This document shows, piece after piece, positions 1-46,061 of a DNA stretch of 46,061 nucleotides; within the stretch, counting starts at the first letter, position 1, and each line of letters starts with the position of its first letter. Under the pieces are notes generated by a model. That model made no database searches, was not told the DNA's origin, and saw nothing but the letters and a program-made list of their open reading frames with translations. The position numbers were made by a program, and so were the translations under genes. Location of the stretch: contig JAGXKN010000025.1 in NCBI GenBank assembly GCA_018335195.1, forward strand, positions 1 to 46,061, given 5' to 3'. Source of the DNA: Desulfobacterales bacterium (GTDB taxonomy: Bacteria; Desulfobacterota; Desulfobacteria; Desulfobacterales; Desulfosalsimonadaceae).

Positions 1-2
1 GG

Positions 3-1211
3 AGGACCGCTTTTGCCGCTTTTGCCGCCTGCCTGTCCATGGCCGGGTTTCCGTTGTTTTTCGGATTTATCGGAAAGGAAATCATGTACAAGGGGGCCCT
101 GGCAGAAGCCATGATGCCGGAGCTGACCGCTGCTGCGGCCGTACTGGCAAACGGGCTGATGACCGCGGTGGCCGGTATTTTTCTCATCGGTCCCTTTCTC
201 TCCGGGGCGGCGCGGCATCCCGAACCCAGACCCGAGGCGTGTGCCGCCATGTGCAGCGGACCCGTGCTGCTGGGCGGGCTCGGGATATTTTTCGGCATTG
301 TCCCGGATTTCGTGGGAAAGTGGCTGGTAACCCCGGCGGTACTGGGGTTTCATGCGCACATGGAGCATATCAAGCTGGAACTGTTTCACGGAATTAACGC
401 GCCCCTTTTGCTCAGCACGGTTACCCTGGCCCTGGGGGTGGCCCTGTATTTGAACCGGAGACGCGTCAACTACGGGGTATGCCGGGCATATGCGGTGATC
501 TCTTTGGACGCCTCCCGGGTATACGATGCAGCCGTGGCCGCGGTGGCCGCCCTCGGCCGGGCGCAGACCCGGTTGCTGCAAAACGGATCCCTGCACCGGT
601 ACTTTTATATCGTTGCCGGCACTTTTGTTCTGCTCACCGGGTACAGCTATGTACACGGCATGCAGGCCCTGCCGGAAATCGGGTTGCCGGGTTTGGCCTT
701 AAGAGAATGGCTGCTGATCCTGGTTATCCTGGCGGCCGCGGGCACAGTGGTAATCACCCGGTCCGTGCTGCTGGCCATTTGCGCCCTGGGCGTGGTGGGC
801 GCGGGAATTGCCATGGTTTTTCTGAGCTACGGGGCTCCGGACCTGGCCTTGACCCAGCTGCTGGTGGAAACATTGACCGTGATCATCGTTTCCATTATTC
901 TGCTGCGTCTGCCTGGTCTGGGCGGCGGCAGGAAAACAACCGGGAGAAAGAAGCTGTTTGACGGAGCCCTGGCCGTTGGCACGGGCGTACTTATGACCAC
1001 CCTGATCCTGACGGTGCTGTCTGCCCCGCTGGATCGTTCCATAACGGCTTTTTTTGAAAACAACAGTTATCTGGCGGCCCACGGCCGCAATATTGTTAAC
1101 GTGATCCTGGTGGATTTCCGAAGTATGGACACCCTCGGAGAGATCATCGTGGTGGCAACCGCCGGCCTGGCCGGTTATGCCTTGATTCAAAAGCGCCGGG
1201 GGAGATCATGA
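3..1211 (+). CDS. mrpA: Na+/H+ antiporter subunit MrpA, C-terminal part (5' end outside window)
   Basis: Large proton-channel subunit of the Mrp (Mnh/Sha) cation/proton antiporter in the cytoplasmic membrane. The frame is open from the first bases, so the N-terminal half is missing. The visible part begins inside a conserved antiporter helix (AGFPLFFGFIGKE). It continues through several membrane segments into the C-terminal MbhD/MbhE-like region that marks MrpA: GAPDLALTQLLVETLTVIIV at about residues 270-290, then NVILVDFRSMDTLGEI near the end. The last codons overlap the mrpB start in an ATGA, which indicates translational coupling. MrpA from other bacteria is about 750-950 residues, so roughly half is seen. 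Substrate (Na+ rather than another cation) is inferred from the family. Confidence 0.93.
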   Translation, partial: RTAFAAFAACLSMAGFPLFFGFIGKEIMYKGALAEAMMPELTAAAAVLANGLMTAVAGIFLIGPFLSGAARHPEPRPEACAAMCSGPVLLGGLGIFFGIVPDFVGKWLVTPAVLGFHAHMEHIKLELFHGINAPLLLSTVTLALGVALYLNRRRVNYGVCRAYAVISLDASRVYDAAVAAVAALGRAQTRLLQNGSLHRYFYIVAGTFVLLTGYSYVHGMQALPEIGLPGLALREWLLILVILAAAGTVVITRSVLLAICALGVVGAGIAMVFLSYGAPDLALTQLLVETLTVIIVSIILLRLPGLGGGRKTTGRKKLFDGALAVGTGVLMTTLILTVLSAPLDRSITAFFENNSYLAAHGRNIVNVILVDFRSMDTLGEIIVVATAGLAGYALIQKRRGRS

Positions 1212-1624
1212 TTCCGTCATTGATTCTGCGTACGGCCACGCGTCTGCTGGTGAGCATGATTCTGGTTTTTTCGGTGTACCTGCTGCTGCGGGGGCACAAC
1301 GCCCCGGGCGGCGGGTTTGCCGGTGCGCTGGTGGCAGGCACCGGATTTGCCTTGTATATCATGGCCGAGGGCAGTGCCTCGGTACGCCGGGCCATCCGGA
1401 TTGATCCCCGCGGGCTGATCGTTTTTGGAATGGGATTGGCCCTGGTTTCCGGTCTGGCGGGAATGCTTGCCGGAAAGCCCTTTTTAACCGGCCTTTGGTG
1501 GACCATTGCCGAAATCAACAGCAAGGAAATCGTGGTGGGCACGCCGCTTTTTTTTGACATCGGCGTGTTTGCCATTGTGCTGGGAACGATTCTGACATTG
1601 ATTTTCGCCTTGGAAGAGAACTGA
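1208..1624 (+). CDS. mrpB: Na+/H+ antiporter subunit MrpB
   Basis: Small hydrophobic subunit (138 aa) of the Mrp antiporter, with about four predicted membrane helices. The family signature is clear: RGHNAPGGGFAGALVAG at residues 28-44 corresponds to the HNxPGGGFxGG motif of MnhB/MrpB. The ATG overlaps the mrpA stop by four bases, and the next gene starts one base after the stop. It acts only as part of the seven-subunit complex. Confidence 0.93.
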   Translation: MIPSLILRTATRLLVSMILVFSVYLLLRGHNAPGGGFAGALVAGTGFALYIMAEGSASVRRAIRIDPRGLIVFGMGLALVSGLAGMLAGKPFLTGLWWTIAEINSKEIVVGTPLFFDIGVFAIVLGTILTLIFALEEN

Positions 1625-1625
1625 T

Positions 1626-2054
1626 ATGGAAACCGCGCTGGCTTTCATGTGCGGCATTATTGCTGCTGCAAGCATATATCTGATGCTCTCGGGCAATCTC
1701 ATCCGGTTTATCTTCGGCCTGGTGCTGGCCACCAATGCCGTCAATCTCCTGATATTCGTTTCAGGCCGGCTTGCCGAAACCCGGCCGCCGCTGATCGAAG
1801 AGGATGCCGCGGTTCCGGCAAAAGCCCTGGCCAACGCACTGCCCCAGGCGCTGATATTGACAGCCATTGTCATCGGGTTTGCGCTTTTAACGTTCGTTTT
1901 TATCCTGTTTTACCGGACCTACCAGTCTCTTGGCACTGTGGACACCGAATCCATGCGGATTGCAGAACCCGGGCAAAGCGATCCGGAAGCCGGGGCAACG
2001 CCCGGGGAAAGGGATGACACCTCAAAACCGGCGGCAGGGGAGGGCCCGGCATGA
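1626..2054 (+). CDS. mrpC: Na+/H+ antiporter subunit MrpC (NuoK-like)
   Basis: NuoK-type subunit, 142 aa with three membrane helices. Recognisable segments are GNLIRFIFGLVLATNAVNLL near residues 23-42 and the loop and helix ANALPQALILTAIVIGFALL near 69-88, both typical of MnhC/MrpC. The hydrophilic, acidic C-terminal tail (about residues 105-142) is somewhat longer than usual and rich in Glu, Pro and Gly. It may be a local extension of no clear function. Its end overlaps the mrpD start by four bases. Confidence 0.92.
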   Translation: METALAFMCGIIAAASIYLMLSGNLIRFIFGLVLATNAVNLLIFVSGRLAETRPPLIEEDAAVPAKALANALPQALILTAIVIGFALLTFVFILFYRTYQSLGTVDTESMRIAEPGQSDPEAGATPGERDDTSKPAAGEGPA

Positions 2055-3538
2055 ACACGATCCTGGTCTTGCCCGTTGTTATTCCGTTTGCCGCGGCCGC
2101 GGTCAACCTCTTGTTTAATGGAAATTCAGGCAGGGAGCACCGGATCAGTATCCTGGGCGCGCTCCTGCATTTTGCGGCCTGTGCGGCCCTGTTTGTGCGG
2201 GTATACAGCAGCGGCATGCAGACCATGCAGGTGGGCAACTGGCCGGCGCCGTTTGGCATTACCCTGGCAGCCGATCATTTGAGCGCGGTGATGGTAATTG
2301 TCACGGCCATTCTGGGACTTGCGGTAACGGTCTATTCCCGGGCTGAAATCAAATCCGACCTGCTGGCGGCCGGGTATTACCCCCTGCTGCATATTCTTTT
2401 GGGCGGGGTGAGCGGTGCGTTTTTAACCGGGGATCTGTTTAACCTGTACGTGTGGTTCGAGGTCATGCTCATGGCCTCTTTCGGACTGCTGGTGCTGGGC
2501 CGGGAAAAGCAGCAGTTTGACGGCGGCGTGAAATACGTGATGATCAACCTGTTTTCCACGCTGCTGTTTATTACCGGCATTGGGCTGCTCTACGGCATGA
2601 CCGGCACCCTGAACCTGGCGGATCTGCATTTGGCCGTACAAAAAGTGGACAACCAAGCCCTGCTCACTGCAACTGCGGCCATCTTCATGACCGCTTTCGG
2701 GATCAAGGCTGGCATGTTCCCATTGTTTTTCTGGTTGCCAGCGTCCTATCATACACCTCCAGTGGCAGTGTCCGCCATACTGGCGGGTCTTTTGACCAAG
2801 GTGGGGGTATACGCCCTGATACGAATTTTCTCCCTGGTCTTCATTTTCGATATGGCACACACGCACGGGCTGCTGCTTATCGCGGCGGTGGCCACCATGT
2901 TCACAGGGGTTCTCGGAGCCGCGGGGTACAACGAGTTTCGGAGGATCCTTTCCGTTCACATTGTAAGTCAGGTGGGGTACATGGTCCTGGGGCTATCCCT
3001 TTTCACGCCGTTGGCGCTGACCGGAGCGGTTTTCTTCCTCCTGCACAACATGATTGTGAAGTCCAACCTTTTTCTTATCTCCGGGGTCTCCGCGCGGATC
3101 TCCGGTACCTTCGAGCTGAAGCAGCTCGGTGGCCTGTACAATAATCACCGGTTTCTGGCGCTTCTTTTCTTTGTCTCCGCTTTTTCCCTGGCCGGATTTC
3201 CGCCGCTTTCCGGCTTCTGGGCCAAGCTGATTCTTGTGCGCGCCGGCCTGGAAACCGGGGCATATATTGCTGCCGGGGCCGCGGTGGTCGTGGGGCTGCT
3301 GACCGCCTATTCCATGACAAAAATCTGGGGCGAGGCCTTCTGGAAGCCGGAGCCGGCCGGGAAATCCGCGGAAAAAGGGCGGCCGGATGTGTGGATGCTG
3401 CTGCCGGTATCCGTGCTGGCCATTCTGACAATGGTCATCGGCCTGCTGCCCGGGCCGTTTCTGGCAGTGGCCGAGCAGGCGGCCCATGAACTGACGCATC
3501 CCGAGATTTATGTCAATGCCGTACTGGGGGGCAAATGA
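2051..3538 (+). CDS. mrpD: Na+/H+ antiporter subunit MrpD
   Basis: ND2/ND4/ND5-type antiporter subunit, 495 aa, about 14 membrane helices, homologous to the proton-pumping subunits of complex I. A Glu in NLYVWFEVML falls at residue 137 and a Lys in FGIKAGMFPLFFWLP falls at residue 219. From memory these are the positions of the essential Glu and Lys in Bacillus MrpD, so the proton path looks intact. Helix segments such as FPPLSGFWAKL (about 381-391) are also typical. Overlaps mrpC and mrpE by four bases each. Confidence 0.95.
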   Translation: MNTILVLPVVIPFAAAAVNLLFNGNSGREHRISILGALLHFAACAALFVRVYSSGMQTMQVGNWPAPFGITLAADHLSAVMVIVTAILGLAVTVYSRAEIKSDLLAAGYYPLLHILLGGVSGAFLTGDLFNLYVWFEVMLMASFGLLVLGREKQQFDGGVKYVMINLFSTLLFITGIGLLYGMTGTLNLADLHLAVQKVDNQALLTATAAIFMTAFGIKAGMFPLFFWLPASYHTPPVAVSAILAGLLTKVGVYALIRIFSLVFIFDMAHTHGLLLIAAVATMFTGVLGAAGYNEFRRILSVHIVSQVGYMVLGLSLFTPLALTGAVFFLLHNMIVKSNLFLISGVSARISGTFELKQLGGLYNNHRFLALLFFVSAFSLAGFPPLSGFWAKLILVRAGLETGAYIAAGAAVVVGLLTAYSMTKIWGEAFWKPEPAGKSAEKGRPDVWMLLPVSVLAILTMVIGLLPGPFLAVAEQAAHELTHPEIYVNAVLGGK

Positions 3539-4011
3539 GCAACCTGTTTATATTAAATCTCCTGCTGGCCGGGGGTTTTTCCGTGATCATGGGGCAGCTC
3601 AATCTGAGCGGGTTTCTGGCCGGCTTTGTGATCGGGTATGCGGCCCTGTGGATCACCCGGCCCCTGTACGGGCCGACCGGGTATTTCGTGCGCGTGATCC
3701 GGATTCTCCGGCTGGCGGCCGCGTTTGTATGGGAACTGCTGGTTTCCAACTTCCGGGTGCTGTGGGACGTGATCACCCCCACCCATTTCAGCAGACCCGC
3801 GGTGATCGGGGTGCCGCTGGATGCCCGCACGGATTTTGAAATCATGCTCGTGGCCAACATCGTTTCGCTGACCCCGGGCACGCTGAGCCTGGATGTTTCC
3901 GAGGACCGCACAATGCTTTATGTGCACGTGATGTTTGTGGATGACGTGGAAAGCGCGCGTGCACAGATCAAGGAAAGAATTGAAAAACGCGTGCTGGAGG
4001 CGCTCCGGTAA
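3535..4011 (+). CDS. mrpE: Na+/H+ antiporter subunit MrpE
   Basis: MrpE/MnhE subunit, 158 aa. Two or three N-terminal membrane helices are followed by a soluble C-terminal domain. The family segments VVSNFRVLWDVITPTHFSRPAV-like (around residues 66-87) and ANIVSLTPGTLSLDV (about 105-119) are present. The ATG lies inside an ATGA overlap with mrpD, and the stop codon shares one base with the mrpF start. Membrane part of the antiporter; MrpE has no proposed catalytic residue of its own. Confidence 0.92.
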   Translation: MSNLFILNLLLAGGFSVIMGQLNLSGFLAGFVIGYAALWITRPLYGPTGYFVRVIRILRLAAAFVWELLVSNFRVLWDVITPTHFSRPAVIGVPLDARTDFEIMLVANIVSLTPGTLSLDVSEDRTMLYVHVMFVDDVESARAQIKERIEKRVLEALR

Positions 4012-4334
4012 TGGGCATGGAAGGTCAACTCGTGCAGATCGCGGCACAGATCACCCTGGTGCTTTTGACCCTGGCGATCCTGATCGCGTTTGTCCGGCTG
4101 TTTATCGGCCCGGACCAGGCAGACCGGATCGTGGCCCTGGACCTGATTTCCGTGCTGATCGTGGCCTACCTGGCAGTCTTGTGCGTTTATACTGGGCAGA
4201 AGGCCTTTCTGGACGTGGCCATTGCCTATGCGCTGATCGCTTTTCTGGGAACCGTGGCCCTGGCCCGTTTCCGGGAGCGCCTGGCAAAAGAGCGGGGCGG
4301 CAGTGAAAACCCGGATGCGGAGGAAAGCTCATGA
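4011..4334 (+). CDS. mrpF: Na+/H+ antiporter subunit MrpF
   Basis: Small subunit, 107 aa with three membrane helices. The family signature lies at about residues 29-48 (RLFIGPDQADRIVALDLISV), and a helix with the GTVALARFRERL ending follows (about 80-91). The charged tail is short. It sits between mrpE and mrpG with overlapping start and stop codons, as in canonical mrpABCDEFG operons. Confidence 0.92.
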   Translation: MGMEGQLVQIAAQITLVLLTLAILIAFVRLFIGPDQADRIVALDLISVLIVAYLAVLCVYTGQKAFLDVAIAYALIAFLGTVALARFRERLAKERGGSENPDAEESS

Positions 4335-4681
4335 TGAACGTGCTTAGCGCTGTATTGATGCTGGCCGGCGGGGTGTTCTGCCTGGTGGCCGCAGTGGGCA
4401 TGCTGCGCCTGCCTGATACCATCATCCGGATGCATGCGGCCACCAAGGCCGGGGCGCTGGGCGCGGGGCTGATGTTTCTGTCCCTGGCCTGCTTTTACGT
4501 GGAACTCAGCACCACGCTGCGGGCTTTTGCCGCGATTTTTTTTCTGCTGCTTACCGCGCCCGTGGCCGCGCATTTGATCGGCCGGGCCGCCTACTGCACC
4601 CGGGTGCGCCTCTGGGACCGGACCCGGATCGATGAACTGGCCTTTACCTGCGACTGGAACGAGCCCGATTCCCATGAATGA
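4331..4681 (+). CDS. mrpG: Na+/H+ antiporter subunit MrpG
   Basis: Last gene of the antiporter operon, 116 aa with three membrane helices. MrpG hallmarks are a helix with the G.LRLPD...RMHAATKAGALG pattern (about residues 24-44) and the later AHLIGRAAY segment (about 78-86). The ATG overlaps the mrpF stop. The gene ends 42 bases before the stop codon of the convergent AICAR transformylase gene, and I see no convincing terminator hairpin in that gap. Confidence 0.92.
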   Translation: MMNVLSAVLMLAGGVFCLVAAVGMLRLPDTIIRMHAATKAGALGAGLMFLSLACFYVELSTTLRAFAAIFFLLLTAPVAAHLIGRAAYCTRVRLWDRTRIDELAFTCDWNEPDSHE

Positions 4682-4723
4682 AAAAACGGGGACATCTATG
4701 ATCTGTGCCCTTGCAGCAAACCG

Positions 4724-5974
4724 TTAGTGCTTAAATGCGCGCTGGCCGGTAAGAACCATGGTGGCGTTGTATTCGTTGCACGCCTCAATAGATTGGTAGT
4801 CGTTTAGCGATCCGCCCGGGTGCACCACTGCGGTGACGCCTTCGCGCAGTCCGACGTCCACGCCGTCGCGAAACGGGAAAAACGCGTCACTGACCATGGT
4901 TGCTCCCATCAGGCCCCCGTTTTGCGCCTGGACCTGCTGGTCAATCTCGGCTTTTTGTTCCTGATCCCGAAGATCATTGTACGGGACCCGGAATTGTTCG
5001 AAGCAGAAGCGGTCGGCCAGCTTCCGGTAGGCCTTGTCCCGGGCGATTTCGGCCACGCCCACCCGGTCTTGCTCGCCGGTGCCGATGCCCACGGATACCC
5101 CGTTTTTTACAAAAAGCACAGAATTGGAAGTCACGCCGGATTCCAGCAGCCAGCCGAACCAGATATCAGCCATTTCCCCGGCGGTGGGCGGCCGCTGGAT
5201 CCGGTAGGTTTCGCCCTTGTATTGGCATTCTGCGAGCCTGAAATCTTCATCATTTCGGGCTTCGGGTACAAACGACCACTGGGTGATGATGCCGCCGTCC
5301 ATCAGGCTTTTGAATTCCACCACGCGCTCGCCCACATATGTCTGCAGGCGCTCGATGTTGCCGATTTTGATCACGCGGAGATTCTTGCGCTGTGCAAGGA
5401 TGTCCAGCACGCCCTGTTCGAATTCTGGGGCCACGATTACTTCCGCGTACTGCCGGGCAACGGCCTCGGCCGTGGTTTTGTCCAGCGGCCGGTTGACAGC
5501 GATGCACCCGCCGAATGCCGCAACCCGGTCGGCCATGTAGGCTTTTTCGTAAGCCTCGGCCAGGGTGTCGGATATGGCAGCGCCGCAGGGGTTGTTATGC
5601 TTGACGATCACCGTACAGGGCGTTTCTGTAAAATACCGGAGAATGTTCAAGGCGTTGTCCGCGTCCGTGAGATTGGTTTTGCCCGGGTGCTTGCCGGACT
5701 GCAGGAGTTCGGCATCCGAGGCCAGGTGTTTGCCCGGCGCCAGGGTCCGTGTGTCTCCAAGCACCAGGTTGCCGTTGACCAGTTTGTACAGGGCGGCTTC
5801 CTGGCCCGGGTTTTCCCCGTAGCGAAGGCCTTTGCGCACGCCTTCGATCACCCAGTCCGCCTTTTCGTAAAACAGGGTCTGGCGGGAGTCATCATTCACA
5901 AACGTGATTTCCATGCGCGGCGGAAAATGATCGTCCATGATGGTCTTGTACATTTTCTTGAGATCGTCGGCCAT
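4724..5974 (-). CDS. purH: AICAR transformylase (C-terminal half of PurH as a separate gene)
   Basis: Phosphoribosylaminoimidazolecarboxamide formyltransferase, which transfers a formyl group from 10-formyl-THF to AICAR in de novo purine synthesis. In most bacteria this is the C-terminal domain of bifunctional PurH; here it is a stand-alone 416-aa protein. Visible motifs are the phosphate-binding RYGENPGQEAALY near the N-terminus, the catalytic Lys-His in VKHNNPCGAA, and the C-terminal SDAFFPFRDGVD and HPGGSLNDYQSI segments. The open frame runs 40 codons further upstream, but I chose the ATG at 5974 because a GGAG lies 8 bases before it; the extension lies in an intergenic repeat. The partner cyclohydrolase gene is upstream on the same strand, separated by a 259-bp repeat-bearing gap. 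Confidence 0.92.
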   Translation of the reverse strand: MADDLKKMYKTIMDDHFPPRMEITFVNDDSRQTLFYEKADWVIEGVRKGLRYGENPGQEAALYKLVNGNLVLGDTRTLAPGKHLASDAELLQSGKHPGKTNLTDADNALNILRYFTETPCTVIVKHNNPCGAAISDTLAEAYEKAYMADRVAAFGGCIAVNRPLDKTTAEAVARQYAEVIVAPEFEQGVLDILAQRKNLRVIKIGNIERLQTYVGERVVEFKSLMDGGIITQWSFVPEARNDEDFRLAECQYKGETYRIQRPPTAGEMADIWFGWLLESGVTSNSVLFVKNGVSVGIGTGEQDRVGVAEIARDKAYRKLADRFCFEQFRVPYNDLRDQEQKAEIDQQVQAQNGGLMGATMVSDAFFPFRDGVDVGLREGVTAVVHPGGSLNDYQSIEACNEYNATMVLTGQRAFKH

Positions 5975-6233
5975 GTCAGTTACTCCATTGTCAAGGTTGT
6001 TTTCTGTTTGCACGTTGCTTGGGATACCAGGCGCTGCATTGAAAGAGGGAAACCATAAATCCGAAGCGCGAAATCCGAAATTCGCGCAAAGCATCCCATA
6101 GGTATAAACAATACCGCATGATCAAATATCAAATGATCCAAACATTACCATTTGCTTCGTTATCCGGAGGCCGTATCGGGTTTGAAACGTTGTTTGGACA
6201 TTTGAATTTCGAATTTCGATATTCGGATTTCTT
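5975..6233. other. Repeat-bearing spacer inside the split purH pair
   Basis: A 259-bp non-coding gap between the two purH halves. Most of it is the dispersed element listed at 6057-6237. The part next to the transformylase start holds its ribosome binding site (GGAG on the minus strand). No promoter could be placed with confidence, so the two genes may be cotranscribed through the repeat. Confidence 0.6.
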
Positions 6234-6237
6234 TCAT
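6057..6237 (-). repeat. Dispersed palindromic intergenic element (family A), copy 1
   Basis: About 180 bp bounded by inverted arms built from ATTTCGGA/ATTTCGAA-type units. The left arm, about 6057-6088, contains CGAAATCCGAAATTCG. The right arm, 6201-6237, contains GAATTTCGATATTCGG. The middle holds an ATATCAAAT block also found in the copy inside the dcw cluster. The right end abuts and slightly overlaps the stop codon of the upstream gene. I recall similar sequence from intergenic regions of other Desulfobacterota, but could not check this. Confidence 0.7.
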
Positions 6238-6917
6238 AAGATTTCCTCGTAAGCCTGCTGGATGTCGGTAAACGAGGTTTCCCGCAGGTAATTGGCAATG
6301 GCCTGATCATAGGCCGCGGTGTGCAGAAACGCTTTATTTGCCAGCTTCACCCGGGTTTCCAGGGAGGTCATGCTCTCCACGGATCCGAGCTCCTCGAGCA
6401 GCATGGAATAATCCGCCGGGTCTACCACGGATGCCACGCGGATGAAGTTCTTGGCAGCCGCCCGGATCATGCAGGGCCCGCCGATATCGATGTTGCCCCG
6501 GGCCTTTTCCGGGGTGACATCCGCGGATTCGATTGTCTGTTGAAACGGGTAGAGATTGACCACCACCATGTCTATGGGCACGGCATTGGTGCGTTTCAAG
6601 TCCTTCTGGTGATCCGGGTTGTGGGATTCTGTGAGCAGGCCGAGATAGATTTTAAAATCCAGGGTCTTGACCAGGCCGCCCTGGGTCTCGGGCTGGCCGG
6701 TGTACTCGGATACCGGGGTGAGCACCTTTCCCGCCTTTTTGCCCAGGATTTTTTCGATCCGCTTGTAAGTGCCGCCCGTGGACAGGATCCGGATTTTCGG
6801 GTTGTGCTTGACCAGCCCGGGCACGAAATCCTCCAGCCCGGTCTTGTCTGATACGCTGATTAAAACAGTGTTGACTTTGACCAGGTCGTCGATCTTGTTT
6901 ACGATATTTTTGCTCAT
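6234..6917 (-). CDS. purH: IMP cyclohydrolase-like protein (N-terminal half of PurH as a separate gene)
   Basis: 227-aa MGS-like domain protein matching the N-terminal IMP cyclohydrolase domain of PurH, which closes FAICAR to IMP. Seen in order: SVSDKTGLEDF (about residues 22-32), STGGTYKRI (46-54), SEYTGQPETQGGLVKTL, VVVNLYPF and NIDIGGPCMIRAAAKNF. The usual KTLHPxxHGGIL stretch reads KTLDFKIYLGLL here: the lysine is kept but both histidines are lost, so cyclohydrolase chemistry is likely but less certain. The start is supported by GGAGGAG just upstream of the ATG. The gene follows speE by 38 bp and precedes the transformylase gene, probably as one transcript. Confidence 0.85.
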   Translation of the reverse strand: MSKNIVNKIDDLVKVNTVLISVSDKTGLEDFVPGLVKHNPKIRILSTGGTYKRIEKILGKKAGKVLTPVSEYTGQPETQGGLVKTLDFKIYLGLLTESHNPDHQKDLKRTNAVPIDMVVVNLYPFQQTIESADVTPEKARGNIDIGGPCMIRAAAKNFIRVASVVDPADYSMLLEELGSVESMTSLETRVKLANKAFLHTAAYDQAIANYLRETSFTDIQQAYEEIL

Positions 6918-6955
6918 GCTCTCCTCCGTGCCGGTTCGGGTCGCGGATATTCGGT

Positions 6956-7837
6956 TTATAGGGGCACCGGGTCGATCAGCCCGGAAAGGCCCCGGCTGAC
7001 AAACGCAGGCAGGGCAAAAGCGGCCCTGTGGATCTCCGGGTTATAGTACTGCATGGCAATGCCGGAGGCAGATGCCCGCTGCGGGTCAAAATCCTTTATC
7101 GGGCACAGTCCCCTGGAGGCAAAACCGAAACTCCACAGTCCGCCCGGATAGGTGAGTGTGGAAAACGTGTACATGTGGATTTTTTCAAAAAACGGGCGCT
7201 GGTTGGAAAACATGGACTCCTGGATTTGTCGGTCGTAAAACGGGGACTCGGACTGGGAGATCATGATGCCTTTTTCTCCGAGCAGCCGGGAGACGTTTTC
7301 GTAAAAGGTTTTGTCAAACAGGGGCTGGGCCGGTCCGATGGGGTCGGTGGAGTCAATGAGCACCGCGTCAAAGGTCTCCTGACATCGGTCCACGTATTTC
7401 ACCCCGTCGTCGACGATCAATTTCAGGCGGGGGTCTTCCAGGGCATGGGAAATGGAGGGGATGTGTTTTTTACAGGCATTGACCACCATCTCATCGATTT
7501 CCACCATCACGGCCCGTTCAACTGTTTCGTGGCGCAGCACCTCCCGGGCCGTGCCACCGTCTCCGCCGCCGATAATGAGCACCCGTTTGGGGTTCGGATG
7601 GGTAAAAAGCGGGACGTGGGCGATCATTTCGTGATATACGAATTCGTCTCGTTCGGAGACCATGACAATGCCGTCGTTTAACAGCATGGCCCCGTGCCCG
7701 GCGGTTTTGACCACGTCCACCTGCTGATACGGGCTGGCGCCGGAAAAAAGCGTATCTTCCACCTTGAATCCAAGGGAAACGATATCCTGGTGGGTTTCTG
7801 TGACCCACAGGTCCAGTTTGTTTTCTTTATCGCTCAT
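6956..7837 (-). CDS. speE: Spermidine synthase (polyamine aminopropyltransferase)
   Basis: Transfers the aminopropyl group of decarboxylated AdoMet to putrescine, in the cytoplasm. The 293-aa protein shows the N-terminal QQVDVVKT region, the nucleotide-binding motif IGGGDGGTAREV, the DDGVKY segment and the catalytic DSTDPIGP loop, all standard for SpeE. The open frame continues 72 codons upstream, but the ATG at 7837 is preceded by AAGGAG at 9 bases and matches the normal SpeE N-terminus. Its natural partner, an AdoMet decarboxylase, is 8 kb away at 16019-16954. It is likely cotranscribed with the split purH genes downstream. Confidence 0.95.
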   Translation of the reverse strand: MSDKENKLDLWVTETHQDIVSLGFKVEDTLFSGASPYQQVDVVKTAGHGAMLLNDGIVMVSERDEFVYHEMIAHVPLFTHPNPKRVLIIGGGDGGTAREVLRHETVERAVMVEIDEMVVNACKKHIPSISHALEDPRLKLIVDDGVKYVDRCQETFDAVLIDSTDPIGPAQPLFDKTFYENVSRLLGEKGIMISQSESPFYDRQIQESMFSNQRPFFEKIHMYTFSTLTYPGGLWSFGFASRGLCPIKDFDPQRASASGIAMQYYNPEIHRAAFALPAFVSRGLSGLIDPVPL

Positions 7838-7945
7838 CCGGGCGATCTCCTTGCTGTCATAAAATAAACGCGGATCATTGGCTGTTGGAAAAACTGCAAA
7901 ATTCGGATAATATGCCGAAATATCGCTCAATCCGCAGCCTTTAAA

Positions 7946-7974
7946 TTTATACCATGTTTTGTCCGGGGCGTAAA
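7946..7974 (-). promoter_or_regulatory. Candidate sigma-70 promoter for speE
   Basis: On the minus strand, TTTACG (7974-7969) and TATAAA (7951-7946) are separated by exactly 17 bases, about 110 bases before the speE ATG. The -10 is good and the -35 matches consensus at four of six positions. Sequence pattern only. Confidence 0.45.
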
Positions 7975-7990
7975 TCATAAAACCGGCGCT

Positions 7991-8057
7991 CCGGCGGGGA
8001 AGTTTGCGCATCTGCTGTCCGCTGGGCGCGCCCAGTGCATCTGCGCAAACCACCCCG
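7991..8057 (-). repeat. Palindromic intergenic repeat (family D), intron-free copy
   Basis: A 67-bp element with nested inverted repeats: outer arms GTTTGCGCA/TGCGCAAAC and an inner perfect palindrome CTGGGCGCGCCCAG. On the minus strand it matches the sequence that flanks the group II intron (12374-12423 joined to 13140-13155) almost base for base, with four substitutions and one missing base. It is therefore the empty-site version of that insertion target. It lies in the 339-bp gene-free stretch upstream of speE. Confidence 0.85.
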
Positions 8058-8093
8058 TCGGACCGCTGCGGGAAAACGCCGGGAAAGGTTTTT

Positions 8094-8127
8094 TTCGATC
8101 CCGATCCCGATCCCTATACCGATTTGG
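8094..8127. repeat. ATCGG/ATCCC short-unit repeat (family B), copy 1
   Basis: A run of GATCCC/GATACC-type hexamers (TCGATCCCGATCCCGATCCC and following bases) between the lipoprotein gene and speE. The same motif recurs at 13277, 17065 (reverse orientation) and 46030. With the neighbouring palindromic repeat it accounts for much of the gene-free stretch 7838-8176; the rest holds the speE leader and candidate promoter. Confidence 0.6.
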
Positions 8128-8176
8128 ATTCCGGCGAGGGAGGGGTCTTTTGGGACGGGTTGTACGGATAAAGGGC

Positions 8177-9871
8177 TCAGGGCTCGGAGAAATGCCCAAT
8201 TTCATAGGGCCCCTGGTTGGCTTCCCGGGTGATGCGGGAAATCGTCCGGGGCAGGAGGAGCCCGCCGTAATATCCCACCTCGTCATTGCCGTCCAGTTGT
8301 CCGTTGTCGTCCTTGTCTAGCACTGCGACCAGGTAGGCGGTTCGCTCAGAAAAGGTTCCGACGCTTTCGATCAGCGGATCCGGGGGCTCGGCGTCTTCGT
8401 AGATTTCCAGGCCTTCGTAGATCGCGGTCAGCACCGGAAGCTCCCGGGAGTCGTAATCTCGGGCCGGCAGGATATCTGCGGCCAGAAGATAGTTAATATC
8501 TATGTTGAAACTGCTTAAATCATTAACGCCGTTGACGTGAACGGCCAGCACGATCAACCGGCTTTCGGCTCCGTAGTCGCCTGCCGTGCTCAGGTTCACC
8601 GAGTACGAAAGGCTGGCTTCGTATTCGTAGACGTTTTTGTTTAATGGAAATTCGTATCCGCTCGGCGGAATCGGGTTGACCCCGTGGGTAAGTTCCATGG
8701 TCATCCGGTAGTCCCCCGGATTTTGTACAAGTCCCAGCTTGTCGCCGCTGGAGAGCTGCGGAAATCCACCGGTAAAGTCATTGTCCCGCAGGGCAACGAC
8801 CATGACTTCATCGCCCGGGCACAAATCGGTCTTGGAAAGATCAATCGTGTAGTTGTAGACATCTGGCGGCACCTGGTAGAAGTATTTGAGTTCCGTATAT
8901 GGATCTTCAAGCACGTTGTCCGGGCTTTGGGCGTCAAACACGCTGATGTAGAGGGGGCGGTCTGCATCGTGGGCTGCGAGGTCCGGAACCTGGCCGGTAA
9001 GTGAGATGTCATATCCGGAAGGCTCTGGCACGTCGAATTTGAACTCCAGGTCAATGTCGCCGACCCGGCCGGCGGGAACTGTTATTGGGGTTGAAAAGTT
9101 ATCCCCCTGGGAGAAAAAGCCGATGCGGTCGCCGCCGTCCACGCTCTGGCTTTGGTTTTGGTCCAGGATCGCAAAAACCTGGAGATCTTCGATGGGTACG
9201 TCTTGGCCGTAGGGCAGGATGTCGACGCGATAGTCAGCAGGCCGGTCCGGCTTGTCCATGGTGATCACGCCCATTACCTGCGAGTACTCCAGGGAGGTGA
9301 AATCCGAAGACGTGACCGGCCCGGCATAGGCCACCAGCGTGACCGGACCGGAGGCATCTCCCAGAATTTGGCCTGATATCGCGGCCTCATAGTCATAGAC
9401 CCGCCGGTTGATGTCAATCTGCAGACCCGTATTTCCCCCGGCCCGGAGCGTAAGCGCCGGATCCAGTTGGCCTTCTTCTTCGTAAAAACCGATTTCGTCA
9501 CCGGAATCCGGAAAGGGGACACCCCCGTTATAATTCCTGTCGAAAAACGCAAAGACAAACACCGCATCTCCGGCCCTGGCCTCTGTGTCGGTCAGATCCA
9601 CCCGGAAATCGGAAGCCTGCTTGCTTGCTGCCACATAAGCGATGATCGCCTGATCGGGCCGGGTGCGGAGCGTATCCGGGTCCATGGTCCGGGTGACGGC
9701 CACCATGACCGGGGCATCGGTTTGCATGGAGTCATCCGGCAGTCCAAGCGTGCCGGAAATAAAGAGCTCCCGGTCTTCTGAAACCTCTGAACCACGGCCG
9801 CAGCCGCAAATGATTGCAAAAATGCAGCAGACGGCAAAAAGTGCAATAATTTGGGGTTTAGAAAAAAGCAT
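8177..9871 (-). CDS. Lipoprotein with four repeats each ending in a calcium-loop-like motif
   Basis: 564-aa exported protein I cannot assign to a named family. It has a lipoprotein signal peptide with the lipobox I-C-G-C, so Cys24 would be lipidated. The mature part consists of four similar units of about 125-155 residues. Each opens with a strand such as ISGTLGLP, AAISGQIL, SLTGQVPD or ASLSYSVN. Each closes with a DxNxxG...GDxIG-type acidic loop, at about residues 111-130, 237-253, 363-381 and 519-535. The loops resemble EF-hand or dockerin calcium sites and the units look like beta-sandwiches. The start overlaps the end of the barrel gene by 14 bp, so the two are translated together. Likely periplasmic or surface-exposed on the outer membrane; a binding or scaffold role is inferred only. 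Confidence 0.8.
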   Translation of the reverse strand: MLFSKPQIIALFAVCCIFAIICGCGRGSEVSEDRELFISGTLGLPDDSMQTDAPVMVAVTRTMDPDTLRTRPDQAIIAYVAASKQASDFRVDLTDTEARAGDAVFVFAFFDRNYNGGVPFPDSGDEIGFYEEEGQLDPALTLRAGGNTGLQIDINRRVYDYEAAISGQILGDASGPVTLVAYAGPVTSSDFTSLEYSQVMGVITMDKPDRPADYRVDILPYGQDVPIEDLQVFAILDQNQSQSVDGGDRIGFFSQGDNFSTPITVPAGRVGDIDLEFKFDVPEPSGYDISLTGQVPDLAAHDADRPLYISVFDAQSPDNVLEDPYTELKYFYQVPPDVYNYTIDLSKTDLCPGDEVMVVALRDNDFTGGFPQLSSGDKLGLVQNPGDYRMTMELTHGVNPIPPSGYEFPLNKNVYEYEASLSYSVNLSTAGDYGAESRLIVLAVHVNGVNDLSSFNIDINYLLAADILPARDYDSRELPVLTAIYEGLEIYEDAEPPDPLIESVGTFSERTAYLVAVLDKDDNGQLDGNDEVGYYGGLLLPRTISRITREANQGPYEIGHFSEP

Positions 9872-11330
9872 ATTTGAAATTCACCATTACCAAGTCATTA
9901 TGCCGGTAGTAGTAAAAAAGCGTTTCATCATCGTAATCGCCAGAACCGCTTCCGTTGATGCCCACATACCCGAGCTCGATTTCCAGCCCGTTTTTAAAAT
10001 CATACCCTGCCCGAGGCCAGAAAATCACCCCGCCCCGGCGGGTTTCAAATATCGTGGTCAGCCGGAGCTTGACCGTTCGGTCAAAGAAGCTGTCCCGGTA
10101 CTGGCAGCTCAGAAAATCGGTCAGATGCGGGGACTCGATTTTATCATCAAAATATTTTGCCTGGTACCATTCCACGGTCAGCAGGGAATCGCCCGCGTGC
10201 CCGGGAAGCAGGCGGTAAAGCGGGATATAGTAATTCAGCCCCAGGCAATAGGCCAAGTAGTCGGTTTCTTCGGTTTTATACGGAAAATTCAGCGTTTGGG
10301 GCCGGTCCGTGTCCTGCTCGATGATGCCGGTTTTGTTCGGCGCATAGGCCGCTTCCGCGTTAAACACAAAGCCGCCGAAGCTCTTGGATAAATCCGCTCC
10401 CGCGTAATCCACCACGTAAGAACGCGGCCGGACCCGGATGCCCACGGGCTGGTTCGGGATCAGCACGGTTTGCTCCGGCACCAGCAGATGCTGATTGTCC
10501 GGTCCGTGATAGGCGCTCATTGAAAAATCCAATCCCTGCCAGGTGCTGCTCATCCGGGCGGCATACCCGAAATTTTCGCTGTCGAGATCCTTTTGTTCGG
10601 GCGGGTCGAAATATACCGGGTATTGGTCTTCGACCTTTTTGACCGCCCAGAAATGGCCGGTTGCGGGCAGGGCTCCGGCAATGTGTGCGGGCACAAAAAC
10701 CAGTTCCAGAGTTACTTCCGAAAAAAACAGTGTCCCGGAAACCGAGGGCACGCCGAGGCGTAATTCGTCCTCTGGGGTTAAGACCAGCTCCCGCAGGTCA
10801 AGCGGGTTTAAATAAGCCGTGGGATTAAATCCGTCTGCCGTGCCCCACGGATAGACCTGGTTGCCAATCCGCAGCCGGTAATTGCCGGGCATCCAGTTAT
10901 AGTACAACTCCCGAAAAATGACCTCGCCGGATTCGCCCGATATCCGGAGATTCCTGTAAGTCCGGCTTTCCCCGGAATAGGGGTAGTCCTCGCCGATGTC
11001 ATTGCTGAAAAAGGAAGGGGAAAAATAAATGTCTGTTATGGATCGGGCATACCGGTTGCCTGTGCCGTAGCGGATATCAAACCGTGTGCTGACCTCCTGC
11101 TTCTTGTATGCTTCCTCAAAATCCAGTTCCTCCCGGGTGTTGACATAGTTTTCAAATGTCGCCTCCATGTTCCAGGTAAGCTCCGGGGCGGTGTCTGAAA
11201 CCCGGAAATCATTTTCCAATTCCCACTGGCCCGCCTGGCTGCCGTTATCCGCCCGGGCTCGTCCGTGCCAGGGCAGGACTGCCAGTACCGAAATCATGAT
11301 AAGCACCGCGCAAACCCGGTATACAGGCAA
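9858..11330 (-). CDS. Outer-membrane beta-barrel protein (DUF1302-like)
   Basis: 490-aa exported protein with a signal peptide (about residues 1-27, ending ARA). It shows dense alternating aromatic beta-strand patterning throughout and a C-terminal phenylalanine, the usual signature for insertion by BAM. The segment RIGNQVYPWGTADGFNPTAY followed by LNPLDLRE (about residues 155-182) resembles the GNQ.v.WGe.dG.NP.DY.NPLDLR signature I associate with DUF1302-family barrels, whose genes often sit beside RND/MMPL exporters. It lies 3 bp downstream of the LolA-like gene and overlaps the lipoprotein gene. Role inferred: outer-membrane conduit for cargo moved by the neighbouring exporter. Confidence 0.75.
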   Translation of the reverse strand: MPVYRVCAVLIMISVLAVLPWHGRARADNGSQAGQWELENDFRVSDTAPELTWNMEATFENYVNTREELDFEEAYKKQEVSTRFDIRYGTGNRYARSITDIYFSPSFFSNDIGEDYPYSGESRTYRNLRISGESGEVIFRELYYNWMPGNYRLRIGNQVYPWGTADGFNPTAYLNPLDLRELVLTPEDELRLGVPSVSGTLFFSEVTLELVFVPAHIAGALPATGHFWAVKKVEDQYPVYFDPPEQKDLDSENFGYAARMSSTWQGLDFSMSAYHGPDNQHLLVPEQTVLIPNQPVGIRVRPRSYVVDYAGADLSKSFGGFVFNAEAAYAPNKTGIIEQDTDRPQTLNFPYKTEETDYLAYCLGLNYYIPLYRLLPGHAGDSLLTVEWYQAKYFDDKIESPHLTDFLSCQYRDSFFDRTVKLRLTTIFETRRGGVIFWPRAGYDFKNGLEIELGYVGINGSGSGDYDDETLFYYYRHNDLVMVNFKYAFF

Positions 11331-11333
11331 TTG

Positions 11334-12071
11334 CTAGAGCCTCCCCTTCTTAAAGGTCGTGGGGTTGATATTCAGGTTATACTGGATGCCTTTTAAAATG
11401 AGTTCTGTACGGCCCCGGTCGTCGGCGCGGGTCATGACAACCCGGTGCGGGGTCAGGATGCCGTCGATTTTTTTTACCCGGCGGTTTTCCAGGTACTTGT
11501 GAAATTCCCCGTTTTTGTAAAAGTCGATGCGGTTGACAAAATAGTCGGATTTGCGGGGGTAAAGCACCAGCCTGTCATAGACTTTTTCGCCCTTGACCTT
11601 GACGGCTTCTACCTTGTAGCAATCATCGCCCATGGCCTTGGCTTCCCCGATTCGCTTGAACTCGTAATCATCCAGGTTCACCGAGGTAAAGTCCTCGTAG
11701 TAAAAGTGGGAGTTGACAAACGGTCTTCCCCGGCTGGAGCCGGCCACCCGCTTGACCCGTCCGGAGGAAAGCCTGAGCCAATGGTCGTCTTCCCGGCCTT
11801 TATGCGCGTGCACCAGCAGCTTGATTTTGGTGGGCCGGATAAATGAGATCAGCGTCTTGTCTTCGCCGTCTTCAAACTGTTTGCTCTGGAGAATGAATTC
11901 CTTTTCCAGAACCCGGCCGGCCTTGTGGATTTTCATCAGGACCTTGCTGGCTGCGGTGTCGGCATCGGGAAGTGCCTTGCTTTTTTCCATGATCTTGCGG
12001 CCGGACATGGCATGGGCAGAGGAAACCGCCAGCAAGACCAGAATCGGGATCACCAGCCATTTTTTTCTCAT
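11334..12071 (-). CDS. LolA-like outer membrane lipoprotein-sorting protein
   Basis: 245-aa secreted protein. The signal peptide occupies about residues 1-21 (hydrophobic core WLVIPILVLLAVSS, then AHA). The mature part resembles the LolA/LolB-fold outer-membrane lipoprotein-sorting family found beside MMPL exporters: repeated strands, an SFIRPTKIKLL region, a SSGRVKRVAGSSRG loop and the closing GRTELILKGIQYNLNI-like strand. The start at 12071 is chosen for AAGGAGA seven bases upstream and because it begins a perfect signal peptide; the frame stays open 63 codons upstream without support. First gene of a three-gene minus-strand unit with the barrel and the Ca-loop lipoprotein. Probably a periplasmic carrier of a hydrophobic substrate. 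Confidence 0.8.
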   Translation of the reverse strand: MRKKWLVIPILVLLAVSSAHAMSGRKIMEKSKALPDADTAASKVLMKIHKAGRVLEKEFILQSKQFEDGEDKTLISFIRPTKIKLLVHAHKGREDDHWLRLSSGRVKRVAGSSRGRPFVNSHFYYEDFTSVNLDDYEFKRIGEAKAMGDDCYKVEAVKVKGEKVYDRLVLYPRKSDYFVNRIDFYKNGEFHKYLENRRVKKIDGILTPHRVVMTRADDRGRTELILKGIQYNLNINPTTFKKGRL

Positions 12072-12373
12072 TGCAGGTCTCCTTGTATTATAGATCATAG
12101 CGTGAACACGATCATTTCGGGGTGTCCGCGTGCCCGGAGGCTCAGATCGCGCATGCGCCGGGGCTGACATTGTATATATTAGTATACCAATTATATGCTT
12201 CCGAATCAAGAGGGGCCGGGGCACTCTTGGGCTCGCTTCGCGGCGGCTCAGCTTCGCCAAGAGCTGTTTCCGGGTATTGTTGTCCGGATGGTTTGTCTTT
12301 GGGTTCCGGGGACTTTGAATCCTTTCGGGAATATATTGGTGGAATTGGCGAGGAGTTGGCCAGATCGGGAAGG
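12072..12373. other. Gene-free leader between the LolA-like gene and the intron-bearing repeat
   Basis: About 300 bp without a credible gene; the small open frames here lack ribosome binding sites and homology. It contains an AT-rich, nearly palindromic block at 12170-12190 (TTGTATATATTAGTATACCAA) that could hold a promoter or operator for the divergent units. An imperfect hairpin has arms CTCTTGG (12224-12230) and CCAAGAG (12257-12263). Confidence 0.4.
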
Positions 12374-12423
12374 CGGGGTGGTTTGCACAGATGTATTGGG
12401 CGCGTCAGCGGACGGCAGATGCG

Positions 12424-13139
12424 GTGTGACCGGCATGGTCGATAACGAGTTGGTGAGAGTCCAACCATGAGCCTTGAAAGGAGGCAACATGTAGGCGAGG
12501 GCAAGGGTGCCTGAAGAAACCCCGATGGGCTGCCCGACGAGGGAACAAACGGTCAATAGGGGCCAATGACGGATCTGAAGGAAGCCGTAGCCAAAGTTGT
12601 CGCCCAAGCTTGGTGCGAACCTCTGGGAGGCTTACACGGGAGGGCGAGGTACCCGCAACTACCGAGATGACCGAAACCTGTTTGAGGGGCTCTGTTCGCT
12701 GGATCATCTCGAAGAGGGTTTCCGGGCGGTGAAAAGAAACCGGGGTGCTCCGGGAATAGACGGAGTAAACACAGGCGTGTTTGAGCAGAATCTGGGTAAT
12801 GAATTGCCGCGCTTAAGACGGGAGTTGTTAAACTGGAAATATAGGCCCAGGCCTGTCAGGCGGGTGGAAATCCCCAAGCCGGGAAAGAATGCAGGAGTAC
12901 GCCTGCTTGGTGTGCCCTGTGTGCGGGACCGGGTTGTTCAAGCCACGCTGAAGCTGATTTTGGAACCGATCCTTGATCCAAAATTTTATGAATCTCAAGA
13001 TCAGATCAGATAAGGGATACGCGCACTGGAAGTCGGTCAAAACACGAATCAAGGTTGCATGAAGAGCCGTGTACGGACCCGTACGCACGGTTCTGTGGGC
13101 GGACGGGGACCCCTGAAAGGGGGTTCCCTCCGACCCGAT
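12424..13139 (+). mobile_element. Group II intron with internally deleted reverse-transcriptase ORF
   Basis: The 5' end reads GTGTGACC, fitting the group II GUGYG start. Near the 3' end the domain V hairpin is clear: GAGCCGTGTACGGACCCG then TACGCACGGTTCTGTG at about 13065-13096. A domain VI-like stem follows and the element ends in GAT. Both ends are fixed exactly by the empty-site copy of the target repeat at 7991-8057. At 716 bp it is far shorter than a normal ORF-bearing intron (about 2-2.5 kb), because most of the reverse transcriptase is gone. It sits between divergent genes. Splicing and movement would need a protein supplied from elsewhere. Confidence 0.9.
12597..13013 (+). pseudogene. 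Truncated group II intron reverse transcriptase/maturase (LtrA-like)
   Basis: N-terminal remnant of an intron-encoded protein. The recognisable part runs from about residue 25: NLFEGLCSLDHLEEGFRAVK, then RNRGAPGIDGVNT, RRELLNWKYRPRPVRRVEIPKP, GVRLLGVPCVRDRVVQATLK and LILEPILDPKFYESQ. These match the first reverse-transcriptase blocks (RT0-RT3 region). The homology then stops and the frame ends a few codons later. The catalytic YADD block, the maturase domain and any endonuclease domain are absent. The frame as given opens with TTG; the true start is uncertain. Only about 50 bases separate its end from domain V, so a single internal deletion is the simplest explanation. Confidence 0.85.
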
Positions 13140-13155
13140 CAAACTTCCCCGCCGG

Positions 13156-13455
13156 CCCGACCTGCGAAAGTCCGGGAAGACTCGAATCTTTTTGCAGAGC
13201 GCACTGAATTGAAAGCCTTGGTTGTAAACAAACGATTTGGTTCCGTTGTCGTTGTGTGATTGTAATTGATTTTTCCTTTCGATCCCGATCCCGATCCGGT
13301 CAATAAGGGGTTTTTCCGGGTTTTCACTGGACGGAAAAGGAGCGGACCTGGTAAAAGTATACTCTTGTGTCAACCGCGGATAACCCGACACGGGTGCCGC
13401 TGTTTGAACAGGGCCAAAATGGGTTCCCGGTGTAGGAAAAGGCAACGCATCTACC
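13156..13455. other. Gene-free leader of the MMPL exporter gene
   Basis: 300 bp between the split repeat and the exporter start. It contains a family B repeat at 13277-13308 and a TATACT at 13358-13363 that could be a -10 element, though I see no matching -35 at the right distance. No open frame here has a ribosome binding site and recognisable homology. Confidence 0.4.
13277..13308. repeat. ATCGG/ATCCC short-unit repeat (family B), copy 2
   Basis: TTTCGATCCCGATCCCGATC followed by CGGTCAATAAGG; its first 20 or so bases are the same as at 8093-8114. Located in the leader of the exporter gene. Confidence 0.6.
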
Positions 13456-15979
13456 ATGATAAATGCTTATCTGAAGCTGGTCATCAGACATCCCGTAATT
13501 TTTCTCACCCTGCTCGGGCTGATTACCCTCGCCCTCGGCCTGGGCATGCTGCAACTCCGGTTTGACCATTCCATTGAAGCCTTTATGCCGAAAGACGATC
13601 CTGCCTACGTGCAGTACAAGAAAGCCCAGGAGACTTTCGGTGACAACAGCCGTTTTCTTATCATGGCAGTCAGCTCCGAGAATCTGTTTTCCCATCATTC
13701 GCTTGCTGCCTTTGACCGGTTTTGAAGAGATTGTTGCCGCGTTTTCAGAAGAGCCGGCCTTTGTCCGGATGCTTAAACGCAAGATCTCGCCTGAAATCCG
13801 TCAGGCCCGGAATCTTGGTCCGGGCGGTGTCAGGCGAATCAGGCAGGCAGTAAAGCAGGATATGCGGCTGCAAAAGGCCGAGATCATAGACACCATTGTG
13901 TCGCCGTTTACCGCAGATGATATTACCGGGAAAGACGATGTGCTGCAAACCTATCCCCTGGTCCCGGAAAATGCGGCCGGCCAGCGCATTGTCCCGGAAA
14001 CATCCCTGGAGATTGCCGAATTCAGGCAACGCCTGAAGCGGAATCCGGCCTTTGAAAAGGGCCTTTACGCGGTGGATGAAAAAACCGGCAGAATTACGGA
14101 TTTTGCCGTGATGATTCGGTTTGCGGGTACTGAACAGCGTCCGGAGATGGTCGATGAAATCCAGGAAATCGCGGGATCTTACGATGAGCTCGATATTGTG
14201 ATTTCCGGGGTGCCCTATATCAGCCGCCAGTTCAACCGCTACATGGAAAAAGATTTGTACCGCAGCACACCGCTGGTCCTGATGGTCGTGGCCCTGGTTT
14301 TTTTTCTTAACTTCAGATCCCTGCGGGGGGTGATACTCCCCCTGGCCACTTTGGGGATGGCCGAGATCTGGACGCTGGGGTTAATGGGCTATCTGGGATG
14401 GCCCGTTACCACCATTGCCATTACCCTGCCGCCGCTGCTGATATCCGTGGGAAGTTCATATGCCATTCACGTGCTCAACCAGTATTATGCGGATTTTAAC
14501 CTGATTGAACCCGGGCAGAAGGCCAGGGGCATTCTTTCCGTTATGACCCACATTTCCGTTACCGTGACACTGGCCGGGCTGACCACGGCTGCCGCCTTTA
14601 TTACTCTGATATCCAGCCAGCTCACGGCCATTCAGCAGTGGGCTGTGTTTGCCGGGCTGGGTATTCTTTTTGCCGTGGGTATTGCCATTACCCTGATCCC
14701 GGCCGCCCTGCATTTAATGCCGCACCGTTATCCCGGTGGGATGCTTAAAAAACGGCAGCCCTCCGGGTTTGCGCTGGTGGACTGGCTGCTGGCCGCCACG
14801 GCCAAAGGGGCGCTGCGGCATTCCGGAAAGGTATATGCCGTGCTGTTGGTTGTACTGGGGGTCTCTGTCATCGGCGCCCTGCAGATGAATGTGGATACCG
14901 AATTTCTCCATTATTTCCGCAAATCCGACCCGACGCGCAGAAATACCGTACAGCTTGGAGATAAGTTCGGCGGGGCCTGGGCGGTCAATATTATTATTGA
15001 TTCCGGGGAGACCGATGGGGTCAAGTCCCCGGAGTTTCTGCAGGTCGTGGAAAATCTGCGCTCCTGGCTGGTGGCCGGGAAAAACGCCGATTTAAACGTG
15101 GGGCGCACCGATGCGTTTTCCGATGCGATCAAGCGGATGCACATGGCCATGTACAACGGAGATCCCGATTTTTTCAGGATTCCGGCAGATCGGATGACCA
15201 TCATGGACTACCTGGCCATTTACAGCGGGGCGGATTCGGATTCAGACGGGGTTTATGACGATTTCGAACCGTTCGTGGATGTCTTTTACCAGAAAACCAA
15301 TGTCCTGGCCCGACTCACCGCAAGGCAGGCCGATCGCCTGGGAACAACCCAGATCCGGCGGATACTGGAAAAGATCAATGCGTACCTGGAAAAGACCCTG
15401 CCGGAGGACTATGGGTTTGAAGTGACCGGATACCCCGCAGTCAATCTCAAGCTCGCCCATTACGTGGTCACCAGCCAGCTTGTCGGCCTGGCCCTTTCCC
15501 TGGTGTTTGTAGTGGTTGTGATCACGGCGCTGTTTCGGAAGATCGCAGCGGCGCCCATGGCGCTGATTGACATGGGCGTGACCATCCTGATCAATTTCGG
15601 CATCATGGGCTGGTTCGGCATTGAGCTTGATATGGTCACCTCGGTAATTGCCACGATTACCATCGGCATCGGTGTGGACGATACAATTCATTTTTTAAAC
15701 ACCTACCGGTTTTATCGCCCGCAGTGCGCCACTGTTGAGGAGACCATCGAGCAAACCCTGTTTGTTTCGGGAAAAGCCATCATGTTCACTTCCCTGGCGC
15801 TGACATTCGGCTTTCTTTCCATGGTGACATCGAATTTTCTGCCCATTGTGCTGTTCAGCGTGCTCACAGCCCTGACCATGATCAATACGACCATCGGCTC
15901 CATTCTGCTGATTCCGGCAGCCATCGGCCTGACCGGTGTCGAACTGGGGCAGCCGGCAAGCAAAGGAGCAGACGGCTGA
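13456..15979 (+). pseudogene. RND/MMPL-family exporter (HAE3-like), interrupted by a one-base frameshift
   Basis: Inner-membrane RND-superfamily transporter of the hydrophobe/MMPL (HAE3-like) type. The first 89 codons (13456-13725) carry the N-terminal helix and FDHSIEAFMPKDDPAYVQYKKA. The frame then ends at TGA 13723-13725, while the rest continues in the +1 frame from GFEEIVAAFSEEP to the end. Dropping one T from the TTTT run at 13720-13723 restores DRFEEIVAAF and one protein of about 840 aa. The body shows two MMPL domains of about six helices each (helices near SVGSSYAIHVLNQYY and GIGVDDTIHFLNTY) and periplasmic loops, one with a calcium-loop-like YSGADSDSDGVYDDFEP. Divergent from the LolA-like/barrel/lipoprotein unit. 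It is either a decayed gene, a sequencing error or, less likely, a recoding site. The ATG at 13562 is out of frame and not a true start. Confidence 0.85.
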
Positions 15980-16018
15980 GCATGGGGAAGATTTCCGGCC
16001 GGCACGCGGCGCCGGATC

Positions 16019-16954
16019 CTATTCAGACCGGACAAAGTTTGCAAAAAGAACCGCATATCCGGAGTCAAATTCGTAGAGGCTTTTCTCAGAGCGCCGGTAG
16101 CCGGGGATCTGCCTGGGAAGCTTGCCCTCTCCCGGGTCGCGTTCGGATACGGCCTCCGTAAAGACCAGGGAAAAAAGCCGGGGGCGGAAGATATCCATGA
16201 GCCGGCCGATCCGGTCGCGGTAGTCGGGTTCCGCGACATTGGTCTCAAAGCTGGCAAATGAGCCGTCTTCTTCGGGGGTGATATGGATGGTGACATACTG
16301 CTCTCCGGAAATGCGGTTCATGGAATAGCCGTAGGGCTCAAAGACAAAACCGTCGGTTTCCATGCCGGTATACAATTTATCAATTCCGGTGCGCGCCTCG
16401 ATATCAGCAGCGGTTTCCCCGGAGTGCGGAATAAAGGCTTTCAGTGCCGGGTCTTCCAGGTGGTGCATGAGAAGCTCCAGGGTTTCGTCTTCTTCGTCTT
16501 CGGCAATGTTTGCCCCGGGCGCGTATGCATAAAAAATATGGACGTGATCGTGGTTAGCCGGTCCCAGGCGATAGCTTTTGCCCTTAAAGTGGCGGGCAAG
16601 GCTTGCCACGTCAGCTTCAAAGTCCGAGGGCTGCGCCTGCGGATACATCAGGTTTTTGCGTTCGTAGAAGAAAAAGGCCACCCGCTCGCGGTCGATGACC
16701 CGGATGAGTTCGGGTACGGCTTTTACCAGCGTGGTTTTGCCGCAGGTGATCATTAAAATCCGGTCATCCCAGACAAACAGGCTGGATTCGGACAACAGGT
16801 ACGCATCCATCTCAGAATTGGAAATGCGGCTTACGATTTCCGCGCCGCTGGCGTGCACAACCGCATCCCACCTTCCGTCCGAATTGTCGCGCAGCTTCGG
16901 ATCCGGTGCCGACAGGATGATTTCCAGCTTTTTTTCAGGGCCTTCAAATTCCAT
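16019..16954 (-). CDS. speD: S-adenosylmethionine decarboxylase proenzyme, eukaryotic (class 2) type
   Basis: Pyruvoyl enzyme that decarboxylates AdoMet to the aminopropyl donor for spermidine. The 311-aa protein aligns by eye with animal and plant AdoMetDC, not with the 110-130-aa bacterial SpeD. Seen: FEGPEKKLEI at residues 3-12 (human FEGTEKLLEV); LLSESSLFVWDDRILMITCG at 53-72, with the Glu56-Ser57 cleavage site and Cys71; and GYSMNRI then TIHITPE with SFETN at 209-239, giving Ser211, His224 and Glu228 as the human Ser229/His243/Glu247 equivalents. GGGGAG abuts the first ATG (16960) but is ideally spaced from the second (16954), which I chose. A TATAAT lies on the minus strand at 17015-17010. 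Partner of speE at 6956-7837. Confidence 0.93.
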   Translation of the reverse strand: MEFEGPEKKLEIILSAPDPKLRDNSDGRWDAVVHASGAEIVSRISNSEMDAYLLSESSLFVWDDRILMITCGKTTLVKAVPELIRVIDRERVAFFFYERKNLMYPQAQPSDFEADVASLARHFKGKSYRLGPANHDHVHIFYAYAPGANIAEDEEDETLELLMHHLEDPALKAFIPHSGETAADIEARTGIDKLYTGMETDGFVFEPYGYSMNRISGEQYVTIHITPEEDGSFASFETNVAEPDYRDRIGRLMDIFRPRLFSLVFTEAVSERDPGEGKLPRQIPGYRRSEKSLYEFDSGYAVLFANFVRSE

Positions 16955-17064
16955 GACCATCTCCCCGTCTTACTGGTAATGATGAAATATGTTGAAATAT
17001 TGAAAAAATATTATACTTACCATTTTTGCGCGCAAGGGTAAATCGCAATCCCTGTCACTGTCCA

Positions 17065-17085
17065 AATCGGTATCGGAATCGAAAG
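17065..17085. repeat. ATCGG/ATCGA short-unit repeat (family B), copy 3
   Basis: AATCGGTATCGGAATCGAAA, a short reverse-orientation relative of the copies at 8094 and 13277, in the speD/beta-CASP intergenic region. Confidence 0.5.
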
Positions 17086-17175
17086 TGAAAGCGCACACCC
17101 GACAAAGAATTTTCCGCACAATTTCGATTATTCATTTTTGCAAAAGAATGCAGAAATTGACAATCGTATATCCGT

Positions 17176-17228
17176 GGGGCGAACCTGTGTGTTCGCCCTT
17201 TGCCCGGACGAACACACAGGTTCGCCCC
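17176..17228. repeat. Perfect 20-bp inverted repeat with GGGCGAAC arms
   Basis: Left arm 17176-17195 (GGGGCGAACCTGTGTGTTCG) and right arm 17209-17228 are exact reverse complements with a 13-base loop. I recall similar GGGGCGAACACAAGGTTCGCCCC palindromes as a short intergenic repeat in many bacteria; this was not checked. No T-tract follows on either strand, so it is not an ordinary terminator. Confidence 0.75.
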
Positions 17229-17345
17229 TACAGTGCCGTTTCCCCGGGTAATACCGTTGATGCCTGTCAGATCTTGTAAATATTCGTATACAGGCGTTGA
17301 ACCGGTATCTCCGCAGAACCACAGGCCTTGTGTACTTTTTCGTCC

Positions 17346-17376
17346 TTGTCTGATATTATCAGGAAAACATTACACT
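17346..17376 (+). promoter_or_regulatory. Possible promoter with palindromic operator for the beta-CASP gene
   Basis: TTGTCT (17346-17351) and TACACT (17371-17376) are 19 bases apart. A perfect odd palindrome, CTGATATTATCAG, covers 17350-17362 between them. A long spacer with an internal dyad recalls MerR-type promoters, but this is weak pattern evidence only. Confidence 0.25.
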
Positions 17377-17398
17377 GGTTTTATCACAAGGAGATTGT

Positions 17399-18952
17399 AT
17401 GCAGATTCGTTTTTACGGTGCGGTACGGGAAGTCACGGGTTCGATGCACATGCTGGAAACCGAAAAGGACCGGATTCTGCTTGACTGCGGCATGTTTCAG
17501 GGTCGTCGCGAGGAGGCTGACCGGAAAAATCGGCTGGTGCCTTTTGATCCCGGGATTATCACCAACGTTGTGCTCTCCCATGCCCACATCGATCACTCGG
17601 GCCGGATTCCGATGCTGACAAACAGGGGTTTTGCCGGCCATGTGATCTGCACCCGTGCCACTGCGGATGCCTGCCAATATCTGCTGCCCGACTGTGCACA
17701 TATCCAGGAGTCGGATTCGTCCTATCTCAATTACAAACGGCTTCTTTCGGCCATGACCGAGATGAGCGGGCAGGACCGGGAAGCGGTCAAGCGGAGACTC
17801 AAGAAAAACGGGCAGAAGGATCAGGATGCAATTGATGATTATATGGATCGCTACGGACTTTTCAGGGTCAAGCCCCTGTATACGGCAGGCGCGGCAGAGC
17901 AGTCCCTGAGCCATTTTTTCGGCCAGCCCTACCGCCACCCGGTTGCTGCCGGGCGGGGCATGGAGTGCGTGTTCTACGATGCCGGGCATATCCTGGGTTC
18001 AGCAGTGACCATTATCCGTGTTCAGGAAAACGGACACACCTACAATATCTGTTATACCGGCGATCTGGGCCGGTTTGACAAGCCCATTGTACGGAATCCG
18101 GAGCTGCAGTTCGCAGAAAAACACCGGGATATTGATTTGATGCTCATGGAAAGCACGTACGGCAACCGGATTCACGAACCCGTGGCAGACATGGCGCCCC
18201 ATTTGAAAAGGATCATCACCGAAACCGTGGAGCGCGGGGGAACGGTGCTCATCCCTGCCTTTGCCTTCGGCCGCACCCAGGAACTGCTCTATACCATACA
18301 TGAGCTCTACAACAAGGGCGAGGTGCCCAGAGTTCCCATTTACGTGGACAGCCCGCTTGCCACCCGAATTACAGAGGTCTACGGGGAGCACCCGGAGGTA
18401 TATGACAAGCAGACCCACAAGGATTTCCTCAAAGAGGGGGAAAACCCCTTTATGTTTGATCATCTGCACTTCACCGAATCCGTGGAGGAATCTATGGCCC
18501 TGATGCGGGAGCAAAAACCGCACATCGTGCTTTCGGCCTCGGGCATGTGCGAAGGCGGCCGGATCCTGCACCACCTGCGGTACAAGATACACAGCGAAAA
18601 AAACACCATCCTGATTGTGGGCTACATGGCCGCCCATACCCTGGGACGCAGGCTCCTGGACAAGGGGCGGCAATACGCGGAAAACGGCCGGCAGGGCGAG
18701 CCGCCCATGATGCGGTTCATGAACAAGGAATATCCCCTGAAGGCCCGGGTGGAGAGCCTGGAAGGTTTTTCCGCCCATGCGGACAAAAACGAAATGCTGC
18801 GCTTTTTGAAAGACTCCAATCTTCGGGTCAAGCAGATCGCACTGGTCCACGGCGAAGAAGAACAGCTGAGCGCCTTTGGCAAGACCCTGGAAAACGCGGG
18901 CTACAAGGTGTTCGTGCCCCGGGCGGGCGAAGGGCTGAGAGTGCGCAAGTAG
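17399..18952 (+). CDS. Metallo-beta-lactamase/beta-CASP RNA nuclease
   Basis: 517-aa cytoplasmic protein of the CPSF73-like beta-CASP family (zinc-dependent RNA processing nucleases). The metal motif HAHIDHSG is at residues 61-68. Further ligand motifs are YDAGHILGSA (about 195-204) and a late GFSAHAD (about 455-461). The beta-CASP insert includes VLIPAFAFGRTQELL and VLSASGMCEGGRILHHL, both typical. AAGGAG lies six bases before the ATG. It converges with the FAD dehydrogenase gene nine bases downstream. Family members cut or trim RNA; the actual substrate cannot be read from sequence. Confidence 0.92.
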   Translation: MQIRFYGAVREVTGSMHMLETEKDRILLDCGMFQGRREEADRKNRLVPFDPGIITNVVLSHAHIDHSGRIPMLTNRGFAGHVICTRATADACQYLLPDCAHIQESDSSYLNYKRLLSAMTEMSGQDREAVKRRLKKNGQKDQDAIDDYMDRYGLFRVKPLYTAGAAEQSLSHFFGQPYRHPVAAGRGMECVFYDAGHILGSAVTIIRVQENGHTYNICYTGDLGRFDKPIVRNPELQFAEKHRDIDLMLMESTYGNRIHEPVADMAPHLKRIITETVERGGTVLIPAFAFGRTQELLYTIHELYNKGEVPRVPIYVDSPLATRITEVYGEHPEVYDKQTHKDFLKEGENPFMFDHLHFTESVEESMALMREQKPHIVLSASGMCEGGRILHHLRYKIHSEKNTILIVGYMAAHTLGRRLLDKGRQYAENGRQGEPPMMRFMNKEYPLKARVESLEGFSAHADKNEMLRFLKDSNLRVKQIALVHGEEEQLSAFGKTLENAGYKVFVPRAGEGLRVRK

Positions 18953-18961
18953 GGAAAACGT

Positions 18962-20365
18962 TCAGGCCTGCTGCTGTTTTCGCCGGATGATTTCCTTGGC
19001 CGGAATCAGCCCCGTGGCTGCCGCGGATACGATGTTGCCGGCCACGCCCGGACCGTCGCCGGCCACGAAAAGGCCCGGGATTTCGGTTTCCAGGGTGTTG
19101 CCGGTCTGGATCTGGGTGGCGAAAAACTTGATTTCCGGGGCATAGAGCAGGGTTTCATCGTTTGACACCCCGGGCACTACCTGGTTGAGCTTTTCCAGGC
19201 CTTCCATGATATTGGTGAGAATCCGTTCGGGCAGCGCCATGGCGATATCGCCGCAAACCACGTTTTTCAGTGTCGGTTTGATGGTGCTTTTTTCAATGCG
19301 CGCCCAGGTGCTTCGCCGGCCCCGCTTTAAATCTCCCAACCGCTGCAGAAGCGGCCGGCCGCCGCCGATCAGCGAGGCCAGTCGGCCGATGGACTCGCCG
19401 TATGCCTGGTTGTCCGTGACCGGGTCGGTGAGCACCACCTTGGACAGAAATGCGAAATTGGTGTTCTCGGACTTGCGGTCCATGTAGGCATGGCCGTTGA
19501 CGCAGACGAAATCCCGGTAGTTTTCCTGGGTGACAAACCCGCCGTTGTTGGTGCAGAAAGTCCGGGTCTCGTCGTCATACTTGGCGGTCTGGATGAAAAA
19601 GGACGGATCATAAATCACGTCGCACAGCTCGGCCATGATGTCCCGGTGCACTTCCACGCGGACGCCCACCTCGATGCCCCGCTGGTGCATGTGAATGCCG
19701 AAGCTGCCGGCCAGCGACGAAATCCAGTCCGCCCCGGCCCGACCCGGGGCAAGGATGACCGATTCGGCAAGATAGTCACCCTTTTTCGATGTCACCCGGA
19801 TGCTTCCCGGGGCCTCGGGCACCACGTCAGTGACCGGCTCCGAGGTTCGGAGGTCGACTTTTTTTTCCAGGGCCGCCTGCATCCGGGCGATGTATTCGGG
19901 GAGCCGGTCGCTGCCCAGGTGCTTCTGGCGGATGAGCAGCAGGTCACTGCCGTTTTTCCGGGCATGTTTGCGAAGCTCTCCGGCCGCCTGCATATTGGTG
20001 GGGTAGACCGGTCCGGTCATGCCGAATGCATCGAAAAGCGCCTCGGTTTCATCGATTAGCGCCTGGGCCTCGCCGATTGGCAGGAACTGGGTCAAATCGG
20101 TTTTTCCGAGCTTCGGGATGAAGTTGAGCTTGCCGTCTGAAAACAGGCCCGCGCCGCCGATGCCGCACAAAACATCGCAGGGCTGGCAGTGCGGGCATTT
20201 TGCGCCTTCATTGATGGGGCATTTCCTTTGATGCGGCGGTTTGCCCTTTTCAAGGAGCAGCACCTTGAGGGCGGACCGGCCGGCCAGATAGTGGGCGGCA
20301 AACAGGCCAGCCGGCCCGCCGCCCACGATCACTACATCGTATTTTTCCGGGGCTTGGGAGGGCAT
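18962..20365 (-). CDS. FAD-dependent dehydrogenase (COG2509-like) with a CxxCxxCxxxC motif
   Basis: 467-aa flavoprotein. The N-terminal dinucleotide motif [10 protein letters not shown] is at residues 11-20, and the C-terminal FAD segment [22 protein letters not shown] at about 431-452. Between them lie FSDGKLN and [10 protein letters not shown], which place it in the uncharacterised FAD-dependent dehydrogenase group related to HI0933-like proteins. An N-terminal cysteine cluster at residues 49, 57, 60, 63 and 67 includes a CxxCxxCxxxC run, suggestive of an iron-sulfur cluster. The substrate is unknown. It follows the cytidylate-kinase-like gene by 48 bp on the same strand and may share its transcript; its own ribosome site is weak. 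Confidence 0.8.
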
Positions 20366-20413
20366 CGAAAGGTCGCCGGTTTTTGTCTCGGGCTTTTTTA
20401 CGTGCGTGCCGCG

Positions 20414-21043
20414 CTATTTCTGCAGCGGGGCGATCTGTTGCTGTGCCTTGCTGCAGACCAGGTCCGCAGCTGCCTGCGCAGAATAATTTTCCATGTCAAT
20501 GATGAGGTCATAGAGCGAAGGATCCTGCCAGTCGACCTGGAAGTATTTTTGAATGTAGGCCTTTTTTTCCTGTTCCTCGCTTTTGAGCGTCTGCTCTGCG
20601 TTCTTGCGGGAAGAGTTCAGTGTTTTCATGGTTTGCTCAACTTTCTGTTCATGCGCTTTTTTCAGCAGCACATGGAAGGTCTCCGGCTTTTTCCGGAGGA
20701 TGCACTGGGCGCCCCAGCCCAGGATCACCGCGTTTTCGTTTTTGTAAATGTTTTCCACCAGTTCCCGGGTCTTGTCGTAATAGGTGGTGTCGTCCAGGCA
20801 TCCGTGTTCCCGGTCCACAACCCGCTGGACAATCGAGCAGGTGTATCGGTCCAGGTATCGCAGAATATTGGAGCTTCCGGGCTTGAGGAATGTTTCGGCC
20901 TCGCTTTTTGACATGTTTAACTGTTTTGCCACTTCTGCCACCAGTTGTTCTCCGATGTATTCAAATCCGAGTTTTTCAGCCACCCCGGTTGCCACACGCT
21001 GGCCTCCGGCCCTGTACTCACTGGTCACGGTAATCACTGCCAT
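20414..21043 (-). CDS. Cytidylate kinase-like family protein
   Basis: 209-aa protein resembling the cytidylate-kinase-like family (PF13189 type). The N-terminus AVITVTSEYRAGGQRVATGV replaces the usual P-loop with the family's SREYGaGG-like form, and VILGWGAQCIL (about residues 105-115) matches the family's GRGA region. The C-terminal half is lysine- and glutamate-rich with a DLIIDMENYS segment typical of nucleotide kinases. AAGGAGA stands six bases before the ATG. It is not the housekeeping Cmk; substrate and role are unknown. It is transcribed away from mraZ, sharing a 376-bp intergenic region with it. Confidence 0.8.
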   Translation of the reverse strand: MAVITVTSEYRAGGQRVATGVAEKLGFEYIGEQLVAEVAKQLNMSKSEAETFLKPGSSNILRYLDRYTCSIVQRVVDREHGCLDDTTYYDKTRELVENIYKNENAVILGWGAQCILRKKPETFHVLLKKAHEQKVEQTMKTLNSSRKNAEQTLKSEEQEKKAYIQKYFQVDWQDPSLYDLIIDMENYSAQAAADLVCSKAQQQIAPLQK

Positions 21044-21350
21044 ATTTGTCTCCTTGTTTCCGGTCCCGGACTGTATCTGTCAGTTCGCTTTCCCAAACTT
21101 ATACGTGACATACTAAGCCCGATCCACCCGCCAGTCAAGCAGCAATTCCCGGCAGAAATTTCCGGATAAAGGGCAAACTGCCTGTCCCTGTCCGCGCATG
21201 AAAACAAATCAATGGAAAGCACAATCAGCCCGGGGGAAACCCCCGTTTTACAGGCATTCAAGGGTCTCCCCACTTTGCTCCACATACCCGGGCTTTTAAT
21301 TAGTATTTAAAATTACATGTAAAAATTAAAATTTTACGGATGTTTTTTCC
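21044..21350. other. Upstream part of the dcw intergenic region
   Basis: Non-coding stretch between the kinase-like gene and the mraZ promoter. It includes a terminator-like hairpin at 21231-21249. A very AT-rich block at about 21295-21345 directly upstream of the -35 could act as an UP element. No credible gene was found. Confidence 0.45.
21231..21249 (+). terminator. Terminator-like hairpin upstream of the dcw promoter
   Basis: CGGGGG and CCCCCG arms with an AAA loop (21231-21245) are followed by TTTT. The stem is short but all G-C. It could shield the dcw promoter from upstream transcription, or end a short transcript I cannot identify. Confidence 0.4.
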
Positions 21351-21378
21351 TTGACAAATCATTTGGTTCATGTAGATT
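21351..21378 (+). promoter_or_regulatory. Promoter of the dcw cluster (Pmra-like)
   Basis: Consensus -35 TTGACA (21351-21356), a 16-base spacer, and TAGATT (21373-21378) as -10. It lies about 40 bases before the mraZ ATG and directly downstream of an AT-rich tract. The predicted start of transcription falls at or just before the MraZ boxes. Confidence 0.65.
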
Positions 21379-21388
21379 TTGGTTAAAA

Positions 21389-21413
21389 GTGGTGTAAAGT
21401 GGGTTAAAAGGGG
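21389..21413 (+). promoter_or_regulatory. MraZ operator: three boxes at 10-bp spacing
   Basis: GTGGT (21389-21393), GTGGG (21399-21403) and AGGGG (21409-21413) follow each other at exactly 10-bp intervals, each preceded by an AAA run. This is the one-turn-spaced GTGGG array bound by MraZ upstream of dcw clusters in other bacteria. The last box also serves as the ribosome binding site, seven bases before the ATG. Confidence 0.7.
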
Positions 21414-21419
21414 TCGCAC

Positions 21420-21878
21420 ATGTTCCGGGGAAGTTCATATCACACAATCGATGACAAGGGGCGCATCAATATTCCGTCCCGATTCAGGGAACTGATTCGG
21501 AACAACGGCGGCAACGGGCTGGTGTTGTCCGGCCCGGGCCTGGATGAACAGGGTCTGGTCGCCTACCCCTACAAGAACTGGGAGATGGTCGAGGACAAGA
21601 TTCTGCAAATGGCGGAAAAAAGTCCGTCCATGCGGCGTTTCAGGCGGATTTTTATCGGGGAGTCCGCAGAATGCGCCCTGGACAAACAGGGCCGGATTTT
21701 AATCCCCCAGTCCCTGAGGGATTATGCAGGGCTGGAAAAAGATATCGTGCTGGTCGGGGTGCTTGATCATTTCGAGATATGGTCCCTGGAAAACTGGAAT
21801 GAGGAAAAGCGCAAACTTCACGAGGAGGACATGCAGGATGGGGAGGTTTCCAACGAAATTGCCAGACTAGGACTGTAA
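21420..21878 (+). CDS. mraZ: Transcriptional regulator MraZ
   Basis: 152-aa DNA-binding protein at the head of the dcw cluster. In other bacteria it forms a ring-shaped oligomer and represses its own operon. Two AbrB-like half-domains are plain: DDKGRINIPSRFRE near residues 11-24 and LDKQGRILIPQSLRDYAGL near 83-101. The boxes it would bind lie immediately upstream (21389-21413). It is followed after three bases by rsmH. Confidence 0.95.
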   Translation: MFRGSSYHTIDDKGRINIPSRFRELIRNNGGNGLVLSGPGLDEQGLVAYPYKNWEMVEDKILQMAEKSPSMRRFRRIFIGESAECALDKQGRILIPQSLRDYAGLEKDIVLVGVLDHFEIWSLENWNEEKRKLHEEDMQDGEVSNEIARLGL

Positions 21879-21881
21879 CCC

Positions 21882-22832
21882 ATGAGTTATCGACATATCC
21901 CCGTAATGCGCGAACAGGCAATTCAATACCTGGATTGTGCGCCGGGCAAACGGGTTGTCGATTGTACCCTCGGCGGTGCCGGTCATGCAAAAGGCATTGT
22001 GGAAAAAATTTTGCCGGATGGCCTGTTAATCGGTATCGACCAGGACGGGGATGCCGTGGAACATGCACAACAGGTGCTTGCGCCCTATGCCCGGAATATC
22101 CGCTTGATTCATGACAATTTTGTCAACCTTCCGCATATCCTCCTCCGGCTCGAAATTGACGCAGTTGATGCGATCCTCGTGGACCTCGGACTTTCCCGGG
22201 ACCAAATCGAATTCTCCGGCAGGGGTTTTTCCTTTCGAAAGGCGGAGCCGCTGGATATGCGAATGAATCCTCAGGAGTCACAAAGCGCGGCAGCCATCGT
22301 CAATACAGCCGGCACAGACCGTCTGGCCCGGATTTTCAAGGATCTGGGAGAAGAGCGGTGGGCCGGCCGCATTGCCCGGAAAATCGGGGAGCGGCGCAGA
22401 ACCGAAGCAATTGCAACCACCGGGCAGCTGGCCGATGTCGTGCGCAGCGCCATACCCCGGAAGGATGCGGCCAAGCGCAAAATCGACCCGGCGACAAAGG
22501 TGTTTATGGCGCTCCGCATTGCGGTCAACCGGGAACTGGAAGTGCTGGACATGTTTCTCGATGAAGCATTGGCGCATCTGGCGCCCGGCGGACGGATCTG
22601 CGTGATCTCTTTTCATTCGCTGGAAGACCGGATGGTCAAGCAGCGGTTCAATCGTTTTGCCCGGGGGTGTGAATGCCCGCCGGGTTTTCCCGTCTGTACC
22701 TGCGGGAAACAGCCGGAGCTGAAGGTATTGACCCGAAAGGTCTGCAAGCCGTCTGAAGCGGAAATCAATAATAATCCAATGTCCCGCAGTGCAAGGCTGC
22801 GGGCGGCTGAAAAACTGCCGGAAGCCGGTTAA
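21882..22832 (+). CDS. rsmH: 16S rRNA (cytosine-1402-N4)-methyltransferase RsmH
   Basis: AdoMet-dependent methyltransferase (formerly MraW) acting on C1402 of 16S rRNA. The 316-aa protein has HIPVMREQAIQYL at the N-terminus and the AdoMet-binding VVDCTLGGAGHAKGI (about residues 25-39). Further along are DAILVDLGLSRDQIE, GFSFRKAEPLDMRM, the VISFHSLEDRMVK block and the closing NPMSRSARLRAAE. All are standard for the family and the length is normal. Second gene of the dcw cluster. Confidence 0.96.
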   Translation: MSYRHIPVMREQAIQYLDCAPGKRVVDCTLGGAGHAKGIVEKILPDGLLIGIDQDGDAVEHAQQVLAPYARNIRLIHDNFVNLPHILLRLEIDAVDAILVDLGLSRDQIEFSGRGFSFRKAEPLDMRMNPQESQSAAAIVNTAGTDRLARIFKDLGEERWAGRIARKIGERRRTEAIATTGQLADVVRSAIPRKDAAKRKIDPATKVFMALRIAVNRELEVLDMFLDEALAHLAPGGRICVISFHSLEDRMVKQRFNRFARGCECPPGFPVCTCGKQPELKVLTRKVCKPSEAEINNNPMSRSARLRAAEKLPEAG

Positions 22833-22858
22833 AGGGATCTTGTCCTGCGGAGGGGATT

Positions 22859-23161
22859 GTGAGTCAAAACAGGAAAAATACCGATCCGATGTTGACGCCG
22901 GGAAGGGTTTTTGCCTGCATGCTCCTGATGCTGGTCCTGATTGCGGAGGTGTTTTTCGATACCTGGTGCGGGGTGCAGTGCCGCCGCATGGGGTATGAGC
23001 TCGTTGAAGCCAGATCCCGGCAGGAAGAACTGATCGAAACCCGCAAGAAACTCCGTATCGAGCAGGGTAGGCTTAAGTCCCCCCAGGTGCTCGGCACCTT
23101 GGCGAGAAAGCAGCAGGGGCTGATGACGCCAAAACCCGAACAGGTAATAATCATCCAATGA
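22859..23161 (+). CDS. ftsL: Cell division protein FtsL
   Basis: 100-aa bitopic membrane protein of the divisome. A single helix spans about residues 15-35 (VFACMLLMLVLIAEVFF), followed by a periplasmic coiled coil (about 45-75, rich in Glu, Arg and Leu) and the common GLMTPKPEQVIII end. It starts with GTG at 22859, with GGAGGGG just upstream; an internal ATG at codon 11 lacks such a site. The stop overlaps the ftsI start by four bases. Sequence conservation in FtsL is low, so position in the cluster is part of the evidence. Confidence 0.85.
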   Translation: MSQNRKNTDPMLTPGRVFACMLLMLVLIAEVFFDTWCGVQCRRMGYELVEARSRQEELIETRKKLRIEQGRLKSPQVLGTLARKQQGLMTPKPEQVIIIQ

Positions 23162-24909
23162 CACCGGACAGGGAAAAAGAGGAAAAGGCCATCTCCAGGC
23201 GGAACCGGCGCATGCTGGTGGTCGGCTGCGTGTTTACGTTTTTTTTTCTGGTGATTGCCTTTAAAGCGATTTACCTACAGGTCTTTGAAGATACGCGTCT
23301 TTCCCGCGAAGCCTCAGGCGAGTACTCCCGTTCGATCAAACTTCGGGAAAAGCGCGGGACCATATACGATGCCAATTCTCGGGAACTCGCGGTCAGCACC
23401 AGCGTGATGGCCGTGGGCGCCCATCCCGACCGGATTGATCAACCGGCAAAGGCGGCCGCGGTGATGGCCGAAGAACTGGACCTTGATAAAAGCAGACTCA
23501 CTGAAAAACTGCGCTTGGATGCCTCTTTTGTCTGGATCCGGCGCGATGTCTCCCCGGAAAAGGCCAGGGCCCTGGACCGGCAGATTGATCAGGGGTTGGA
23601 GCTTGTGGACACCTATTCCCGCGTATATCCGCACAAGAGCCTTGGCGCCCAGGTGATCGGGTTTTCCGGGGTGGACGGACACGGCTTGGAAGGCGTGGAG
23701 TATTACTATGATACCCGTCTCAAGGGAGACCCCCGGCAATGGACGATTGTCAAGGATGCCCTGGGCCGGATTTTTCAGCGCTCGGGCCCGGAAAAGCCGG
23801 CAGAGGAAGGCAAAAACCTGGTGCTGACCCTGGATGCCAATATTCAATACATCACCGAGGAGGCACTGAAAAAGTCCGTTTTAAAATTTAATGCTGAATC
23901 CGGCATGGCTCTGGTAATGAAGCCGCAGACGGGCGCAATCCGGGCCATTGCCCATTACCCGGAATTCAACCCCAACGCCTTTACCCGGTTTCCGCGGCAG
24001 AACTGGCGGAACCGGGCAATTACGGACTCGTTTGAGCCGGGATCCACGTTCAAGATTTTTCTGGCTGCGGCCGCCCTGGAATCCGGGCTGTATACACCCG
24101 AGACGATAGTGGATTGCGAAAACGGCAGGTATTCGATTTACGGACGCGTGATCAAGGATACGCACCCTTATGATGAACTGACCCTGACAGAGGTGATCAA
24201 ATACTCCAGCAATATCGGCGCGGTGAAAATCGCCGAGGCCATCGGCCCGAAAACGCTTTATGACAATCTTCGCGATTTTGGCTTCGGTGAGAAGACCGGC
24301 ATTGACTGCCCCGGCGAGACCGCGGGGCGTCTCCGGAACTACCGGAACTGGCGCGGCATTGACAATGCAACAATCGCTTTCGGGCAGGGAGTTTCGGTCT
24401 CTGCCGTTCAGCTGCTCTCAGCGGTTTCGGCCATTGCCAATCACGGTGTGCTCATGAAACCACGGATTGCCAAGGCGGTCACCAACCCGGACGGCGGCAT
24501 CGCGGAAAGTTTCGAACCCGAAATGATGCGCCGGGTGATATCCGCTGACACCGCAGATCAGCTCAAGGAGATGATGCGGGCGGTCACCCGGCCCGACGGC
24601 ACCGGCCGGCATGCCGCGCCGGAAGGATATGCGGCCTGCGGGAAAACCGGGACAGCCCAGATCTTAAATCATCAGGGAACTTATAAAAACAGCGAATACA
24701 ATGCCCTGTTTGCCGGTTTTGCCCCGGCCGAATCGCCCGAGCTGGCTGCACTGGTCATTGTCAGGGCACCCAAGGTCAACCATTACGGCGGCAAGGTGGC
24801 CGGCTCCGCGTTTGCAGAAATCATCCGCGAATCTTTCAATTATATGAACATCGCTCCGACGGTTGCGCGAAATTCCGGAAATCGGGGCGATGAGAAAGAG
24901 GGCGCATGA
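23158..24909 (+). CDS. ftsI: Septal peptidoglycan transpeptidase FtsI (PBP3)
   Basis: 583-aa class B penicillin-binding protein that cross-links septal peptidoglycan on the outer face of the inner membrane. N-terminal membrane anchor at about residues 19-41. The pedestal domain contains REKRGTIYDANSRELA. The transpeptidase motifs are SxxK at Ser296-Lys299 (GSTFK), SxN at Ser350-Asn352 and KTG at 496-498 (CGKTGTAQ). No PASTA domain is visible. Overlaps both ftsL and murE by four bases. Confidence 0.95.
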   Translation: MTPDREKEEKAISRRNRRMLVVGCVFTFFFLVIAFKAIYLQVFEDTRLSREASGEYSRSIKLREKRGTIYDANSRELAVSTSVMAVGAHPDRIDQPAKAAAVMAEELDLDKSRLTEKLRLDASFVWIRRDVSPEKARALDRQIDQGLELVDTYSRVYPHKSLGAQVIGFSGVDGHGLEGVEYYYDTRLKGDPRQWTIVKDALGRIFQRSGPEKPAEEGKNLVLTLDANIQYITEEALKKSVLKFNAESGMALVMKPQTGAIRAIAHYPEFNPNAFTRFPRQNWRNRAITDSFEPGSTFKIFLAAAALESGLYTPETIVDCENGRYSIYGRVIKDTHPYDELTLTEVIKYSSNIGAVKIAEAIGPKTLYDNLRDFGFGEKTGIDCPGETAGRLRNYRNWRGIDNATIAFGQGVSVSAVQLLSAVSAIANHGVLMKPRIAKAVTNPDGGIAESFEPEMMRRVISADTADQLKEMMRAVTRPDGTGRHAAPEGYAACGKTGTAQILNHQGTYKNSEYNALFAGFAPAESPELAALVIVRAPKVNHYGGKVAGSAFAEIIRESFNYMNIAPTVARNSGNRGDEKEGA

Positions 24910-26453
24910 AACTCTCCGAGCTCGTAGCGGCAATGCCTCCGGCAAGCCCGAAATCTTCCGCGGCTGCTTCCGGAAGATCGTCAGATCCGGAAATCACCGG
25001 CGTGCATTACCGTTCAGACCGGGTTACCGCGGGCGGCTTGTTTGTGGCACTGCCCGGGCAGAACGCGGACGGTCATGATTTTGCAGCAGACGCGGTCGCC
25101 CGCGGGGCCGCGGCCGTCGTGGTCCAGCGCCCCATGGATCTGGATGCCTGCGTGGTTGTCGTGGAAAATACGCGTCAGGCGCTGGCCCAAGCTGCCGCCG
25201 CGTTTTACCGATATCCCGCAAATAAGCTGACCCTGATCGGGATTACCGGCACCAACGGAAAGACGACCACCGCCTGCCTGCTGGAGCATATACTGCAGTG
25301 TCACGGAATTTGCACCGGCGTGATCGGCACGCTGAACTATCATTATGCCGGAAAAACCGTGAAAAGCGGGCTGACTACCCCGGAGGCCTCGGATTTGCAG
25401 CATCTGCTGGCAGACATGGCAGATGCGGGGGTCACCCACGTGATTATAGAGGTGTCTTCTCACGGGGTGGTCCTCGACCGGATTGCGCAATGCAGTTTCG
25501 CAATCGGGGTGTTTATGAACCTGAGCCAGGATCACCTGGATTTTCACAAGGATATGGCGCACTACTGGGCGGCCAAAAAGCGCTTTTTCACGGAATTTTT
25601 GCAGGGGGAAACCGCTGCGGCGGTGATCAACATGGATGACGCCAGGGCCCGGGAGCTCGACGATGCGCTGGCTGGCATCCGGTGTGTGCGTGTGGGGCTC
25701 GGCAACGCGGCCCGGATCCGGCCGTCCGGCCTGGCGTTTGACGCAGGCGGTATCTCCGGGCAGCTCCATCTGGCGGACAAAACGGTTTCCTTTCATTCGC
25801 CGCTGGTGGGCCGGTTTAATCTGGAAAACATCCTCTGCGCCGCAGGCGCGGCCGAGGCCCTGGAAATTTCCCCGGAGACTATCGCCCAGGGCATTGAAAC
25901 CTTTGCCGCGGTGCCCGGCCGCCTGGAGCGGGTTGCCAATACCCTGGACCGGCACGTTTTCGTGGATTTTTCCCATACCCCGGCAGCCCTGGAAAACGTG
26001 CTGGCCGCGCTCAGGCAGCTCGGTTCCGGGCGCCTGATCTGCATTTTTGGCTGCGGCGGAGACCGGGACCGGGCAAAGCGGCCCCTGATGGGGGAAATTG
26101 CGGGAAAGTACGCGGACCTGGCAGTGGTGACATCGGACAATCCGCGCACCGAAGCACCGGAAAGAATTATTGAAGATATCGTGGCGGGTATGCACGACTT
26201 TACCCGGGTGGCGCCGGAAAGTCTGGCGCCGGATTTTGCTCCGGGTACGTTTACGGTTGAACCCGACCGCAGACAGGCTATTCGCTTTGGAATCCGGGTT
26301 TCAAGGCCCGGGGATGAAATATTGATTGCCGGAAAAGGGCATGAAACTTACCAGATCATCGGAAACACCACCGTGGCCTTTGACGACCGGGTGGAGGCCG
26401 AACAGGTGCTTTCATGGGGAATGAACGACGTTGTCGATACCGTGGACGATTGA
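24906..26453 (+). CDS. murE: UDP-MurNAc-tripeptide synthetase MurE
   Basis: 515-aa cytoplasmic Mur ligase adding the third amino acid of the peptidoglycan stem. ATP-binding loop GITGTNGKTTTACLLEH at about residues 110-126. The DNPR motif at residues 411-414, followed by TE, is the signature of enzymes that use meso-diaminopimelate, as expected for a Gram-negative. The C-terminal GKGHETYQII is also typical. The start ATG overlaps the ftsI stop; the 3' end overlaps murF by 23 bases. Confidence 0.95.
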   Translation: MKLSELVAAMPPASPKSSAAASGRSSDPEITGVHYRSDRVTAGGLFVALPGQNADGHDFAADAVARGAAAVVVQRPMDLDACVVVVENTRQALAQAAAAFYRYPANKLTLIGITGTNGKTTTACLLEHILQCHGICTGVIGTLNYHYAGKTVKSGLTTPEASDLQHLLADMADAGVTHVIIEVSSHGVVLDRIAQCSFAIGVFMNLSQDHLDFHKDMAHYWAAKKRFFTEFLQGETAAAVINMDDARARELDDALAGIRCVRVGLGNAARIRPSGLAFDAGGISGQLHLADKTVSFHSPLVGRFNLENILCAAGAAEALEISPETIAQGIETFAAVPGRLERVANTLDRHVFVDFSHTPAALENVLAALRQLGSGRLICIFGCGGDRDRAKRPLMGEIAGKYADLAVVTSDNPRTEAPERIIEDIVAGMHDFTRVAPESLAPDFAPGTFTVEPDRRQAIRFGIRVSRPGDEILIAGKGHETYQIIGNTTVAFDDRVEAEQVLSWGMNDVVDTVDD

Positions 26454-27870
26454 TGACATTTTAACCGCTACAGCCGGAGAGCTGGTCAGCACCACGGATG
26501 TGGCGCGGTTTTCCGGGGTGGGTATTGACTCGCGCAAAATCCGGGGCGACGAGGTCTTTGTGGCCATTTCCGGCCGGCGCCATGACGGGCACAGTTTCCT
26601 GCCCGGCGTGGTCCGGCAGGGCGTAAAATGCGTGATTGTGCGCAGTGACAAACTGGATATGCTGCCGGTTTCCAACTGGCAGGACGAGGCAGTGGCATGC
26701 GTTTCGGTCGAGGATACAACCAAAGCGCTGGGGGCGCTGGGCGCCTATCAGCGAGAGCGGGCGGGCGTGCCGGTGATTGCGATCACCGGGTCCAACGGCA
26801 AAACCACCACCAAGGAGATGGCAGCCAGGGTGCTGGGCCGGCAATTCCGGGTGCTGGCCACCTACGGCAACCTCAACAACGAGATCGGGCTGCCCCTGAC
26901 GCTTCTGGAGTTGGGTCCGGAACATCAGGCCGCGGTGGTGGAACTGGGCATGAATCATCCCGGGGAGATCAGGTACCTGTCCGGGCTGTGCCGGCCTGAT
27001 ATCGGTCTGATTACCAATATCGGGCCGGCGCACCTGGAGGGGCTGGGCAGCATTGAGGCGGTTGCCGAAGCCAAAGCCGAGATGCTGGAAAACATCCGGC
27101 CGGGCGGCACGATCGTGCTCAACGCCGACGATGGCTGGGGGCAATGGCTTGGCTCGCGCGCGCAACAGCGGGTGGTCTTTTTCGGGTATCACGGGCAGGC
27201 CCGGGTTCGGGCGGAAAATATCGAGCCGGACGAAAAAGGACTTTCGTTTACATTAATTTTGCCGGATGCCGCAGTACAGGTCGAGCTTCAGGTTCCCTGG
27301 GGCTTTATGGTGCAAAACGCCCTGGCCGCGGCAGCAGCGGGGTACATGATGAATATTCCAGTCGAAGTCATTGGAGCGGGACTGGCCGAATTCCGGCCGG
27401 TCTCCGGGCGCATGTCGGTTTACCGGACGCCGGCGGGCGCCTATATTATCGATGATACGTATAACGCCAACCCCGGTTCCATGAAAACCGCCATCCGGTC
27501 TCTGGGGGCGTTAAGTGATCGGAAGCGGGGTATCCTGGTGGCCGGCGACATGCTGGAGCTCGGCGATGCCGCAGCCTCTCATCACGAGGATATCGGCCGG
27601 CTTGCCGCCGGCGCCGGGGTCAATCACCTGTACCTTTCCGGAGAGTTCGCTTCCAGGGTGGCTTACGGCGCGCGATGCGCAGGGATGAAAGGCGGGGATA
27701 TTTTCGTGGGCACCCGGGAAGACATTGTCAAGGATCTGGAACATCAACTGCGGCCCGGGGACTGGGTCCTGGTCAAGGGCTCCCGGAGTACCGGCATGGA
27801 CGAAATCGTTGCCCGGTTGACCGCAGAGGCACGGATTCATGCGACGGATGCAACCGTGGAAGGGGATTAA
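26431..27870 (+). CDS. murF: UDP-MurNAc-tripeptide:D-Ala-D-Ala ligase MurF
   Basis: 479-aa Mur ligase that attaches D-Ala-D-Ala to complete the pentapeptide. N-terminal WTIDDILTATAGE and SRKIRGDEVFVAI, the ATP loop AITGSNGKTTTKEMA (about residues 115-129), NLNNEIGLPLTLLEL, and IDDTYNANPGSM are all clear. The frame opens with TTG at 26431, inside the murE 3' end; this gives the normal N-terminus, and no in-frame ATG lies nearby. The ribosome site (GGGGA about 10 bases upstream) is modest, so coupling to murE is likely. Confidence 0.94.
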   Translation: MSIPWTIDDILTATAGELVSTTDVARFSGVGIDSRKIRGDEVFVAISGRRHDGHSFLPGVVRQGVKCVIVRSDKLDMLPVSNWQDEAVACVSVEDTTKALGALGAYQRERAGVPVIAITGSNGKTTTKEMAARVLGRQFRVLATYGNLNNEIGLPLTLLELGPEHQAAVVELGMNHPGEIRYLSGLCRPDIGLITNIGPAHLEGLGSIEAVAEAKAEMLENIRPGGTIVLNADDGWGQWLGSRAQQRVVFFGYHGQARVRAENIEPDEKGLSFTLILPDAAVQVELQVPWGFMVQNALAAAAAGYMMNIPVEVIGAGLAEFRPVSGRMSVYRTPAGAYIIDDTYNANPGSMKTAIRSLGALSDRKRGILVAGDMLELGDAAASHHEDIGRLAAGAGVNHLYLSGEFASRVAYGARCAGMKGGDIFVGTREDIVKDLEHQLRPGDWVLVKGSRSTGMDEIVARLTAEARIHATDATVEGD

Positions 27871-27876
27871 ACAGCC

Positions 27877-28956
27877 ATGCTCTATCATTTATTATATTCC
27901 CTGCATACCGAGATCTCGGCCTTCAATGTGTTCCGATACATCACGTTCCGGACCATTTATGCCGGACTGACCGCATTTTTGATCTGTTTTGTCCTGGGGC
28001 CCTGGATGATCCGGGTGCTGCGGGAAAAGCAGATCGGCCAGTACATCCGGCGGCTCGGTCCGGCCTCGCACCAGGACAAGGCGGGTACCCCCACCATGGG
28101 CGGGACCCTGATCCTGCCGGCCATACTACTTTCGGCGGTTTTGTGGATGGACTGGACTAACAGGTATGCCTGGATCGTGCTTTTCATTACCACGGCGTAT
28201 TTTCTGATCGGTTTTGCGGACGATTACCTAAAGCAGATCCAGAAACGCAACCGGGGACTGCGGGCATGGCAGAAATTTTCTCTCCAGATCGCGGCCGCCG
28301 GCATTGTCGGGGCAGTGCTGTACCTGCAGCCCGATTTTTCCACCCGGATCACGATTCCCTTTTTCAAGGGGGTTTCACCGGAGCTGGGCGCGGCTTATAT
28401 CCTGTTTGTCATTCTCGTGATCGTGGGCACTTCCAACGCGGTCAACCTCACAGACGGGCTTGACGGCCTGGCCATCGGGCCGGTGATTATTGCCGCGGCC
28501 ACTTACATGCTTTTTGCCTACGTGGCCGGAAACGTGAAAATCGCCGATTACCTGCAGATCAATTACGTGGCCGGCTGCGGGGAGGTGACTGTTTTATGCG
28601 GTGCCCTGGCCGGGGCGGGCCTGGGATTCCTGTGGTTTAACACTTACCCGGCCGAAGTGTTTATGGGTGATGTGGGATCGCTGCCGCTGGGCGGCGCTCT
28701 GGGAACCGTGGCCGTGATCACCAAGCAGGAGATCCTGATGGTGATCGTGGGCGGGGTGTTCGTGGTGGAAGCCCTGTCCGTGATTTTCCAGGTGGGATAC
28801 TTCAAGATAGCAAACGGCAGACGGATATTCAAAATGGCGCCGCTGCACCATCACTTTGAGCTCAAGGGCTGGGCCGAGCCCAAGGTGATCGTGCGCTTCT
28901 GGATTCTGGCCATCATCCTGTCGCTGGTAGCCATTAGTACGTTGAAGCTTAGGTAG
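27877..28956 (+). CDS. mraY: Phospho-MurNAc-pentapeptide translocase MraY
   Basis: 359-aa integral membrane enzyme that makes lipid I by moving phospho-MurNAc-pentapeptide onto undecaprenyl phosphate. About ten helices. Diagnostic segments are [11 protein letters not shown], the aspartates in [42 protein letters not shown] and the histidine-rich [13 protein letters not shown]. Normal length. It is followed by a 267-bp repeat-filled gap before murD, the widest break within the cluster. Confidence 0.96.
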
Positions 28957-29015
28957 GACATAATCCGTTTGGCAATTTTTCGGGATCCGGAAAAGTTCGC
29001 CATTGATTGACGAGA

Positions 29016-29183
29016 GAAATTCGAAGCACGAAATCCGAAATACGAAACAATATCAAATAACCCAAATTCGAATGTCAAAAAACGGGAAAATGCAGGAATG
29101 CACATAAAGAAGGTCTTGTTTTGAGAATTCAATGTTCGAAATTCGGATTTGTTTCGAATTTCGATATTCGGATTTCGGATTTT
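29016..29183. repeat. Dispersed palindromic intergenic element (family A), copy 2, inside the dcw cluster
   Basis: About 170 bp between mraY and murD. The left arm, 29016-29080, contains CGAAGCACGAAATCCGAAAT, then ATATCAAAT and AAATTCGAATGTCAAAA. The right arm, 29124-29183, contains TTCGAATTTCGATATTCGGA. Block order matches the copy at 6057-6237. The right end runs to within about 40 bases of the murD start and is open in the murD frame. Confidence 0.7.
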
Positions 29184-29223
29184 CACAAAGAAGGTCTCTT
29201 TAAAAAGAACATATGAGTTTTTA

Positions 29224-30588
29224 ATGGAACTTCGAAACAAACATATCACCGTGGCGGGCCTTGGAACAACCGGCCAAGCCCTGGCGCAGTTTCTGCACCG
29301 GCGGGGGGCGCATGTCACCGTGACCGACAGCGCCCCGGAGGCGGAGTTGGGAGCGGCCCCTGCAAATTTGCGGGAGCTTGGCGTGCGCCTGGAGCTCGGC
29401 GGCCACGGGGAAGGCGTTTTTGAAAGCGCAGACATGATTGTTTTGAGCCCGGGTGTGCCCCATACCATCGAACCCGTGGAGCGGGCCCGGAAATTCGGCG
29501 TGCGGGTGATCGGGGAAATCGAGCTGGCCGGCCGGTTTATTTCCGCCCCGGTTGTGGCGGTCACCGGTACAAACGGGAAGTCCACGGTAACCCGGCTGAT
29601 CGGACAAATGCTGGATGCGTCGGGATTGACGGTGTTCGTGGGCGGCAACCTGGGCACGCCGCTGATTTCCCATGCAGACGGCAACAGGCAGGCCGACGTG
29701 GTGGTCGCGGAAATCAGCAGTTTTCAGCTCGATACCGTTGAGACATTCCGGCCGAAGGTGGCGGTGTTGCTCAACATCACCGCGGATCACCTGGACCGGT
29801 ACCCGAGTCTGAATGCTTACGGCGCAGCCAAGGCAAGGCTGTTTGAAAATCAAACCGGGACGGATACCGCGGTGATCAACGCGGCCGATTCCCTGATCAT
29901 GGAATTGGCCCGGGATATACGGGCGCGCAAATGCCTGTTTAACACGAATGCGGATGCGGATTGCTGCGCACGGCTTGACGAAAACGGAATAAACGCATCC
30001 CCGTCCGGCTCCGGCCCGGTCCGTATTTTTTACGAGGATATCCCCATGGTCGGTCGTCATAATTATGAAAATGTGGCGGCTGCGTTGCTGGCGGCTATTG
30101 CCGCCGGTGCAGATCCTGACGGGGTGGGGACCGGCATCCGGGGTTTCCGGCCGGATCCGCACAGGCTGGAATGGGTCGCGCAAATCCGGGGCGTTAATTA
30201 TTATGACGATTCCAAGGCCACCAACGTGGATGCGGTTTGCCGGGCAATTGAGGCAGTAGGCCGGCAGGTGGTCCTGATTCTGGGAGGCCGGGATAAAGGC
30301 GGTGGCTATGGCGGACTGGCCGATTCGATTCGGCGCCATGTAAAAGCCATGGTCCTGCTGGGTGAGGCCGCAGATGCCATCGAGCGGGAACTCGGCGGCA
30401 TGGTTCAGACGCGCAGAGCGGGCTCCATGGCCGAGGCCGTAAGCCTAGCTGCGGGCCTGGCGGATGCCGGGGATACGGTCCTGCTTTCGCCGGCTTGCTC
30501 CAGTTTTGACATGTATGAAAGTTATGCCGGCCGTGGCAAGGATTTTCAGCGGACAGTGCATACTCTGGAGAACCGGAAAAATGGATAA
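29224..30588 (+). CDS. murD: UDP-MurNAc-L-alanine:D-glutamate ligase MurD
   Basis: 454-aa Mur ligase adding D-Glu. Clear segments are ITVAGLGTTGQALAQFL at the N-terminus, LSPGVPHT, the ATP loop VAVTGTNGKSTVTRLIG (about residues 112-128), NITADHLDRY, the YYDDSKATNVDA block and LLSPACSSFDMYESYAGRG. The frame is open 25 codons upstream through the family A repeat; I chose the ATG at 29224 because it begins the normal MurD N-terminus. There is no strong Shine-Dalgarno before it, which is odd for this cluster. The stop overlaps the ftsW start by eight bases. Confidence 0.93.
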   Translation: MELRNKHITVAGLGTTGQALAQFLHRRGAHVTVTDSAPEAELGAAPANLRELGVRLELGGHGEGVFESADMIVLSPGVPHTIEPVERARKFGVRVIGEIELAGRFISAPVVAVTGTNGKSTVTRLIGQMLDASGLTVFVGGNLGTPLISHADGNRQADVVVAEISSFQLDTVETFRPKVAVLLNITADHLDRYPSLNAYGAAKARLFENQTGTDTAVINAADSLIMELARDIRARKCLFNTNADADCCARLDENGINASPSGSGPVRIFYEDIPMVGRHNYENVAAALLAAIAAGADPDGVGTGIRGFRPDPHRLEWVAQIRGVNYYDDSKATNVDAVCRAIEAVGRQVVLILGGRDKGGGYGGLADSIRRHVKAMVLLGEAADAIERELGGMVQTRRAGSMAEAVSLAAGLADAGDTVLLSPACSSFDMYESYAGRGKDFQRTVHTLENRKNG

Positions 30589-31702
30589 CGGCGCAAAAAA
30601 AACCAGACCCGCGGGCGGCAGGCCCGATCCGATGCTGTTGTTTCCGGTGATCATGCTCATCGGCATCGGGATTGTCATGGTCTACAGCGCCAGCAGCGAA
30701 ATCGCACTTCGCACATACGGCAGCGAGTATTATTTCCTTGTTCGCCAGCTCATATACGCGGTTCTGGGAATTTCCGGGATGCTGGTGTGCGCATTTTTCC
30801 CGTACCGGATTCTCAAGCCCTTGAGCTATGTCCTGCTTCTGGCCGCAACTGTTATGCTCGGCGCAGTTTTGATTCCGGAGGCGGGACGTTCCGCGGGGGG
30901 TGCCACCCGCTGGCTGCAGGTCATGGGGCTTTCCTTTCAGCCCGCGGAATTTGCAAGGCTGGCGCTGATCGTGTTCATGGCCTATTCCCTTACTAAGAAG
31001 CAGGTTAAGGTTACGGATCCGACAATCGGGTTTCTGCCGCATTTTCTGGTTTTGTGCGTGTTTACGCTGCTGATCATGATGCAGCCGGATTTCGGCACCG
31101 TTGCCATGTTCTGGATGCTGGCATGGATCATCATGTTTGCCGGAAGGGTTCCCCTGCGGCACCTGGCCTCCGCCCTGATCGTGGTGACGCCCCTGGGCCT
31201 GTGGCTCCTGGTTTCGGCAGACTATCGCCTGAAACGGTATATGACGTTTCTGGATCCCTGGAAATATCCGCTCGACGAGGGATACCAGATTATTCATTCG
31301 CTGATGGCCTTTGGTTCGGGCGGCCTTCTCGGAAAAGGCTTTGGCGAGGGGTATCAAAAACTGTTTTACCTGCCCACCCCGCATACGGATTTTATCTTTT
31401 CCGTGCTCGGCGAGGAGGGTGGGCTTGTATGGGTGCTTTTCGTGGTGCTGCTTTACCTGGTGATCCTGTGGCGGGGCATGCGGATTGCCACCACTGCAAG
31501 GGATTGTTTCGGCTCCCTGCTGGCATTCGGGATAACGGTTTCAATTGCGCTGCAGGCAATTGTCAACATGGGTGTGAACCTGAGCCTGCTGCCCACCAAG
31601 GGACTGTCTCTGCCGTTTTTGAGCTACGGCGGCTCTTCTTTGGTGTTTAACCTGGGATGCATCGGCATCCTGATGAATATCGGGACATCAAAAGAGAAAT
31701 GA
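30581..31702 (+). CDS. ftsW: Septal peptidoglycan polymerase FtsW (SEDS family)
   Basis: 373-aa polytopic SEDS protein, the glycosyltransferase partner of FtsI at the septum. About ten helices. Family motifs are GIVMVYSAS near residue 30, a QPAEFARLALIVFMA segment near 115, PHTDFIFSVLGEEGG near 265, and LPFLSYGGSSL near 345. The ATG at 30581 is preceded by GGAG ten bases upstream; the longer open frame overlaps murD and is not needed. Overlaps murD by 8 bases and murG by 4. Confidence 0.95.
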   Translation: MDNGAKKTRPAGGRPDPMLLFPVIMLIGIGIVMVYSASSEIALRTYGSEYYFLVRQLIYAVLGISGMLVCAFFPYRILKPLSYVLLLAATVMLGAVLIPEAGRSAGGATRWLQVMGLSFQPAEFARLALIVFMAYSLTKKQVKVTDPTIGFLPHFLVLCVFTLLIMMQPDFGTVAMFWMLAWIIMFAGRVPLRHLASALIVVTPLGLWLLVSADYRLKRYMTFLDPWKYPLDEGYQIIHSLMAFGSGGLLGKGFGEGYQKLFYLPTPHTDFIFSVLGEEGGLVWVLFVVLLYLVILWRGMRIATTARDCFGSLLAFGITVSIALQAIVNMGVNLSLLPTKGLSLPFLSYGGSSLVFNLGCIGILMNIGTSKEK

Positions 31703-32877
31703 ATACGAGCGGAGATACCGCATTTAACCAGAACTGGGCAGACAATGCCGAGGCAGCCGTGCGCCTGGTGATCGCCGGGGCGGGCACAGGCGGACATCTG
31801 TTTCCCGGTATCGCGGTGGCCGAGTCGGTAATGAAAAAGGCGCCCGAATCCCGGGTGCTGTTCGTGACCACGGGCAAACCCATAGAGCAGACCGTGCTTT
31901 CAGACCACCCGTATGAAACGGCAAAGATTTCCGCGGCCGGGATCAAGGGCATGGGGCTGTGGCGCAAATGCAGCAGCGTGTTTTTGCTGCAAAAAGGATT
32001 TGCCCAATCCATGGGCACTTTGGGGCGCTTTGGGCCGCATGCGGTTTTGGGCATGGGGGGCTATTCATCGGCACCCGTTGTCATGGCGGCCTTTTTAAGG
32101 GGCATTCCGCGTTTTATTCACGAGCAGAACCGCCTGGCCGGCATGACCAACCGATGGCTCGCCCGGTTTGCCAACCGGGTGTTCGTTTCTTTTTCAGATA
32201 CCCGTATCGGAAGTGAACAAAAAACCCGCTTTACCGGAAACCCGGTGCGTGAAAAGATCCGGGCCTGTGCCGCGGCCCGCAGGCAGCGGCCGGAAGTCAG
32301 GGACGAAAACCGGCGGTTTACCATCCTGGTACTCGGCGGCAGCCAGGGCGCCCACAGCATCAACCAGGCCATGATATCGGCGCTTTCGTATATGGAGGAC
32401 AGGGAAAACTGCCGGGTCATTCACCAGACCGGTACCCGGGATGAGGCCGAAGTGCGGCAGGCCTATGAGCGGATGGGGGTTTCTGCAACGGTATCGGCGT
32501 TTTTCAGGGACATGGCCTCGCTCTACGAAGCCGCGGACCTGTCCGTGTGCCGGGCCGGAGCCACAACCGTGGCAGAAATTGCAGCCATCGGCCTGCCGGC
32601 CATATTCATCCCGTATCCGTATGCCGCAGACAATCACCAGGTCGCCAATGCAGAGGGATTGGCAAGCGCGGGTGCAGCAGAAATCATCATGGAATCGGAC
32701 TTGAGCGGACCGGGGCTGGCAGCGTGCCTGGCGGTCTATCAGAAAGACGCCGGGGTTCTGGAAAGAGCCCGCTCCGCGGCGGAAGCCGCAAGCCGGCCGG
32801 AGGCTGCCGCCCGGATCGCGGATGAAATTATCGCGGCTGCGGGATTGCGGCAAAATCCGACAGTTGAAGGACAATAG
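31699..32877 (+). CDS. murG: Lipid II synthase MurG (GlcNAc transferase)
   Basis: 392-aa peripheral membrane glycosyltransferase converting lipid I to lipid II. GTGGHLFPG near residue 28, MGGYSSAPV, IHEQNRLAGMTNR, VLGGSQGAHSIN and the UDP-GlcNAc site FIPYPYAADNHQ are all present. The start at 31699 sits in an ATGA overlap with ftsW and leaves about 20 extra residues before the first strand compared with E. coli MurG. The gene ends nine bases before murC. Confidence 0.95.
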   Translation: MNTSGDTAFNQNWADNAEAAVRLVIAGAGTGGHLFPGIAVAESVMKKAPESRVLFVTTGKPIEQTVLSDHPYETAKISAAGIKGMGLWRKCSSVFLLQKGFAQSMGTLGRFGPHAVLGMGGYSSAPVVMAAFLRGIPRFIHEQNRLAGMTNRWLARFANRVFVSFSDTRIGSEQKTRFTGNPVREKIRACAAARRQRPEVRDENRRFTILVLGGSQGAHSINQAMISALSYMEDRENCRVIHQTGTRDEAEVRQAYERMGVSATVSAFFRDMASLYEAADLSVCRAGATTVAEIAAIGLPAIFIPYPYAADNHQVANAEGLASAGAAEIIMESDLSGPGLAACLAVYQKDAGVLERARSAAEAASRPEAAARIADEIIAAAGLRQNPTVEGQ

Positions 32878-32885
32878 GAAACCGC

Positions 32886-34274
32886 ATGTATCGAAAACAA
32901 TATCATATCCATTTCGTGGGCATCGGCGGCATCGGCATGAGCGGTATCGCCGAGCTGTTGCTGAACCTGGGCTACCGGGTTTCAGGCTCCGACATTGCCG
33001 AGTCGGATGTGACCCGTCGGCTGCAGAGCCTGGGCGGGACGCTGTATATCGGACACGGTCCGGAAAATATCAAGGACGTGGACGTGGTGGTGACGTCCTC
33101 TGCGATCCGCGTCGACAATGCGGAAGTCCGGGCCGCAGTGTCGGCATCCATCCCGGTGATTCCCAGGGCGGAAATGCTTGCCGAACTCATGCGGCTAAAA
33201 TACAGCGTGGCCGTGGCCGGTGCACACGGAAAGACCTCCACGACATCCATGCTGGCCGGGGTGCTGGGCGCCGGCAACCTGGATCCCACGGTGGTCATCG
33301 GCGGCAAACTCAAAAGCCTCGGCAGCAATGCGGTGCTGGGCAAGGGCGATTTTATCGTGGCCGAGGCAGACGAGAGCGACGGCTCATTTCTCAAATTTTC
33401 CCCCACCATATCGGTGGTGACCAATATCGACATGGAGCATCTGGATTTCTACCACGATCTGGAGGAAATCAAGCGGGTTTTTCTGGAGTTTATCGACCGG
33501 CTGCCGTTTTACGGCCTGGCCGTGCTTTGCCTGGACAACGAGCATGTTCAGGACCTGATTCCCCGTATAAAGAAGCGCTACATCACATACGGTCTGTCGG
33601 CCCAGGCGGACTTTCAGGCGGCAAACATCGCCTTTGACGGCGCCAAAAGCCGCTTCGGGGTTTATCGGGAAGGCGGTCACATGGGAGATATCACGCTGAA
33701 CCTGCCGGGCCGGCATAACATTGCCAACGCCCTGGCAAGCATCGCAGTGGGCTATGAACTTGAAATTCCGTTTGAAACCATGCGCACCGCCCTGGAAAAC
33801 CTGGACGGGGTCCAGCGACGCCTGGAGGTCAAGGCGGATGTCGGCGGAATCAAATTTCTCGATGACTACGGGCATCATCCCACGGAGATCAAAAGCACCC
33901 TGGAAGCGGTCCGCAACAGCTGGCCGGAGCGGCGGCTGGTGGTGGTGTTTCAGCCGCATCGCTACACCCGGACGCGCGCCCTGTTTGACGGGTTTGCCCG
34001 GTCGTTTTACCAGTCCGACATCCTGGTGGTGCTGCCGGTATATTCGGCAAACGAACCGGCCATTGAGGGGGTGGATCATCATGGTCTCTGCGAGGCCATT
34101 TGCGCCCATGGCCATAAACAGGCCCGGACGGTGGATGATACAGAGACCGCTCTGGACTGCCTGGCCGGGATCCTGCAGCCCGCGGACATGCTGTTGACCC
34201 TGGGTGCCGGAAACGTTTGGCAGGTGGGTGAAGCATTAATTGACCGGCTGAAAGCCGGAAACGCGGGCAAATAG
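32886..34274 (+). CDS. murC: UDP-MurNAc:L-alanine ligase MurC
   Basis: 462-aa Mur ligase that adds L-Ala to UDP-MurNAc. HFVGIGGIGMSGIAELL at the N-terminus, the ATP loop AVAGAHGKTSTTSMLA (about residues 108-123), EADESDGSF, NIDMEHLDFY and DDYGHHPTEIKSTL are standard motifs. Normal length, with no fusion to MurB or Ddl. Confidence 0.96.
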   Translation: MYRKQYHIHFVGIGGIGMSGIAELLLNLGYRVSGSDIAESDVTRRLQSLGGTLYIGHGPENIKDVDVVVTSSAIRVDNAEVRAAVSASIPVIPRAEMLAELMRLKYSVAVAGAHGKTSTTSMLAGVLGAGNLDPTVVIGGKLKSLGSNAVLGKGDFIVAEADESDGSFLKFSPTISVVTNIDMEHLDFYHDLEEIKRVFLEFIDRLPFYGLAVLCLDNEHVQDLIPRIKKRYITYGLSAQADFQAANIAFDGAKSRFGVYREGGHMGDITLNLPGRHNIANALASIAVGYELEIPFETMRTALENLDGVQRRLEVKADVGGIKFLDDYGHHPTEIKSTLEAVRNSWPERRLVVVFQPHRYTRTRALFDGFARSFYQSDILVVLPVYSANEPAIEGVDHHGLCEAICAHGHKQARTVDDTETALDCLAGILQPADMLLTLGAGNVWQVGEALIDRLKAGNAGK

Positions 34275-34287
34275 TACGGGAGGCATT

Positions 34288-35235
34288 GTGGCGTTGAGCC
34301 GCGCGGTCAGAAAGGAGCTTGCAGGCCGGTTCGGACAAAGGGCTTTTTTTGACGCGCCCATGGCTGATCATACCTCGTTCCGGGTGGGCGGTCCGGCCGA
34401 TGCCCTGGTTATGCCCGCAGATACCCCGGAATTGATCGATTTGATGCGCATGCTGGAACAGGCCGGGCTTCCGTGGTTGGTGCTCGGGGGCGGCACCAAC
34501 CTGCTGGTCCGGGACAAGGGAATTCGCGGCGTAGTGATCTCTTTGCGGCAGGGATTTTCCGATATCGCTACGCATGAAACCCGACCGGATTCCGTTACCG
34601 TGCATGCCGGGGCCGGGGCACGGCTGAGTGCGCTTTGCCGCTATGCCATAGAACATCACCTGGCAGGGATGCATGTTGTCGCCGGAATTCCCGGCACCGT
34701 GGGGGGGGCGATCCTGATGAATGCCGGCACCGCACAGGGCGCGATCGAATCCGTGCTTGCCGGTATCGACGTACTGCAAGTGCCGGATCAGACAACGCAC
34801 CTTGGCCGGGAGGCGCTGACGTTTGCCTACCGGAAGCTGGTGTGGAGCGCGGAAATGTGCGGGGCAAACGGATATGCGCCCCTGGTGCTCGGCGGCCGGT
34901 TCCGGCTTCAGCCGACCCGAGAACGGGATCTGGCGGCCGAAGTCGAGACCCTGCAGGCCATGCGCTGGCAAAGACAGCCAAGGGGACTTTCAGCCGGGTG
35001 CGTGTTTCAGAATCCCTCTGCGGAAATGCCGGCGGGCCGACTGATCGATCAGGCCGGGTTCAAGGGTTTTCGTATCGGCGATGCCCAGGTATCTGAGCTG
35101 CACGCAAATTTTATCATCAATCGGAACCGGGCCAGCGCGGCAGACATCCTTCGCTTAATGGCGATGATTCGGGAGAAAATCTACCAGACTTGCAATGTGA
35201 ACCTTCAACCGGAGATTCGGATTGTTGGCGAATGA
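34288..35235 (+). CDS. murB: UDP-N-acetylenolpyruvoylglucosamine reductase MurB
   Basis: 315-aa FAD enzyme reducing UDP-GlcNAc-enolpyruvate to UDP-MurNAc. Motifs are SFRVGGPADALV, LGGGTNLLVRDKGIRGVVI, a GIPGTVGGAILMNAG block and the active-site region SAGCVFQNPS, where Cys stands at the Ser position of the more usual GSVFKNP. The C-terminal NFIIN is typical. It starts with GTG at 34288, backed by GGGAGG four bases upstream. It overlaps the ftsQ start by 14 bases. No ddl gene follows, unlike the E. coli order. Confidence 0.95.
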   Translation: MALSRAVRKELAGRFGQRAFFDAPMADHTSFRVGGPADALVMPADTPELIDLMRMLEQAGLPWLVLGGGTNLLVRDKGIRGVVISLRQGFSDIATHETRPDSVTVHAGAGARLSALCRYAIEHHLAGMHVVAGIPGTVGGAILMNAGTAQGAIESVLAGIDVLQVPDQTTHLGREALTFAYRKLVWSAEMCGANGYAPLVLGGRFRLQPTRERDLAAEVETLQAMRWQRQPRGLSAGCVFQNPSAEMPAGRLIDQAGFKGFRIGDAQVSELHANFIINRNRASAADILRLMAMIREKIYQTCNVNLQPEIRIVGE

Positions 35236-36097
35236 ACGGATAATACATAAGCGGACCCGGGAAAACCGCTATAAGCAGGCACGTCAAAGAGCGTCTGCCT
35301 CCGGGGTTAGAAGGCCCGGCACGCTGGTTAAGTTCTTATCCGGCGCAGCGGCAATCGTGGTGATGAGCCTGTTGTTTATCTTCGGTCATGACTGGCTGAC
35401 CCAGTGCGATTATTTCCGGGCGGAAACCGTGCAGGTCGACGGGACCCGGAGGCTTTCGGACAAGCAGATCATGGAGACGGCCAAAATCACGGTAGGCGCC
35501 AACATTCTTATGATCAATCTTGCTACGGCACGCAAGCGTCTGCTGGCACTATCCTGGATTGCAGCCGCCGAAATCCGCAGGGAGTTTCCCGACACCATTA
35601 TGATCCGGGTTCGGGAGCACAACCCCATGGCCGTGATCGATCTGGGCAAACCGTTTCTGGTCAATGCCCGCGGAGAAATTTTCATGGAAGCACAAAAAGA
35701 GCAGTTTTCGGATCTGCCGGTGATAAAAGGCGCCGATTATCAGGACTGGAAGACGGGTGAAAGCGGAAACACACCCGTGTCCGAGGCGGTCATGTCCGTG
35801 CTGCGACTCGGCGGAAAAAGCAAAAGCGCGGTTCCCGTCGGCCGGATTGACCGGATCCACGTGGATCCGGAACTCGGGGTGACGCTGCGAACAGTCGGGT
35901 TCCCGGCAGCGCGGATTCATCTGGGGTATGGGGCATATGCGGTCAAGTATCGGCGCCTGGCAAAAATTCTTGAATACTGCGGGCGCAATGAAACGCCCCG
36001 GGAATTTGAGGAAATCGATCTGGGGTATCCGGATCGGATCGTGGCCAGCCCCGCAAAAGCGCAAACGGATCAAGCCAAACCGCAAAAGGAGGCATAG
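35222..36097 (+). CDS. ftsQ: Cell division protein FtsQ
   Basis: 291-aa bitopic divisome protein. A basic cytoplasmic N-terminus (about 1-35) is followed by one membrane helix (about 37-57, GAAAIVVMSLLFIFG). A POTRA domain begins FRAETVQVDGTRRLSDKQIM, and the FtsQ beta domain follows (SWIAAAEIRREFPDTIMIRV, then PVGRIDRIHVDP). The start is TTG at 35222, or the adjacent TTG at 35225, with GGAG about eight bases before it. The C-terminal tail is rich in Lys, Gln and Ala. Stop is one base before the ftsA GTG. Confidence 0.9.
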   Translation: MLANERIIHKRTRENRYKQARQRASASGVRRPGTLVKFLSGAAAIVVMSLLFIFGHDWLTQCDYFRAETVQVDGTRRLSDKQIMETAKITVGANILMINLATARKRLLALSWIAAAEIRREFPDTIMIRVREHNPMAVIDLGKPFLVNARGEIFMEAQKEQFSDLPVIKGADYQDWKTGESGNTPVSEAVMSVLRLGGKSKSAVPVGRIDRIHVDPELGVTLRTVGFPAARIHLGYGAYAVKYRRLAKILEYCGRNETPREFEEIDLGYPDRIVASPAKAQTDQAKPQKEA

Positions 36098-36098
36098 C

Positions 36099-37325
36099 GT
36101 GAAGGATCAAGAAGAGATCGTCGTCGGGCTGGATATCGGCACCACCAAGATCTGTACGGTGGTCGCAGAAGTTTCCGGCGACAAGGTGAATATTATCGGT
36201 ATCGGCAGTCATCCCTCCATCGGCCTGAGAAAAGGAGTGGTGGTCAATATCGATTCCACGGTCGATTCCATTAAAAAGGCCGTGCAGGATGCCGAATTGA
36301 TGGCGGGATGTGAAATATCTTCCGTGTATGCGGGAATTGCCGGCGGGCATGTTACCGGGTTCAACAGTCATGGCGTGATTGCCATCAAGGGCAAGGAAAT
36401 TACCCAGTCCGATGTCAACCGGGTGATCGAGGCTGCCCGTGCCGTGGCCATACCGATGGACCGGGAGGTCATCCACGTGCTGCCCCAGGAGTTTATCATA
36501 GACGGGGAAGCGGGCATCCAGAACCCGGTGGGCATGGCCGGAGTCCGGCTGGAGGCCAGGATTCACATTGTCACCGGCGCTGTGACCTCGGCGCAGAATA
36601 TCGTCAAGTGCGCAAACCAGGCGGGACTGGACGTATGCGACATAATCCTGGAGCCGATTGCCTCCTGCGAGTCCGTGCTTACCCCGGAGGAGCGGGAAGT
36701 CGGAACCGGGCTGATCGATCTCGGCGGGGGCACTACGGATCTGGCGATATTCTCCGGCAATACCATCCGACATACCTTTGTCCTCTCCCTTGGGGGAAAT
36801 AATATGACCAACGACATCTCGGTCGGTCTTCGGGTCCCGGTGGCCGAAGCTGAACGGATCAAAAAGGAGCACGGCACTTGCGTATCCGACAGGATCAAGA
36901 GCAACGAAACTATTGATCTGCCGGATATCGGCAGCCGAAAGGGCAGAAAGCTGCCGCGGCAGATCCTCTCGGAGATCCTTGAGCCCCGTGTGGAGGAAAT
37001 ATTTGCCCTGATTCAACGGGAGATCAACCGGGCGGACATGGGCGAGGAGATCGCCTCGGGAATTGTGCTCACAGGGGGCGCCTCGCTTCTGGAAGGTATA
37101 TCCGAGGTCGCGGAATCGGTCTTCGAAGTGCCGGTGCGCCAGGGAACCCCGCACGGAATCAGCGGCCTTGTGGACGTGGTCAACAATCCCATGTATGCCA
37201 CCGGCGTGGGCCTGGTTCTCTACGGCGCAAAGGACGAGGAGCGCAAGAAGTTCCGCATCCGGGATACCAATATTTTCAACCGGATCATCAGCCGGATGAA
37301 GCGGTGGTTCAGCGAAGTGATATAA
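36099..37325 (+). CDS. ftsA: Cell division protein FtsA
   Basis: 408-aa actin-like ATPase that tethers FtsZ to the membrane. VVGLDIGTTKICTVVAEV (about residues 8-25), a 1C-domain segment MDREVIHVLPQEFIIDG, GLIDLGGGTTDLAIF and GIVLTGGASLLEGI form the ATP site. The end, RIISRMKRWFSEVI, is the amphipathic membrane-targeting helix. The start is GTG at 36099 with AAAGGAGG six bases upstream; the open frame extends into ftsQ but that part is not FtsA-like. Followed by a 125-bp gap before ftsZ. Confidence 0.95.
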   Translation: MKDQEEIVVGLDIGTTKICTVVAEVSGDKVNIIGIGSHPSIGLRKGVVVNIDSTVDSIKKAVQDAELMAGCEISSVYAGIAGGHVTGFNSHGVIAIKGKEITQSDVNRVIEAARAVAIPMDREVIHVLPQEFIIDGEAGIQNPVGMAGVRLEARIHIVTGAVTSAQNIVKCANQAGLDVCDIILEPIASCESVLTPEEREVGTGLIDLGGGTTDLAIFSGNTIRHTFVLSLGGNNMTNDISVGLRVPVAEAERIKKEHGTCVSDRIKSNETIDLPDIGSRKGRKLPRQILSEILEPRVEEIFALIQREINRADMGEEIASGIVLTGGASLLEGISEVAESVFEVPVRQGTPHGISGLVDVVNNPMYATGVGLVLYGAKDEERKKFRIRDTNIFNRIISRMKRWFSEVI

Positions 37326-37340
37326 AACGCAGGCTTTACC

Positions 37341-37375
37341 TTGAAATTCGTATTTCGGATTTGCAGTCGAAATAA
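37341..37375. repeat. Fragment of the family A intergenic element, between ftsA and ftsZ
   Basis: TTGAAATTCGTATTTCGGAT followed by TTGCAGTCGAA resembles part of one arm of the elements at 6057 and 29016. Only about 35 bases are preserved, so this is a partial or decayed copy. Confidence 0.45.
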
Positions 37376-37450
37376 TGATGCGTATCAGGCAATCAATAGC
37401 TCGAGATAAAAAATAACAGGTCAAAACGCCCAACAGAGAACAGGAGGTCA

Positions 37451-38683
37451 ATGATGGATTTTACCTACGTGGACAATGAAGCATCCGCAAAAATCAAGGT
37501 GATCGGCGTCGGCGGCGGCGGCGGCAACGCGGTGAACAACATGATCGATTCTCACTTGAACGGGGTGAAGTTCATCGCAGCCAACACCGATGCACAGGCC
37601 CTGGCCCATGCCAAGGCCAACACCAAGATCCAGCTCGGCGAGCAACTCACCCAGGGCCTGGGTGCGGGCGCGGATCCCAACGTCGGCAGGGACGCGGCCA
37701 CGGAATCGGCAGATCTGCTTCGGGATGCCCTAAGCGACAGTCACATGATTTTTATCGCCGCGGGTCTTGGCGGGGGCACCGGCACGGGCGCGGCTCCGGT
37801 GATTGCGGAAATCTGCAAGGAACTCGGGGCGCTGACCGTGGCCGTAGTAACCAAGCCTTTCAAGTTCGAGGCAAGAAAGCGCAGCAAGCAGGCAGAGGAA
37901 GGCATCGCGCGGTTAAAGGAGGTGGCGGACACCGTGATAACGATTCCCAATGACCGGTTGCGCGGCCTTGCCAGCAAAAACGCACCCCTGATCGACATGT
38001 TCAAAATGGCCGATGAGATCCTGCACCATTCGGTCAAGGGCATCACAGACCTGATCATGCACCCCGGGCTCATCAACCTGGACTTTGCCGATGTGAAAAC
38101 CATCATGTCCAAGTCGGGCATGGCCATCATGGGCATCGGAATTTCCAACGGCGAAAACCGGGCGATCGAGGCCGCAGAGAAGGCCATTTCCCATCCGCTG
38201 CTGGAGGATAACTCCATTTCCGGGGCCAAGGGTGTGCTAATGAACATTACCAGCAATTCCGAGCTGACAATGGAAGAGGCCATCGAGGCTTCCGAGCGGA
38301 TTTACAACGAAATCGGCGACGATGACGTGGAAATTATCTGGGGAACCGCCATGGACGATTCCCTGGGTGATGAAATGCGCATCACCGTTATTGCCACAGG
38401 CATCGGGGAGGAAGAAGACCAGAGCATGCCGCTGCATAAACCGTCGGTTCGCCAGTTAAAGGATGTCAAGCGGGGCGTGGTTCGTGATTATACCCAGGAG
38501 GATCGGGAATATGAGAAGAACCTGAATCAGCCTACATTCTACCGCGTACGTCAGCAGCAGGCCGAGGAAAAAGAAGCGGGCAACGAGGGACAGCGCAAGA
38601 AAAAGGCAGGCAACAGCATGGAAGACTATTTTGACCTGGATATGCTCGATGTGCCAACGTTTCTGCGCAGAAAGGCCGACTAG
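37451..38683 (+). CDS. ftsZ: Cell division GTPase FtsZ
   Basis: 410-aa tubulin-like GTPase forming the division ring. IGVGGGGGNAVNNMI near the N-terminus, the signature GGGTGTG at residues 107-113, the T7 loop region NLDFADVKTIM and the closing LDVPTFLRRKAD, which is the conserved tail that binds FtsA, are all present. Two ATGs stand side by side; AGGAGG is three bases from the first and six from the second (37454), so the second may be used. Last gene of the dcw cluster. Confidence 0.97.
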   Translation: MMDFTYVDNEASAKIKVIGVGGGGGNAVNNMIDSHLNGVKFIAANTDAQALAHAKANTKIQLGEQLTQGLGAGADPNVGRDAATESADLLRDALSDSHMIFIAAGLGGGTGTGAAPVIAEICKELGALTVAVVTKPFKFEARKRSKQAEEGIARLKEVADTVITIPNDRLRGLASKNAPLIDMFKMADEILHHSVKGITDLIMHPGLINLDFADVKTIMSKSGMAIMGIGISNGENRAIEAAEKAISHPLLEDNSISGAKGVLMNITSNSELTMEEAIEASERIYNEIGDDDVEIIWGTAMDDSLGDEMRITVIATGIGEEEDQSMPLHKPSVRQLKDVKRGVVRDYTQEDREYEKNLNQPTFYRVRQQQAEEKEAGNEGQRKKKAGNSMEDYFDLDMLDVPTFLRRKAD

Positions 38684-38713
38684 TAAGGGAATTGGCGTTG
38701 CTTTTTAAAAAAC

Positions 38714-38739
38714 TTGACAAATCGGTTCCCCCGTAATAG
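38714..38739 (+). promoter_or_regulatory. Possible promoter for the cytochrome/rnf operon
   Basis: A perfect TTGACA (38714-38719) with TAATAG at 38734-38739. The spacer of 14 bases is shorter than normal, so this is only a candidate. It lies in the 176-bp gap after ftsZ, 120 bases before the cytochrome start. Confidence 0.3.
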
Positions 38740-38859
38740 AAGCAGTAGTTTAAATTTCTGGAATGGATCTGGTTGTTGGACCGACAGGGCCGCGCCCCTG
38801 CAGTACTGGCGGACGGTTTTGAATCGGAAAGCACGCCCTTTGAAAGGAAGCCGCACAAA

Positions 38860-39507
38860 ATGTCTGACGCGAAAAAACGGAAACTGGCCTACGGGATCGC
38901 GCTGGTCTGCCTCATTGCCGGAGTTGTCTGCTATGCTGCGCTGCCGGCCGAATCCCCGGAGGAGCCGGTGCGGGTGATGTTTGAGGCCACCGGCGACAAT
39001 GTGCTTTTCTCCCACATGACCCACAGCGAGGGCTACGGGCTGTCATGTACGGATTGTCATCACAAGGTGGCCTGGGAAGAAGACGCCGGGGGGGAGGCCG
39101 GAAAAGCCGACTCCTGCGGTTCCTGCCATGCCGGGGAAAGTAAGCACGCGCCGGCCCTTGGCGACGAAGGGCTTTTCGATCACGAGACCCACAGTCAGTA
39201 TTACGGGCTTTCCTGCACCGATTGTCACCACATGTATGATCCGGAAAGCGGGGACAGTCCGCAGGATTGCGGCGCATGCCATATGGAATCCGGGGATGAA
39301 TACATGCCGAGCCTGACCGATTCCTATCACCAGCAATGCATCGGCTGTCATCAGGATTTCGGCACCGGACCCACCACCGGGGACTGCAACGCGTGCCATG
39401 AACCGCGCCAGCGCACAGACGCATTTCACGGGCAGTGTGCGGGTTGCCATGAAAACATGAGATCCGGGCCTGTCAAGGATGACTGCCAGGCCTGCCACGG
39501 ATATTGA
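38860..39507 (+). CDS. Membrane-anchored octahaem cytochrome c
   Basis: 215-aa exported electron-transfer protein. An uncleaved-looking signal anchor (about residues 9-28) precedes eight CxxCH haem sites starting at residues 63, 86, 119, 137, 160, 176, 193 and 209. The first half is an internal duplication: FSHMTHSEGYGLSCTDCHH at 50-68 and FDHETHSQYYGLSCTDCHH at 106-124, as in class III/c7-type cytochromes. The start at 38860 has AAAGGAAG upstream; the open frame before it is not cytochrome-like. It lies 56 bp before rnfC on the same strand. Multihaem cytochromes are known neighbours of Rnf in Desulfovibrio and Methanosarcina; a periplasmic electron link to Rnf is inferred. Confidence 0.9.
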   Translation: MSDAKKRKLAYGIALVCLIAGVVCYAALPAESPEEPVRVMFEATGDNVLFSHMTHSEGYGLSCTDCHHKVAWEEDAGGEAGKADSCGSCHAGESKHAPALGDEGLFDHETHSQYYGLSCTDCHHMYDPESGDSPQDCGACHMESGDEYMPSLTDSYHQQCIGCHQDFGTGPTTGDCNACHEPRQRTDAFHGQCAGCHENMRSGPVKDDCQACHGY

Positions 39508-39563
39508 TGCTTCTGCACACAGGTTGGATTGTCATTAAATAAAGCCCAGATAAAGGTAGGTCC

Positions 39564-40838
39564 ATGATGAAGAGGCCATTTTTCGGAATCGCAACACCGA
39601 AACTTAAATATGACGTGATCGAGGATGTTCAGCCCGAGCCTGTTACCGTGCAGCCGAAGCAGCGTGTGACCCTGTTTATTGAAAAGGCCTATGACAGGGC
39701 GGACAAGGCGCTGATTAAAAAGGGGGCCGCTGTTGTGCGCGGGCAGCGGCTGCAGCTGTTCGATGAAGATCCTGCCGCATACGCAATTTGTCCTGTTTCC
39801 GGGGTGATTTCCGAAATCTCGCCGTTTATCGGTATGATGGAAAAGCAGATGACCGCAGTGGTTATCGATACCGAATCTGACAGAGAGGATGACCGGGATA
39901 CTGCCTTTAAAGAGGTCTCCGGCACGCCGTCGATTGAAGATGCCGCCCGGTTTCTGGGCAGACTGCCGGGGAAACCGGATTTTACCCAGTTTACAGATGC
40001 TGACAGGATGGTCAAAACCATTGCCGTGCTGGGCGCGGATCAGGACCTGCAGTCCATAACCGGTCAGTATATCATCAAGACCGGGATCTCGTCGGTAAAA
40101 ACCGGCATCGACATTCTTCGCAAGATCACCGGCGTACAGAATATTGTCCTGGTGGTGGCCCAGCACCAGGTGCAGGTGGCCGGGACAGCAGCTGCAGGGG
40201 TTCGCTCAGTTGGTGCGCATTACCCGTCTGCGCACCCGGAAATGATTATTCGCCACCTGCTGGCCGAGCAGGCCGAGCAAGGGCAGATCGCGTTTTTGAC
40301 CGCCGAAGCGGTAGCCGGCATCGGCGCGGCCTATAACACCGGGGAGCTTCCGCTGGAAAAGCAGATCACCGTGGCCAAGAAAGACGGCACCCGGCAGCTT
40401 GTTACAGCACCCGTGGGAACCCACGCCGCAGACATCCTGGACGCGGTCAATGAACAGATTGAAAATGGGGATCGTCTTATCATGGGAGGCCCCATGACAG
40501 GCGATGCGGTGTATTCGCTGGAGCATCCGGTGGAACCGGATACGGAAGCCATTATGGTGCAGGACAAGGAGACGATCGTGGAGGGTACGGATACGCCGTG
40601 CACCAATTGCGGCGAATGCGTGCGCATCTGCCCGGCAAACATACCGGTCAACGAATTGGTAAGACTGCTCGATGCCGGGGAATATGAGCAGGCGGCTGAA
40701 CAGGCCGCCCTGTTTTCATGCATTGAATGCGGACTGTGCGCATACGTTTGTGAATCCCGAATACCGATTTTTCAGTTTATCAGGCTGGCCAAGCATGCCG
40801 TCAAACGCATGAGAGCAGCGGAGGAAGCAAATGCCTAA
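39564..40838 (+). CDS. rnfC: Rnf complex subunit RnfC (divergent, lacks the usual NADH/FMN motifs)
   Basis: 424-aa peripheral subunit of the Rnf ion-translocating oxidoreductase. Two [4Fe-4S] motifs are clear: Cys346/349/352/356 (CTNCGECVRICP) and Cys386/389/392/396 (CIECGLCAYVC). The N-terminal RnfC-type barrel segment (AYAICPVSGVISEISPF) and a central SLBB-like region (LPLEKQITVAKKDG...VGTHAADILD) are also seen. The glycine-rich GGAGFPT and the ECEPY motifs that bind FMN and NADH in ordinary RnfC are not found; the corresponding stretch reads IAVLGADQDLQSITGQYI. Two adjacent ATGs follow AAAGGTAGG. It overlaps rnfD by eight bases. Electron input may therefore come through RnfB instead. Confidence 0.88.
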   Translation: MMKRPFFGIATPKLKYDVIEDVQPEPVTVQPKQRVTLFIEKAYDRADKALIKKGAAVVRGQRLQLFDEDPAAYAICPVSGVISEISPFIGMMEKQMTAVVIDTESDREDDRDTAFKEVSGTPSIEDAARFLGRLPGKPDFTQFTDADRMVKTIAVLGADQDLQSITGQYIIKTGISSVKTGIDILRKITGVQNIVLVVAQHQVQVAGTAAAGVRSVGAHYPSAHPEMIIRHLLAEQAEQGQIAFLTAEAVAGIGAAYNTGELPLEKQITVAKKDGTRQLVTAPVGTHAADILDAVNEQIENGDRLIMGGPMTGDAVYSLEHPVEPDTEAIMVQDKETIVEGTDTPCTNCGECVRICPANIPVNELVRLLDAGEYEQAAEQAALFSCIECGLCAYVCESRIPIFQFIRLAKHAVKRMRAAEEANA

Positions 40839-41799
40839 CCCGACGAAGTTAACGGTTTCCCATGCCCCGTTTCTGCATGACGGAAGCGAAATATCCAACA
40901 AGCAATACAATATCATTGCGGCCACACTGATTGCGGTGATAGCCGGATTGCTCCAGTACGGCATTCCGGCCCTCGGCGTGCTGACACTTTCGGTGGGCTC
41001 GGCAATGGCCTGGGAACTGCTGATGAACCTGCTCACCCGCCGGCCCGTGTCCATCGGAGACGGCAATGCCGCGCTGATCGGTTTGCTGTTTGCGATGCTG
41101 CTGCCGGCGGTGGTGCCCTGGTGGCTGGTGGTGACCGGGACGTTTGTTGCCGTGGTGATCGGCAAGCAGATTTACGGCGGCATCGGGGGGAATCCGTTTA
41201 ATCCTGTTGTGGTGGCCTACGCGATCCTGATGATCTCCTGGCCGATGTTCCTGGATTTCAACGCTGCGCTGGTGGATTACCAGTTCGATTTTACGGCCGG
41301 CTTCCCGCTGGTACTATATGAAGCTTACGGTACCGCCGGCCTGGAATCATTCAGCCCCGGCGGACTGCTGCTGGGTCAGCAGGCCGGCGGCATCGGGGCG
41401 ACTTTCGGGCTGGGGCTGATTATTGGCGGCATTTACCTGATCCTGCGGGGCTTTATCCGCTGGGAAATCGCTGTATCTTTTCTGGCAGGAATCTTTATTA
41501 CCGCCTTGTGCTTCAACCTTTATAACCCGGAAGTTTACGCCGGCCCCGTATTCCATATCCTGACGGGATACGCGCTTATCGGTGCATTCTTCCTGGCCCC
41601 GGAGGATTCCTCTTCCCCGGTGCATTTCGCTCCCATGTTGATCTACGGGCTGTTGGGCGGCTTTCTGACCGTTTTGATCCGGAACCTGGGAGCCCACGTG
41701 GACGGCGTCATATACGCGATACTGATTATAAACCTGGTCCATCCGATTATCGATAAAATCAGACCCAAGGCAATGAGAAGGGTTATGCATCATGCGTGA
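40831..41799 (+). CDS. rnfD: Rnf complex membrane subunit RnfD
   Basis: 322-aa integral membrane subunit with about ten helices. Family segments are the N-terminal SHAPFLHD, GDGNAALIGLLFAMLLPAVVPWW, IYGGIGGNPFNPVVVAYAIL and the late LIYGLLGGFLTVLIRNLGAHVDGVIYAILIIN. The position where canonical RnfD carries the covalent-FMN threonine (ATPL in E. coli RsxD) here reads DFTAGFPLV, so that flavin is probably absent. The ATDPVTSP loop is replaced by APEDSSSP. The start is supported by GGAGGAAG. Overlaps rnfC and rnfG by eight bases each. Confidence 0.9.
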   Translation: MPNPTKLTVSHAPFLHDGSEISNKQYNIIAATLIAVIAGLLQYGIPALGVLTLSVGSAMAWELLMNLLTRRPVSIGDGNAALIGLLFAMLLPAVVPWWLVVTGTFVAVVIGKQIYGGIGGNPFNPVVVAYAILMISWPMFLDFNAALVDYQFDFTAGFPLVLYEAYGTAGLESFSPGGLLLGQQAGGIGATFGLGLIIGGIYLILRGFIRWEIAVSFLAGIFITALCFNLYNPEVYAGPVFHILTGYALIGAFFLAPEDSSSPVHFAPMLIYGLLGGFLTVLIRNLGAHVDGVIYAILIINLVHPIIDKIRPKAMRRVMHHA

Positions 41800-42391
41800 A
41801 ATGGTGAAAATGGTCATTGTGCTCACGGTGCTGAGCAGTCTTTCCGGCGGGCTGCTGGCGGCCTTGAAAAATAATACCCAGGACCGGATTGACAGCCAGG
41901 TGTTAACATTTGTCAAGGGCCCGGCAATCGAGAACATTCTGGAAGGCGCAAACAACGATCCGGTCAATGACCGATTTTCGCTGAAGGTCGAAGGCGAGGA
42001 GGAGGAAAGAAACTTTTTCGTCGGCGTCTATGACGGCAACCCCAAGGCGGTTGCCTTTGAGACCCGGGCCTCGGGCTACGGCGGGGACATGGGGGTCATG
42101 GTGGCCTTCAATGTAGAATCCGAGGAGATCATGGGCGTCAGCGTGACCACCCATAATGAAACCCCCGGCGTGGGTGCCACCGTGGAGACCGACACGAATT
42201 TCAAGAATCAGTTTGCCGGGCTGCCCGCAGATGCAGAGCCCAGGGTGAAAGGTGACGGCGGCAGCATCAACGCCATGTCCGGGGCCACCATTACCTCGCG
42301 CGCGGTGTGCAAGGCCGTCAGTCGGGCCACGGATCTGTATCAGCAGCTGCAATCCCAAATCAAGGACAAGGTGAAAACCTTTACCGGCTAG
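41792..42391 (+). CDS. rnfG: Rnf complex subunit RnfG (covalent flavin carrier)
   Basis: 199-aa subunit with one N-terminal membrane helix (about residues 5-25) and a soluble FMN-binding domain on the outer face. The flavinylation motif MSGATITS is intact, with the acceptor Thr at residue 166. HNETPGVGATVETDTNFKNQF (about 127-147) is the other family hallmark. An ApbE-type flavin transferase is required but is not encoded in this window. Confidence 0.95.
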   Translation: MREMVKMVIVLTVLSSLSGGLLAALKNNTQDRIDSQVLTFVKGPAIENILEGANNDPVNDRFSLKVEGEEEERNFFVGVYDGNPKAVAFETRASGYGGDMGVMVAFNVESEEIMGVSVTTHNETPGVGATVETDTNFKNQFAGLPADAEPRVKGDGGSINAMSGATITSRAVCKAVSRATDLYQQLQSQIKDKVKTFTG

Positions 42392-42404
42392 GAGTGAATC
42401 CATC

Positions 42405-42998
42405 ATGGCAAAAACCATCGGGCAGGAATTTGTAAAGGGCTTATGGGAGGAAATTCCTCCGTTTCGGCTGGTGCTCGGGTTATGCCCGACGCTTGCGGTC
42501 ACCAAGTCCGTGGAAAACGGCATCGGAATGGGGCTTGCAACCACATTCGTACTGGTATGTGCAAATCTGCTGGTTTCCATTCTAAGCGGGATTATCCCCT
42601 CAAAAATCCGGATCGCCTGTTTTATCATCATTATCGCCACATTTGTGACAGTGGTTGAGCTTATGATGCAGGCGTATGCCTATCAGTTGTTCCAGAATCT
42701 CGGGATTTTTATTCCGTTGATCGTGGTCAACTGTATCGTGCTGGGGCGTGCCGAGGCTTTTGCCTCCAAAAACAAGGTGATCCCATCGTTTGCTGACGGG
42801 CTTGGCATCGGCGTGGGGTTTACCCTTTCGCTGACCGCAATCAGCGCCGTCCGGGAATGTTTGGGAAACGGTACCCTGCTGGGCTACAGCATATTCGGGC
42901 CCGCTTTCGAGCCTTTTTCCTTTATGGTGGAAGCACCGGGGGCGTTTATCTGCCTGGGGCTTCTGCTGTGCATCATGAATCTCGTCGGGCAGAAGTAA
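42405..42998 (+). CDS. rnfE: Rnf complex membrane subunit RnfE
   Basis: 197-aa membrane protein with about six helices, paralogous to RnfA in inverted topology. Cys27 in LGLCPTLAVT and Cys110 in PLIVVNCIVLGRAEAFAS match the cysteines that, with the RnfA pair, hold a [2Fe-2S] cluster within the membrane in studied Rnf/Nqr complexes. The start follows GGAGTGA with suitable spacing. A 113-bp gap separates it from rnfA. Confidence 0.94.
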   Translation: MAKTIGQEFVKGLWEEIPPFRLVLGLCPTLAVTKSVENGIGMGLATTFVLVCANLLVSILSGIIPSKIRIACFIIIIATFVTVVELMMQAYAYQLFQNLGIFIPLIVVNCIVLGRAEAFASKNKVIPSFADGLGIGVGFTLSLTAISAVRECLGNGTLLGYSIFGPAFEPFSFMVEAPGAFICLGLLLCIMNLVGQK

Positions 42999-43111
42999 GG
43001 CTGCTCGGTCATCCTGTTTGAATTCGGACATCATACAAAAGCGTTTTTGCAGATACATGCCGCCCGGAGACATAACTCAGCCGGTGCGGAATCAGGCATA
43101 GGAGAAACATT

Positions 43112-43687
43112 ATGGGCGACTACATGGTCCTGATCGTCAGCAGCATGCTTATTAACAATATCGTGTTGGCGCAATACCTGGGGATCTGCCCGTTTATCGG
43201 GACTTCCAAGAAAATGGAAACCGCCACCGGCATGGCCGGCGCGGTTGTCTTTGTCATGACGCTGGCGGCAATTATTACCTGGTGTATTGACACCTATTTC
43301 TTAAAAACCCTGGACATCGAGTATTTGCGAACAATTGCCTTTATCCTGGTGATCGCCTCGCTGGTGCAGTTTGTTGAAATGTTTCTCAAAAAGAGCATCC
43401 CAGCCCTGTATGCCGGCCTGGGCATATTTCTTCCGCTGATTACCACCAACTGTTCGGTGATGGGTGTCTGCCTGATCAATATCCAGGAGGAGTACACGTT
43501 TCTTGAAGCCCTGACTTCCTCCATTGCTTATGCACTGGGTTTCGGCCTGGCGCTGATCCTGTTTGCCGGCGTCCGGGAGCGGGTGATTCTTGGCAGGGTT
43601 CCCAAGCCCCTGCAGGATACCTCGATCGGGCTGGTGACCGCGGGCATGCTGGCTCTTGCATTTATCGGGTTCAAGGGGCTGGTCTGA
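43112..43687 (+). CDS. rnfA: Rnf complex membrane subunit RnfA
   Basis: 191-aa membrane protein with about six helices. The signature INNIVLAQYLGICPFIGTSKK carries Cys26, and LPLITTNCSVMGVCL carries Cys114, the presumed ligands of the intramembrane [2Fe-2S] cluster shared with RnfE. The ATG is preceded by AGGAGA. Followed by a 150-bp gap with a small GC-rich hairpin (43725-43739) before rnfB. Confidence 0.95.
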   Translation: MGDYMVLIVSSMLINNIVLAQYLGICPFIGTSKKMETATGMAGAVVFVMTLAAIITWCIDTYFLKTLDIEYLRTIAFILVIASLVQFVEMFLKKSIPALYAGLGIFLPLITTNCSVMGVCLINIQEEYTFLEALTSSIAYALGFGLALILFAGVRERVILGRVPKPLQDTSIGLVTAGMLALAFIGFKGLV

Positions 43688-43837
43688 AGACGAGGGGAGC
43701 GGTTTCAGCGGCAATCCCCTTGACCACCCCGCGAGGGTGCTCATTTTATTGCTCCATGGTGAATGCTGTAGACGATTCTGATTCAGCTGAGACACGGCAT
43801 GTTGGTCTCGGAAATTCGGGAATAATGAGGGGTTAAC

Positions 43838-45916
43838 GTGATTCACGCAATTTTGTTTACACTGGGTCTGGGAGGTGCCTGCGGGCTGGCTTTGAGTGTT
43901 GCCTCCAAGATTTTTTACGTATATGAAGATCCGCGGATCGCAAGAGTCGAAAACCTGCTTGCCGGCGCCAATTGTGGCGGATGCGGATATGCCGGATGCG
44001 CGGCCGCAGCCGAGGCCGTAGTCAAGGAAGAGGCGTCGCCCAATGTATGCATCCTGGCAAGCCCGGAAAACGTGGCTGCTGTTGCCGCAATCATGGGATC
44101 GGAGGCTGGCACAGCCGAACCTTACAAATCGTATAACGACTGCCTCGGCGGCCACCGTGCCGCGGACCGGTATTTTTACCATGGTTTAAATCGCTGCAAT
44201 GCGGTCAACGCGCTTTACGGCGGAAAGCGGGAATGTTCGATCGGATGCCTCGGGTTCGGTGACTGTGTCCACGCGTGCAAGTTTGACGCCCTTGAGATCG
44301 GCCCGAACGGGTATCCGATCGTGGACAAGGACAAGTGCGTGGGATGCGGGGCGTGCGAGCAGATCTGCCCCAAGTCGATTATCGAGGTGCGCACCATGTC
44401 CCAGCGCCTGTTGCACTTAAATACCGAAGACGATCCGCTTTCGCCCTGCCAGCAGACCTGTCCGGCGGAAATCGATATTCCCAGGTATTTGCGACAGATC
44501 CGGGAAGGCGAGTACGACTCGGCAGTTGATACCATCCGGGAAAGAAACCCGCTTCTTCTAGCCTGCGGGCGGGTGTGCCCCCATCCCTGCGAGGAATACT
44601 GCCGGCGATCCATTGAGGATACGGAATCAGTTTCCATTAATCAGCTCAAACGGTTTGTGGCGGACAGGGAGATGAATTCCGGCAGCCGACGGCCCATACC
44701 CTGCGCACCGGATACCGGCAAGCGGGTGGCAGTGATCGGCGGCGGTCCGGCCGGATTGAGTTGTGCTTATTTTCTGCGGCGCGTGGGTCACAGCGTGAAT
44801 ATCTTCGAGGCCATGCCCGGGCTCGGCGGAATGCTCAGATACGGCATACCGGAATACCGTCTGCCCAAGGCGGTGCTCGACTGGGAGATCGAAGGGATTT
44901 TGAACCTGGGCATTGAATACCACACCAATGTGAAAATGGGCGTGGACTTTGATTTGGGCTCCCTTGTAGGGGCCGGCTTTGATTCGATCTTCATGGCCGT
45001 TGGCGCATGGAAGGATTACCGGCTCAAGATCCCGGGCGAGGATTTAAACGGGTGCTTTACCGGTATTAACTTTCTTTCGCGCATGGCCGGCCAGGAACCG
45101 GTCCGTATCGGCAACCGGGCCGCGGTGATCGGCGGCGGCAACACGGCCATTGACTGCGCGCGGACGCTGGTGCGAAAGGGGCTTGAAAAGGTTTACCTGG
45201 TATACCGCCGCACCCGCACGGAGATGCCGGCAAATGAAGTGGAAATCGAGGCGGCCGGGCACGAGGGCATTGAATTTATTTTTCTGGCCGCGCCCAACAA
45301 GGTGATCGGCGATTCGGATGAAAACGTAGCTGGCCTTGAATACTTGAAAATGGAGCTCGGGGAGCCGGATGCCAGCGGGCGCCGGCGGCCCGTTCCCGTG
45401 GAGGGCTCAGAGACCGTGCTGGACGTGGATACGATTATTACCGCCATCGGACAGTCTCCGGATACGTCTTTCCAAACCCCGGGCACCCGGATGGATGAAT
45501 TAAATATGACGCGGTGGGGCACCATTGATGTGGATCCGGAGACCTGCCGCTCAAACGTTCCCTATATTTTTGCCGCAGGTGACGGCGCCACGGGGCCGGC
45601 CCTGGTTGTGGATGCCATTGGCGGCGGCCGCAGGGCCGCACGGGCCATTGACCTGTTTTTAAAGGGCCGGGAGGTGGCGCCCAAGCCACGGGCACTGCTG
45701 TCCAAGCGGCACATCAATGAGTCGCTTTTTGAAACCGTCCCCGGGGTCAAAAAGAGCCGGCGTACCGGAATGCCGGAACTTCCGGTCCAGGACCGGATCC
45801 ACAGCTTTGTGGAAGTCGATCAGGTGCTTGGCGAGCCCGAGGCATTGTCCGAGGCGGCCCGCTGTTTGAACTGTTGCCGGTTGTGTTATGATCCGGATAC
45901 CCGAAATGCTGCATAG
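43838..45916 (+). CDS. rnfB: Rnf subunit RnfB fused to a GltD/NfnB-like FAD/NAD(P)H oxidoreductase
   Basis: 692-aa fusion. Residues 1-190 are ordinary RnfB: an N-terminal membrane helix, an Fe-S motif at Cys46/49/54/71 (CGGCGYAGC), and two ferredoxin clusters (CSIGCLGFGDCVHAC at 133-147 and CVGCGACEQIC at 167-177). From about residue 200 a second module follows. It has an Fe-S-binding helical domain (CQQTCPAEIDIPRYL, CGRVCPHPCEEYC), an FAD motif IGGGPAG near 300, an NAD(P) motif IGGGNTAID near 431 with YRRTRTEMPA after it, and a closing FAAGDGATGPALVVDAIGGG. This matches the small subunit of glutamate synthase and NfnB; arginines in the YRR segment suggest NADPH. The start is GTG after GAGGGG. 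A cysteine-rich end (CLNCCRLC) may hold another metal site. Confidence 0.93.
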   Translation: MIHAILFTLGLGGACGLALSVASKIFYVYEDPRIARVENLLAGANCGGCGYAGCAAAAEAVVKEEASPNVCILASPENVAAVAAIMGSEAGTAEPYKSYNDCLGGHRAADRYFYHGLNRCNAVNALYGGKRECSIGCLGFGDCVHACKFDALEIGPNGYPIVDKDKCVGCGACEQICPKSIIEVRTMSQRLLHLNTEDDPLSPCQQTCPAEIDIPRYLRQIREGEYDSAVDTIRERNPLLLACGRVCPHPCEEYCRRSIEDTESVSINQLKRFVADREMNSGSRRPIPCAPDTGKRVAVIGGGPAGLSCAYFLRRVGHSVNIFEAMPGLGGMLRYGIPEYRLPKAVLDWEIEGILNLGIEYHTNVKMGVDFDLGSLVGAGFDSIFMAVGAWKDYRLKIPGEDLNGCFTGINFLSRMAGQEPVRIGNRAAVIGGGNTAIDCARTLVRKGLEKVYLVYRRTRTEMPANEVEIEAAGHEGIEFIFLAAPNKVIGDSDENVAGLEYLKMELGEPDASGRRRPVPVEGSETVLDVDTIITAIGQSPDTSFQTPGTRMDELNMTRWGTIDVDPETCRSNVPYIFAAGDGATGPALVVDAIGGGRRAARAIDLFLKGREVAPKPRALLSKRHINESLFETVPGVKKSRRTGMPELPVQDRIHSFVEVDQVLGEPEALSEAARCLNCCRLCYDPDTRNAA

Positions 45917-45934
45917 TTAGACATTATTTTTCCT

Positions 45935-45945
45935 CCCCCCCCCCC
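45935..45945. repeat. Run of 11 cytosines
   Basis: Homopolymer just after the rnfB stop and just before the terminator. It is non-coding, but of a length prone to slippage and sequencing error. Confidence 0.8.
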
Positions 45946-45953
45946 TGTTTGGC

Positions 45954-45990
45954 AAAAGCCGCGGGCGAATCTGATTCGCCCGCGGCTTTT
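45954..45990 (+). terminator. Intrinsic terminator of the rnf operon
   Basis: A perfect 17-bp stem: arms 45954-45970 (AAAAGCCGCGGGCGAAT) and 45974-45990, loop CTG, then TTTTGTTTT overlapping and following the right arm. The left arm begins AAAA, so it could also terminate transcripts coming from the right. Confidence 0.92.
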
Positions 45991-46029
45991 GTTTTCCGGC
46001 AGATCCTTTGCAACTGTCATTCGCAATGG

Positions 46030-46061
46030 GCATCGGTATCGAAATCGAAATCGGGGAGAAT
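46030..46061. repeat. ATCGG/ATCGA short-unit repeat (family B), copy 4, cut by the window end
   Basis: GCATCGGTATCGAAATCGAA followed by ATCGGGGAGAA, similar in unit and opposite in orientation to the copies at 8094 and 13277. It continues to the last base of the window. Confidence 0.5.

What the first reader, a model, noticed from the sequence alone, without database searches (positions are those of the whole stretch)
43838..45916. RnfB fused to a complete NfnB/GltD-like FAD-NAD(P)H module
Seen: a normal RnfB (membrane helix, CGGCGYAGC cluster, two ferredoxin clusters) runs on in one frame into a domain with two further Fe-S motifs, an FAD site and an NAD(P) site. Known: NfnB and GltD use this module to exchange electrons between NADPH and Fe-S centres, and Nfn bifurcates electrons. 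Inference: this Rnf could take electrons from or give them to NAD(P)H at RnfB itself, perhaps NADPH rather than NADH, and might couple bifurcation to ion pumping. The YRRTRTEMPA segment after the dinucleotide motif favours NADPH.
Basis: partly seen in the sequence, partly recalled or inferred. Interest (0 to 1): 0.8.

Follow-up and report, generated by a model that had tools for sequence, protein, structure and literature searches.

The report
RnfB fused to NADPH module
A membrane ion pump of marine sulfate reducers carries an NADPH-using enzyme welded to its electron-entry subunit and has lost its usual NADH exit; the fusion itself is already in print, but the lost exit parts suggest the pump may push electrons outward to a cytochrome, which can now be tested.

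Summary
One uninterrupted 692-aa frame joins a complete RnfB to a GltD/NfnB-like FAD-NADP(H) module. It is no assembly join: 128 distinct fused ORFs were collected, one from a complete Desulfosarcina chromosome. The kind is known: "Rnf2"/"Tol2-type" Rnf, with a ~700-aa RnfB and an RnfC without the NADH domain, is in print (PMC5109826, PMC11887813). NADPH rather than NADH is supported by the YRR motif. Bifurcation is not supported: the module matches the non-bifurcating StnC/NfnABC type and carries its lysine (K271) where bifurcating NfnB has a glutamate ligand. New here: in fusion operons RnfC lost its FMN/NADH site (GGAxFP 0 of 41; 49 of 49 in the comparison set, defined by that motif) but keeps all eight cluster cysteines; RnfD lost its covalent-FMN motif (0 of 41 versus 47 of 49); RnfG keeps its own; a multihaem cytochrome ORF precedes rnfC in 33 of 41 (0 of 49). 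A second, mostly orphan fused RnfB without the NADP signature sits beside rseC in 33 of 40 loci. Best reading (0.45): NADPH or ferredoxin electrons leave via RnfG to periplasmic cytochrome. Direction, RnfC's role and ion pumping are untested.

The parts
43838..45916 (+). rnfB fused to GltD/NfnB/StnC-like FAD-NADP(H) module, 692 aa, GTG start
43841..43912 (+). N-terminal helix of RnfB (residues 2-25), likely membrane anchor
   Evidence: predicted helix in the model; membrane role inferred from RnfB homology
43958..44053 (+). RnfB FeS domain (residues 41-72; C46 C49 C54 C71)
   Evidence: Pfam PF04060; cysteines 128 of 128 fused ORFs
44234..44368 (+). RnfB ferredoxin-like dicluster region (C133-C177)
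   Evidence: Pfam Fer4 families; cysteines 128 of 128
44444..44680 (+). Fer4_20 domain (residues 203-281): C204 C208 C247 C251 C255 and K271 (codon 44648-44650), the StnC-type lysine in place of NfnB Glu117
   Evidence: meaning of the lysine from PMC10482914
44723..45625 (+). FAD and NADP(H) Rossmann domains (residues 296-596)
   Evidence: Pfam PF07992; fold match Z 40.9 to 9bov_A
45131..45232 (+). GGGNTAID ... YRRTRTEMPA: NADP(H) signature (residues 432-465)
   Evidence: YRR specificity from PMC7596348
45863..45886 (+). C-terminal C676 C679 C683; C676/C679 align to distal-cluster ligands C39/C42 of NfnB
   Evidence: 128 of 128 fused ORFs
39564..40838 (+). rnfC, 424 aa, keeps two [4Fe-4S] motifs but lacks the FMN/NADH motif GGAxFP; no Complex1_51K or SLBB Pfam hit
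40831..41799 (+). rnfD; the covalent-FMN threonine column holds Phe164 (codon 41320-41322)
41792..42391 (+). rnfG, keeps the SGAT flavin-attachment motif (residues 163-166)
42405..42998 (+). rnfE, keeps C27 and C110 (with RnfA C26, C114: membrane [2Fe-2S] ligands by homology)
43112..43687 (+). rnfA, keeps C26 and C114
38860..39507 (+). octahaem c-type cytochrome (8 CxxCH, N-terminal hydrophobic stretch) immediately upstream of rnfC
   Evidence: start codon chosen by eye

Best explanation
The locus encodes an Rnf2-type complex in which the nicotinamide site has moved from the exit (RnfC) to the entry (RnfB) and the exit has been re-plumbed. NADPH reduces FAD in the RnfB-fused module; electrons pass one by one through the proximal (C208, C247, C251, probably K271) and distal (C204, C255, C676, C679) clusters into the RnfB ferredoxin-like clusters, where ferredoxin can also enter, then over the RnfA/E [2Fe-2S] cluster to the FMN of RnfG in the periplasm. 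With no RnfD covalent FMN and no RnfC NADH site, the return path to NAD+ is cut or weakened, and RnfG hands electrons to the co-encoded multihaem cytochrome, as proposed for Methanosarcina. It works as an NADPH (or ferredoxin):cytochrome c ion pump, or in reverse makes NADPH and ferredoxin from periplasmic electrons at the cost of the ion gradient. Shown by sequence: fusion, intact NADP(H) signature, cluster ligands, lost RnfC and RnfD sites, kept RnfG and RnfA/E sites, cytochrome gene. Inferred: electron path, direction, partner, ion pumping, and a remaining but unknown job for the RnfC clusters.
For: NADP(H) module intact and StnC-like. RnfC motif GGAxFP in 0 of 28 type-A and 0 of 13 operon type-B loci; the 49 motif-bearing loci show no fused RnfB in the stretch fetched. 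Of 23 residues chosen as invariant in those 49, fusion RnfCs keep 2-6 (A) or 3-9 (B); the eight cluster cysteines are kept in 124 of 124. RnfD flavinylation regex in 0 of 41 versus 47 of 49; Thr column 49 of 49 versus 2 of 28 and 0 of 13; in A. woodii RnfD FMN is on T156 (PMC11889175 passage). RnfG [ST]G[AS][TS] in 28 of 28 and 13 of 13. RnfA/E cysteines kept. Multihaem ORF just upstream of rnfC in 24 of 28, 9 of 13 and 0 of 49. Own genome: no other full-length RnfC match. Proposed precedent for RnfG to cytochrome c without NAD(P): PMC4023990 (passages). Vesicle attempts at Fd:NAD+ coupled pumping with D. alaskensis were reported unsuccessful (PMC4841214 passage).
Against: RnfC keeps both clusters in all 41 fusion loci, so it still seems to carry electrons and this model gives it no job. 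In D. alaskensis the cytochrome beside rnf (dhcA) was not important for fitness in nearly all conditions while rnf was required in several (PMC4215793 passage), and the authors of PMC4841214 favour ferredoxin oxidation with proton pumping. 4 of 28 type-A and 4 of 13 type-B operons show no multihaem ORF just upstream of rnfC. Many other RnfD invariants are kept and the riboflavin site was not mapped, so transfer from FMN-G to riboflavin without FMN-D is not excluded. With a stricter regex (acid or Asn upstream) the RnfG motif is seen in 24 of 28 type-A loci. Sulfate-reducer papers describe Rnf as linking ferredoxin and NADH. Everything here is sequence and predicted structure.
Confidence: 0.45

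Rival explanations
1. Relocated NADP site on the classical U-path: ferredoxin to RnfB, RnfA/E, RnfG, RnfD riboflavin, RnfC clusters, then to the FAD of the RnfB-fused module, which reduces NADP+. The complex would be an ion-pumping ferredoxin:NADP+ oxidoreductase.
For: RnfC clusters kept in 124 of 124 although its own FMN/NADH site is gone, so a new acceptor is needed; in A. woodii RnfC touches RnfB (PMC11889175 passage); many RnfD invariants are kept.
Against: RnfD FMN motif absent in 41 of 41; RnfB and RnfC clusters are more than 30 A apart in A. woodii; module clusters are on the RnfB chain, so a short circuit past the pump would be expected (inference); type-B modules lost the NADP signature.
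Confidence: 0.22
2. NQR-like machine by convergence: NADPH enters at RnfB (like NADH at NqrF) and electrons leave to menaquinone near RnfD/RnfC; the cytochrome is accessory.
For: The published Nqr-origin model has the same two steps, loss of the RnfC/NqrA NAD and FMN sites and gain of a NADH module at the entry (PMC4014512 passages); the RnfC model resembles RnfC and then NqrA.
Against: NQR keeps the covalent FMN in NqrB (PMC12174285 table), whereas RnfD here has lost the motif; no quinone site was tested; RnfC keeps clusters that NqrA lacks.
Confidence: 0.13
3. One reading: the module bifurcates NADPH electrons to ferredoxin and into the Rnf chain.
For: NfnB with the same fold bifurcates; the module has both clusters and FAD.
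Against: Closest relatives are the StnC/NfnABC type, with StnC reported non-bifurcating (PMC10482914); Lys replaces the NfnB Glu ligand in 127 of 128 fused ORFs (Gln in the other); no NfnA-like ORF noticed in the operon (by eye).
Confidence: 0.05
4. Ordinary Rnf with a passenger domain: the fused module has a structural or regulatory role and the complex still exchanges electrons between ferredoxin and NADH.
For: Type-B fusions show that the scaffold and clusters can persist without the NADP signature; Rnf2 is said to link the NADH and ferredoxin pools and is abundant and constitutive (PMC11887813 passages).
Against: The RnfC NADH/FMN site is lost in every fusion locus examined; in type A the glycines G432-G434 are kept in 51 of 51 (R457/R458 define the group).
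Confidence: 0.1

Closest known systems
Rnf2 / Desulfobacula toluolica Tol2-type Rnf (PMC5109826 section 23 read; PMC11887813 passages)
   Same: ~700-aa RnfB with NAD-binding sites, RnfC without NADH-ubiquinone-oxidoreductase and SLBB domains, cytochrome gene in the cluster; the window is a member.
   Different: The text seen does not mention the RnfD flavin loss, the StnC-type lysine, or the second orphan fused RnfB; supplementary text and fig. S18 of PMC11887813 could not be read.
Desulfovibrionaceae rnf operon with decahaem cytochrome and an 'FAD-dependent oxidoreductase' in place of RnfB (PMC11434368 passages)
   Same: Fused RnfB found in 17 of the 29 matching genomes of the family of L211 (59 searched); an ORF with ten CxxCH and a motif-less RnfC in L211 and L250.
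   Different: That paper reads it as loss of rnfB; here the RnfB part is present at the N-terminus of the same ORF (that its genomes and mine are the same kind is inferred).
StnC of StnABC (8oh5) and subunit A of NfnABC (9bov, 9n5u)
   Same: GltD-like FAD-NADPH module with a lysine at the proximal-cluster position and C-terminal RCxxC cysteines; fold Z 38-41.
   Different: Here the module is fused to RnfB, with no NuoG/FdhF-like part; StnC feeds a HydBC-like bifurcating core.
NfnB (NfnL) and GltD
   Same: Same fold and cofactor set; YRR shared with NfnB.
   Different: Glu ligand replaced by Lys; the cysteine segment at the NfnB N-terminus lies at the C-terminus; lower fold scores (Z 26-30).
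Methanosarcina acetivorans Rnf with multihaem cytochrome (PMC4023990 passages)
   Same: Proposed NAD(P)-independent exit from RnfG to a co-encoded cytochrome c; RnfC with clusters but another role.
   Different: No fused NADPH module in the passages seen; archaeal; methanophenazine acceptor.
Na+-NQR (PMC4014512, PMC12174285 passages)
   Same: A nicotinamide module at the entry subunit and a lost RnfC/NqrA NADH site.
   Different: NqrF has another fold and a [2Fe-2S]; NqrB keeps covalent FMN; NqrA has no clusters.

Membership tests
RnfB | FeS domain CGGCGYAGC...C and ferredoxin-like dicluster behind an N-terminal helix | tested here: met
RnfB | gene in an rnfCDGEA operon | tested here: met
Classical Rnf, ferredoxin:NAD+ oxidoreductase | RnfC FMN/NADH site (GGAxFP and associated residues) | tested here: not met
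   motif absent in the window and in 41 of 41 fusion-locus RnfCs; 2-9 of 23 site residues kept
Classical Rnf, ferredoxin:NAD+ oxidoreductase | covalent FMN attachment motif in RnfD | tested here: not met
   Phe164 in the window; 0 of 41 versus 47 of 49 by regex
Classical Rnf, ferredoxin:NAD+ oxidoreductase | covalent FMN motif in RnfG and four [2Fe-2S] cysteines in RnfA/RnfE | tested here: met
Classical Rnf, ferredoxin:NAD+ oxidoreductase | Fd:NAD+ activity coupled to ion pumping | not testable with these tools
   needs enzymology
Rnf2 / Tol2-type Rnf | RnfB of ~700 aa with nicotinamide-binding site | tested here: met
   692 aa
Rnf2 / Tol2-type Rnf | RnfC lacking NADH-ubiquinone-oxidoreductase and SLBB domains | tested here: met
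   no Complex1_51K or SLBB hit at E 0.001 in the window RnfC; in the fusion set Complex1_51K hits (best 3.8e-16) remain in 29 of 41 and SLBB in 5 of 41, versus 49 and 48 of 49
Rnf2 / Tol2-type Rnf | cytochrome gene in the cluster | tested here: met
   octahaem ORF upstream of rnfC
NfnB (bifurcating) | glutamate ligand at the proximal cluster | tested here: not met
   E117 of NfnB aligns to K271
NfnB (bifurcating) | NfnA partner | tested here: inconclusive
   no NfnA-like ORF noticed by eye among the ORFs listed around the operon; no dedicated search was made
StnC-type GltD-like module | lysine at the proximal cluster, YRR, C-terminal RCxxC, fold | tested here: met
StnC | NuoG/FdhF-like region | tested here: not met
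   no such family among the 21 Pfam hits of the 692 aa
Na+-NQR | NqrF-type FAD/[2Fe-2S] entry subunit | tested here: not met
   entry subunit is RnfB plus GltD-like module

The most novel reading that the evidence does not exclude
Rnf2 is not a ferredoxin:NADH pump at all but a transmembrane NADPH/ferredoxin:cytochrome c ion pump with no NADH site and no RnfD covalent flavin, and many genomes of this order hold two alternative fused RnfB heads for one membrane engine: one NADPH-active (type A, usually with the operon) and one whose NADP signature is gone (type B, mostly orphan, paired with rseC). This would be a third kind of RNF/NQR machine beside Rnf and NQR.
Probability: 0.3. Interest if true: 0.8.

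Novelty: new member of a known kind. Interest (0 to 1): 0.6.

Why it matters
Rnf2 is reported as core genome and as abundant, constitutive protein in Desulfobacteraceae (PMC11887813 passages), a leading family of sulfate reducers in marine sediment, where it is said to link the ferredoxin and NADH pools. If the NADH exit and the RnfD flavin are really gone, energy budgets of these bacteria, of Desulfovibrio relatives and perhaps of electron-accepting partners of methane oxidisers need rewriting, and the coupling site of RNF/NQR pumps becomes testable: an Rnf that pumps without RnfD FMN would favour ion translocation at RnfA/E.

Tried and rejected
Assembly join or frameshift: rejected (128 distinct fused ORFs, one from a complete chromosome). 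Fusion as a two-gene misread: rejected, one frame.

Domain loss in RnfC as deletion: rejected; the fold is kept and Complex1_51K hits remain in 29 of 41, so it is residue-level loss. A first motif regex was too strict and was replaced. A first RnfB profile became contaminated by the fused tail and over-called fusions; counts use the separate N-terminal and module queries.

Type-B fusions as simply dead modules: not concluded. R458 is lost in 76 of 77, but in 31 it is Glu, and 17 of those keep a GxGxxA/G loop, so NAD(H) use by some is possible. In the fold search of the fused RnfB the rows shown cover the module; RnfB chains did not appear among them, which is no evidence against.

The 120 rnf loci were picked by me from the listed matches (140 genomes; the list was cut off near E 1e-57, and weaker matches were neither listed nor fetched), nearly all the low-scoring listed ones plus part of the high-scoring ones, so percentages are not population estimates. 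RnfC was found in 124 of the 181 stretches (L016-L195 and window); the rest are second-copy loci, NQR-like or other loci, or contig ends. The 'classical' comparison set was defined by the GGAxFP motif, and the 23 RnfC residues were chosen as invariant in it, so its 49 of 49 and 23 of 23 are by construction; RnfD, haem and fusion counts do not depend on that choice. In the comparison set RnfG was found by the window query in 30 loci or 40, with the motif in 27 and 32, and RnfE C110 aligned in 34 of 49; these lower figures may be alignment losses. Type A is defined by R457/R458. The tree uses 199 columns and only 17 of 67 small RnfBs; its bootstrap had not settled and it warns of long branches. 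Supplementary files of papers could not be read. The 2013 D. toluolica genome paper was not seen, and neither was Pereira et al. 2011 (look-up not held).
Full report
1. What is there. Window 43838-45916 (+) is one frame of 692 aa. Residues 1-190 are RnfB: N-terminal helix, FeS domain, ferredoxin-like clusters. Residues about 196-692 are a GltD/NfnB-type module: Fer4_20, FAD and NADP Rossmann folds, and a C-terminal CxxCxxxC. It ends the operon cytochrome-rnfC-D-G-E-A-B, with gaps of 56, -8, -8, 13, 113 and 150 bp. Upstream lie ftsQ, ftsA and ftsZ (Pfam).

2. It is not an artefact. A search of the phylum with the rnfD family found a match in 140 of 394 genomes at E 1e-20 (the list of places was cut off). 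I fetched 120 rnf loci. Fused RnfB, that is N-terminal RnfB and module hits in one ORF, occurs in 22 of these plus the window. In the order, 100 of 118 genomes match residues 1-301 at E 1e-40; by my reading of that table five of these have only small-RnfB scores (best E about 1e-44 to 1e-46), the other 95 are fusion-like, and 61 list two or more matches. With further loci and 80 named loci (not all fused) I hold 133 fused ORFs of at least 640 aa, 128 distinct. Named carriers include Desulfosarcina alkanivorans (complete chromosome), Desulfocarbo indianensis, Desulfopila aestuarii, Desulfatibacillum alkenivorans, a Pseudodesulfovibrio MAG and a Desulfovibrio MAG. In a tree of the RnfB part the 83 fused rows form one clade against 17 small RnfBs (100/95), which fits one origin (caveats in Tried and rejected).

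3. Prior art. PMC5109826 (section 23 read) describes a Desulfobacula toluolica-type Rnf with ~700-aa RnfB holding NAD-binding sites and an RnfC without NADH and SLBB domains, says its mode of action awaits verification, and finds both Rnf types expressed in Desulfococcus multivorans. PMC11887813 (passages) calls it Rnf2, core genome and constitutive in Desulfobacteraceae. [quoted passage not shown] in 59 genomes of the family of L211, 29 match and 17 of them have the fused form, 12 only the small form, so I read that oxidoreductase as the fused RnfB (inference). PMC4287179 (passages) cites the idea that the operon cytochrome links the periplasmic cytochrome pool with NAD(P)H/ferredoxin. The kind is therefore known; I call the window a new member.

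4. The module. Sequence and fold put it with subunit A of NfnABC and StnC (9bov_A Z 40.9, 8oh5_C Z 39.8, 9n5u_A Z 39.5), above NfnB and GltD (Z 26-30). By the alignments, window C204/C208/C247/C251/C255 match NfnB C47/C51/C90/C96/C100, C676/C679 match C39/C42, and K271 matches NfnB E117 and StnC K170 (NfnB ligand list from PMC7596348; numbering got by counting along the alignments). PMC10482914 (abstract and passages) reports that StnC lost bifurcation, feeds NADPH electrons linearly into clusters, and needs K170 (Cys or Ala abolish activity, Arg keeps at least half). Position 271 is Lys in 127 of 128 fused ORFs. YRR is the NADP phosphate site of NfnB and goes with NADP(H)-only activity in DsrL-2. 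So: NADPH, linear, not bifurcating (inference from close relatives).

5. The rest of the operon has changed with it. RnfC was found in 124 of 181 stretches: 28 with type-A fusion, 13 with operon type-B fusion, 33 others without the FMN motif, 49 with it, and L136. GGAxFP is absent in all 41 fusion loci. Of 23 residues invariant in the 49, type-A RnfCs keep 2-6 and type-B 3-9, while all eight cluster cysteines stay in 124 of 124. The predicted RnfC fold still matches RnfC first, then NqrA. RnfD: the covalent-FMN motif regex is found in 47 of 49, 0 of 28, 0 of 13 and 10 of 33; the column is Thr in 49 of 49, 2 of 28 and 0 of 13, while many other RnfD invariants are kept. In A. woodii RnfD FMN hangs on T156 and RnfG FMN on T185 (PMC11889175 passage). 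RnfG keeps [ST]G[AS][TS] in 28 of 28 and 13 of 13 (24 of 28 and 13 of 13 with a stricter pattern); RnfA C26 is kept in 27 of 28 and 13 of 13, and RnfA C114, RnfE C27 and C110 in all 41. An ORF with at least three CxxCH lies within 1.2 kb upstream of rnfC in 24 of 28, 9 of 13, 20 of 33 and 0 of 49. The window's own has eight. In the Desulfovibrionaceae set the RnfC profile passes its cut-off in only 2 of 29 genomes, both of which also have a small RnfB. So RnfC decay is wider than the fusion and may have preceded it (inference).

6. Own genome. The window's RnfC is the only full-length match (four others are partial). Complex1_51K occurs at two other places, C83 and C60. A second fused RnfB at C35 (39 per cent identity over 1-689) lies beside an RseC gene (Pfam RseC_MucC E 1.1e-30). 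Across 40 loci picked as such second copies, 33 have an rseC-like ORF on the same strand, 32 of them within 420 bp; of the 40, one (L136) lies in an rnf operon. In 77 type-B sequences R458 is kept in 1, Y456 in 5, N435 in 11, against the 22 cysteines and the FAD GxGxxG in 77 of 77. Clusters are held, the nicotinamide site drifts; in 31 of 77 position 458 is Glu, which would fit NAD(H) in some (the Glu/NAD rule is recalled).

7. Mechanism. The parts kept (module, RnfB, RnfA/E, RnfG) make a continuous path from NADPH or ferredoxin to the periplasm; the parts lost (RnfD FMN, RnfC FMN/NADH) are those of the way back. Together with the cytochrome gene this points to exit at RnfG, as proposed for M. 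acetivorans (PMC4023990 passages; RnfG there -129 mV). NADPH below -320 mV to about -130 mV leaves roughly 190 mV per electron, enough in principle for one ion per electron near 180 mV (my estimate). Against it: RnfC clusters are kept; dhcA was not important in D. alaskensis in nearly all conditions (PMC4215793); eight of 41 operons show no such cytochrome. For it: Fd:NAD+ vesicle experiments with D. alaskensis were unsuccessful (PMC4841214 passage); that its Rnf is of this type is inferred from gene order (decahaem cytochrome before rnfCDGEABF) and relatives, not tested.

8. Verdict. Observation confirmed; NADPH entry likely; bifurcation unlikely; kind already in print. The coupled loss of RnfC and RnfD flavin sites and the type-B heads were not mentioned in the text I saw (searches, listings read; papers mostly by passages), which does not cover most subscription journals or supplements.

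Noticed in passing
L002 / L175 (own genome C35:36891-38936 -): A second fused RnfB without the NADP signature, outside any rnf operon, beside an RseC gene; the pair recurs in 33 of 40 loci of the order.
   Followed up: partly
rows G491:C1:2267797, G414:C38, G452:C7, G476:C327, G444:C533, G417:C66: Six listed fused-rnfB matches contain one in-frame TGA within residues 1-301; a selenocysteine in place of a cluster cysteine is possible. The sequences were not fetched.
   Followed up: no
L065:10657-12483 and L070:1980-3842: ORFs with the NuoF-type motif RGRGGAGFP near rnfC in two type-B operons; a possible separate NADH site.
   Followed up: no
L035, L047, L052, L082, L086, L094, L095, L099, L101: Separate GltD-like ORFs (482-688 aa, no RnfB part) within a few kb of rnf operons whose RnfC has the FMN motif.
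   Followed up: no
L253: A Candidatus Desulfofervidaceae MAG has a small RnfB, an RnfC without GGAxFP and an RnfD without the FMN motif, although Rnf of such methane-oxidation partners is described as exchanging NADH and ferredoxin (PMC10553843 passage).
   Followed up: partly
L242:3132-4505: In Salidesulfovibrio brasiliensis (draft) the fused rnfB frame is interrupted; the match spans residues 1-687 but the open frame ends at 458 aa.
   Followed up: no
L029 (G174): G174 has rnfCDGEA but no RnfB match at E 1e-40 anywhere, so its entry subunit is unknown.
   Followed up: no
window 35222-38683: The rnf operon follows ftsQ, ftsA and ftsZ (Pfam), a neighbourhood that seems unusual.
   Followed up: no
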